Of a stretch of DNA of 42,004 nucleotides, positions 1 to 42,004 are shown in pieces (within the stretch, counting starts at the first letter, position 1; each line of letters starts with the position of its first letter). The notes below the pieces were generated by a model. The model was not told the origin of the DNA. It made no database searches and saw only the letters and a list, made by a program, of their open reading frames with translations. Location: contig NKIT01000016.1 of the NCBI GenBank assembly GCA_002256185.1, forward strand, positions 1 to 42,004, written 5' to 3'. A program made the position numbers and the translations under genes. Source of the DNA: Rhodobacteraceae bacterium PARR1 (GTDB lineage: Bacteria > Pseudomonadota > Alphaproteobacteria > Rhodobacterales > Rhodobacteraceae).

Positions 1-8
1 TTCCGGGC

Positions 9-40
9 TCACCCCCTGAGGATATTTGAACAGAGAAGAC
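9..40 (+). repeat. Extragenic repeat motif, copy 1
   Basis: The motif is TCACCCCCTGAGGATATTT (9-27), a 3-nt spacer, then CAGAGAAGAC (31-40). The same two blocks recur at 12776-12808 with a 4-nt spacer. It lies just before the aminopeptidase gene. Motifs containing TGAGGATATTT are, from memory, common between genes in Rhodobacteraceae; the function is not known to me. Confidence 0.6.
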
Positions 41-49
41 GGGCGCAGG

Positions 50-1840
50 ATGTTCCAGAGCTTTGAGACCACCGCTGATCCGACGGCTGGGCCGGGACGG
101 CTGGCGCGGCTGCGCGATCATCTGCGGGGCGAGGGGCTGGCGGGATTCATCGTGCCGCGCGCCGATGTGCATCAGGGCGAATACGTCGCAGCTAGGGATG
201 AGCGGTTGGGCTGGCTGACAGGGTTCACAGGCTCGGCCGGTTTTGCCGTGGTGCTGCCCGAGGTGGCGGGGGTCTTCATCGACGGGCGGTATCGCGTGCA
301 GGTCAAGCAGCAGGTGGATTTGGCGGTGTTCACCCCGGTGCCTTGGCCCGAGGTGAAGCCGGGGGATTGGATGCGGGCGAATTTGGCGGAAGGCGTGGTG
401 GGGTTTGATCCGTGGCTGCATACAGCGGATGAGATTGCCAAGCTGCAAGAGACCTTGGCCGGGTCAGAGGTCAAGTTGCGCGGGGTCGCCAATGCGGTGG
501 ACGCGATCTGGCCGGATCAGCCTGCCGCGCCCTGTGGCGCGGCCTTTGTGCATCCCATGGAGTTTGCCGGGGAATCGTCTGAGGCCAAGCGCGCGCGACT
601 GGCCGAAGTCTTGCGGGCGGCGGGGCAGGATGTGGCGGTGATCACCTTGCCGGACAGCTTGTGCTGGTTGCTCAATCTGCGGGGCGCGGATGTGCCGCGC
701 AATCCGATCCTGCATGGCTTTGCCTTGCTGCGCGCCGATGCGACGGTCGATCTTTATGTCGATGCCGCGAAGATGCGGGATGTGGTGTTGGATGCAGGCG
801 TGCGCCTACATCCGGTCGAGAAGTTCGCCGCTGGCCTGCCGAAATTGGCGGGTGTGGTGCGGGTGGATAAGGCGACAGCCCCCTTGGCCGTGTCGCAGGC
901 CATCAAGAAGGGGCGCGTGGTCTGGGGCGATGATCCCTGCCGCTTGCCCAAAGCCCGCAAAAACCCGGTCGAGGTCGAGGGGATGCGCCAAGCCCATCTG
1001 CGCGACGGGGCGGCGGTGGTGGAATTCCTTGCGTGGTTGGACGATGCAGCCCCCAAGGGCGGGTTGACCGAGATTGACGTGGTGACGGCCTTGGAAGGTT
1101 ATCGCCGCGCCACCAATGCGCTGCATGACATCAGTTTTGACACCATCTGCGGGGCCGGGCCAAATGGCGCGATCATGCATTACCGCGTGACGGCAGAGTC
1201 GAACCGCGCGGTGGGGCAGAATGAATTGCTGCTGGTGGATTCGGGCGCGCAGTTCAAGGATGGCACCACCGACATCACCCGCACGGTGGCGGTGGGCGAT
1301 CCGGGGGCCGAGGCGCGGGCCTGCTATACCCGCGTGTTGCAGGGGATGATTGCAATTTCGCGCGTGCGTTGGCCCAAGGGGTTGGCGGGGCGCGATCTGG
1401 ATGCGCTGGCGCGGTTCAACCTTTGGACGGCGGGGCAGGATTTTGACCATGGCACCGGGCATGGCGTGGGGGCGTTCCTGTCGGTGCATGAAGGGCCGCA
1501 GCGCCTGTCGCGGGTGTCTGAGGTGCCGCTGGAGCCGGGGATGATCCTGTCCAATGAGCCGGGCTATTACCGCGAGGGCGCTTTCGGCATCCGGCTGGAA
1601 AACCTGATCGTGGTCGAAGAGGCCCCCGCCCTGCCCGGCGGCGATGCCCATCGCACGCAACTGGGGTTTGAGACGTTGACCTTTGTCCCCCTCGACCGGC
1701 GCCTGATCCTGACGGACCGCCTGTCCCCGGATGAGCGGGACTGGCTGAACGCCTATCACGCGGCGGTCTTGGCCAAGCTGGGCGCGCGGGTGTCTGCCTT
1801 TGCGCTGGCGTGGTTGCAAGCGGCCTGCGCGCCGCTTTAA
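50..1840 (+). CDS. pepP: Xaa-Pro aminopeptidase (M24 family)
   Basis: A cytoplasmic metallopeptidase that removes an N-terminal residue preceding proline. The protein of about 596 residues has the long layout of the aminopeptidase P1 class: two creatinase-type N-terminal domains (about 1-300) and a C-terminal pita-bread M24 domain. The metal ligands are visible: Asp in LLLVDSGA (about residue 396), Asp in TTDITRT (about 408), His in GTGHGVGAF, Glu in LSNEPGYY and Glu in IRLENLIV. The frame is open back to a TTG at 26, but that lies inside the extragenic repeat, so the ATG at 50 is preferred; the ribosome site before it (GGCGCAGG) is weak. It converges on the sufE-like gene, with stop codons overlapping at 1837-1840. 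The symbol is used loosely for this longer class. Confidence 0.93.
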   Translation: MFQSFETTADPTAGPGRLARLRDHLRGEGLAGFIVPRADVHQGEYVAARDERLGWLTGFTGSAGFAVVLPEVAGVFIDGRYRVQVKQQVDLAVFTPVPWPEVKPGDWMRANLAEGVVGFDPWLHTADEIAKLQETLAGSEVKLRGVANAVDAIWPDQPAAPCGAAFVHPMEFAGESSEAKRARLAEVLRAAGQDVAVITLPDSLCWLLNLRGADVPRNPILHGFALLRADATVDLYVDAAKMRDVVLDAGVRLHPVEKFAAGLPKLAGVVRVDKATAPLAVSQAIKKGRVVWGDDPCRLPKARKNPVEVEGMRQAHLRDGAAVVEFLAWLDDAAPKGGLTEIDVVTALEGYRRATNALHDISFDTICGAGPNGAIMHYRVTAESNRAVGQNELLLVDSGAQFKDGTTDITRTVAVGDPGAEARACYTRVLQGMIAISRVRWPKGLAGRDLDALARFNLWTAGQDFDHGTGHGVGAFLSVHEGPQRLSRVSEVPLEPGMILSNEPGYYREGAFGIRLENLIVVEEAPALPGGDAHRTQLGFETLTFVPLDRRLILTDRLSPDERDWLNAYHAAVLAKLGARVSAFALAWLQAACAPL

Positions 1841-2247
1841 GCGGCCTCTGCCGCCACTTTGCGGATGCGTTCCACCATGCTTTTCAAGCCGTTGGAGCGT
1901 TGTGCGGACAGATGGTCCGTCAGGCCCAATCGGGCAAGCTCTGCCGGGGCGTCAATGGCGGCGACATCGGCCACCGGGACATCGGCGTAAAGCGCATGCA
2001 GCACAGCGATCAGGCCTTTGACAATCATGGCGTCGCTGTCGCCCTGAAAGTCAAAGCGTCCGCCCTCGATCATCGGTTGAATCCAGACCTGCGAGGCGCA
2101 GCCCTGCACCTTGGTGGCCGGAACCTTCAGCGCCTCTTCCATCGGCGGGAAGGCCTTGCCCAACTCGATCACATGGCGGTAGCGGTCCTCCCAATCGTCA
2201 AGGAAGTCGAAGGTTTCGGCGATCTCTTCGAATGCGGGCGTGGCCAT
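1837..2247 (-). CDS. sufE: SufE-family cysteine desulfuration protein
   Basis: SufE accepts persulfide sulfur from a cysteine desulfurase (SufS type) and passes it to the Fe-S scaffold in the cytosol. The 136-residue product is the usual length. Its sulfur-accepting cysteine is in KVQGCASQVW (Cys50). The frame is open upstream to 2304, but the ATG at 2247 starts the typical family N-terminus (MATPAFEEIAETF) and follows GGAG at good spacing, so it is chosen. The gene stands alone here, away from any suf operon, which is common for alphaproteobacterial SufE proteins. Confidence 0.92.
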   Translation of the reverse strand: MATPAFEEIAETFDFLDDWEDRYRHVIELGKAFPPMEEALKVPATKVQGCASQVWIQPMIEGGRFDFQGDSDAMIVKGLIAVLHALYADVPVADVAAIDAPAELARLGLTDHLSAQRSNGLKSMVERIRKVAAEAA

Positions 2248-2395
2248 CTGCGTCTCCGGGGTCTTGATGCGGCAGAGGTAAGCCGATGGGGCCGAAAGGT
2301 CCACCCCGACGGCGAACGCGTCGCACCATGGCGGCGCTTTTCAAGTGGGCGCGGATCGGCTACCCAAGGGCAAAGCTTCAGGGAAGGCATTCATT

Positions 2396-2863
2396 ATGGC
2401 ACGGGGCATGAAACGCACACTTCTGGTCGCCTTCTGCGCGGTTCTGGTGGTGACGGGCTGCGCCCGGGTGTCCGAGTCGCGGCTAAATCCGTTCAACTGG
2501 TTTGGTGGGGCACGGGCAGAGAAGCGCTTTGAACTGCCCGCCGAGGCAGCAGACGACCGCGCCTTGGCCCCGCAGGTGCTGGACCTGTCGGTAGAGCCTT
2601 ATTCGGGCGGAGCGCTGGTCAAGGCCGTGGCCCAGACGCCGGATCAGGGATGGTGGGACGCCGAACTGGTGGCGCGGCCTTTGGATGCCGATGGCGTGCT
2701 GGTCTATGACCTGCGGATGTTCCCGCCGGTCACTGAAACGCCGGTTGGGCCAAACACCTCACGCCAGATCACCGTGGCCGCGGCCATCAGCAGCGTGATG
2801 CTGGACCGGGTGACGAAGATCGTGGTGCAGGGCGAAGGCAACGCGCTGTCGTCCGGGCGCTAA
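2396..2863 (+). CDS. Small lipoprotein of unknown function
   Basis: A 155-residue protein with a lipoprotein signal: basic start (MARGMKRT), hydrophobic core, and lipobox VVTGC with the lipidated Cys at residue 22. The mature part is short and has no domain I recognise; it is rich in acidic residues and short beta-like stretches. The ATG at 2396 is chosen because GGAAGG precedes it by 8 nt; ATG 2408 would also keep the signal peptide but has a poorly spaced site. It likely sits on the periplasmic side of a membrane. It converges with the RNase D gene, only 13 bp away. Confidence 0.75.
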   Translation: MARGMKRTLLVAFCAVLVVTGCARVSESRLNPFNWFGGARAEKRFELPAEAADDRALAPQVLDLSVEPYSGGALVKAVAQTPDQGWWDAELVARPLDADGVLVYDLRMFPPVTETPVGPNTSRQITVAAAISSVMLDRVTKIVVQGEGNALSSGR

Positions 2864-2872
2864 CACGCGCCC
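2855..2872. terminator. Short hairpin between convergent genes
   Basis: GGGCGC (2855-2860) pairs with GCGCCC (2867-2872) around the stop codon of the lipoprotein gene. There is no clear T-run, so termination is only suggested by its position between convergent genes. Confidence 0.35.
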
Positions 2873-2876
2873 AACG

Positions 2877-4034
2877 TCAGAGGCGGATCACGCGCACTTC
2901 GGTTCCCTTGGCGGTCAGGGCGATTTCACCCTTGCACAGGCGCAGGGCATCATCGCCGAACGCCTCAAACCGCCAGCCCGTCAGCGCCTCAACATCCCGC
3001 TCTCCCGCCGCGATGGCATCCAGATCGGCGGCAGAGGCGATCAGCTTGGACGCAACGCCCAGCGTTTCCGACTTGGCCTTGAGGAGCACACGCAACAGGT
3101 CTGCCAGCGCGGGATTGACCTGCAACTGTTCGCGCCCGGCATCCATGCGCGGCATGTCTTCGGGCTTCATCTCGGTCGCGGCCTTGATGGCGGCGAGGAT
3201 GCCATCGGCGATCTCGGTTTTGCGGCCCTCACGCAAGAGAAGGCGGGAACGCCCCAATTCTTCATGGTTGGTGGGGCGGGTCGAGGCCAGTTCCAGCAGC
3301 GCGTCATCCTTCATCACACGCGAGCGCGGGACGTTGTTCTTCTGCGCATATTCTTCGCGGAAACGGGCTAGTTCCTTGACCATGGCAAGGAAGCGGCCAG
3401 ACGTGGTGCGGGTCTTGATGCGCTGCCATGCCTCATCGGGATGGACGGTATAGGTGGCGGGATCGGTCAGGACGCGGAGTTCTTCCTGCACCCATTTGGT
3501 GCGGTCGGACTTGGCGATCTGGGCCGAGAGGAATTCGTAGATCACCCGCAGGTGGGTGACATCGGCCAGCGCATATTCCGCCTGCGCCGTCGTCAACGGG
3601 CGGCGCGACCAATCGGTGAAGCGTGAGGTCTTGTCGAGGTTTTCCTTGGCGATCTTCTTGACCAAGGTTTCATAGCCGACCTGTTCGCCAAAGCCGCAGA
3701 CCATCGCGGCGACTTGGGTATCAAATAGGGGATCGGGGAAGCTGTTGCCTTCGACGAAGAAAATCTCAAGGTCTTGGCGGGCGGCATGGAACACCTTGAC
3801 CGTCGCGGTGTGGCGAAAGAGGTCATAGAGCGGTTCCAGCGACATGTCGGTCCCGATGATCGGGTCGACGAGAACGGCATCGCCGTCTTTGCCGGGAAGC
3901 GCCATCTGGATCAGGCAGAGCTTGGACCAATAGGTCCGTTCGCGCAGGAATTCGGTGTCAATCGTGACATAGGGCTGCGATTTGGCGGCGGTGCAGAAGG
4001 CGGCGAGGTCTTCGGTCGTGGTGATGGTACGCAT
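2877..4034 (-). CDS. rnd: Ribonuclease D
   Basis: A 3'-5' exoribonuclease that trims tRNA and other stable RNA 3' ends. The 385-residue protein has an N-terminal DEDDy exonuclease domain: Asp26 and Glu28 in TIDTEFLRE, Asp in FHAARQDLEIF, and the Tyr/Asp pair in YALADVTHL. It is followed by an HRDC-type helical domain (about 200-290) and a C-terminal helical part. The start is the ATG at 4034, preceded by AGAAGG; the open frame extends to 4079, but that part is not family-like. It is transcribed in the same direction as purMN with a 170-bp gap holding two hairpins. Confidence 0.94.
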   Translation of the reverse strand: MRTITTTEDLAAFCTAAKSQPYVTIDTEFLRERTYWSKLCLIQMALPGKDGDAVLVDPIIGTDMSLEPLYDLFRHTATVKVFHAARQDLEIFFVEGNSFPDPLFDTQVAAMVCGFGEQVGYETLVKKIAKENLDKTSRFTDWSRRPLTTAQAEYALADVTHLRVIYEFLSAQIAKSDRTKWVQEELRVLTDPATYTVHPDEAWQRIKTRTTSGRFLAMVKELARFREEYAQKNNVPRSRVMKDDALLELASTRPTNHEELGRSRLLLREGRKTEIADGILAAIKAATEMKPEDMPRMDAGREQLQVNPALADLLRVLLKAKSETLGVASKLIASAADLDAIAAGERDVEALTGWRFEAFGDDALRLCKGEIALTAKGTEVRVIRL

Positions 4035-4125
4035 GGGGGCCTTCTGCCATTGGACGGGGCACGGGGGTATCCCGCCCATCCCCTATAGGCGCGGCGCGCT
4101 GAAATGGGAAGCGGTCTATCCTTAT

Positions 4126-4162
4126 GCCACAGAGACCCTGTGGCCTGCGCGCATGCGCGCAG
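4126..4162. terminator. Tandem hairpins between purN and rnd
   Basis: GCCACAG (4126-4132) pairs with CTGTGGC (4138-4144). Directly next to it, CTGCGCGCATGCGCGCAG (4145-4162) is a perfect 18-bp palindrome. They lie downstream of purN and upstream of rnd on the minus strand, so they may attenuate or terminate purMN transcripts. No T-run follows, so the terminator label is tentative. Confidence 0.4.
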
Positions 4163-4204
4163 CGGTTTGGCCGCCCTGATGCTATTTGCGCAACGGGGAA
4201 GGGG

Positions 4205-4798
4205 TTAAAGGAAGATCGGTTTGCGGTCGCCTGCTGCGAAGCGGCGCAAGACGGCGGGGTAGAGGCGGTGTTCTTGGGTCAGCACGCGGGCGGCGAGGCT
4301 GTCCGGCGTGTCTTCGGGCAGGATCGGGACAAGCGCTTGGCCAAGGATGGGGCCATCGTCGAGGATTGGTGTGACTTCGTGGACGGTGCAGCCTGCCTGA
4401 GTGTCGCCCGCATCCAAGGCGCGTTGGTGGGTGTGCAGACCAGGGTAGAGTGGCAAGAGCGACGGGTGAATATTCAGCATCCGCCCGGTGAAGCGGTTGA
4501 CGAAATCCGGCGTCAGCACGCGCATGAAGCCCGCGAGGCACAGGATATCGGGCTTTGCGGCAAGGATATGGGTCAGTAGGGCGGCTTCAAAAGCCGCGCG
4601 GTCGCGGCCAAAGGGACGATGATCGACGGCGGCGGTCAGCACCCCTGCGGCGGCGGCTTTCGCCAAGCCGCTGGTGCTGGGGTCGTTGGAGGCCACGAGC
4701 ACGGCTTCCGCCGGGTGATCGCCGCCGCCCATATCGCGCAGAAGTGCGAGCATGTTGGAGCCGCCACCGGAAATCAGGATGGCGACGCGCTTTTTCAC
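4205..4798 (-). CDS. purN: Phosphoribosylglycinamide formyltransferase
   Basis: Transfers a formyl group from 10-formyltetrahydrofolate to GAR in de novo purine synthesis. The 197-residue length is usual. Visible motifs are the N-terminal phosphate-binding loop ISGGGSNM, the catalytic segment LNIHPSLLP (Asn and His), and the Asp of ILDDGPIL. It starts with GTG at 4798, overlapping the purM stop in the sequence GTGA, so translation is coupled to purM. Confidence 0.96.
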
Positions 4799-5832
4799 AA
4801 CAGGTTGCCCTTGTAGATCACGCCCTCACCTTCGACCACGTGGCCAAGGGGGATGACGGTTTCGCCCGCCTCAGCCAGCAGGGCGGTCAGCGCCTCGGCC
4901 CGGTCTGCGGCGACGACAAGGATCATGCCGATGCCGCAGTTGAAGGTTTTCAGAAGTTCAGGCTGCGCCATGTTGGCTTGCGTTGCCATCCAGCGGAACA
5001 CCGGGGGGAGTTGCCATGCGGACAGGTCAATCTCGCAGGCCAGCCCTTCGGGCAGGACGCGGGGCGGGTTTTCGGTCAAGCCCCCGCCGGTGATATGGGC
5101 CAGCGCATGCACGCCGCCCGCGCGGATCGCGGCCAGCGCCTGCTTGACGTAAAGGCGGGTGGGGGCGAGCAACGCCTCACCCAAGGTGCCTTCGGCAAAG
5201 GGGCACGCGGCGTCCCAGCCAAGGCCGGAGAGTTCAACCACCTTGCGCACGAAGCTGTAGCCGTTCGAATGCACGCCATTGGAGGCGAGGCCCAAAAGGA
5301 CATCCCCCGACTGCACACCCGCAGGCAGGTCCGCGCCCCGTTCCATCGCGCCGACGGCGAAACCGGCAAGGTCGAAGTCGCCCTTGTGATACATCCCCGG
5401 CATTTCCGCCGTCTCGCCGCCGATCAGGGCGCAGCCGGATTGTTCGCATCCCAAGGCGATGCCTTCGATGATGCGGGCGGCTTGGTCCACATCCAGCTTG
5501 CCGGTGGCGAAATAGTCCAGAAACAGCAGCGGCTCCGCGCCTTGGCAGACCAGATCGTTGACGCACATGGCAACAAGGTCGATCCCGATGGTGTCGACAT
5601 TACCGGTGTCGATGGCGATGCGCAGCTTGGTGCCGACGCCATCGGTGGCGGCGACGAGGATGGGATCGCTGTAGCCCGCCGCTTTCAGGTCAAACAGCGC
5701 GCCAAAGCCGCCCAAGCCGGACATGGACCCGGCCCGCGTGGTGCGCTTGGCGGCGGGTTTGATCCGTTCGACCAGCGCGTTGCCTGCGTCGATGTCCACG
5801 CCTGCCTGCGCATAGGTAAGGCCATTCGTCAT
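4795..5832 (-). CDS. purM: Phosphoribosylformylglycinamidine cyclo-ligase (AIR synthetase)
   Basis: ATP-dependent ring closure of FGAM to AIR in purine synthesis. The 345-residue product has the AIRS N-terminal domain (with GVGTKL and the conserved [11 protein letters not shown]) and the AIRS C-terminal domain. The ATG at 5832 is chosen because [11 protein letters not shown] is the expected start and GGAG lies 9 nt upstream; the open frame reaches 5883. It is the first gene of a purM-purN operon with a 4-nt overlap. Confidence 0.96.
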
Positions 5833-5920
5833 GGGAAAAGCTCCGCCGCTGGGTCTGGTTTGGGCGCGGCATATACCAGCCATGGCGCTATCGCAACGGC
5901 GGATGGCGCGGCAAAAGCGG

Positions 5921-5949
5921 TTGACGCTTTCGCGCCTGCCGCTTAGGCA
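5921..5949 (+). promoter_or_regulatory. Predicted sigma70 promoter of the CAT tRNA
   Basis: A -35 box TTGACG (5921-5926) and -10 box TAGGCA (5944-5949) are separated by exactly 17 nt. The predicted start is a few bases before the mature tRNA 5' end at 5958. Confidence 0.6.
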
Positions 5950-5957
5950 AAGGGCGG

Positions 5958-6033
5958 GGGGCTGTAGCTCAATGGTTAGAGCCGGGCGCTCATAACGCCT
6001 TGGTTGGGGGTTCGAGTCCCTCCGGCCCTACCA
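5958..6033 (+). tRNA. tRNA with CAT anticodon (Ile2-like, or elongator Met)
   Basis: A complete 76-nt cloverleaf with encoded CCA. The acceptor stem GGGGCTG pairs with CGGCCCT, the D arm is GCTC/GAGC with an 8-nt loop, the anticodon loop is CTCATAA, and the T loop is TTCGAGT. The 8-nt D loop and TTGGT-type variable region resemble the lysidine-modified tRNA-Ile2 of E. coli more than elongator tRNA-Met. It lacks initiator features (1:72 mismatch, GGG:CCC anticodon stem). Its last 13 nt serve as an integration target (see 7099-7111). Confidence 0.9.
6021..6033 (+). repeat. Attachment-site core, left copy (in tRNA 3' end)
   Basis: TCCGGCCCTACCA is the final 13 nt of the tRNA and recurs exactly at 7099-7111. 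Sequence on either side of the two copies differs. A direct repeat of a tRNA 3' end flanking an integrase remnant is the normal signature of site-specific integration. Confidence 0.8.
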
Positions 6034-6118
6034 AACCGACGTAAATGATTGATTTCATTTGCCTCAAGCAGCCCCTCGATGGGTCATGTTTGATCTATGA
6101 CGCTTGGAGACGCGTGAA

Positions 6119-6166
6119 TTTGACGGTATCGCTGACGGTATCGCTGATTCACAGGATACCGTCAAA
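6119..6166. repeat. GACGGTATC direct and inverted repeat cluster
   Basis: TTTGACGGTATC (6119-6130) is followed in tandem by GCTGACGGTATC (6131-6142). GATACCGTCAAA (6155-6166) is the exact reverse complement of the first copy, and it ends 1 bp before the ATG of the integrase remnant. The position suggests an operator or arm-type binding site for a recombinase or repressor. Confidence 0.7.
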
Positions 6167-6167
6167 G

Positions 6168-6290
6168 ATGGCCCTGAAAGAAATTTCAAAACGTTCTGGC
6201 AAATCAGACACAAAACCCAACACTATCACGGATGGAAATGGGTTATCTTTTCTTGCAACACTGAGCGGTTTTAAGTTGTGGGGGGATTGA
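6168..6290 (+). pseudogene. Truncated tyrosine integrase (N-terminal fragment)
   Basis: Only 40 codons remain. After MALKEISKRSGKS, the piece TDGNGLSFLATLSGFKLW aligns by eye with the N-terminal arm-binding domain (DUF4102 type) of phage and island integrases, whose usual pattern is SDGxGLYLLVxPSGxKLWR. The frame ends in GD and a stop directly after the KLW position, so the core-binding and catalytic domains are absent. Its place just downstream of a tRNA matches intact integrases of this class. The frame is open upstream to 6045, but that part is not family-like. Confidence 0.7.
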
Positions 6291-6324
6291 CTATCGGAAC
6301 AGTGGGAAGTGAAAGGGAACTCTT

Positions 6325-6978
6325 ATGAACAAGAAGATAGTGCATCCTGAATTTGCCGAACGGATGGGACAGGCTTGCGAAGGCAATCCGAACATTCCAT
6401 CAAAGAACTACGGTCGATTGCTCTGGTTCAAGGAACAACTGGAAACGCGCTTCGGCACCGTGGTCACGCAAGAGACGGTTCGGAAGTGGTTCGCCGGGGA
6501 AGTGTATCCTCGGAAGCAAAAGTTGATCCAGATCGCACAGATCATGCAAGTTGACGACGCTTGGCTTGCTCTTGGTCGCGCGAACGCGGTGCCCGAGAAG
6601 GAGCGGAAGGTTCAGAACGCCGCTGCCTCTGGGGTGGTCAACCTGATCGCCGGTCTGATCCAGATTTGCGGTGGAACGCCGTCCTTCCCTGACAAGCCGG
6701 GAAAGGTCGATCTGAACGCGATCATCAAGGGTGCGCTCTACAGCTTCAACATCACCACCGGGGTCGAGAAGGATGGTGAAGTTCGTTTCGCCGTGCCGGT
6801 CGATGCTCGGGAAGCGGTGGTGCTTGGGGTGATCTACCTTGGCGATCTGAATTTTCAGGTGTTCGAACTGGACTGGTCTACCATCGAGTCGGTCGGTGAG
6901 CGGAAGTCTGGGCACTGGATCGTGAAACTCTCGGACGCTGATTGGCGGCGGGTGACGACGTTTGCCGAACGGTTGTGA
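6325..6978 (+). CDS. Helix-turn-helix protein of the micro-island, unknown role
   Basis: A 217-residue protein. Residues about 10-90 look like an XRE/phage-repressor type DNA-binding domain: RLLWFKEQLE, then VTQETVRKWFAGEVYPRKQKL as helix-turn-helix and a third helix ending DAWLALG. Residues 120-217 form a separate compact domain I do not recognise, with alternating beta-like stretches (VRFAVPV, AVVLGVIYL, FQVFELDW, HWIVKL). No membrane segment or signal is seen. The ATG follows AAGGGA at 6-7 nt. It is the only intact gene of the island and could be its repressor or a cargo regulator; the GACGGTATC cluster upstream is a candidate binding site (inference). Confidence 0.75.
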   Translation: MNKKIVHPEFAERMGQACEGNPNIPSKNYGRLLWFKEQLETRFGTVVTQETVRKWFAGEVYPRKQKLIQIAQIMQVDDAWLALGRANAVPEKERKVQNAAASGVVNLIAGLIQICGGTPSFPDKPGKVDLNAIIKGALYSFNITTGVEKDGEVRFAVPVDAREAVVLGVIYLGDLNFQVFELDWSTIESVGERKSGHWIVKLSDADWRRVTTFAERL

Positions 6979-7085
6979 GTCTATGTTCTGGCGAACAGTT
7001 ACTTTATCGTATTCGACTTAATGCTTCTCAGATTGACATTATCCGATTGCCGTTATTTCATACATCACCGGGTTGACATTAAAAG

Positions 7086-7988
7086 CTATATCGCCTCATC
7101 CGGCCCTACCACCTGCCGCGTGCCTTCGCGGGCTGAGATATAGACCGCTGACCCGATCAGGATGCAGACGCCAAGGATGGTCCAGCCATCGGGCAGATCG
7201 CCGAAGAACCACCAGCCCAAGACCGTGGCCATGACGATCTCGGTATAGGCCAAGGGCGCGAGGAGTGAGGCTTCGGCGTTTTCATAGGCGCGGGTGATCA
7301 GCAGGTGGCCCAAGGTGGCGATGCTGCCGACAAGCGCAAATTGCGCCCATTGCCAAAGGCTTGGCGCTTGCCAGACGAAGATCACGCCTGCGGTGGTGAG
7401 GATGGCCCCCATCAGACTGGTGTGGAACATCGTCACCACCGGGGTGGTGCGGCCTTTCATCAATCGCGTCACCAGCATGTAGCAGCCAAGGCTGATGCCC
7501 GATCCCAAGGCGAGCCATGATCCGGGGCCAAAGGCCGACAGGCCGGGGCGCAGGATGATCAGCGTGCCGACAAAGCCCACGGCGACGGCGGCCCAGCGGT
7601 TGAGGCCGACCCGCTCTTTCAGGATCAAAGGCGAAAGCGCCGTGACGATCAGCGGTTGAACGAAAAAAATTGCCAAAGCATCGGCGATGGCCATGGTTTT
7701 CAGTGACCAGAAGAACAGGAAGGTCGCAGCGATCAGAAAGCCTGCGCGCAACAGGTGCCACTGCGGGCGGTCCGGGATCAGGCTGCGCGCGCCGCCCTCG
7801 GCCAGCACAAAGGGCAAGGTGAGGACCACGCCAAAGGCCATGCGCGCCCAGACGATCATCAGGATCGGCACGCCCGCCTGACCCAGATACTTCGCCACCA
7901 CATCAAGAAACGGCAACAGCGCCATCGCGGCGATCAGCATCAGCACGCCTTTCAGCGGCGATGTCGGGGGGTGGGTCTGGCCTGTCAT
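7086..7988 (-). CDS. EamA/DMT-family transporter with island-derived C-terminus
   Basis: An inner-membrane drug/metabolite transporter of 300 residues with about ten hydrophobic helices in two EamA repeats (about 12-145 and 155-285). The substrate is not predictable. It starts 9 bp after the LysR stop, so the two are probably co-transcribed; the context with gcdH may hint at an organic-acid substrate. The last four codons (DEAI) and the stop lie left of or across the right att copy (7099-7111) and are therefore largely island DNA. Joining the frame at att to the tRNA would give a different ending, antisense to the tRNA (see findings). Confidence 0.88.
   Translation of the reverse strand: MTGQTHPPTSPLKGVLMLIAAMALLPFLDVVAKYLGQAGVPILMIVWARMAFGVVLTLPFVLAEGGARSLIPDRPQWHLLRAGFLIAATFLFFWSLKTMAIADALAIFFVQPLIVTALSPLILKERVGLNRWAAVAVGFVGTLIILRPGLSAFGPGSWLALGSGISLGCYMLVTRLMKGRTTPVVTMFHTSLMGAILTTAGVIFVWQAPSLWQWAQFALVGSIATLGHLLITRAYENAEASLLAPLAYTEIVMATVLGWWFFGDLPDGWTILGVCILIGSAVYISAREGTRQVVGPDEAI
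7099..7111 (+). repeat. Attachment-site core, right copy (inside transporter gene)
   Basis: An exact 13-nt copy of the tRNA 3' end, TCCGGCCCTACCA. It lies within the 3' codons of the minus-strand transporter gene, covering part of the VVGPD codons. Confidence 0.8.
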
Positions 7989-7997
7989 GGGCAGGGC

Positions 7998-8930
7998 TTA
8001 GCTGCCCCCCTGCCCCCCTGCCCGCCTGTTCGCGGCATCGGGCGTCGGGCGTGGCACCTGCGCGGTGATCCAATCGCGAAAGGCCGCAAAGCTGGGGCGC
8101 GGCGGGGTGTCCTTTGGCCATGTCAGGTAATAGCTGCCTGCCGACCGTTCCGCCGCGCCGATGGCTTTTAGTCGCCCAGAACGCAGGTCGTCGGCGATCA
8201 GGAAACCGGGGAGCAGCGCCACACCAAGGCCGTGGATGGCCCCCTGTTGCATGGTGGCGAATTGGTCAAACAACATACCGCGCGGGCGTTGCCCCGGCAG
8301 CCCTTGGGCGGCGAACCAGCGGCCCCAATCGCCCGTGCGGCTGTCGATCATCAGAAGCGGTTGATCCAGCAGCGTTTTTGCCTGCACCGGACCATTGGGC
8401 AAAAGGCCGGGGGCGGCGACGGGGATCACCTCTTCCTCCATCAACAAGAGATGGTCCGCCCCCGGCCAATCGGGGCGACCGTAGTGGATGGCGGCATCAA
8501 ACCCCTCGGCCGCCAGATCAAAGGGGCGCAAGCGGGTGGACAGAGTCAGCGCCACACCGGGATGCGCCGCGCGAAAGCTGGGCAAGCGCGGGGCCAGCCA
8601 ATGCATGCCAAAGGCGGGCAGAATCGCCAGTGTCAGACTGCCCCCGCCGGGAGAGCCGCGCAGCCGCGACGAGGCGGCAGACAGGGTTTCCAACGCCCGC
8701 CGCACTTGGGCGATGTAATCCCGCGCCGCAGGGGTCAGGCGCAGACGCTGGCGGTCCCGGATGGCAAGGGTGACACCCAACTGCCCTTCGGCCTCTTTCA
8801 CGGCGCGGCTGATGGCACCGGGGGTCAGGTTTAATTCTGTGGCCGCAGCGGTGACGGTGCCCAGACGATCCAACGCCTCAAGCGCCAACAGCGACGCGGT
8901 GGAGGGGAAATGGCGGCGCGGGGCCAGCAT
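7998..8930 (-). CDS. LysR-family transcriptional regulator
   Basis: A 310-residue regulator with an N-terminal winged helix-turn-helix (about 10-68, with TAAATELNLTPGAISRAVKE) and a periplasmic-binding-like effector domain (about 95-300), of the GcvA-like subgroup. The ATG at 8930 is chosen: GAGG lies 9 nt upstream and MLAPRRHFPS is a typical start; the TTG at 8948 is less likely. It is divergent from gcdH, an arrangement known for GcdR-type regulators of glutarate/lysine catabolism, so it probably controls gcdH and perhaps the transporter downstream of it. Confidence 0.9.
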   Translation of the reverse strand: MLAPRRHFPSTASLLALEALDRLGTVTAAATELNLTPGAISRAVKEAEGQLGVTLAIRDRQRLRLTPAARDYIAQVRRALETLSAASSRLRGSPGGGSLTLAILPAFGMHWLAPRLPSFRAAHPGVALTLSTRLRPFDLAAEGFDAAIHYGRPDWPGADHLLLMEEEVIPVAAPGLLPNGPVQAKTLLDQPLLMIDSRTGDWGRWFAAQGLPGQRPRGMLFDQFATMQQGAIHGLGVALLPGFLIADDLRSGRLKAIGAAERSAGSYYLTWPKDTPPRPSFAAFRDWITAQVPRPTPDAANRRAGGQGGS

Positions 8931-8969
8931 GTGCGTAAACCTCAACAAGTCATCATAAGGTTTCGATAG

Positions 8970-8982
8970 ATCATCACATGAT
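8970..8982. promoter_or_regulatory. Candidate LysR operator
   Basis: ATCATCACATGAT is a perfect dyad (ATCAT-CAC-ATGAT) in the 105-bp divergent gap between the LysR gene and gcdH. LysR-type regulators usually bind such interrupted dyads between divergent promoters. Confidence 0.45.
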
Positions 8983-9035
8983 TTCGGGCAATAGAGGGCG
9001 CAAGATATGCCTCACGCATCACAGGGGATGGGACC

Positions 9036-10259
9036 ATGAGCCTTGACGCACCGAAACTGAAGTCCAAGGACAAGCCGGATCTGGGCAGCTTTGATTGGGA
9101 AGACCCCTTCCGCCTGAACGATCAGTTGACCGAAGAAGAGCGGATGCTGCGCGACGCCGCCCGCGCCTACGCGCAGGAAAAGCTGCAACCGCGCGTGGTC
9201 AAGGCCTATGAGACCGAACAGACCGATCCTGAGATTTTCCGCGAAATGGGGGCGATGGGGCTGCTCGGTGTGACGGTGCCGGAGGAATACGGCGGGCTGG
9301 GGGCCTCTTACGTCGCTTACGGTCTGATCGCGCGTGAGGTGGAGCGCGTCGATTCGGGTTACCGTTCGATGATGTCGGTGCAATCCTCGCTCGTGATGTA
9401 TCCGATCTATGCTTACGGCACGGAATCGCAGCGGGCGAAGTTTCTGCCAAAGCTGGCGAGCGGCGAATGGATCGGATGTTTTGGTCTGACTGAACCCGAC
9501 GCCGGGTCTGATCCGGCGGGCATGAAGACCGTGGCCAAGAAAACCGCGAATGGCTACGTGCTGAACGGCGCGAAGATGTGGATTTCCAACGCGCCGATTG
9601 CCGATGTCTTTGTGGTCTGGGCCAAGTCCGAGGCGCATGGCGGCAAGATCAAGGGTTTCGTGCTGGAAAAGGGCATGACGGGCCTTTCTGCGCCGAAGGT
9701 CGGCGGGAAACTGTCGCTTCGTGCCTCGATCACCGGCGAGATCGTGATGAAGGATGTGGAAGTGGGCGAAGATGCCCTGCTGCCGAACGTTGAGGGTCTG
9801 AAAGGCCCCTTCGGCTGTCTGAACCGCGCGCGTTACGGCATTTCCTGGGGCGTGATGGGGGCGGCAGAGTTCTGCATGCATGCCGCGCGGCAATATGGGC
9901 TGGACCGCAAGCAATTCGGCAAACCGCTGGCCGGGACGCAGCTTTATCAGTTGAAGCTGGCCAATATGATGACCGAGATTGCCTTGGGCTTGCAGGCCTC
10001 GCTCCGTGTCGGGCGGCTGATGGATGAGGCGAATGCCGCACCTGAGATGATTTCGATCATCAAGCGCAACAACTGCGGCAAGGCGTTGGATGCGGCCCGC
10101 TGGGCGCGCGACATGCACGGCGGCAACGGCATCCAGCAGGATTTTCAGGTGATGCGCCATATGGTGAACCTTGAAACGGTGAACACCTATGAAGGCACCC
10201 ATGACGTGCACGCGCTGATCCTTGGGCGGGCGATCACGGGCGTGCAGGCGTTTTTCTGA
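9036..10259 (+). CDS. gcdH: Glutaryl-CoA dehydrogenase
   Basis: An FAD-dependent acyl-CoA dehydrogenase that oxidises and decarboxylates glutaryl-CoA to crotonyl-CoA in lysine/tryptophan breakdown, passing electrons to ETF. The 407 residues have the usual three-domain fold. FAD-site motifs [12 protein letters not shown] and WISNAP are present, as is RKQFGKPL. The catalytic base is Glu386 in [20 protein letters not shown], a pattern characteristic of glutaryl-CoA dehydrogenase rather than other family members. It has its own terminator downstream (10284-10319). Confidence 0.95.
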
Positions 10260-10283
10260 GCGGGTTCGCGCGGACGCATCAAG

Positions 10284-10319
10284 ACACCCTCGCCCGACGG
10301 CGGGGGTGTTTTCGTTTTT
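10284..10319 (+). terminator. Rho-independent terminator of gcdH
   Basis: The 11-bp stem ACACCCTCGCC (10284-10294) / GGCGGGGGTGT (10299-10309), with one G-T pair and a CGAC loop, is followed by TTTTCGTTTTT. It lies 25 bp after the gcdH stop. Confidence 0.9.
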
Positions 10320-10337
10320 GCACTAGAGTGGCCGAGA

Positions 10338-10580
10338 GGACCGACGCGGGAATGTCCAGTGGACATTCCCGCCGGTCCGATTGCGGCTGAGGCAACGAAG
10401 CCGCAAGGGGCGGTCAGCAGGCTGGACAATTGGAGCACGGGGCGCGCCCGACCGGGTGGGCGCGTCTTCGCGCCCGCCAAAGGGCGGGCGGGCGCGGCCC
10501 GTGCTGGGGCAGCACGGGCGGGCATGGGGCCAAGGTTGCGCTTCGCGCGGGTCACTTGCCCCGCGCGACTGACCCCCAAG
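10338..10580. repeat. Block of consecutive GC-rich hairpins between genes
   Basis: Consecutive inverted repeats fill this gap. GCGGGAATGTCC is mirrored by GGACATTCCCGC around AGT and extended by an outer GGACCG/CGGTCC. TTGCGGCT (10381-10388) pairs with AGCCGCAA (10399-10406). GGTGGGCGCG pairs with CGCGCCCGCC. GCCCGTGCTG (10497-10506) pairs with CAGCACGGGC (10510-10519). CGCGCGGG pairs with CCCGCGCG. No convincing gene is present although frames are open, as expected in high GC. It may be a dispersed structured element or a non-coding RNA. Confidence 0.6.
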
Positions 10581-10641
10581 CGACCTCGACCGCAACGTTT
10601 TCCCCCTTTTCCTCGCCCCGCCTTCCCCTATCCTGCCGCCG

Positions 10642-12030
10642 ATGAAACAGACCCGCACCCCGGCCCGTTTGGGCGATGTCTCTTACTGGTATGTCGATAT
10701 CGGCATGCCCTCCCCCCGCCCACCGCTTTCGGGCGACACCACGGCAGATGTCTGCATCATCGGCGCGGGCTACTCGGGCCTTTGGTCAGCCTGGTACCTG
10801 AAACAAGCCGCACCCCATCTGCGCATCACGGTCGTGGAAAAGCGCTTTGCGGGATATGGCGCGTCGGGTCGCAATGGCGGCTGGCTGTCGGGTGGCTTTG
10901 CGTGGAACCACAGCCGCTACGCCGCGCATGCCGGGGTCGAACCCGTCAAGGACATGGTCCGCGCCATGAACGCCACCGTGGATGAGGTGATCCGTGTGGC
11001 CGAGGCGACCGGCATCGACGCCGACATCCACCGCACGGATGAGCTGATGGTCGCCACCACCCCCGCCCAACTGCACCGCGCAAAAGCCGAGGTCGCGCAT
11101 CGCCACCACTGGGCCGAAACCCGCGTCCGCATGATCGACGGCGCGGAACTGGCGCAGCGTATCCACATTCCCAACTCCATCGGCGCGATGGTGGTTGACG
11201 GTGTGGCACGCGTGCAACCGGCGAAACTGGTGCGCGGTCTGGCGTCGGCGGTGGAACGGCTGGGCGTCACGATTGCCGAGGGCACCACGGTTCTGGCGAT
11301 CGCCCCCGGCTTGGTCGAAACCGACCATGGCACGATCCGCGCCCGCCATATCCTGCGCTGCACCGAAGGCTTCACCGCCACCCTGCCGGGTTTGCGGCGC
11401 GACTGGCTGCCGATGAATTCCGCCCAGATCGTCACCGACCCGCTGCCAGCAGAGGTCTGGGACAAGATCGGCTGGCAAGACGCGGAAATCATTGGCGATT
11501 TTGCCAATGCCTATTGCTATTGCCAACGCACTCGCGACGGTCGCATCGCCGTCGGCGCACGCGGCACGCCCTACAAGTTCGGCTCACAGATCGACATGGA
11601 CGGCGCACCAGATGCCGCCACCATCGCCCGCCTGACCGCCATCTTGACCCGCCACTTCCCGGCAGCGGCAGATATTGGCATCGCGCATGGCTGGTGCGGC
11701 GTGCTGGGTGTGCCGCGCGACTGGTGCGCGACCGTGGGGCTTGATCCGGCCACCGGCATGGGCTGGGCGGGCGGCTATGTCGGGGGCGGCGTCTCGACCT
11801 CGAACCTCGCCGGACGAACCCTCGCCGATCTGGTGCTTGGGCGCGACACGGCGCTGACGCGCCTGCCTTGGGTCAATCACCGCGTGCGGAAATGGGAGCC
11901 GGAACCGTTGCGCTGGCTGGGCGTCCACGGGCTTTATGCCACGCTGGTGGCGGCGGACCGGCGCGAGGCGGCGTCAAATGGCCCACCATCACGCCTTGCG
12001 CGCTTGGCAAACCGGGTGATGGGGCGCTGA
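10642..12030 (+). CDS. FAD-dependent oxidoreductase (DAO family)
   Basis: A 462-residue flavoprotein of the glycine/D-amino-acid oxidase superfamily, closest in style to gamma-glutamylputrescine or amine oxidases (PuuB-like). The dinucleotide-binding motif VCIIGAGYSGLWSAWYL is near residue 40, followed by ASGRNGGWLSGG, typical of this family. The C-terminal FAD contact is the GMGWAGGYVGGGVSTSNLAG region. The substrate cannot be told from sequence alone. No clear ribosome site precedes the ATG. The phosphatase gene follows 58 bp later on the same strand and may be co-transcribed. Confidence 0.87.
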   Translation: MKQTRTPARLGDVSYWYVDIGMPSPRPPLSGDTTADVCIIGAGYSGLWSAWYLKQAAPHLRITVVEKRFAGYGASGRNGGWLSGGFAWNHSRYAAHAGVEPVKDMVRAMNATVDEVIRVAEATGIDADIHRTDELMVATTPAQLHRAKAEVAHRHHWAETRVRMIDGAELAQRIHIPNSIGAMVVDGVARVQPAKLVRGLASAVERLGVTIAEGTTVLAIAPGLVETDHGTIRARHILRCTEGFTATLPGLRRDWLPMNSAQIVTDPLPAEVWDKIGWQDAEIIGDFANAYCYCQRTRDGRIAVGARGTPYKFGSQIDMDGAPDAATIARLTAILTRHFPAAADIGIAHGWCGVLGVPRDWCATVGLDPATGMGWAGGYVGGGVSTSNLAGRTLADLVLGRDTALTRLPWVNHRVRKWEPEPLRWLGVHGLYATLVAADRREAASNGPPSRLARLANRVMGR

Positions 12031-12088
12031 TCCCCCTTGCCCCGCAGGCGCGGCGCAGGTCAGATGCGCGCGCAACGCGGGGGATGTC

Positions 12089-12739
12089 ATGGCCGCAGTG
12101 ATCTTTGACCTTGATGGCACGCTGGTGGACAGCGCCGCCGATATTCATGCGGCGGTGAACCTGCTGCTGACCGAAGAAGGCCACCCCGGCCTGACCCGCG
12201 CGCAGGTGACCGCGATGGTCGGAGCCGGCGTCGGCGTCCTTCTGGACCGTGTGATCGCCGCGACCGGGCTGAACCCCGCCGGGCGAGACCGACTGCTGAC
12301 CCGGTTCATGCTGATCTATGAACAGGGCAGCGCCAACCTGACCCAGCCCTATCCGGGTGTCTCAGCGGCGCTTGCAGACCTCTCCCGCGCAGGGCTGACG
12401 CTGGGTCTGTGCACCAACAAACCGCTACGCCCAACCTTGGCGATCCTGACCGCCTTGGGATGGCAGGACCATTTCGCCAGCGTGATCTGCGGCGACAGCC
12501 TGCCCACGCGCAAACCCGATCCGGCCATGCTGCATGCCTGCGTCGCAGGTGTGGGCGGCGGGCCGGTGCTGTTTGTCGGGGACAGCGAGGTGGATGCGGA
12601 AACCGCCCATGCGGCAGGGGTGGGATTCTTGCTGTTCACCGAAGGCTATCGCAAGTCGCCGGTTTCGGCCTTGAACCCTTTGGCGAGTTTCAACGGCTAC
12701 GCCGGCCTGCCCGCCTTGGTCGCGCGGTGTATGGCGTAA
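12089..12739 (+). CDS. gph: Phosphoglycolate phosphatase-like HAD hydrolase
   Basis: A 216-residue HAD-superfamily phosphatase with all four motifs: FDLDGTLVDS (nucleophile Asp7 and Asp9), LCTNKP, the Lys of TRKPDPAML, and VGDSEVDAETA. A small helical cap lies between motifs I and II. In bacteria this subfamily hydrolyses 2-phosphoglycolate formed by DNA repair or by Rubisco oxygenation; substrate assignment is by family resemblance. The ATG at 12089 follows GGGGGAT. Two hairpins follow the stop. Confidence 0.87.
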   Translation: MAAVIFDLDGTLVDSAADIHAAVNLLLTEEGHPGLTRAQVTAMVGAGVGVLLDRVIAATGLNPAGRDRLLTRFMLIYEQGSANLTQPYPGVSAALADLSRAGLTLGLCTNKPLRPTLAILTALGWQDHFASVICGDSLPTRKPDPAMLHACVAGVGGGPVLFVGDSEVDAETAHAAGVGFLLFTEGYRKSPVSALNPLASFNGYAGLPALVARCMA

Positions 12740-12774
12740 GGGGGCGCTCGCGCCCCCTCTGGGCCTTTGGCCCA
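12739..12774 (+). terminator. Double hairpin after gph
   Basis: GGGGGCG (12740-12746) pairs with CGCCCCC (12751-12757). Then TGGGCC (12760-12765) pairs with GGCCCA (12769-12774) around TTT. There is little T-run, but the position right after the stop fits transcript ending or 3'-end protection. Confidence 0.55.
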
Positions 12775-12775
12775 T

Positions 12776-12808
12776 TCACCCCCTGAGGATATTTATCGCA
12801 GAGAAGAC
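12776..12808 (+). repeat. Extragenic repeat motif, copy 2
   Basis: TCACCCCCTGAGGATATTT (12776-12794), spacer ATCG, then CAGAGAAGAC (12799-12808). It matches copy 1 at 9-40 in both blocks and follows the gph hairpins. Confidence 0.6.
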
Positions 12809-12828
12809 CGGGGCTTGATAACGGGGGC

Positions 12829-13491
12829 TTAGAGAAGGGTGACGTGCAGGCCATCGGGACCGGTCAGGGTGGCGCTGCGGCCGGTGCCCAGCACGCGCAA
12901 GCCGCGCCAGAGCGGGGCTGCCGACAGGCTGGCCGCGTCATGGCCGGGGGGGGCGTAAAGTTCGATCACGCTTTGACCCGCGGACAGGAAGCGCACGGCA
13001 ATGGTGCCCTCGGCCCGGATCAGGTCAAAGGCGGCGACGGGTTTGGCGCCCAGATCGGTGAAGAACGCGGCACTGGCAGCGATGTCGGTACAAGGAATGC
13101 CGATGTGGTCATGGCCGGGACGATGCGGTGCTGCCGCAGTGCCACGCTTGGCGCAAAGCTCGATCCGCGCGCCCTCTGGCCCTTGCAGGAAGGCGTAGCG
13201 CACACCATGCGCCCAGAATTCGGCGATTTCCTTGGGACCGTCGGGGGTGGTCTCTTCCAGCACCGCCCCATGGGCCAAGAACCCTGCAAGGGCGGCGTCG
13301 GTGTCATTCACCGCCAAAGCCAGATGGTCAATCCCGCCATGCCCGCGCGGGCCATCCGCCTGCACAAGCGCGATGCGCTGGTCGTTCAGGCGCAGCAGAT
13401 CACCATCGCGGGCAAAGCCGAACACGTCGCGCAGCAGCTTTTCGGCCCCGGCAAGGTCTTGCACGGCAAGTTCGGGGACGATCTCTTTCAT
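12829..13491 (-). CDS. VOC-family (glyoxalase/dioxygenase fold) protein
   Basis: A 220-residue protein with two vicinal-oxygen-chelate modules. The first is around residues 1-115 (EIVPELAVQDLAGAEKLL, then GIDHLALAV). The second is around 120-220 (HDHIGIPCTDIAASAAFF, then SVIELYAP). Such proteins bind a divalent metal and act as glyoxalases, dioxygenases or resistance proteins; the exact reaction is not evident. The ATG at 13491 has a strong AGGAGG 5 nt upstream, so the long open upstream extension to 13665 is not used. It lies downstream of the RND pump genes on the same strand, 127 bp away. Confidence 0.8.
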   Translation of the reverse strand: MKEIVPELAVQDLAGAEKLLRDVFGFARDGDLLRLNDQRIALVQADGPRGHGGIDHLALAVNDTDAALAGFLAHGAVLEETTPDGPKEIAEFWAHGVRYAFLQGPEGARIELCAKRGTAAAPHRPGHDHIGIPCTDIAASAAFFTDLGAKPVAAFDLIRAEGTIAVRFLSAGQSVIELYAPPGHDAASLSAAPLWRGLRVLGTGRSATLTGPDGLHVTLL

Positions 13492-13618
13492 GCGGCCTCC
13501 TGCGGGATGATTGCACCTTTTGTCGTGGCCAATCTGCGTCCGCCCGTCTGTCGCATGCCCCGCAAGGGGGATCAACCTGACTTTCGCGTGCGGATGGGCG
13601 CCAGACGGGCGCTTGGCG

Positions 13619-16600
13619 TCATTCCGCGGGATGCGCCTCTGCGACCGGGGTTTCGGGGGCGGCACTCATCCGCGTGCGGCTGATGACAGTGTAAAAGGCC
13701 GGGACGACGAACAGGGTGAACATCGTGCCAACGGTGATGCCAGAAAAGATCACCAGACCGACCGAATAGCGCGCCGCCGCCCCGGCCCCGCTGGCGATGA
13801 TCAGGGGGATCACACCAAGCGCCATCGCGGCGGTGGTCATCAGGATCGGGCGCAGGCGCACCTTGGCGGCGATGATGATGCCCTCACGCGCCGAAAGCCC
13901 CCGCTCGCGCCGTTGCTGGTTGGCGAATTCCACCATCAGGATGCCGTGCTTGGTGATCAGGCCGATCAGCGTGATCAGACCCACCTGCGTGTAGATGTTC
14001 AGACTGCCAAGCCCGAGGTTCAGCGGCACCAGCGCGCCGAAGATCGACAAGGGCACCGTCATCAGGATGATGAAGGGATCGCGGAAGCTTTCGAACTGCG
14101 CCGCCAGCACAAGGTAGATCACGATCACCGCCAGCGCGAATGCCAGCAGGATCGTGTTGCCCTCAGTCACCTCAAGCCGGCTTTGACCGGAATAATCGAC
14201 AAAGAAGCCGTCTGGCAGCAGCGGGCGGGCGATTTCCTCAAGCTTGGCCAGACCATCGCCAGTGGACACCCCCGGCAAGGGCAGCGCCGACAAGGTGGTG
14301 GAATTGAGCTGGTTGAACTGCTCAATCGCCGACGGCGACACCTGCGTTTCGATGCTGACCACGGCGGACAGTGGCACCATCTGGCCCGTGGTCGCCCGGA
14401 TGTAGAATTGCGCCAGCTTTTCGGGATTGTCGCGATAGGTTTCGGGCACCTGAAGGATGACGTCGTAACTGTTGGAATCGCGGTCAAATTGCGCCACGGC
14501 CCCGCCACCGACCAAGAGGCCCAGCGTCGTGCCGATGTCGCGCGCGGGCAGGTTCAGCGCCGCCGCGCGTTCGCGGTCGATGCGGATGCGCACCTGCGGC
14601 GCGTTATAGGCCAGCGAGTTTTGCACGATGATGAACCGGCCCGAGGCTTGGGCTTTCTGCCGGATTTCCTCGGCCACCTCATAGATGCGCGACGGATCGC
14701 CGGTGGATTGCAGGACCATGCTGATCGGCAGACCGCCGCCCGCACCCGGCAGCGATGGCGGCGCAAAGACAAAGGCCTGCACGCCCGTGACCGGGGAGAG
14801 GCGGCCTTGCAGATCGGCCTGTATTTCCTTTTGCGACCGTGTGCGTTCCGACCAATCCTTGAACGCCCACAGGGCGATGGCCGAATTGGTGGACCCGCCA
14901 AAGCCGGTGATCGAGAAATTGGCGTCGAGTTCCGGCAAGTCCTTGGTCAATTCGCGCATCTGATCGACATAAGTTCGGGTATAGGCGCTGGTCGCATAGG
15001 GCGGCGCGCTGACAAAGGAGAACAACGCGCCGGAATCTTCCTCGGGTGCCAGTTCGGAGGAGGTGTTCAGAAACAAGAACCCGCTCAGCCCCATCAGAAC
15101 CGCGACCACGAGAAAGGTCACCGGGCGATAGTTCAGCGACCCTGACACCCGGCGTTCATACCAATTCGCCAGCCGCTCAAAACTGCGGTCCACCACCTGT
15201 TGAAAGCGCGAATGATTGCCCCGCGTCAGCAGGCGCGCGGCCATCATCGGGGTGATCGTGACGGCAACGATGCCAGAGATGATCACCGACCCCGCCAAAG
15301 TCACGGCAAATTCGCGGAACAGTGCCCCCGTCAGACCGCCGGTAAAGGCCAAGGGCGCAAAGACGGCGGCCAAGGTGATGGTCATGGCGACGACGGGGCC
15401 GAAGATTTCCTTCATGCCGATAAAGGCGGCTTGGATCGGGCGGAAACCTTCCTCGATATGGCGGTGGATGTTTTCGACGACCACGATGGCGTCATCGACC
15501 ACCAGACCAATGGCCAGGACCATGGCCAAGAGCGACAGAAGGTTGATCGAATAGCCAAAGAGATAAAGGATGAAACACACACCCAAGAGCGACAGCGGGA
15601 TCGTCACCACGGGCATCAAGACCGACCGGAACGAGCCTAGGAACAGCAGGATGATAACGATAACAATCGCCACAGCCTCGGCAATCGTCTTGAACACCTC
15701 GTCGATCGAGGCGCTGATCTGTTCGGTGCTGTCATACATCAAGGACAGCTTCATCCCCTGCGGCAGGCTGGCCTGAATCAGCGGCAGTTCCGCCAGAACG
15801 GCGGCGGACATGTCCAAGGGGTTGGCCCCCGGCGTGGGGAAGATGCCGATGAAGGTGCCGGGTTCCCCGTTGAAATTCACGATGGTGTCGCTGCTGGCCG
15901 CCGCCAGTTCCACCCGCGCCACATCGCCCAACCGCACCACGGCATCGCCATCGGCGCGGACGGGCAGGGCTGCAAAGGCCTCAGGCGTGCGCAGGGTGGT
16001 GTCCATGGTGATGGAGTATGAGACGTATTCGCCCTTGGTCTTGCCGGGGGCGGCAAGGAAGTTTGCCGCATTGATCGCGCCCAACACCTCGGGTGCTGTC
16101 ACGCCACGCCCTGCCAGTTTGATCGGGTCGATCCAGACCCGCATCGCATAGGTCGCCCCGCCCAGCACCTGTATTTCGGCCACGCCGGGAATGGTGGACA
16201 TGCGCGGACGGATCACGCGCTGGATGTATTCGGTGACCTGCTCGGCGGTCATCTGCGGGTTCTGCATCGCCAGATACATGGTGGCAAAGGTCATGCCCGT
16301 GCCTTTGACGATGGTGGGGTCCTCGGCCTCGGACGGCAACTGGCTGCGGACCTGCTGGACCTTCGACATCACCTCGGTCAGCGCGACATCGGGATTGGAC
16401 CCCAGCCGCATGTTCACAGTGACAACCGAAGCCGAAGGGCGCGAGCTGGAGGTGATGTAATCCACGTTTTCCGTGGTGGCGATGGCGGCAGAGATCGGCG
16501 CGGTGATAAACCCCTGGATCAGGTCAGGTGCCGCACCGGGATAGACCGTGGTGACGGTGATCACGGTTTCCTGCACCTCGGGGTATTGGCGGACGGGCAG

Positions 16601-16693
16601 GTTGAAGAGGCCCTGAAGCCCCAGCAAAAGGATGAGCAGGCCCAACACCGTGGACAGGACCGGACGCTGGATAAAGAGGGTTGAGGGACTCAT
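13619..16693 (-). CDS. RND multidrug efflux transporter (HAE1 type)
   Basis: A 1024-residue inner-membrane pump protein of the AcrB/MexB class, driven by proton influx. It has twelve membrane helices, TM1 at about 10-30 and the others in two blocks, with two large periplasmic loops. The proton-relay Asp pair is in GLVVDDAIVVVENIHRH on TM4. The C-terminal block contains GVIPLIIASGAGAAARYSVG. Its start ATG overlaps the adaptor-gene stop in the sequence ATGA, so the two are co-translated. No outer-membrane channel gene is nearby. The exported compounds are unknown. Confidence 0.94.
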   Translation of the reverse strand: MSPSTLFIQRPVLSTVLGLLILLLGLQGLFNLPVRQYPEVQETVITVTTVYPGAAPDLIQGFITAPISAAIATTENVDYITSSSRPSASVVTVNMRLGSNPDVALTEVMSKVQQVRSQLPSEAEDPTIVKGTGMTFATMYLAMQNPQMTAEQVTEYIQRVIRPRMSTIPGVAEIQVLGGATYAMRVWIDPIKLAGRGVTAPEVLGAINAANFLAAPGKTKGEYVSYSITMDTTLRTPEAFAALPVRADGDAVVRLGDVARVELAAASSDTIVNFNGEPGTFIGIFPTPGANPLDMSAAVLAELPLIQASLPQGMKLSLMYDSTEQISASIDEVFKTIAEAVAIVIVIILLFLGSFRSVLMPVVTIPLSLLGVCFILYLFGYSINLLSLLAMVLAIGLVVDDAIVVVENIHRHIEEGFRPIQAAFIGMKEIFGPVVAMTITLAAVFAPLAFTGGLTGALFREFAVTLAGSVIISGIVAVTITPMMAARLLTRGNHSRFQQVVDRSFERLANWYERRVSGSLNYRPVTFLVVAVLMGLSGFLFLNTSSELAPEEDSGALFSFVSAPPYATSAYTRTYVDQMRELTKDLPELDANFSITGFGGSTNSAIALWAFKDWSERTRSQKEIQADLQGRLSPVTGVQAFVFAPPSLPGAGGGLPISMVLQSTGDPSRIYEVAEEIRQKAQASGRFIIVQNSLAYNAPQVRIRIDRERAAALNLPARDIGTTLGLLVGGGAVAQFDRDSNSYDVILQVPETYRDNPEKLAQFYIRATTGQMVPLSAVVSIETQVSPSAIEQFNQLNSTTLSALPLPGVSTGDGLAKLEEIARPLLPDGFFVDYSGQSRLEVTEGNTILLAFALAVIVIYLVLAAQFESFRDPFIILMTVPLSIFGALVPLNLGLGSLNIYTQVGLITLIGLITKHGILMVEFANQQRRERGLSAREGIIIAAKVRLRPILMTTAAMALGVIPLIIASGAGAAARYSVGLVIFSGITVGTMFTLFVVPAFYTVISRTRMSAAPETPVAEAHPAE

Positions 16694-17880
16694 TCCGTGG
16701 CCCCCTCAACCGCTGGGCCGGTCATGGCGGCGGCGGGGTTGACGTCATTGTTGACGATGGCGGGCTGGCCGTTGGACAGGCGGTTTTGTCCGGCGCTGAC
16801 CACCTGCGCGCCGGGGTCTATCCCCGACACCTCAACCAGTCCCCCGGTGCGGCGTCCGGTTTTGACGAACACTTGCCGCACCTCAAGCTGCGGTCCTGCG
16901 GCGGCGGGTGCGGCGCCCTCGGCGGGGGCGGCATCCCCTGCGGCGGGCGCTGCGGCAGCGGGCGAATCCGCCTTGGGCTGCACCAGATAGACGAAATCGC
17001 CGTAAAGGCTGTTCGAGATCGCCGTTTGCGGCAAAGAGATCACGCCCTCTTCGGTTGGCAGGATCACGTCGATCCGCACGAATTGCCCCGGTGCGATGCG
17101 CCCGCCCGCATTGGGCACCGATCCGCGCAGCGCAACCAGACGGGTCGCGGGTTCGATGCGCGGATCAATCCCGGTCAACTCGCCAAAGAAAGGCTTCTCC
17201 TCGCCGTCGATATGCACGGCGATCTTCTGGCCCACGCGCAAATCGGACAGGCTTTGTTCCGGCAGGCTGAAATCGACACGCAATTCCGAACTGTCCTGCA
17301 AGGTGGCGATGATCGTGCCGGGGGCGACATACTGGCCGGGATCAACGCGCGTCAGGCCCACCACCCCGTCAAAGGGCGCGGTCAGTTGGCGCTGCGCCAG
17401 AACCGCCTCGGCCCGGGCAAGCTGGGCTGCGGCGGAACGCGCGGTGCTGGCGGATTGATCAAGGGCAGCCCCCGCAGCCACACCCCGCCCCGCCAATTCC
17501 CGCGCGCGGGTCAGGTCGGTCTGGGTCTGTTCATAAACGCTGCGGGCGGCAGAGACATCGGCCTGTTGCACCACATCGTCCAGCAGCAAAAGCACATCCC
17601 CCGCCTTGACATAGGCACCGGGCTTGAAGCGGATTTCCTTGACCACGCCAGAAGTTTCGACCGTCAGTTCCACCCCGCGCGCGGCGTTGACGGTGCCAAT
17701 CGCCTCGATCACCGGGGTCCAGGGACCGGCCTTGGCCTCAACCGTGGACACTGTCGCGGGGGGCGCGGTCATGCCCGCAAAGAACTGCGCGATCATCTTG
17801 TCGCGAAAGAGGTTGAAGCCCACAAGGCCCCCGCCCACCAGACCCAAAAGAATGATGGCGATGATGAAACGCTTGACCAT
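16690..17880 (-). CDS. RND efflux periplasmic adaptor (membrane fusion protein)
   Basis: A 396-residue HlyD/AcrA-type adaptor linking the pump to an outer-membrane channel. It has one N-terminal membrane anchor (MVKRFIIAIILLGLVGGGL), a biotinyl-lipoyl-like domain split around an alpha-hairpin (about 110-170), and beta-barrel and membrane-proximal domains. An unusual Ala/Pro-rich insert of about 30 residues (starting ADSPAAAAPAAGDAAPAEG) interrupts the membrane-proximal part near residue 320. The ATG at 17880 is preferred because the anchor starts there; the frame is open to 17952. Confidence 0.92.
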   Translation of the reverse strand: MVKRFIIAIILLGLVGGGLVGFNLFRDKMIAQFFAGMTAPPATVSTVEAKAGPWTPVIEAIGTVNAARGVELTVETSGVVKEIRFKPGAYVKAGDVLLLLDDVVQQADVSAARSVYEQTQTDLTRARELAGRGVAAGAALDQSASTARSAAAQLARAEAVLAQRQLTAPFDGVVGLTRVDPGQYVAPGTIIATLQDSSELRVDFSLPEQSLSDLRVGQKIAVHIDGEEKPFFGELTGIDPRIEPATRLVALRGSVPNAGGRIAPGQFVRIDVILPTEEGVISLPQTAISNSLYGDFVYLVQPKADSPAAAAPAAGDAAPAEGAAPAAAGPQLEVRQVFVKTGRRTGGLVEVSGIDPGAQVVSAGQNRLSNGQPAIVNNDVNPAAAMTGPAVEGATE

Positions 17881-18036
17881 GCGGCAACCCCGACGTTGAA
17901 AATGCTGTCTGACGCACCCAAAGGTTGCACGCCGACCTGTTCCTGCATTCACCCAAAAGGCCGCCGAGTCAAGGATTTGGCTGCATTTGTGCGGTCAGGG
18001 GCGGCACTGTGGCGCGCAACCGCGCACCGCCCCGGA

Positions 18037-19074
18037 TCAGCCCGCGACGGGCGTCCAGATCACATCGTCGATGCGCGGCGCGCCGGTGGCCAGCATGACC
18101 AGACGGTCGAACCCCAGCGCAATCCCGCTGGCCGGGGGCATCAGGGCCAAGGCGGCAAGGAAATCTTCATCCAAGGGATACCGCTCGGCGTAGACCCGTT
18201 CCTTTTCATCCATCTCGGCGGCAAAGCGGCGGCGCTGTTCGGCGGGGTTGGTCAATTCGCCAAACCCGTTGGCAAGTTCGACGCCGCAGGCATAAAGCTC
18301 AAACCGTTCGGCCACGCGCGGATCATCAGCGGCGGGACGGGCAAGGGCCGCCTCAGCCACCGGATAGCGGTCAAGGATGGTGGCGCGGCCATGGCCCAAA
18401 TGGGGTTCCACCTTTGCCACCAAGACGCGGGACAGCAGGTCAGACCACGTGTCATCCTCGGCCACCCTGAGGCCCGCATAGCCCACCTGCCCGGCCAAGG
18501 CATCGCGGTCTGTGGTGCCATCGGCGTTGATCGTGGCCAGAAGGTCGATCCCGGCATGACGACCAAAGGCATCGGCCACGCTCAGGCGTTCGGGTTCGGC
18601 AAAGGGGTCACAGGTGCGGTCGCGAAAGCGCAAGGTCGACGCCCCCGCCTGTTCGGCGGCAAGCCGCAGGAAATCGGCGCAATCGGCCATCAGGACGGTG
18701 TAGTCCTGCCCGACGCGATACCATTCCAGCATGGTGAATTCAGGGCTGTGCAAAGCCCCCCGTTCGCGGTTGCGCCAGACATGGGCAAAGGCCGCAATCC
18801 GGGTTTCCCCCGCCGCGAGCAGTTTTTTCATCGCAAACTCAGGGCTGGTGTGCAGATACATCGCCCGCCCCTGCCCGTCATTGCCGATGGCAGTGGTGGC
18901 AAAGCCGTGCAGATGCGCCTCATTGCCCGGACTGACCTGTAGGGCGGCGGTGTCCACCTCAAGGAACCCCTCCTCGGCCAGCCAGCCGCGAATCCCGGCC
19001 TGAATGCGGTTGCGGGCCAGCAAAAGCGGGCGGCGGTCGGCATGGGCGGCAGGCGTCCACCAAGCATCGGTCAT
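18037..19074 (-). CDS. epmA: EF-P lysine lysyltransferase EpmA (GenX/PoxA)
   Basis: A 345-residue class II lysyl-tRNA-synthetase paralogue without the anticodon-binding domain. It attaches (R)-beta-lysine to a conserved lysine of elongation factor P. Class II motifs are visible: motif 2 around [24 protein letters not shown], given here only by its end residues FTMLEWY, and motif 3 as [12 protein letters not shown] near the C-terminus. It is divergent from its substrate gene efp, 125 bp apart. The aminomutase EpmB, needed to make beta-lysine, is not in the window. Confidence 0.94.
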
Positions 19075-19112
19075 GGGCTGCGTCCTTCATCGGGAGTGCT
19101 GCGGCTTTCGGT

Positions 19113-19141
19113 TTGAGATTTGCCGAAAGATGGGTTAGGTG
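19113..19141 (+). promoter_or_regulatory. Weak candidate promoter of efp
   Basis: TTGAGA (19113-19118) and TAGGTG (19136-19141) are 17 nt apart, ahead of efp. The dyad CTTTCGG (19105-19111) / CCGAAAG (19123-19129) overlaps it and could be regulatory. Confidence 0.3.
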
Positions 19142-19199
19142 CAGGCGCAATAGCCCGGTCCCCTTACGCGCCGGGCGTCAAAACCGCAAGGAACCGCCC

Positions 19200-19766
19200 G
19201 TGAAAGTCATCGCCTCCAGCCTTCGCAAGGGCAATGTCGTCGAACTCGACGGCAGGCTCTATGTTGTCCTCTCTGCCGAGAATTTCCACCCCGGCAAGGG
19301 CACGCCCACCACATCGGTCGACATGCGCCGCATCTCGGACGGGGTGAAGGTGTCGGAACGTTGGCGCACCACCGAACAGGTGGAAAAGGCGACCGTGGAC
19401 GAACGCGAATATGACTTCCTTTATGAGGATGGCGAAGGCTTCCACTTCATGGAACCCACCAGCTATGAACAACTGGCCGTGTCGCCGGATGTCGTGGGCG
19501 ACAGCAAGGTTTACCTTGTCGAAGGGATGCGCTGCTACCTGAAAACCTTTGAAGGCGTGTGCATCGCCATCGAATTCCCGCAAAAGATCACCGTTGAGAT
19601 TGCCGAGACTGAACCCGTGGTCAAAGGCCAGACCGCCTCTTCGTCCTACAAACCCGCGCTGACCGACCGTGGCCTGCGCGTGATGGTGCCGCCGCATATC
19701 GGCGTGGGCACGAAGATCGTCATCAACACTGACGACAACAGCTATCAGGGCCGCTCGCAAGAGTGA
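19200..19766 (+). CDS. efp: Elongation factor P
   Basis: A 188-residue translation factor that rescues ribosomes stalled at polyproline. It has the KOW-like N-terminal domain and two OB domains. The modifiable lysine is Lys33 in [10 protein letters not shown], matching the EpmA-type loop, so lysylation by the neighbouring EpmA is expected. The start is GTG at 19200, preceded by AAGGAA at 7 nt, giving the normal N-terminus [12 protein letters not shown]; the frame is open to 19113 but that extension is not family-like. Confidence 0.96.
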
Positions 19767-19790
19767 GCTTTGCCTGAACAGCGCCGCACA

Positions 19791-19820
19791 GGGCCGGGAT
19801 CATCCCCGGCCCTTTTGCTT
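19791..19820 (+). terminator. Rho-independent terminator of efp
   Basis: GGGCCGGG (19791-19798) pairs with CCCGGCCC (19805-19812), followed by TTTTGCTTT. It lies 24 bp after the efp stop and between convergent genes. Confidence 0.9.
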
Positions 19821-19837
19821 TGGCACCCCGTGCCAGA

Positions 19838-22519
19838 TCATGCCGCAGGCACGCCGACCTTGGTTTTCGTCCGGCGCGGCGCGTGGCTGCCCAGCACGCG
19901 GATAAGGTCATCCTTGCGGAAGGGTTTGCCCAGATGCGCGGCAAAACCGGCGGCCATATAGTCGGCGATCTGATGCGTCATCGCGTTTGAGGTGATGGCA
20001 ATGGCGGGCGGAACGCGCGCCCCCTGCGCCTCGGCCTTGGCGCGGATCAGTTGCAGGGCGGCAGGCCCGTCCAATCCGGGCATGGAAATGTCCAGACAGA
20101 TCAGGTCAAACGCCCCCGGCTCCCACCGCGACAGCGCCTCGGCCCCGTCCTCGACCATGGTGACAGAGACGCCAAGCCGGTCCAGATAGCCTTGCAGCAT
20201 GTGGCGGTTGATTTCGTTGTCATCGGCGGCAAGCACGCGCAGGCCGCGCAGGGCCGCAACATCAACGGCGGGGATGGCCTGCGGCGGGGCGGTCGCACCC
20301 GGCACGGCCACCACCGCCAGCGGCAAATGCACCGACACGACCGTGCCAGAGCCAAGGCTACTGTGCACCTCGATCCGGCCAGCCATCATTTCGACCAAGC
20401 GGGCGACGATGGACATGCCCAGACCGGTGCCACCATAGCGCCGCGTCGTTTGCGGATCGGCCTGTTCGAAGGGATTGAGCATCCGCGCAACCTGATCCTG
20501 CGTCATCCCGATCCCGGAATCGCGCACCGACAGAACCAAGGTATCGGACGCGCCCGACAGGGACAGGGTCAATCCGCCGATATGGGTGAATTTCAGCGCA
20601 TTGGACAAAAGGTTGTGCAAAATCTGCGCAATGCGGTGCGGATCGCCCAGACGCAGCCCGACTGCCCCCGGCTGAACCTCAAGCCGGTAGTGCAGCCCCT
20701 TGCCCTCGGCCCTGAGTTCATAAAGCGCCGAGACATTGCGTGCGAGGTCGGCCGGGTCAAAGGCAACGGCTTCAAGTTCCAGTTTGCCCGCCTCGATCTT
20801 GGACATGTCCAGCAGGTCATTCAGGATGGTCAGCAGCGTTTCGCCAGACTGATGCACCGCGCGGGCCAAGGTCATTTGTTCGGGACGGTCCAGATTGTCC
20901 ATCAGAAGTTCGGTCATCCCAAGGATACCCGCCAGCGGGGTCCGGATTTCGTGCCCCATATGGGCCAGAAACACCGATTTCGCGCGGCTGGCTTCTTCGG
21001 CGGCTTCGCGGGCGCGGTGCAGGTCGGTCACCTGCACATGCAGCCCCACCCGGCCGCCGTCCGGCAAGGGACGCTCTTCGATCCGCACCACGCGGCCATC
21101 GGTCAGGCGATGTTCGATACATTGCGCCGCCGCGCGATGCTGGGCCATGCGTTCGGCAAAGAATTCCTCTTCGCGTCCCACCGCCTCAAGGTAATCGCCG
21201 CGCTTGATGCAATGGCGGATGATGTCGGCAAAGCTGTTGCCGGGATGTGAGATCGCTTCATCCTCGGAATACAGGCGACGATACGCGGCGTTGACCATGA
21301 CCAGACGGTCATCGGCATCATAAAGCACAAAGCCATCGCTGAGGCTTTCAATGGCCCCCAGCAGTTGCTGGCGGGCGGTGACCGCGAATTGTTCGGCCTG
21401 ACGCAGACGGTCCTGTCGCGCATGGTTTGCGCTGACGTCTTCGATCAGGGTCCACAGGTAGTGGCGTTCTTCTTGGCTGCCCGGAAGACGCCTTGTCATC
21501 TGCGCCCCGGACAGTCGGGCCGCAAACCGCGTGCCATCATGGCGGATGCAATCCAGTTCCACAGGGCCAAAGCGCCCGGTGTCCTGAAGCTGCCGCCGCG
21601 CGATGTCTCGCACATCGTCAGCCTCGGGACCGATGATGCTGTCAGCAGGAATCCCCGAGATCTCGTTCCGGTCATATCCCGACATGGCCAGAAATGCCGG
21701 ATTGGCATCAACAAGACGGCGCGATTGAACATCGGTCAACGTGATGCCGATGGGCGACAGATCATGCAGGGCCTGTTGCAAATTGGCATGATATTGCAAG
21801 GCCTTGGACGCTTGGACATGCGTTGTGACGTCGCGCAGCAAGAACAGATAGCCGCCCTGCCCGTCTTGCCGCGCCGCACCCGAGATTTCAAACCACGCCT
21901 CGGCCTTGGTGACCGGATCGGGAAAGGAATAGCGCAGGCCCGACGACCGCCCCGTGGCATCTATCTGCGCCATCGCACGGCGGCCCACGGCGGCCACGTC
22001 GGGCGAGAGGACATCTTCGATCAGGCGTCCCAGAAAGGCGGCGGGCGGCACCACCAGTGCCACGCCCGGCGGACAGTGAAAGCTGATGAACCGCCCCTCT
22101 GGATCGAATTCCATCAAGATGTCGGGCAGCGCCTCAAGTGTGGCGCGCAGCCGGTTGCCATCTGCCACCGCCCGCGTTGTCAGCGCCTCACGCAGGGCCG
22201 CACCCGGCCGATGGCGCAGAAAGGCCAGCCAGCATGACCCGCCCGGCCGGAGGGTCCAGTCCAATCGGCCCGCCACCCCGCGCAGATGCCCGGAAAACCG
22301 CGCCTCTTCGGCACCGCCCCCCAAAAGGCGCAGCGCATCGGTCAGGGCGTGCCGTTCAGCGCGCGGCATCAGTTCAAGCGCCAGCGTGCCCACCACGACC
22401 TCGCGCCCTGCCAAAGCGGCAAAGGCCGGGTTGACGCGCCGCACGTCCCCCTGCGCGCCAATCATCAGGCAGGGATCGGGGTGACACTCAAAGAAAGCCT
22501 GAAAGTCCGAGCGATGCAT
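19838..22519 (-). CDS. Hybrid histidine kinase with several PAS domains
   Basis: An 893-residue sensor with no signal peptide or membrane helix, so probably cytosolic. Order: PAS-like modules at roughly 1-100, 120-240, 245-370 and 380-505 (the last of the PAS-7 style, SLSDGFVLYDADDRLVMVN); a HisKA domain with phospho-acceptor His near 522 in HMGHEIRTPL; a HATPase_c with N, G1 and G2 boxes (LLSNALKF, DSGIGM, GTGLGMSI); and a C-terminal receiver with Asp near 809 in LICLDISMPG. No separate response-regulator gene is adjacent, so phosphotransfer probably goes to an unlinked partner. No clear ribosome site precedes the ATG. The signal sensed is unknown. Confidence 0.92.
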   Translation of the reverse strand: MHRSDFQAFFECHPDPCLMIGAQGDVRRVNPAFAALAGREVVVGTLALELMPRAERHALTDALRLLGGGAEEARFSGHLRGVAGRLDWTLRPGGSCWLAFLRHRPGAALREALTTRAVADGNRLRATLEALPDILMEFDPEGRFISFHCPPGVALVVPPAAFLGRLIEDVLSPDVAAVGRRAMAQIDATGRSSGLRYSFPDPVTKAEAWFEISGAARQDGQGGYLFLLRDVTTHVQASKALQYHANLQQALHDLSPIGITLTDVQSRRLVDANPAFLAMSGYDRNEISGIPADSIIGPEADDVRDIARRQLQDTGRFGPVELDCIRHDGTRFAARLSGAQMTRRLPGSQEERHYLWTLIEDVSANHARQDRLRQAEQFAVTARQQLLGAIESLSDGFVLYDADDRLVMVNAAYRRLYSEDEAISHPGNSFADIIRHCIKRGDYLEAVGREEEFFAERMAQHRAAAQCIEHRLTDGRVVRIEERPLPDGGRVGLHVQVTDLHRAREAAEEASRAKSVFLAHMGHEIRTPLAGILGMTELLMDNLDRPEQMTLARAVHQSGETLLTILNDLLDMSKIEAGKLELEAVAFDPADLARNVSALYELRAEGKGLHYRLEVQPGAVGLRLGDPHRIAQILHNLLSNALKFTHIGGLTLSLSGASDTLVLSVRDSGIGMTQDQVARMLNPFEQADPQTTRRYGGTGLGMSIVARLVEMMAGRIEVHSSLGSGTVVSVHLPLAVVAVPGATAPPQAIPAVDVAALRGLRVLAADDNEINRHMLQGYLDRLGVSVTMVEDGAEALSRWEPGAFDLICLDISMPGLDGPAALQLIRAKAEAQGARVPPAIAITSNAMTHQIADYMAAGFAAHLGKPFRKDDLIRVLGSHAPRRTKTKVGVPAA

Positions 22520-22730
22520 TCGAAGTTACACAGTGCTGATTACGCCTTTGGGTGCCGGGCAATCGTTAAAATAATGATCAAATTCTGTAACTAGCGCACA
22601 GTCGGGCTTAAAACGGTTAAGTTCCTTGCTATAGGCCAAAGCGACCGATGGCAAAAGGGCGATCCATTCCGATATTCAACCCTGATACGAAATTTCTTCC
22701 CGCCAATCACCTACAACTTTCCGCCATTTT

Positions 22731-22746
22731 CCATACTTAAGTATGG
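22731..22746. promoter_or_regulatory. Palindrome CCATACTTAAGTATGG, possible operator
   Basis: A perfect 16-bp palindrome overlapping the stop of the GH1-like gene and about 210 bp upstream of the kinase start. The same CCATAC-N4-GTATGG dyad occurs at 34711-34726. The rest of the 217-bp gap (22520-22736) is AT-rich and holds no gene I can see. Confidence 0.45.
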
Positions 22747-24512
22747 GTCCGAGGGAAGAAACCCACTTCTCCAACGCGCGGTTGCACGACGCTGGGGGTC
22801 TGGGCCACCGGCGCGCTTTGGCGCGGCCTGTCGGCGGGCGGGGACGGATCGACCGCGCCGCGGGCTGGCAGGGACAGGCGCAGGATGCGGTATTGACCGC
22901 CCTCTTGCAGTTTTGACAGGCGAAATGCGCCCTCTGTCTGGTCAAGGATCAGATCGAGCACGGCGTGCAATGCGGTGTCACGGGCCGTGCCTGTGACGGC
23001 CTCGGCCCTGACGTCCAGCCGGTCGCGCCCGCCCTGTCGCCAGACAAATCGGATCGTCGGGCTGTCGGTCCGGCCCGCGCCGTCGATCCACAACCGGCCA
23101 AGACGCCCATCCGTTGGCCCGTCCCTGTCGTTCGGGGTGGTGCGGCAAATCGGCAAGCGCCGCATCTGCGACGCCTCTTGCAGCGCAGCCCACCAACCAT
23201 CAGGGGCCATGACCGCCAAAAGCGGTGCCTCGGGCATGGGCGCGTCCTGCCACCAGCCCTGCCCCTCCAGCACCGGATGATCCCAAGCCCCCCGCTGGGC
23301 AAGTCCCGCCAAGGCACGCCCCACCGCCGTCAGACGCGGTGGGCGATGGCGCAGATCGAAGGCCCCGCTTTCGTAAAACCCGGTCCGGTCGCACAAAAGC
23401 GAGTTCCAGTCATAGGCCCCGAACAGCGCCCAAGAGGTCACGGCGCGAACATCAATGTCTTCGCTCCGGGCTTGCCGGGCGGCGTTCCATGCCTCGATCA
23501 GCCAGCGCAACTGTTCTTCGCGGGTGCAGCCGTTGTGGTTTTCGGTGACCGCGATGGGCAGATGGTAACGGGCATGCAATTCGCGCAATCGGTGCAGCAC
23601 GCCCAAGCGGGGATGCAGCGCGGGTTGATGCACGGCGGCGACATCGACGTAAACCTGCCGCCCATTGCCCCCGGCGCGCACATGCGGATGCGCCGTCAGA
23701 TCGCTGTCCAGCCACCGGTCCGAAGTGAGGTAGTGATCCAGCCCAAGGATATCCGGCGGACAGGGGCGCTCAACCAGCGCCTGCAGGCGCTGTGCGGAAA
23801 TCCCGGCGTTCAGCAATCTGGAATGGAACGGATGGTCCGCCTTCACCCGCCCGCAGAGCAGGTCAAACCCCAGAAAGCGGCGGATGTTCTCATGGTCTGC
23901 CTGTTGGGCCAGATCGGGTGAGGCAAAGCTGCGCCCGACATCTTCGGTCTGGATCAACCGCGCATCGGGGCGGTGCAGGCGGATTGCGGCCATGGCGGCG
24001 GCTGTCGCCTCGATCGCACCAAAGGTCAGGCGCAGAAAGGTCGCCTCGTCCCGCCCATGCGGGTGCCACAAGCCGTAAAGACCGGCGAACCGGGCGGTGG
24101 TGACGGGTTCATTGACCGGGGTGTAATCGCGCAGCCACGGATAGCGCCGCGCCACCGCCCCGGCATAGGCGGCAAAGGCGGGGGCGAAGCGCGGATCAAG
24201 CGGCGTCAGCCCCCCCGGCCCCCAGCCGTGATGCAATAGCCCTGCGATGGGGTCGATCCCCAAGGCCCGCGCACGGGCAAAGCGGCGGTCGGGCCAGCGG
24301 AAATCTGGCCGCCCGCTGGCCGCGATGGCCCCCCACAGCACCGGCATCCTGAGCCGCCTGATGCCAAGCGCTGCGATGCGGTCAAGATCGCGCGGCCGCC
24401 ACGAATGACCCTGTTCGCGCAACTGGTCCCGTATGTGGCGGCCAATCTGCACATGGCTGCATTCGACACCGCCCCAAAGCGCCAGCCGCGCCGGGCTGTC
24501 ACTCTCTGGCAC
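22737..24512 (-). CDS. GH1-like (family 1 glycosyl hydrolase-type) protein
   Basis: A 591-residue protein. The first 400 residues are a GH1-type TIM barrel: LALWGGVECSHVQIG at the start, the acid/base-like Glu near 134 in YTPVNEP, and a nucleophile-like Glu near 321 in AVTENHNG. The usual GH1 start and ITENG motifs are altered, so activity is uncertain. Proteins of this type are often fused to RmlD-like reductases in polysaccharide clusters; here the last 190 residues are different and unrecognised, with a Pro-rich end. It begins with GTG at 24512, 14 nt inside glf, so it is the third gene of the GT-glf operon. No signal peptide is seen. Confidence 0.8.
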   Translation of the reverse strand: MPESDSPARLALWGGVECSHVQIGRHIRDQLREQGHSWRPRDLDRIAALGIRRLRMPVLWGAIAASGRPDFRWPDRRFARARALGIDPIAGLLHHGWGPGGLTPLDPRFAPAFAAYAGAVARRYPWLRDYTPVNEPVTTARFAGLYGLWHPHGRDEATFLRLTFGAIEATAAAMAAIRLHRPDARLIQTEDVGRSFASPDLAQQADHENIRRFLGFDLLCGRVKADHPFHSRLLNAGISAQRLQALVERPCPPDILGLDHYLTSDRWLDSDLTAHPHVRAGGNGRQVYVDVAAVHQPALHPRLGVLHRLRELHARYHLPIAVTENHNGCTREEQLRWLIEAWNAARQARSEDIDVRAVTSWALFGAYDWNSLLCDRTGFYESGAFDLRHRPPRLTAVGRALAGLAQRGAWDHPVLEGQGWWQDAPMPEAPLLAVMAPDGWWAALQEASQMRRLPICRTTPNDRDGPTDGRLGRLWIDGAGRTDSPTIRFVWRQGGRDRLDVRAEAVTGTARDTALHAVLDLILDQTEGAFRLSKLQEGGQYRILRLSLPARGAVDPSPPADRPRQSAPVAQTPSVVQPRVGEVGFFPRTHT

Positions 24513-25716
24513 TGCCCGTCATTTGCAGCGGTTCGCGCGCCGGGTGTCCTTTCCCACCCCGCACAGCGGTGTGACCTTGGCTGTGCTTGTCCTGCGCGTG
24601 GCGACCGGCCGCGCTGCGCGGACCCAAGGCCGCGTCGATCTTGGCAAAGGTCGTCAGCGCCTGCGCCGTGACCTGATCCATGTTGTAATAGCGATAGGTC
24701 GCCAACCGCCCGCAGAACCAGACATCCGGCGTCGCTTCGGCCAGCACCTGATAGCGCTTGTACAGCGCCTCATTCTCGGGGCGCGGCACCGGATAGTAGG
24801 GATCCCCCGTGTCCGAGGGGTATTCATAGGTCAGGCTGGTCTTGGGATGGATCTGCCCGGTCAGGTGCTTGTATTCGGTGACGCGGGTGTAATCCTCGGT
24901 CTGGGGATAGTTCACCACCGCCACCGGCTGCGCCCATTCCCGATCCTCGGTCACATGGTCAAAGCGCAAGGACCGATAGGGCAGTTTGCCAAAACGGAAG
25001 TCAAAGTATTCATCCACCGGCCCGGTAAAGACCACGCGCCGAAACCCGCCCTCGGCACGCAGATCGCGCCAATCCTCGCCCAACCTGAGGGAGATGTTGG
25101 GATGATCCAGCATCCGCTCAAACATCCGCGTATAGCCTTCGGCGGGCATTTTCTGGAAACTGTCGGTGAAATAGCGGTCGTCGCGGTTCGTGCGCGTCGG
25201 AATGCGCGCGGTCACGCCTTTTGACAGTTGCGACGGATCAAGACCCCATTGCTTGCGGGTGTAGCCTTGGAAGAACTTTTCATAAAGCTCACGCCCGATG
25301 GTGGCTATCACCACATCTTCGGAGGTTTCGATCCGGTCAGGCACCTCGCGCCGCGCGGCAAGGAATGCCTCCATTCCGGCGCTATCAAGATTCAAGCCAT
25401 AAAGCCGGTTGATGGTGTTCAGATTGATCGGAATGGGCAAAAGCTGCCCGTCCACCTGCGCCAGCACACGGTGTTCGTAGTCGCGCCAAGTGGTGAATTG
25501 CGACAGATACTCCACCACCTGATCGGAATTGGTATGAAAGATATGCGGGCCATAGCGGTGTATCATCAGACCTGCGGCATCCTTGTGGTCAAAGGCATTG
25601 CCCGCCACATGGTCGCGCCGGTCGATCACCAGCACCGACTCTTCGCGTTGGGTGGCAAGGCGTTCAGCCACCACCGCCCCGGCAAACCCCGCACCGACGA
25701 CAAGCCAGTCATACAT
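24499..25716 (-). CDS. glf: UDP-galactopyranose mutase
   Basis: A flavoenzyme that interconverts UDP-galactopyranose and UDP-galactofuranose, supplying Galf for surface glycans. The 405-residue product has the FAD motif VVGAGFAGAVVAERLA at the N-terminus and the family signature HRYGPHIFHTN. QWGLDPSQL and YEYPSDTGDPYYPVP, with conserved Tyr residues at the active site, follow. The ATG at 25716 follows GGAGAG at 7 nt and overlaps the end of the glycosyltransferase gene by 8 nt; the long upstream open frame to 26172 is not part of it. Confidence 0.95.
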   Translation of the reverse strand: MYDWLVVGAGFAGAVVAERLATQREESVLVIDRRDHVAGNAFDHKDAAGLMIHRYGPHIFHTNSDQVVEYLSQFTTWRDYEHRVLAQVDGQLLPIPINLNTINRLYGLNLDSAGMEAFLAARREVPDRIETSEDVVIATIGRELYEKFFQGYTRKQWGLDPSQLSKGVTARIPTRTNRDDRYFTDSFQKMPAEGYTRMFERMLDHPNISLRLGEDWRDLRAEGGFRRVVFTGPVDEYFDFRFGKLPYRSLRFDHVTEDREWAQPVAVVNYPQTEDYTRVTEYKHLTGQIHPKTSLTYEYPSDTGDPYYPVPRPENEALYKRYQVLAEATPDVWFCGRLATYRYYNMDQVTAQALTTFAKIDAALGPRSAAGRHAQDKHSQGHTAVRGGKGHPAREPLQMTGSARE

Positions 25717-26944
25717 TGCGGCTCTCCATCTCGGGCGATGCGGCCTCAACCCGGCGCAGGGCTGCCGACAGGTGCAAAGGCGGGGCAGATCGGCGGGCGG
25801 CGGCAAACAACTCGCGCCGCATCGCTGACCAAGTGCGGTCCCACGATCCGCGCGCAAGGCAGTCATCCACCGCCGCGCGCCATGCCGGGTCCGGGTGGAC
25901 AAGGCTGGCCGACAACGCCTGCGCCATATCCGCTGCGCCCGCGATGCGGACAAGGGACAGCCCCCCCGCCCCGCCATAGCCCGCCACCACATCCGGCACG
26001 GCGGTCGAGGTGACGGGCAAACCCGCGGCAAGGAATTCCGGCGTCTTGGTCGGGCTGATGTAGCGGGTCGAGGCATCCAGCCGGAACGGCATCCAGCCTG
26101 CATCCCAGTTGGCCAGATAGGCAGGCAGATCGGCATAGGGCTTGGCGCCAAGCCAATGCAGATTGGGGCCATGCGGCAGGCTGGCGGGGTCGATCTTCAC
26201 CACTGGCCCCAGCATGACAAAATGCACCTTGGGCAGGTCAAGCGCCGTCCGGGCGACAAGCTCTAGGTCCATCCGTTCGTCGATCACGCCGAAAAAGCCG
26301 ATGCGCGGCCTGCCGATGGGGGCCTGATCCGCCGGATCGCGCTGCGCTTTGCGCGCTTGGCCGAAATGCGCGGCGTCAATGCTGGACGGAAAGCACAGCA
26401 CATGCGCATGACGGCCCAGCTTTGCGTCATAGAGGCTTTGCCCGCCGGTAAAGACCACATCGACATGGTCAAACAGCCGCGCTTCGGCCTCAAGCAGCCC
26501 CGGTGGCGGGTCTTTGAAGGCCGAAAGCTCATCCATGCAGTCAAAGACGGTGGCATCGGCGTCCAGATGATCGCTGAAGGCCAGCGCCATCGGGGTGTAA
26601 TACCACAAGAACCGCCGCTCTGCGGGGCGGCGCGCCAGAAAGCCATCCAGCAAACGCCGCTGCATCGCCACAGGCTCGGTCCCCGGCGGCAGGATCGGCG
26701 TGACGATGCGCACGCCCGACGGATCAAGCCGATGGCGCAAATGGGGGGTCACGTCCGGCTCGGTCAGCGGTTCTTCGAAATAGACCACGTCAAAGTCGCG
26801 TGCGGCGCGGGTCAAAAGATGCTGTGGACGCTGAAACACCAGATCCCAGCGCAGGTGGGAAAACACGATCAACACACGCAACGGCGCGCGGGTGGGCAAA
26901 AGGCGCGCAGTCGCGCGCCCGGGACCAGGGGTCTGGGCTGTCAT
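25709..26944 (-). CDS. Glycosyltransferase (GT-B fold)
   Basis: A 411-residue enzyme with an N-terminal acceptor domain (VLIVFSHLRWDLVFQRPQHL at about 24-43). Its C-terminal GT1/GT4-like donor domain (about 215-350) contains RIGFFGVIDERMDLEL and the donor-site stretch SPTKTPEFLAAGLPV. It is the first gene of an overlapping operon with glf and the GH1-like gene, so it may transfer galactofuranose or build the chain carrying it (inference from context). The ATG at 26944 has GGAG 7 nt upstream; the open frame to 26983 is not used. Confidence 0.88.
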   Translation of the reverse strand: MTAQTPGPGRATARLLPTRAPLRVLIVFSHLRWDLVFQRPQHLLTRAARDFDVVYFEEPLTEPDVTPHLRHRLDPSGVRIVTPILPPGTEPVAMQRRLLDGFLARRPAERRFLWYYTPMALAFSDHLDADATVFDCMDELSAFKDPPPGLLEAEARLFDHVDVVFTGGQSLYDAKLGRHAHVLCFPSSIDAAHFGQARKAQRDPADQAPIGRPRIGFFGVIDERMDLELVARTALDLPKVHFVMLGPVVKIDPASLPHGPNLHWLGAKPYADLPAYLANWDAGWMPFRLDASTRYISPTKTPEFLAAGLPVTSTAVPDVVAGYGGAGGLSLVRIAGAADMAQALSASLVHPDPAWRAAVDDCLARGSWDRTWSAMRRELFAAARRSAPPLHLSAALRRVEAASPEMESRNV

Positions 26945-27013
26945 CGGAGGGCTCCGGTCATGGATGGTCCCGCTTGCCGCCACGTCGGGGGCGCGGGCTG
27001 CATGGCAAACCGG

Positions 27014-27145
27014 TCAGGTTGGGCTTTGTTCCACCGTGGGCTGTGCAGGGCCTGCGGAACCCACCGCTGCAAGGCGGCAATCCGCCGAAACCGCATGTGC
27101 GCCCCGCTTGATCCAAGCCATCAGAGGGCTTGGGTTTTTCAACAT
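27014..27145 (-). CDS. Possible small ORF ahead of the glycan operon
   Basis: A 43-codon frame starting MLKNPSPLMAWIKRGAHAVS, with AAAGGG 7 nt before its ATG and lying 69 bp upstream of the glycosyltransferase start on the same strand. No family is recognised. It may be a leader or small protein, or chance. On the opposite strand CCAAGCC (27113-27119) / GGCTTGG (27127-27133) followed by GTTTTT looks like a terminator with no gene ahead of it. Confidence 0.3.
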   Translation of the reverse strand: MLKNPSPLMAWIKRGAHAVSADCRLAAVGSAGPAQPTVEQSPT

Positions 27146-27208
27146 CGGGTTTCCCTTTGTTTCCGCGCCCGCTACAGTTGTGATCGGTCGGTGTGAGGGG
27201 TTCAGGAC

Positions 27209-28450
27209 ATGGATGTAACGCGGCGCTTTGTGTTGATGGGACTGTCGGCTGGGGGGCTTTCGGCCTGTGTGGGCGGTGGTGGGGGCAGTGGTTCGGCGGC
27301 GGTGGCTGATCCCGGCTTGCGCCCGCAACCCAACGCGGGCTGGAGCGCATGGGTCGCGGATTTCATGCCGCGCGCCCAAGGGGCCGGGATTTCCCCCGCC
27401 GTGCTGGACCGCGCCTTTCGCAACGCAGGCTTTTTGCCCGGCGTGATCGACCGCGACCGCAACCAGACCGAATTCACCCGCACGCTTGAGGATTATCTGG
27501 CCATCGCGGCATCTGACCAGCGCATCGCGCTTGGTCGCGCGGCGATGGCGCGGCATGGCGGGGAATTGGCCGCCATTCAGGCCCGTTACGGGGTCGAGTC
27601 CGAGGTTGTCGCCGCCGTCTGGGGTCTGGAAAGCCAATATGGCACGCGGCGCGGCGACATTCCGGTGATGTCGGCGCTGTCCACGCTCGCCTATGAAGGG
27701 CGGCGCGGCGCGTTCTTTGAGGGGCAGTTGATCGCCGCGCTGAAGATCGTGCAGGCGGGCGATGTGGCCCCCGATGCGATGGTGGGCAGTTGGGCGGGCG
27801 CGATGGGGCACACCCAGTTCATCCCCACCTCATACCTGCAATTCGCCGTCGATTTCACCGGCGACGGGCGGCGCGACATCTGGGCCGAGGATCCGACCGA
27901 TGCGCTGGCCTCCACCGCCGCATACCTCGCGCGGTCCGGCTGGCAGACAGGGCAGTTGTGGGGGGCAGAGGTGCAGTTGCCCCCCGGCTTTGATACCGGC
28001 CTGACGGGGCGCGAGGCGCGGCGTGCCAGCAGCGATTGGGCGGCAATGGGCGTGCGCGCGGCGGATGGCGGGCCTTTGCCTGATCACGGGCCGGGCGCGG
28101 TGGTGTTGCCGCAGGGGCCGATGGGTCCGGCCTTCATCCTATGGCGGAACTTCGGGGTGATCCTGCGCTACAACAACGCGTTGAATTACGGGATCGGGGT
28201 TGGCCACCTGTCAGACCGCCTGCGCGGCGGCGGGCCGATCCGCGCGGCTTTTCCGCCAGACGCGCAGGGCCTGACATTGGCCGACCGACAAGAGTTGCAA
28301 CGCCGCCTGACAGCGGCGGGTTTCGACACCGACGGCAGCGATGGCGTGGTCGGTGGCAAGACGGTCGCCGCGATCAAGGCCTATGAGGGTGCGAATGGCC
28401 TGCCCGTCACGGGCGCGGCGACAGCGGCGTTGTTGGCGCGGTTGCGGTAG
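27209..28450 (+). CDS. Lytic murein transglycosylase, MltB family lipoprotein
   Basis: A 413-residue periplasmic lipoprotein that cleaves peptidoglycan glycan strands. It has a signal with lipobox LSAC (Cys20), the SLT_2/MltB catalytic domain (about 45-335) with the catalytic Glu141 in VWGLESQYG and the family stretch GAMGHTQFIPTSYLQFAVDF, and a C-terminal peptidoglycan-binding domain (about 350-410, LQRRLTAAGFDTDG). It has its own promoter region, divergent from the glycan operon. A second MltB-type gene lies at 36711. Confidence 0.93.
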   Translation: MDVTRRFVLMGLSAGGLSACVGGGGGSGSAAVADPGLRPQPNAGWSAWVADFMPRAQGAGISPAVLDRAFRNAGFLPGVIDRDRNQTEFTRTLEDYLAIAASDQRIALGRAAMARHGGELAAIQARYGVESEVVAAVWGLESQYGTRRGDIPVMSALSTLAYEGRRGAFFEGQLIAALKIVQAGDVAPDAMVGSWAGAMGHTQFIPTSYLQFAVDFTGDGRRDIWAEDPTDALASTAAYLARSGWQTGQLWGAEVQLPPGFDTGLTGREARRASSDWAAMGVRAADGGPLPDHGPGAVVLPQGPMGPAFILWRNFGVILRYNNALNYGIGVGHLSDRLRGGGPIRAAFPPDAQGLTLADRQELQRRLTAAGFDTDGSDGVVGGKTVAAIKAYEGANGLPVTGAATAALLARLR

Positions 28451-28518
28451 GGGATCGTCTTACCGATGGCCGAGGCTAACGCCGAGGTCACGCGGTGCAG
28501 CCAGCCAAGCATCCAGAC

Positions 28519-28669
28519 GGGGGCCCCAAAGGCCCCCGGCCAGCGCCCGTCCCGCCCATGGCGGGCGCTTCTCGCCCGCCGGTCCGGGCGCTGGCCTATG
28601 TAGGAATTGCGGAACCCGAGAGCGGAGATTTGGTCATTGCGGGCAGGGAAAGGCAGTGCCTTTCCTTTT
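28519..28669. repeat. Structured hairpin region after the transglycosylase gene
   Basis: The 273-bp gap 28451-28723 holds nested inverted repeats and no gene I can support. GGGGGCC pairs with GGCCCCC (28519-28537). A 12-bp arm GGCCAGCGCCCG (28538-28549) pairs with CGGGCGCTGGCC (28585-28596). A terminator-like hairpin follows (28647-28669). Confidence 0.55.
28647..28669 (+). terminator. Terminator-like hairpin downstream of mltB-type gene
   Basis: GGAAAGG (28647-28653) pairs with CCTTTCC (28659-28665) around CAGTG, followed by TTTT. It is about 200 bp after the stop, past another hairpin. Confidence 0.55.
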
Positions 28670-28723
28670 CCGCCCGATGCGGCGGAGCGGCATAGACAGG
28701 CCGCAACCACCGCACCCCATCGC

Positions 28724-29467
28724 CTAAAGCCAAAACGTCCAGACCCAGACCGCGCCAATGAGCACGGGCTGATGCCCCAGATAGACCCACAGGCTGTTGC
28801 GCCCCGGCAGGGCCAGCCAATCCCACAGGCTGCCCCGTGGCGCGGTGACGGCAGCGATGCGCGCCCAGAGGCCAGTCCGCACGGCCAACCGCCCCAGCGC
28901 AACCCCCGCCAGCACAGGCGCAAGCCATGGGAAGACCGGCACATAATCCACCGCCCAAACGGGCTGCGCCCCCAAGCCCAGAAACAGCAGCGGCGCGGCA
29001 TCAAAGGCAGGGGAGGCCACGCTCTGGCCGATCCAGAACACGGCCACCGCCACGGCCAGTGTCACCGCCGAAGGAAGGCGCAGGAACAAAAGCCCCGCCA
29101 GCGTGCCAAAGGCGATCATGTGCAGGATGCCCCAGAACACATATTGGTCCCCCATCGCAAAGCGCGTGCCGATGGTCACCACCACCGCCGCCCCGGCAAT
29201 GCGGGCCAAGCGCCGCGCCAGACGCTTTGGGACGATCCCCTGACCGTAAGCCAGATAGAGCCCCACCCCCGACAGGACCAGAAAGCTGGACGCCACCACC
29301 CGCGCCCAAAGAGGCCAGAACCCCTCTAGGATGACCGCGGGCGGCAGATAGCCGAACATCACCAGATCAAACACGAAATGGAATGTCGCCATCCCGATCA
29401 GCGCGACCGTCCGCGCCAGATCAAGCAGAACGGCACGCGGGGCCAAAGGGGCAGAGAGGCGGGACAT
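28724..29467 (-). CDS. DUF1624 (heparan-alpha-glucosaminide N-acetyltransferase-like) membrane protein
   Basis: A 247-residue membrane protein with about seven to eight hydrophobic helices. The first conserved block LARTVALIGMATFHFVFDL carries the family's His. The C-terminal LPGRNSLWVYLGHQPVLIG with a conserved Asn/Ser and His is typical of acyltransferase-related membrane proteins. The exact substrate is unknown. The ATG at 29467 is chosen for AAGG 8 nt upstream. It follows the MBL gene on the same strand after 83 bp, so an operon is possible. Confidence 0.82.
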   Translation of the reverse strand: MSRLSAPLAPRAVLLDLARTVALIGMATFHFVFDLVMFGYLPPAVILEGFWPLWARVVASSFLVLSGVGLYLAYGQGIVPKRLARRLARIAGAAVVVTIGTRFAMGDQYVFWGILHMIAFGTLAGLLFLRLPSAVTLAVAVAVFWIGQSVASPAFDAAPLLFLGLGAQPVWAVDYVPVFPWLAPVLAGVALGRLAVRTGLWARIAAVTAPRGSLWDWLALPGRNSLWVYLGHQPVLIGAVWVWTFWL

Positions 29468-29550
29468 GGAACGGCCTTTCAACAGGGCACCCCGTTTCTT
29501 CGCCAAAGCCCGCCGCGATGCAAGGGAAAGCGCCGCCGCGACGGATGCTG

Positions 29551-30435
29551 TCACAAACCGTTCAACGGCACTTTCAGCATCGGACGACCCGAGGCATCGG
29601 TCGGAATCTCGCCCGCCCGCATGTTGACCTGCAAGGACGGGATGATCAGCTTCGGCATGCCCAAGGTCTTGTCCCGCTCGGTCCGCAGCTTGACGAAGCC
29701 TTCGCGTGTTGAGCCGGGGCCGACATGGATATTGTGCGCGCGCTCATCCGCAACGGTCGTCTCCCAGCGGATGTCGCGCCCGTTCGGACCGTAATCGTGG
29801 CACATGAACAGACGCATCGCATCGGGCAAGGCCAAGACGCGCTGGATACTGTCATAAAGCTCTCCGGCATCCCCGCCCGGAAAATCCGCCCGCGCTGATC
29901 CGCCATCCGGCATGAACAGCGTGTCGCCCACAAAAGCCGCATCGCCGATCACATGGGTCATGCAAGCGGGCGTATGCCCCGGCGTGTGCAGCGTCACCGC
30001 CCGCATCGTGCCAATCTGGTAGCTGTCGCCATCGCGGAACAATGCATCGAACTGCGACCCATCCCGCTGGAATTCGGTGCCTTCGTTGAAAATCTTGCCA
30101 AAGGTGTCCTGCACGAGGGTGATCTTTTCGCCGATGCCGATCTTTCCGCCCAACTGCGCCTGGATATAGGGCGCGGCGGACAGGTGATCGGCGTGGACGT
30201 GGGTTTCGATCAACCACTCCACCCGCCAGCCCTGCGCGCGCACAAAGGCGATGATGGTGTCGGCATGGCCATAGGTGATCCGCCCCGCCGCGTAATCAAT
30301 GTCCATCACGGAATCGATCACTGCACAGGCATCAGAGGCCGGATCACGCACCACATAGCTGATCGTGTTGGTGCCTGCGTCAAAAAAGCCATGCACCTGT
30401 GGTTTCAGGTCCATCTGAAGCGGAAGCGCCGTCAT
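29551..30435 (-). CDS. MBL-fold protein, persulfide dioxygenase-like (Blh/ETHE1 group)
   Basis: A 294-residue metallo-beta-lactamase-fold protein. The iron/zinc motif ETHVHADHLSA gives His79, His81, Asp83 and His84; further ligands are in TLHTPGHTPACM and VGDTLFM. Related Blh/ETHE1 enzymes oxidise glutathione persulfide during sulfide detoxification. The ATG at 30435 is chosen because AAGGAG lies 8 nt before it; the upstream GTG at 30441 is too close to that site. A promoter is predicted at 30463-30491. Confidence 0.88.
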   Translation of the reverse strand: MTALPLQMDLKPQVHGFFDAGTNTISYVVRDPASDACAVIDSVMDIDYAAGRITYGHADTIIAFVRAQGWRVEWLIETHVHADHLSAAPYIQAQLGGKIGIGEKITLVQDTFGKIFNEGTEFQRDGSQFDALFRDGDSYQIGTMRAVTLHTPGHTPACMTHVIGDAAFVGDTLFMPDGGSARADFPGGDAGELYDSIQRVLALPDAMRLFMCHDYGPNGRDIRWETTVADERAHNIHVGPGSTREGFVKLRTERDKTLGMPKLIIPSLQVNMRAGEIPTDASGRPMLKVPLNGL

Positions 30436-30462
30436 TGTCACAACTCCTTGCAGCCTGCGCCG

Positions 30463-30491
30463 ATCCTAGCACGATCCGCCCTGCCGCCCAA
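30463..30491 (-). promoter_or_regulatory. Predicted promoter of the MBL gene
   Basis: On the minus strand TTGGGC (30491-30486) and TAGGAT (30468-30463) are separated by 17 nt. The start codon is about 30 nt further on, after a good ribosome site. Confidence 0.45.
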
Positions 30492-30528
30492 ACGCGGCCA
30501 ATTGCGGCGCGGTGCCGCGCGCCAACAC

Positions 30529-30544
30529 ATTCACTTTTCAATAT
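30529..30544. promoter_or_regulatory. ATTC-N8-ATAT site, resembling a sulfide-repressor operator half
   Basis: ATTCACTTTTCAATAT is an AT-rich patch in a GC-rich divergent region. Persulfide sensors of the SqrR/BigR group are, from memory, reported to bind ATTC-N8-GAAT; only one half matches exactly, so this is tentative. Confidence 0.2.
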
Positions 30545-30665
30545 GCAGCCCAAACAGGCAGTGCAAGCCTGCGCTGCGCAAGGCTTCGCCCATGGGCGGT
30601 TGCTGACACGGCTGTGATCACCTTTGCGATTTACCCAAGGCGGGGCGCGGTTTAGGGAACGGGGC

Positions 30666-33161
30666 ATGGATGTCATTTCACTTGTCGGCAGTGTGGCCGC
30701 TTTGTTCATCGTCATCAGCCTGACCGAGCCTTTGGCCGACAGGTTGCGCCTGCCCTATACGGTGGTGCTGGCCCTGTTCGGCACGCTGATCGGGTTGGTG
30801 CTGGCCTATCTTTCGCGCAACGTTGAGGTGCTGGCGACTTGGGCACCCGACTTGGTGATGACGGAATTTTCCATCCGCGCCAATGTGTTCTTGTATGTTC
30901 TTTTGCCGACCTTGCTGTTTCAGGTGGCGCTGGGGCTGAACCTGCGGCGGATGGCGGATGACTGGGTGCCGATCCTTGTCATGGCGGTGTTGGCCGTGGT
31001 GGTGGCGACCTTCGTGATCGGTCTGGCGCTGCGCCCCTTTACCGACCTGACCTTGGCCGCCTGCTTTCTGCTGGGCTCCATCGTCGCCACGACCGATCCG
31101 TCTGCGGTGGTGTCGGTGTTTCGCTCGATCTCCGCGCCACAACGCCTCACCCGGATTGTCGAGGGCGAAAGCCTGCTGAATGACGCCGCCGCCATCGCGC
31201 TGTTCGGATTCTTCCTGACCTTCGTGATGCTGGGCGTGCCGAACCCCACCCTGCGCGATGCGCTGGTGGGCTTTCCGGTGCTGATCGCGGGCGGGATCGT
31301 GACCGGGTTGATCCTCGGGCGGGGCTGGGTGGCGGTACTGGCATGGCTGGGGCGGTTTCCACTGGCGCAGGTGTCGTTCAGCGTGGCCCTGCCCTCCATC
31401 GCCTATCTGGTGGCGGATCATGGTCTGGGCGTGTCTGGCGTGACAGCCGTTGTCTCTGCCGGGATGGTGCTGAACCTGATGGGACCGGGGCGGATGTCGC
31501 CGCAGAACTGGACCAACCTGCGCGAGGTGTGGGATGTGCTGGCGCATTGGGCGGGGGCGCTGATCTTTCTTCTGGCCGCCGTGCTGGTACCGCGACTGAT
31601 GGCGGATGTGCGGTTTTTCGACCTGTTCCTGATCATCGTGGTGGTGATTGCCGCCACAGGGGCACGGCTGTTCATCCTTTATGCCGTGCTGCCCGCCCTG
31701 ACCGCGTGGAAGCTGTCGCCACGGGTGGACAAACCCTATCGCGTCGCGATGCTGTGGGGCGGCCTTCGGGGCGCAGTGACCTTGGCGCTGGCGCTGGCGG
31801 TGTCGGAAAACTTCCGCGTGCCCCCCGATGTGAAGCGCGAGGTGGGCATCCTCGCCACCGGCTTCACCCTGTTCACGCTGCTCGTGCAGGGCACGACCCT
31901 GCGCTGGGTCATCACGCTGTTGGGGCTGGACCGCCTGCCCCCCATCGACCGGGCGCTGTCCAATCAGGTGATCGCCGTCGCCTTGCAGACCGTGCGCGAA
32001 GAGGTGGCCGAAACCGCCCGCAGCCATGAGCTGACCCGCGACATCGTGCGGTCCGAGGCGAAACGTTTTGCCGAACGCCTCGACAGCGCGATGGAACGGG
32101 CCGAGGCCGCCGATGACATCCCCGACAAGGACCGCATCACCCTTGGCCTGATCGCGCTGGCGGGGCGAGAGCGGGACATGATTCTTGACGCCTTTCGCGA
32201 ACGCCTGATCTCGGCGGGTCTGGCGGAACGGATGCTGTCGGATGCAGAACGGGTGATCGAACGCACGCGGCTTGGCGGGCGGGATGCTTATCGCGCGGCG
32301 GGGCGGCTGTCGCTGGCCCAAGGGCGCGGCTACCGTTTGGCAACCACCCTGCACAACCGTTTGCGCTGGTCGGGCACCTTGGCGCGGCTGACGGCGGACC
32401 GGTTTGAAATCGTGCTGACCCAGCGCCTGATCCTGCGCGACCTGCATCAGTATATCGACACCAAGATCCGCCGCATCCATGGCCGCCGCGTGACCGACCT
32501 GCTGCACGAATTGCTGAAACGTCGGGAAGAAGAGGCACAGACCGCGCTGGACGGTTTGCGCCTGCAATACCCCGGCTACGCCGAAGAGGTGGAGCGTCGG
32601 TTCCTGCGCCGAACCTCGCTGCGGCTGGAAGAGCGTGAATATGATGTGCTGCGCGCCGATGGGTTGATCGGACAGGAATTGCACAGCCGTTTGACGCAGG
32701 AACTGACCGACAAACGCCGCTTGGCCGAGGCGCGGCCGCCCCTTGACCTTGCGGTGCAGAAATCCGCGCTGGTGCGGCAATTTCCGCTGTTTTCCGATAT
32801 GGATGACGACAGTTTGCATGCACTTTCAGCGGCGCTGCGCACGCGCTATGTCCAGCCCGGCGACATCCTGATGCGCAAGGGCGATCTGGCGCGGGAGGTG
32901 TGTTTCATCGCCTCGGGCGCGGTGGGCTTTGACACGGCGGGGTCCAAGGCCAAGCTGGGCCGGGGTGAGATGTTCGGGCAGCTTTCGATGCTGTCGCGCC
33001 GTACCCGCAAGACCCATGCCGTGGCCATCACCCATACCACGCTTTTGGTGCTGGATGAGACGCGGTTCCGCCGCCTGTTGCAACGCAACGCCACTCTGCG
33101 CGCCGCCGTGCTGGACAGTGCGGCACGGCGCGGGCTGGATGCCACGCTGTTGCAGATGTGA
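30666..33161 (+). CDS. NhaP-type Na+(K+)/H+ antiporter with C-terminal cNMP-binding-like domain
   Basis: An 831-residue cation:proton antiporter of the CPA1 family. Residues about 5-420 are the membrane part with 12-13 helices and the ion-site motifs SIVATTDPSAVVSVF and GESLLNDAAAIALFGFF. Residues 430-690 form a long charged helical cytoplasmic region. Residues 700-831 resemble a cyclic-nucleotide-binding domain (FPLFSDMDDDSLHALSAAL, GEMFGQLSML). This is the SOS1-like layout, implying cytosolic regulation of transport. The ATG at 30666 follows AGGGA at about 9 nt; the frame is open to 30624. Confidence 0.91.
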   Translation: MDVISLVGSVAALFIVISLTEPLADRLRLPYTVVLALFGTLIGLVLAYLSRNVEVLATWAPDLVMTEFSIRANVFLYVLLPTLLFQVALGLNLRRMADDWVPILVMAVLAVVVATFVIGLALRPFTDLTLAACFLLGSIVATTDPSAVVSVFRSISAPQRLTRIVEGESLLNDAAAIALFGFFLTFVMLGVPNPTLRDALVGFPVLIAGGIVTGLILGRGWVAVLAWLGRFPLAQVSFSVALPSIAYLVADHGLGVSGVTAVVSAGMVLNLMGPGRMSPQNWTNLREVWDVLAHWAGALIFLLAAVLVPRLMADVRFFDLFLIIVVVIAATGARLFILYAVLPALTAWKLSPRVDKPYRVAMLWGGLRGAVTLALALAVSENFRVPPDVKREVGILATGFTLFTLLVQGTTLRWVITLLGLDRLPPIDRALSNQVIAVALQTVREEVAETARSHELTRDIVRSEAKRFAERLDSAMERAEAADDIPDKDRITLGLIALAGRERDMILDAFRERLISAGLAERMLSDAERVIERTRLGGRDAYRAAGRLSLAQGRGYRLATTLHNRLRWSGTLARLTADRFEIVLTQRLILRDLHQYIDTKIRRIHGRRVTDLLHELLKRREEEAQTALDGLRLQYPGYAEEVERRFLRRTSLRLEEREYDVLRADGLIGQELHSRLTQELTDKRRLAEARPPLDLAVQKSALVRQFPLFSDMDDDSLHALSAALRTRYVQPGDILMRKGDLAREVCFIASGAVGFDTAGSKAKLGRGEMFGQLSMLSRRTRKTHAVAITHTTLLVLDETRFRRLLQRNATLRAAVLDSAARRGLDATLLQM

Positions 33162-33165
33162 CCGC

Positions 33166-34497
33166 TTAGCCCAGATAGGGCGCGATCAGCGGGTCCAGAT
33201 CAACCCGTGCGGCCAATTTGGTGACCAGAAGATAAAGGCCGCCGAACTTGCGGTTCAGGAACAAAAGGTCTGGCGGTGGGACGTGCCACAGGTCACGGTC
33301 CAGCCCCAGCGCCATGCCCCGCTCACGCATCTCGGCCAAGAAATCCCTTCGGGCGAAGTCAAAGACCCCACCCTGCCGCAGGGGGGCAAAGCCGATCCGG
33401 GCCAGAGCCGCCACCTCGGCCCGGTTCTGGGCGGACATGTCGGCGGGCAGAAAGCCCAAGCGGTCCAGGACGGCCATCACCACCGCATCCTCCCCCGCCA
33501 CGCCCGCGCGCAGAAGGTGGCGAAGACCGGGGGCGATGTCAGTCCCAAAGGACCGCGTCGCGCCGAAATCCAGAAGCACGATCCTTCCATCAGACGGGCT
33601 GTAACGGAAGTTGGCAAAGTTCGGATCGGTCTGCATCAGGTTGAAATCAAACACCTCTGCCAGAACCAGCCGGATCAGGTCACGCGCCACGCGGTCACGC
33701 ACCGCCTGCGGGGCTGACGCCAGCGCCTCGATCGGCTGGCTGTCGATGAAATCCATCGCCAGCACGCTGTCGGTGGACCAATCCTCTTGCGCGACAGGCA
33801 CGCGAAAGGCCGCGTCCCCTGCCAGAAGCCCAACAAACCGCCGCATCTGGGCGGCCTCGCGCCGGTAATCGGCCTCTTCGTGCAATTGACGTTTCGCCTC
33901 ATCCAGCAGGGGCCGCAGGTCCAGCCGGGACGGCACCATCCCCGACAGGCGCAGCAAGCTGGCGACGTTGTCCACATCGCTGTCGATGCTGGCGCGGATG
34001 CCGGGATATTGCACCTTGATCGCCAGATCGCGCCCGTCCCGCGTTTGTGCCCGATGCACCTGCCCGATAGAGGCCGCCGCAATGGGCCGCACGTCAAAGC
34101 GCTGGAACCGTGCCAGCCAACCCTGTCCCCAGGCCGCGTCCAGCACCCGCCGCAACTGCTGCGGTGGCATCGGATCGGCATCCGCCCTGAGGCGCGACAG
34201 GATGGCGGCAAGTTCGGGGGGCAGCACCTCGCCCGCGTCCATCGACAAAAGTTGACCCATCTTCATCGCCGCCCCGCGCAGATGGGCCAGTTGGTCCGCC
34301 ACCCGCCGCGCGTTGCCGGGGGTCAGCACCAGATCGGACAGGCGCGGGCGCTGCCCCGCCGCCAGTTTGCGCGCCCCTTGCGCCAAGACCGCGCCGCCGA
34401 TGCCCGTGGCCAGACTGCCCATGGCGGCAAAGCGCGCCAACCGCCCTGACGGCACCGCGCGGCCAAGGCTGCGCGACCGTGTGTCGTGATCATCCAT
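33166..34497 (-). CDS. ABC1/AarF/UbiB-family kinase-like protein
   Basis: A 443-residue atypical kinase of the family involved in ubiquinone synthesis or lipid handling. Motifs: KxGQ in AAMKMGQLLSM, Ala-rich loop in IAAASIGQVHRA, Lys in AIKVQYPG, Glu in EADYRREA, the catalytic-loop-like QTDPNFANF and the DFG of LLDFGATRSF. It has neither a clear signal nor a long C-terminal anchor. The ATG at 34497 begins MDDHDTRSRSLGR; the frame is open to 34602. Its 3' end is only 4 bp from that of the antiporter gene. Confidence 0.9.
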   Translation of the reverse strand: MDDHDTRSRSLGRAVPSGRLARFAAMGSLATGIGGAVLAQGARKLAAGQRPRLSDLVLTPGNARRVADQLAHLRGAAMKMGQLLSMDAGEVLPPELAAILSRLRADADPMPPQQLRRVLDAAWGQGWLARFQRFDVRPIAAASIGQVHRAQTRDGRDLAIKVQYPGIRASIDSDVDNVASLLRLSGMVPSRLDLRPLLDEAKRQLHEEADYRREAAQMRRFVGLLAGDAAFRVPVAQEDWSTDSVLAMDFIDSQPIEALASAPQAVRDRVARDLIRLVLAEVFDFNLMQTDPNFANFRYSPSDGRIVLLDFGATRSFGTDIAPGLRHLLRAGVAGEDAVVMAVLDRLGFLPADMSAQNRAEVAALARIGFAPLRQGGVFDFARRDFLAEMRERGMALGLDRDLWHVPPPDLLFLNRKFGGLYLLVTKLAARVDLDPLIAPYLG

Positions 34498-34710
34498 GGT
34501 CACGGCCCATCCACCGCAAAGGATCAAGGGGCGTGCGCGTTCTGCGTTGAAAAGACATGCTGCCCCCTGTGCGACCGGATGCCGGGGCACCTTTGCCCAC
34601 ACCCGTGCCTGAACCCCGATGCGAACGGGCAGCTAGCGGCAGCGACCCGAAGATCAACCCTGCCCGCCACAATCAGCGCGGCCCTTATCCAGACCAAGGG
34701 ATAATTACAT

Positions 34711-34726
34711 CCATACAAAGGTATGG
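34711..34726. promoter_or_regulatory. Dyad CCATAC-AAAG-GTATGG, possible operator
   Basis: A second copy of the dyad at 22731-22746, here about 130 bp ahead of the GH39-like gene. The gap 34498-34856 is AT-rich towards its right end and holds no gene I can support. Confidence 0.45.
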
Positions 34727-34856
34727 CTTAAACGAAAGTTAATTGAACCCCATCCGAAACTCCCTAAAATGATAATTGGGTGTGGGGCGAAAACCTTCAA
34801 TCTGGGCAAGCATTTAGCCCGGAAAATAACCTTTTTTCTTTGATCTGGGTCTTCGC

Positions 34857-36596
34857 GTGATAACCGTTAACATTCCAACTGGCAGCACGCATATTGTCCC
34901 CGACAGCGTTCCAATCACGCGGGGCGTGTTCGGCTATAACTACACCGGCTTCAAATCCTTTGACCGTTTCGATTCGCAACTCAGCGACAGTCTGGTCGGC
35001 CTGATCAGTTGGCCGGGCGGGTCCTTGGCGGAAAACCTGCCCGACCGCTATGACCTGCGCTATCCCGACCTGTGGAACGGCGATGTCGATTTCGGGCTGG
35101 ATCAGTTGTTCGCCAAGGCTCAGCAATACAATGCCGGCGTCTCGCTCGTGTTGCCGACGGCGCGCTATCTTGGGCGAGAGGATGTGATGCGCGCCGACCT
35201 GCAAGGGTTCTTGGGCCGCATCCTTGACGGCAGCATGGGCACCGTCCCCGACCGGCTGATTCTGGAGATTGGCAACGAATACTATTCCACCTTCGGCACA
35301 GGAACCGCCCACGCTGCGGATTACGGGCGGCTCGCCAATGAGATGGTCGAGACGCTGAGCGCCGTCCTGTCCGATCCGGCACAGAACCCGGCGGGCGTTG
35401 ATGTGGAAATCGCCGTGCAGGTCGGACGCGCCCCGGCCGAAGATGCGGCGATCCGTGCGGAAATGGCACCGGAAACCCTGCGCAACGTCGACATGCTGAT
35501 CTACCACCGCTTCGCCCCCTATGCGACCGGGATCGACCGGTCCTATGGCACGCTGGTCGACCACGTCGACGACTGGCAAGCCGCGATGGAGGCGGCAGGC
35601 GGCGCCCGTCCCGAAGTGTTCATGTCCAGCTACAACGTCGCCTCCTACACCCGGGCCGAGGCGTTGCGCGATTACGTCGAAGCCGAAGCCGCGCTTGGCG
35701 TGACCATCGACCCGGACAACATTGATCTGGACGGGCGCACCGATACCGATTTTGAAAAATTCTGGCAAAACGCGCTGACCAACCGCCATTACGGCATCGA
35801 ACAGACCCGCGTGCTGTTGGAACTTCAGGCCCATATCGGCTCTGTCGGATTGGGGGCGGCATCGGTTTACGGTGTGGACATGCAGCACCCCGCGCGCCTG
35901 AGCTATACCGCGCCAGACGGACAGGGCTATGATTTCGTGGGGCAGGATGCGCTGGACCTGCTGGCGGAAAGCACGCTGGGCACGCGTGTGTTGGACACCT
36001 CGATCAAGAACGACCAGAAGAACGACAACATCTGGACCTACGGGTTCGAGAATGACGACAAGCTGGTTGCCTTTGTCACATGGCACAAGATGCCGCCCGG
36101 GCCGTTGCAGATCACCGTTCCGGGCCTGTCCACCGGGGCCTACAAGGCGGTCTGGGCCGAATCCCTGCATGCCGAGGTGCCCGCCGACTGGATGGACCGC
36201 TTCGGAATCCCTGACAATCCAGAGGTCGACGAAACGCCGGAATCACAAAGCTTTGCCCTTGGCGTGCGCGAACATGTCGCCATGGCGCAGGTGGATGACG
36301 CCATTCAGGTGACCATGGACAAACCCCATGAAATCCTGCGTCTGGTCTTTGCCAAAACCGACGCGGGCATGGCCGAAATCATGGGCTGGCAGGATCAGGC
36401 CCCGCTGATGGTGCAGGCCGAAATGGACGATGTCACCGGCCTGCCGCCGCCGGTGGATATGGACGGAACCCCGGACGATGGCGAAGACCCCGACATCCCC
36501 GACGTGACGGCCGCCGATGACGGTGGCGCAGGGGCGGCAATGGGCGGAATGCTGGGGGCCATCCTCTTGGTGGCGCTTTTGGCGATGGCGGTCTGA
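34857..36596 (+). CDS. GH39-like TIM-barrel protein with C-terminal membrane anchor
   Basis: A 579-residue protein. Its first 350 residues resemble clan-A glycoside hydrolases (GH39/GH79/arabinofuranosidase-like): GVFGYNYTGF, LISWPGGSLAENL, and the acid/base-like Glu in LILEIGNEYY. A beta-rich domain follows (about 380-490), then a Pro/Asp-rich linker (PPPVDMDGTPDDGEDPDIPD) and a final hydrophobic stretch (GGMLGAILLVALLAMAV). No N-terminal signal peptide is visible, so how and whether it is exported is unclear. The start is GTG at 34857 with no strong ribosome site. Confidence 0.7.
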   Translation: MITVNIPTGSTHIVPDSVPITRGVFGYNYTGFKSFDRFDSQLSDSLVGLISWPGGSLAENLPDRYDLRYPDLWNGDVDFGLDQLFAKAQQYNAGVSLVLPTARYLGREDVMRADLQGFLGRILDGSMGTVPDRLILEIGNEYYSTFGTGTAHAADYGRLANEMVETLSAVLSDPAQNPAGVDVEIAVQVGRAPAEDAAIRAEMAPETLRNVDMLIYHRFAPYATGIDRSYGTLVDHVDDWQAAMEAAGGARPEVFMSSYNVASYTRAEALRDYVEAEAALGVTIDPDNIDLDGRTDTDFEKFWQNALTNRHYGIEQTRVLLELQAHIGSVGLGAASVYGVDMQHPARLSYTAPDGQGYDFVGQDALDLLAESTLGTRVLDTSIKNDQKNDNIWTYGFENDDKLVAFVTWHKMPPGPLQITVPGLSTGAYKAVWAESLHAEVPADWMDRFGIPDNPEVDETPESQSFALGVREHVAMAQVDDAIQVTMDKPHEILRLVFAKTDAGMAEIMGWQDQAPLMVQAEMDDVTGLPPPVDMDGTPDDGEDPDIPDVTAADDGGAGAAMGGMLGAILLVALLAMAV

Positions 36597-36710
36597 CCGC
36601 TGCCCTCGGGCGAAGAAACCCGCCTGTCCTGCATCCCCCTGTTGCGTCGCGCCCGGCTTTGCCTAAACTCGCTGCCGATGGTTCGGGTAACGGTTTCGGA
36701 GGGACGGGTT

Positions 36711-37517
36711 TTGGTCACGCGCATTTCCTTGTGCTTTGTCATCGCGCTTTGGGCAGGCCTTGCCGCCGCCCCGGTTCACGCCGTGCAATGCAGCGACACA
36801 TCCGGGCAGTTTGAGGCGTGGAAACCCCTGATGGCGACCGAGGCCGCCGCATCCGGCGTGGGCGCGCGGGGCATCGACGCGCTGATGGGCACCAGCTATT
36901 CCCGCGCCACCATCAGTGCTGACCGCAATCAGAAAAGCTTTCGCTACACGCTGGACAAGTTCCTGCAGGTGCGCGGGGCGGATACGATCATCGCCCAAGG
37001 CCGCAAGAAAAAGGCCCGCAACCCCGATTTCTATGCCGCGCTGGAACAGCAATATGGCGTGCCGGCCGGGGTGCTGTTGGCGATCCACGGGATGGAGACG
37101 GGCTTTGGCGGCTTCATGGGCGATACCAATGTCGTCTCGGCCATCGCCACATTGGCCTATGACTGCCGCCGCAGCGATTTCTTCACCCCCCATCTGATTG
37201 ACGCGCTGAAACTGGTCGATCAGGGCACGATCAGCACGGCGACTGTGGGGGCCAAGCATGGCGAGTTGGGGCATACCCAATTCCTGCCCGGCAACGCGCT
37301 GACCTATGGTGTGGACGGCGATGGCGACGGGCGGGTGGACCTGTCGGGTCTGACCGATGCCATGGCCTCCACCGCCAACTATCTGGCGCGAAAGGGCTGG
37401 CAACCGGGGCTTGGCTATCAGGAAGGCGAACCGAACTTCGCCGTGATCAAGGAATGGAACGCCGCCACCGTCTATCAACAGGCCATCGCGCTTATGGGGG
37501 CACGGATCGACCGCTAA
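36711..37517 (+). CDS. Lytic murein transglycosylase, MltB-type (SLT_2)
   Basis: A 268-residue periplasmic peptidoglycan-cleaving enzyme. The N-terminus MVTRISLCFVIALWAGLA, ending in AHA-like PVHA, is a cleavable signal peptide. The catalytic Glu129 is in IHGMETGFGG, and HGELGHTQFLPGN matches the MltB family; there is no peptidoglycan-binding domain, unlike the copy at 27209. The TTG at 36711 is chosen because GGAGGG lies 7 nt before it and the signal peptide then starts at once; an ATG at 36678 lacks a ribosome site. Confidence 0.88.
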   Translation: MVTRISLCFVIALWAGLAAAPVHAVQCSDTSGQFEAWKPLMATEAAASGVGARGIDALMGTSYSRATISADRNQKSFRYTLDKFLQVRGADTIIAQGRKKKARNPDFYAALEQQYGVPAGVLLAIHGMETGFGGFMGDTNVVSAIATLAYDCRRSDFFTPHLIDALKLVDQGTISTATVGAKHGELGHTQFLPGNALTYGVDGDGDGRVDLSGLTDAMASTANYLARKGWQPGLGYQEGEPNFAVIKEWNAATVYQQAIALMGARIDR

Positions 37518-37544
37518 GCCGCCCGAAAACCCGCGTTTTCCCCC

Positions 37545-37573
37545 TTGCGCCCGCCGCGCCCGTCCACTATCAC
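37545..37573 (+). promoter_or_regulatory. Predicted promoter of tRNA-Glu
   Basis: TTGCGC (37545-37550) and TATCAC (37568-37573) are 17 nt apart and end 17 nt before the tRNA. Confidence 0.5.
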
Positions 37574-37590
37574 CCGCCCACTAACAGCGT

Positions 37591-37665
37591 GGCCCGTTCG
37601 TCTATCGGTTAGGACACCTGGTTTTCAACCAGGTAAGAGGGGTTCGACTCCCCTACGGGCTGCCA
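37591..37665 (+). tRNA. tRNA-Glu (TTC anticodon)
   Basis: A 75-nt cloverleaf with encoded CCA. Acceptor GGCCCGT/ACGGGCT, anticodon stem CCTGG/CCAGG around TTTTCAA, and T loop TTCGACT. It is the integration site of the mobile element that follows. Confidence 0.95.
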
Positions 37666-37712
37666 CTTCGATCGCAGTATCAAGCAAATACAATGGCTTA
37701 CAGGGCGGATTT

Positions 37713-37745
37713 GACTAACCTTTCAGAAAGGTTAGTCAGCTTTTG
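37713..37745 (+). terminator. Hairpin between tRNA-Glu and integrase 3' end
   Basis: GACTAACCTTT (37713-37723) pairs with AAAGGTTAGTC (37727-37737), followed on the plus strand by AGCTTTTG. The integrase stop codon lies inside the right arm. It could terminate the tRNA transcript, the integrase transcript, or both. Confidence 0.5.
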
Positions 37746-38775
37746 TTCCTGTAATCTTCCCCAACCTTGCCATTCCGTTGCTCGCCAGTCGCGCTCTGTT
37801 CGCTTTCCGGACATAGATCGCCGCTGTCTTTGTATCCTTGTGCGCGAGAAAACTCGCGATTTCCCATTCCGTCGCTCCCGCCTCGGCAAGCCGCGTCGCA
37901 CCGGACTTGCGCAAACCATGCGCGGACCCTTCTGTGACGCCCGCCGCCATGCACTGATCCTTGAACCAATTGCCTAAGCTCTCGACGGTGTAAGGGCGGC
38001 CTTGGGTATGGGCGAGGAAGATGAACTGGTCGGAAGGCAGACGATCCAACTCAGCTTGCAGTTCCGCCAAAATGGGAAGGTCTGCCGAAACACCGGTCTT
38101 TCCACGTGAATAACGGATGCGGCCATTCACGACGTTTCCCCGACCCATCCGCGCGGCATCCTGTCGTGATGCGCCCGTGCAAAGGAAAATCATCAAGGCA
38201 AGACGTGCCTTTGTGCCAGGACCATGGAAGTCAATAAATCGGCTCACATCTTCCTCGGTCCAGGTATGATAACCATCGGGATTGGTTTTGCGCTTGTATG
38301 CCAACGATGCTGCATCGTTCTTCTTCGAAAGGATGCCTTCGCTCCTCGCAAACTTTAATAGGGCGCTGAGGTTCTTCCTAACTTGATTTGCAGCCGCGGG
38401 TCCGCCTTTACGGCCCATCAGCGCCTCGACATGCTGCTTTTCCAAGCGCGCTGCAGGTAAGGTGCCCGCTTGCTCGTGGAGCCAGTCCAGTTCCCGCCGG
38501 AGGGAGCGCTTGCGGCTGTCAGACAGGTCTGCGTAGCGGGGGCTGGCCAAATAGCTTTTGATCACATGTGCAACGCTGCCCGCCTCAACCTTCGGAGCGG
38601 ACGACTTCCGATGGCCATTCAAAGCGGCGTCATAAGCGGCACGAAATTCGACCGACCCGTAATCTCCGGGCAGATAAACATCAATGCCGTGTCCTTTACG
38701 AAAACGGTAGCGCAGTTTGCCGTGGCGATCAGTCTGGCGACTGACACCGGGAAAGGGGTTCTTGATCCTTGCCAT
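37732..38775 (-). CDS. Tyrosine site-specific integrase
   Basis: A 347-residue recombinase that joins the element to its tRNA-Glu att site. It has an N-terminal arm/core-binding part (about 60-160) and a catalytic domain. Residues: Arg204 in TGASRQDA, Lys226 in RGKTG, His286 and Arg289 in AHGLRKSGATRLAEAG, His312 in LAHKDTKTA and the nucleophile Tyr321 in AIYVRKANR, so all catalytic positions are present. The ATG is 3 bp after the stop of the Xis-type gene, so the two are likely translated together. The gene appears intact, so excision should be possible. Confidence 0.94.
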   Translation of the reverse strand: MARIKNPFPGVSRQTDRHGKLRYRFRKGHGIDVYLPGDYGSVEFRAAYDAALNGHRKSSAPKVEAGSVAHVIKSYLASPRYADLSDSRKRSLRRELDWLHEQAGTLPAARLEKQHVEALMGRKGGPAAANQVRKNLSALLKFARSEGILSKKNDAASLAYKRKTNPDGYHTWTEEDVSRFIDFHGPGTKARLALMIFLCTGASRQDAARMGRGNVVNGRIRYSRGKTGVSADLPILAELQAELDRLPSDQFIFLAHTQGRPYTVESLGNWFKDQCMAAGVTEGSAHGLRKSGATRLAEAGATEWEIASFLAHKDTKTAAIYVRKANRARLASNGMARLGKITGTKAD

Positions 38776-38778
38776 GTG

Positions 38779-39033
38779 TTATCTCAACAGAACATCACAA
38801 GGATTTTCGGCGTCAAACCCTTCGGTAAGGCCTTCAACGGGTAGACCGAATAGGGCTGCATCCAGTTCATTGCGCATCCAAAGCTTGACGGACGGACCAA
38901 GGCGTCGCGGGGGCGGCATTATTCCGTTACGGACTAACTGATCGAAATAGCTAGGACTGACGCCACAGTGCAACGCCGCATCGGCACGGCGAAGTCCGGT
39001 GGGTGCGGTAACAGGTGCGATCTGGCGTGTCAT
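38779..39033 (-). CDS. AlpA/Xis-type DNA-binding protein
   Basis: An 84-residue protein with a winged-helix/MerR-like motif (GLRRADAALHCGVSPSYFDQ, then the wing MPPPRRLGPSVKLW and the closing helix NELDAALFG). Such proteins act as excisionases or as activators of integrase genes. The ATG at 39033 has GGAG 8 nt upstream; the frame is open to 39120. The stop is 3 bp before the integrase ATG, which points to a joint int/xis operon. Confidence 0.85.
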   Translation of the reverse strand: MTRQIAPVTAPTGLRRADAALHCGVSPSYFDQLVRNGIMPPPRRLGPSVKLWMRNELDAALFGLPVEGLTEGFDAENPCDVLLR

Positions 39034-39976
39034 TTCATTCACTCCAAAGCGGCCGCTGAGTCTTTTTGATGTATTGAAGTGTGAAGAAAGGAAGGGGAAA
39101 CCAAAGCGTTCTGACCGCATCCTTCCTCGCGCAGCCTTCCCCTGCCGTGTTGATCGACGTTCTCATTTTCAAACTCAAACCTTTCTCGGCCCAAGGAAAG
39201 CGGTGCGTTCCTCGGGCGCCTTCTTGATTTAGCTGTCTGTTCAGCCTGAGTTGATTATAACAAGAATTGCGAAAATCAGAATGATCGACGAAACCAAAAA
39301 CGCGGTAGTTCGGTAGAAACATGCAAATATTTCTGCAGCTTGGGTAGGATTTTTCTATTGATCTTTTCGCTGGATTTCCACAATGCCGCTATGCTGAGAA
39401 ATTATCCGGATTTTCTCTCCAACGGCCTTTGCATGATGTTCTCTAAATTTCCCAACCGAAAAATCCGGATTATTGACTTTAATGTTGTTTGACCTCCCTC
39501 TGGATCATATCCGGCGAACCAAAGGAGTTGCCGCCGTGCATCCACTAGAGCGTCATCTGACCATCTGTAAGCGTCGAGAAGCCAGTCAGACTGCGGCCTT
39601 CTTTGCCGCAGTCCAACGCAACGACGACCACAAGCCAGAACCGCGGCTTTGGCGAAGTCAAACATCAATGGAAACTTTTCTTCGATGCTTTGTAGATTAT
39701 TTAAGTATAAAAGTCAATAAGTTTCTTGGGAAACCGAGCACGAGCCAAATCGGCTGTTTCGCCATGCGGCTTCCGCGGGCTATGGTCGTAGCTCAATCAC
39801 GCTTTGGATCCGATGAGTGTCCGTTCTCGTTTTTGGTCCTCACCCCTCGACAATCCGTCGTAATCCGCATCCGCTCGTCACATTCGGGGGCACCTATCGA
39901 AGTGCTCGACAACAACTGAGATGGCGCGCGGCCAATGACCAACCAGGCGAGTCCGCGATGGCCCCTCCTCTCCTTT
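39034..39976. other. Gene-poor stretch of the element
   Basis: About 940 bp, richer in A+T, with no gene I can support. A weak 87-codon frame on the minus strand (39665-39402, with DDALVDARRQLLWFAGYDP) has no clear ribosome site or family. An 11-bp inverted repeat ATCCGGATTTT (39404-39414) / AAAATCCGGAT (39460-39470) is the clearest structure. Confidence 0.5.
39404..39470. repeat. Inverted repeat ATCCGGATTTT / AAAATCCGGAT
   Basis: Exact 11-bp arms 45 bp apart in the gene-poor stretch. They could be a regulatory or processing site; function unknown. Confidence 0.5.
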
Positions 39977-42004
39977 TCAAGGATCATAATCGTTGGCATC
40001 TTCTTCAGACACCGCAGCCAGCCATGAGGCGTCGGCTTCAAGGCTTTCGCTGGCCTCGCGGTGCGCAGCGTCGGAGGCATGGCGTCCGCGCTCAACCTCT
40101 TTTGGGACGGCTTCGTTTTTCCCTTCAAGCAGTGCCTTAGCGTTGCCGATAGTTTGGCGCATGTCGTCGACGGGAAGTTTCACACCGATTGCGCTGTCAA
40201 CCAGACGGATCATCCGCTGAAGTTCCTCGTCGCTCTGCTGCCATTTTCCGACAGCGATCCGGTCGGAAAAGAGGGCGATACCGATACCCGGCGCCAGAAA
40301 CATCACCCCCCCATCCACCCGGCGCAACGGGGCGGGGCCATCTTTTGGTGCGAAGTGCGTCAAGGCCAGACCCGCGCGCAGGAGGGCACCCAGAGATGCC
40401 CATGCTACGCTGGACTTTGAAGCACCATCAGAAGCGAGCTGATTTGCCCTTCCAGTTTTTCGATGCTTGCCGCTGATGTTAGAAGAGACCTGCTCATCGT
40501 CTGCAGATCGTCCGTTAAGGCCTGGTGGGCTTTCTTCTGTTCGCCCATTGCTGCCAGAGATTGGTTTTCCTTGTCCAAGAGCATTCCCAGTGCCGCCGCG
40601 ATCCGAGATAGCGCCTCCGCCATTTGCTGCTGCCGCAGAATCGCCTCCTGATCCATTGATGTGAGGCAGTCCTCGAGCCGCTTCACGGCGGGAAGAAGTG
40701 TGTAAATCGCCTGCGTCAGTTCTGCCATCTGCTGAGGCACGGGCGTCGAGTCGGGCATTCAGGGTCTCCAATCTTGTTGCGAGATGTGTGAACCGCTGGA
40801 TGCGGTCGAACGTGATCGCGTTGGCAAGCCGGGATCCGGCAAGGAGAACCCCTGCATGGGTCGTTAGATCGACAAGCCGCCTGGTCAGGTGTCCGATCGC
40901 GGCGGCGGGTCCGACGGGCCCAGAAAGCGCGAGAGCGAGTCGTTCAAGCGTGCCAGACTCCTGCTGTCGCGCGCGATCAATTCCTCCAGCGCTGCGATCC
41001 GCGCTTCCAATCGCTTGTTCCGCTGCTCGGCCCCCGCCAGTTTTGCTTCCAGCGTCGCGATCTGGCCCTGTTGCTGCTGTTCGAGACGGTCCATCATGTC
41101 CAAGAAGCGTTGGTCTAGTTTCGAGAGGTTCATTCGGATTTGGGTCCTTGTTCGAAGTGTTCCGCGACAGCGCCATGACATGATGTTTGCGCGGAAGTAT
41201 GCCGAGGGGGTCAGTCGGGCGCGGATCCAGCAAGGTGCTGAGAGTCCAGACGGGGGCGGGCCAGTTGCCGCGACCATAGCGCGTCCGGTTCCACTCGGCC
41301 CGCTTTGTCCAAGCGGCTTGGAAGCGCTCTAGGGAAGCAGCAAGCGCCGCCGTCCGCGTTCCCTTCGCCAGTGTGAGGGCAGCGGGCTCAAGTCGCGCTG
41401 TGGCCCCATCGAAGGCGGCGGCAAACAGGCGTCCCTGAAGCCGCATCCGGTCCCGGACCAGAGCCTCCGGCCGTCCGATCGTGATCGCATGATCGGTCGT
41501 GACCAAGATGGCCATTCCCCTTGGCGCGAGCCATGGTTCCAGAAGCGCGATGACGTCCTTGCGCGACGTGATCTTCCCGGCCTCGGCCGCCGCCTTGACG
41601 AGCGCGACCGCCTCGTCGCGCAAATCACGCTGCGGAGCGAGGCCAGCTCTGGCTGCCTCGGCCGTGAGTTTTGCCTTCCAATGTGGCGTGGCGACATCAA
41701 GCCTTCGGGCCGGATCCTCGGGATCGGCCCAGCCAAAGGTGTGATTCACGAGATCTCGAAACGCCCGCCAGTAAATGGGAAGCTCACCCTGCGGGATCGG
41801 CGGGTCCGGGTTGTGGCTGTAGGCCCGTTCTGTGGGATAGACAGCCCTCGGGTGCGCGACGTTCACCTCAAGGCGGCCCGTATGAGTATGGGTGGTGACA
41901 TAAGGCATTGGCCGTGACGCAGTCGGTATGCCCGGCCAGAGTGCCTCGAAGAATATCTGGAGGGTGCGGTCGATCTGGCCCCTCAGCAACGGGTCGCCGG
42001 CATT
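39977..42004 (-). CDS. MbeA-like (HEN-type) mobilization relaxase, 5' end outside window
   Basis: At least 675 codons remain open to the right edge; the true start and the catalytic Tyr region lie outside. The visible N-terminal part contains YVTTHTHTGRLEVN (about 41902-41861) with His, Glu and Asn spaced H-x6-E-x-N, as in the HEN motif of the ColE1 relaxase MbeA. A following VAHPRAVYP and conserved helices (WRAFRDLVNHTFGW) fit a relaxase core. The C-terminal half is low-complexity and Gly/Ser/Arg-rich exactly where two other genes are read in the +1 frame. The enzyme would nick oriT and lead the strand into a recipient using another element's secretion system. Confidence 0.8.
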   Translation of the reverse strand, partial: NAGDPLLRGQIDRTLQIFFEALWPGIPTASRPMPYVTTHTHTGRLEVNVAHPRAVYPTERAYSHNPDPPIPQGELPIYWRAFRDLVNHTFGWADPEDPARRLDVATPHWKAKLTAEAARAGLAPQRDLRDEAVALVKAAAEAGKITSRKDVIALLEPWLAPRGMAILVTTDHAITIGRPEALVRDRMRLQGRLFAAAFDGATARLEPAALTLAKGTRTAALAASLERFQAAWTKRAEWNRTRYGRGNWPAPVWTLSTLLDPRPTDPLGILPRKHHVMALSRNTSNKDPNPNEPLETRPTLLGHDGPSRTAATGPDRDAGSKTGGGRAAEQAIGSADRSAGGIDRARQQESGTLERLALALSGPVGPAAAIGHLTRRLVDLTTHAGVLLAGSRLANAITFDRIQRFTHLATRLETLNARLDARASADGRTDAGDLHTSSRREAARGLPHINGSGGDSAAAANGGGAISDRGGTGNALGQGKPISGSNGRTEESPPGLNGRSADDEQVSSNISGKHRKTGRANQLASDGASKSSVAWASLGALLRAGLALTHFAPKDGPAPLRRVDGGVMFLAPGIGIALFSDRIAVGKWQQSDEELQRMIRLVDSAIGVKLPVDDMRQTIGNAKALLEGKNEAVPKEVERGRHASDAAHREASESLEADASWLAAVSEEDANDYDP
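40405..40758 (-). CDS. Nested coiled-coil mobilization accessory protein B (MbeD/MbeB-like)
   Basis: A 117-residue protein wholly inside the relaxase gene, in its +1 frame. The ATG follows GGAG at 7-8 nt. The sequence is almost all helix with heptad-like spacing (MAELTQAIYTLLPAVKRLED, ILRQQQMAEALSRIAAAL, MSRSLLTSAASIEKLEGQI) and a normal mixed composition, while the relaxase frame over the same bases is Gly/Ser-rich (e.g. GGDSAAAANGGGAISDRGG). In ColE1, mbeB and mbeD lie inside mbeA in the same way and help mobilization and plasmid entry. Homology to those proteins is by layout, not shown by alignment. Confidence 0.7.
   Translation of the reverse strand: MPDSTPVPQQMAELTQAIYTLLPAVKRLEDCLTSMDQEAILRQQQMAEALSRIAAALGMLLDKENQSLAAMGEQKKAHQALTDDLQTMSRSLLTSAASIEKLEGQISSLLMVLQSPA
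40885..41133 (-). CDS. Nested coiled-coil mobilization accessory protein A (MbeB/MbeD-like)
   Basis: An 82-residue protein inside the relaxase gene, in the +1 frame and in phase with protein B, whose start is 126 nt further on. The ATG at 41133 follows AAGGA at about 11 nt. The protein is a strong coiled coil (LDQRFLDMMDRLEQQQQGQI, then LEAKLAGAEQRNKRLEARI) ending in a Pro/Ser-rich tail. The open frame extends upstream to 41277 but that part is Arg/Pro-rich and shadow-like, so the ATG at 41133 is taken as the real start. Confidence 0.7.
   Translation of the reverse strand: MNLSKLDQRFLDMMDRLEQQQQGQIATLEAKLAGAEQRNKRLEARIAALEELIARDSRSLARLNDSLSRFLGPSDPPPRSDT

Follow-up and report, generated by a model that had tools for sequence, protein, structure and literature searches.

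The window, by which we mean the whole stretch of 42,004 nucleotides from Rhodobacteraceae bacterium PARR1 that was analysed (contig C265 of a genome that is assembled in 285 contigs and amounts to 4.09 Mb), probably ends in an integrative mobilizable element whose mobilization gene harbours two nested relaxosome accessory genes, designated D1 and N2. Comparison with related loci reveals that the frames of D1 and N2 are conserved as proteins and that the relaxase frame running across them has been held open. The translation, partners and function of both proteins are predicted from sequence, and the anatomy of the locus suggests that they act as relaxosome accessory proteins. The two +1 ATG frames of 82 and 117 codons, which are in phase with each other, had been pointed out in the initial annotation together with AAGGA and GGAG motifs upstream of the start codons; the coordinates and motifs were confirmed. 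The relevant features are as follows:

39977..42004, minus strand: relaxase frame, MbeA-like MOBP5(HEN), 675 codons visible, running off the contig end
41861..41890, minus strand: HEN motif III, HTHTGRLEVN, comprising H39, E46 and N48 of the frame
41145..41149, minus strand: AAGGA, Shine-Dalgarno-like, before D1, ending 11 bases 5' of the ATG
40885..41133, minus strand: D1, a coiled-coil gene of 82 aa nested in +1 to the relaxase, ATG start
40766..40769, minus strand: GGAG, Shine-Dalgarno-like, before N2, ending 7 bases 5' of the ATG
40405..40758, minus strand: nested gene N2, 117 aa, ATG start, +1 to the relaxase
39980..40404, minus strand: C-terminal relaxase tail behind N2, free of overlap, with a weak third-position bias
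38779..39120, minus strand: small helix-turn-helix protein that may be an excisionase or a regulator (weak HTH matches only, E 0.04-0.07)
37732..38775, minus strand: tyrosine integrase (PF00589, E=5.3e-13)
37591..37665, plus strand: tRNA-Glu (UUC), likely attachment site

The relaxase, the helix-turn-helix gene and the integrase are all encoded on the minus strand at the right end of the window, and the integrase adjoins the tRNA-Glu gene. The relaxase gene bearing D1 and N2 is probably part of an integrative mobilizable element at this tRNA gene, in agreement with the integrative context assumed in the initial annotation. About 100 codons are missing at the 5' end of the relaxase because the contig ends there; they were not found on other contigs, and both oriT and the relaxase 5' end are absent from the assembly. 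The right attachment site attR was not found, and the right end of the element lies beyond the contig. A second copy of the end of the tRNA-Glu gene was considered as an attR candidate and rejected because it belongs to a complete tRNA gene. An integrase-like frame also adjoins the second tRNA-Glu of the genome (G000:C3). The genome encodes one VirB4 homologue and gave no match for the coupling protein PF02534; thus, a helper must be assumed for transfer.

The window relaxase is similar in sequence to MbeA. The NCBIfam model NF047848 (relax_MbeA_E1) matches it with E=4.5e-6 and 26 bits, far under the cut-off of 500, and L034, the closest full-length relative (E 3.4e-11), and L031 (E 8e-12) are also matched under the curated cut-off; no match was obtained for L032. 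Moreover, a BLAST comparison of L034 with a relaxase from K. pneumoniae gave an E of 4e-17, and the window relaxase is 45% identical to residues 98-751 of the 765 residues of L034. Pfam returned no match for the four relaxases of this branch that were scanned. H, E and N of motif III are invariant in two alignments of 11 (A1) and 20 rows (A8), the rows of which were picked from HEN-bearing loci. The HEN residues in HTHTGRLEVN of the window were assigned by their spacing in MbeA. The region of motif I lies outside the window; in the relatives, a tyrosine is present in at least 90% of the sequences (Y9 of A8, 20 rows). According to passages on relaxase classification, MOBHEN relaxases are recognised by a motif III in which HEN takes the place of 3H (PMC12857230), and the window relaxase carries HEN at this place, as expected for MOBP5(MOBHEN). 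The catalytic part of L034 was modelled by AlphaFold with a pLDDT of 88.2, and the first eight Foldseek matches of this model in the PDB were to the F plasmid TraI; these matches are weak, with a best E of 0.009, none below 0.001, and a TM-score of about 0.2. A sequence search of the PDB with the catalytic profile gave no match.

The strongest argument for the nested genes comes from related loci. A relaxase frame was present at 109 loci. It contains HEN at 64 of them, of which 52 are distinct and 40 are long, i.e. retain at least 380 aa after the HEN motif. D1 and/or N2 are present in the +1 frame of 39 of the 40 long HEN relaxases (N2 in 34, D1 in 23 and both in 18). L030, the sole long locus without a nested gene, runs off its stretch. 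The 12 short loci include five short relaxases with N2 behind them (L008, L010, L071, L091 and L093) and L045 at a contig edge, while L007, L058, L061, L074, L076 and L100 look cut or broken. Since D1 and N2 membership was assigned by iterated profiles on the same loci, it is of importance that held-out profiles built without the window, L034 and L035 (training n=23 for D1 and n=35 for N2, the D1 members taken in by the iterative N2 profile having been removed beforehand) score the window frames with 39.2 bits for D1 and 20.6 bits for N2. The cross-matches to the other nested frame reach 9.7 and 11.0 bits, the latter for the N2 profile on the window D1, and the best of 400 synonymous permutations reach 10.4 (D1) and 9.4 bits (N2). 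Across whole genomes, the background of the N2 profile extends to 26 bits; therefore, the homology of N2 between the clade of the window and the other loci is based on the combination of bit score, position, reading frame and the context of the start codon.

The codon positions at which substitutions have accumulated point in the same direction. An earlier test on relaxase-frame alignments of 17 pairs revealed a clear shift in most close pairs, no shift in L001-L035, L033-L031 and L057-L062, and a weak or mixed shift in L034-L035, L059-L062 and L095-L097 as well as in L001-L034 over the 130-codon version of D1; L046-L047 are identical across the region. The failures among distant pairs were taken to be misalignment, and the test was repeated with nested-frame alignments of ten pairs, eight of which share no locus and were pooled. 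In the catalytic part, the differences at relaxase codon positions 1/2/3 amount to 331/253/732 (8 pairs). Underneath N2, the corresponding numbers are 209/125/82 (8 pairs, chi-square p 4e-37) and underneath D1 80/40/46 (4 pairs, chi-square p 5e-12). Thus, the free position under both genes is position 1 of the relaxase, which is position 3 of the nested frame. In the tail behind N2, a weak third-position bias is seen (156/141/252 in the eight pooled pairs). The shift under N2 is absent in the close pairs L062-L065 (4/0/3 at nested positions 1/2/3) and L095-L097 (8/3/4), which show few changes. The initial annotation had proposed this comparison and had named +1 stops in homologues, with conservation in the relaxase frame only, as the outcome speaking against nested genes; the opposite outcome was obtained.

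The relaxase frame is of low complexity over the nested genes, as had been noted at the outset: glycine, alanine, serine and proline make up 48% and 50% of the residues across the two genes versus 33% in the catalytic part. Between the window and L034, the identity in the nested frame is 55% for D1 and 50% for N2. Over D1, it is lower, 44%, in both the relaxase frame and the unused third frame; over N2, it drops to 26% and 27% in these two frames, respectively. From these identities and the codon shift it follows that the relaxase frame over D1 and N2 is little constrained beyond what the nested genes impose. Nevertheless, it is open across 58 of 58 nested genes, of which 18.9 would be expected from synonymous permutation of the nested codons, a count that is biased because it omits the 6 of 64 genes lying outside an intact relaxase. 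The relaxase can thus be pictured from its sequence as a catalytic domain, a free linker over D1 and N2, and a tail.

It might be argued that there are no nested genes and that the G+C-rich codons of a low-complexity linker leave the +1 frames open by accident. Indeed, when the codons were permuted synonymously 20,000 times, 50% of the permutations contained two ATG-initiated +1 frames of at least 117 and at least 82 codons, and in 16% neither of the observed spans was interrupted. Open reading frame length was therefore dismissed as evidence, half of the permutations equalling it. Furthermore, Pfam gives nothing specific for D1 or N2. An accident is, however, hard to reconcile with the occurrence in 39 of 40 long loci, the codon-position shift, the held-out profile scores and the existence of N2 as a separate gene. 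The relaxase frame of L008 stops after 469 codons and is followed by N2 with a 4-base overlap, N2 starts 42-57 bases behind the short relaxases of L010, L091 and L093, and a shorter N2-like gene recognised by a profile match follows the relaxase of L071, again with a 4-base overlap. As it occurs as an ordinary gene behind five short relaxases, N2 is a gene in its own right. The start sites also argue against an accident. A Shine-Dalgarno core precedes 33 of 38 N2 and 18 of 26 D1 starts when the ATG nearest to the profile start is taken, versus 86 of 828 other ATGs of the nested frame; choosing starts in favour of a Shine-Dalgarno core gave 34/38 and 21/26, and the unguided counts are preferred. 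The D1 frame of the window is open further upstream to an ATG at 41277, which would give a version of 130 aa, and its alignment to the relatives begins at the ATG of the 82-aa version. We consider an accidental origin extremely improbable. Judged by their conservation, which is strongly above chance where their length is not, D1 and N2 are real nested genes in a ColE1-like relaxase, as the initial annotation had supposed.

The likening of the two genes to mbeB and mbeD of ColE1 fared less well: the same +1 frame is used, but neither family model is matched. With PF04899 (MbeD) and PF04837 (MbeB), 0 of 24 D1 and 0 of 38 N2 members match at E<=0.003 in the profile search that had been suggested, and in the same library both families were found in enterobacterial control proteins (PF04899 with E 6e-34 and 2e-34). 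A frame of 646 codons elsewhere in the genome (G000:C126) matches PF04899 with 21.5 bits. N2 members are 88-131 aa long, and the window N2 was modelled as two helices, 9-32 and 36-114 (pLDDT 84.9, pTM 0.47). A 19-residue segment with a hydropathy above 1.6 occurs in 0 of 38 N2 proteins versus 9 of 9 MbeB proteins, and the hhalign probabilities of N2 are 0.2 against MbeB, 5 against MbeD and 0.5 against the MbeD-like proteins described below. By every test made, the N2 sequence is neither MbeB nor MbeD. N2 represents a coiled-coil family without a name in the family libraries searched, encountered so far only at HEN relaxase loci.

D1 is probably MbeD-like. Its members comprise 56-94 aa, apart from one that is cut, and have an N-terminus of the type LTPMERxLL, which resembles TELEKQLL of MbeD. 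The hhalign probability of D1 is 81 with ten MbeD proteins from enterobacteria and Aeromonas, start being aligned with start, and 95 with 16 MbeD-like proteins from Rhodobacterales; these alignments span about 25-34 N-terminal columns. D1 and N2 align with a probability of 72, and the bridging MbeD-like group aligns with MbeD at 44, indicating that the coiled-coil background is high. With the D1 profile, 26 MbeD and MbeD-like proteins could be told apart from shuffled controls in which the heptads were preserved (AUC 0.994); the reverse searches performed less well (0.86-0.88). With MbeD profiles, the window D1 scores 2.7-13.7 bits and the best N2 members score higher, 11.0-17.6 bits.

A second relaxase group in the Rhodobacterales (L011-L027 without L020), which lacks the HxxxxxxExN pattern, contains nested MbeD-like genes of 73-112 aa at 16 loci. 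Among the matches listed, an MbeB-like gene of 142-187 aa precedes the MbeD-like gene. In L025, matches to PF04837 (E 0.0018) and then PF04899 (E 0.0029) are both under the cut-offs, and L024 matches neither model. This group lends some weight to the idea that the window carries a true ColE1 mob module, in which D1 is MbeB or MbeD and N2 is the other one, diverged beyond recognition, and the shared +1 frame and place and the MbeD-like N-terminus of D1 agree with it. The gene order argues otherwise, D1 coming first and MbeD last, as do the hhalign probabilities of N2 and that of D1 against MbeB (0.4), and the lack of an MbeB-like hydrophobic segment in N2. We regard such a module as unlikely and prefer to view D1 as an MbeD-like protein with a different partner.

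At the family level, at least 28 of 394 genomes matched the relaxase queries, and at the order level at least 98 of 390; these numbers, for which the top candidates were scored, include distant relatives without HEN. At the genus level, 1 of 19 genomes matches, which is that of the window, and in a class-wide sample the catalytic profile matches 4 of 337 genomes. A scan of species genomes with an alignment as query yielded 50 loci, among them loci from Paracoccus, Gemmobacter, Defluviimonas, Martelella, Magnetospirillum and Roseospira, and a contig scan with a single sequence as query gave no match. D1 occurs without N2 in Magnetospirillum, Roseospira and two MAG loci (L041, L043, L049, L052 and L053), and N2 occurs without a recognised D1 in Martelella (L054, L055 and L057) and others. 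Upstream of the relaxase, a NikA-like gene (PF21983) is present in 31 of the 52 distinct loci, including the query loci L031-L033, where it directly precedes the relaxase. Of the 49 loci in which the upstream sequence extends over at least 700 bases, 19 gave no such gene at E<=1e-3. In the window, the position of this accessory gene would lie outside the contig.

D1 and N2 could also be unrelated to transfer, for instance regulators that merely travel with the relaxase, given that both are generic coiled coils. This is very unlikely in our opinion because their arrangement is the same as that of mbeB and mbeD and because strong N2 matches were seen only at such relaxase loci: in the 337 class-wide genomes, 4 of which have a relaxase match, the N2 profile scores the window N2 with 66.9 bits and ten others with at most 26 bits.

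As accessory proteins of the relaxosome, D1 and N2 probably work as follows. A single mRNA would carry the relaxase frame, and both small proteins would be translated in its +1 frame from internal Shine-Dalgarno starts. The relaxase would nick oriT, aided by the ribbon-helix-helix protein that is encoded just upstream in many relatives. The MbeD-like D1 and N2, a coiled coil without a membrane segment, would occupy the place of ColE1-type MbeB and MbeD, form a complex with the relaxase and bring it to the type IV secretion channel of the helper. By analogy to MbeD in ColE1, D1 may also confer exclusion. Entry exclusion is credited to ColE1 mbeD in a passage of one report (PMC2831885), and a passage of another leaves open whether the effect of MbeD is exclusion (PMC11493245). 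A more speculative view, which we find possible and rather doubtful, is that the relaxase frame is the newcomer: a short HEN relaxase would have grown downstream over its own accessory genes, leaving an open linker that is otherwise free and a selected tail. D1 and N2 would then be an alternative pair of pilot proteins without membrane segments, typical of a large alphaproteobacterial branch of mobilization systems that has mostly escaped annotation, and they would be synthesised directly on the mRNA of the relaxase. If so, the relaxosome would assemble while the relaxase is translated.

Such modules can be overlooked in plasmid records. For the Sulfitobacter OXR-9 plasmid (incomplete according to PLSDB), both nested genes are tabled as hypothetical proteins, and the gene table lists no relaxase, yet the record is typed MOBP. 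Plasmid pDSM14862_d carries such a relaxase and is typed non-mobilizable. A survey that, in its passage on the matter, scores the mobility of Sulfitobacter by mobQ only (PMC13386836) would miss such plasmids. Moreover, the 39 natural double-coding modules and the separate versions provide a set for testing why accessory genes nest in a relaxase and which frame arose first.

With regard to known systems, the module resembles the mob region of ColE1 in its MbeA-like relaxase, HEN being also found in ColE1 according to passages of PMC12857230, in the small accessory gene upstream of the relaxase in relatives of the window, and in the presence of a probably MbeD-like protein among the two nested ones. 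In the enterobacterial ColE1-type plasmids L114-L116, the coordinates likewise place mbeB and mbeD on the same strand in the +1 frame. The window module differs from ColE1 in that the probably MbeD-like gene comes first and not last, that the second nested gene is N2 and not MbeB, and that the relaxase mostly comprises 600-890 codons with a low-complexity stretch and is adjoined by an integrase in the window. The second Rhodobacterales group shares the +1 nested genes in an MbeA-related relaxase and the bacterial family, but lacks HxxxxxxExN and N2 and has the MbeB-like gene first where listed. The initial annotation had suspected a possibly undescribed branch of the mobilization system. This does not hold for overlapping alphaproteobacterial MOBHEN modules as such, since overlapping MOBP5(MOBHEN) genes mobA, mobB and mobC, three ORFs, were described in 2013 for the Paracoccus plasmids pMARC2 and pAES4 (PMC3832669). 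These likewise combine Alphaproteobacteria, a MOBHEN relaxase and overlapping genes; in the passages describing them, they are likened to MobA/B/C of Aeromonas pAsal2, and these mention neither a second nested gene nor N2, which sets the window module apart. A MOBHEN relaxase is also mentioned for pYEE6 of P. yeei (PMC6209633), and MOBHEN modules of four ORFs, in which the relaxases are long, for Psychrobacter (PMC3632715), in the pertinent passages. A review of integrative mobilizable elements names MobP, MobQ, MobV and MobC elements, its relevant section noting no HEN element (PMC5704250). In open-licence papers, no description of the D1 and N2 branch was found, and this part of the suspicion stands. 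Thus, overlapping MOBHEN modules are known, and what appears to be new is the identity of one nested partner, N2, in a mobilization gene that otherwise resembles that of ColE1.

The gap between the small helix-turn-helix gene and the relaxase gene of the window contains an inverted repeat, which is possibly an operator or an excisionase site:

39400-39474, inverted repeat with arms of 15 bases each at 39400-39414 and 39460-39474

Two further loci lie elsewhere in the same genome (G000):

G000:C101:6060-6629, VirB4 family ATPase (PF03135, E=1.5e-24)
L131 (G000:C3) 4562-5742, second tRNA-Glu and integrase-like frame (4642-5742, minus strand)

The ATPase may belong to a helper system. The N-terminal residues of the integrase-like frame resemble, as compared by eye, those of the window's integrase, and the open frames past it were taken for putative phage genes. 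L131 is probably another element, which is sited at the other tRNA-Glu.

Nested genes and a HEN relaxase gene are also present in plasmid annotations, where they are listed as hypothetical proteins:

L031 (NZ_CP139727.1, Sulfitobacter plasmid) 6848-7036 and 7220-7513, two nested genes
L033 (NZ_CP084955.1, plasmid) 4752-6533, HEN relaxase

The gene table of the Sulfitobacter plasmid has no relaxase entry around the nested genes, and the annotated start of its N2 lies 45 bases downstream of the preferred start at 7175. The plasmid carrying the HEN relaxase was typed by MOB-suite as non-mobilizable.

The same bacterial family has a second relaxase group (L011-L027), which lacks the HEN pattern. 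Nested in these relaxase genes are genes like that of MbeD and, where seen, also genes like that of MbeB, both of which are encoded within the ColE1 relaxase gene mbeA.
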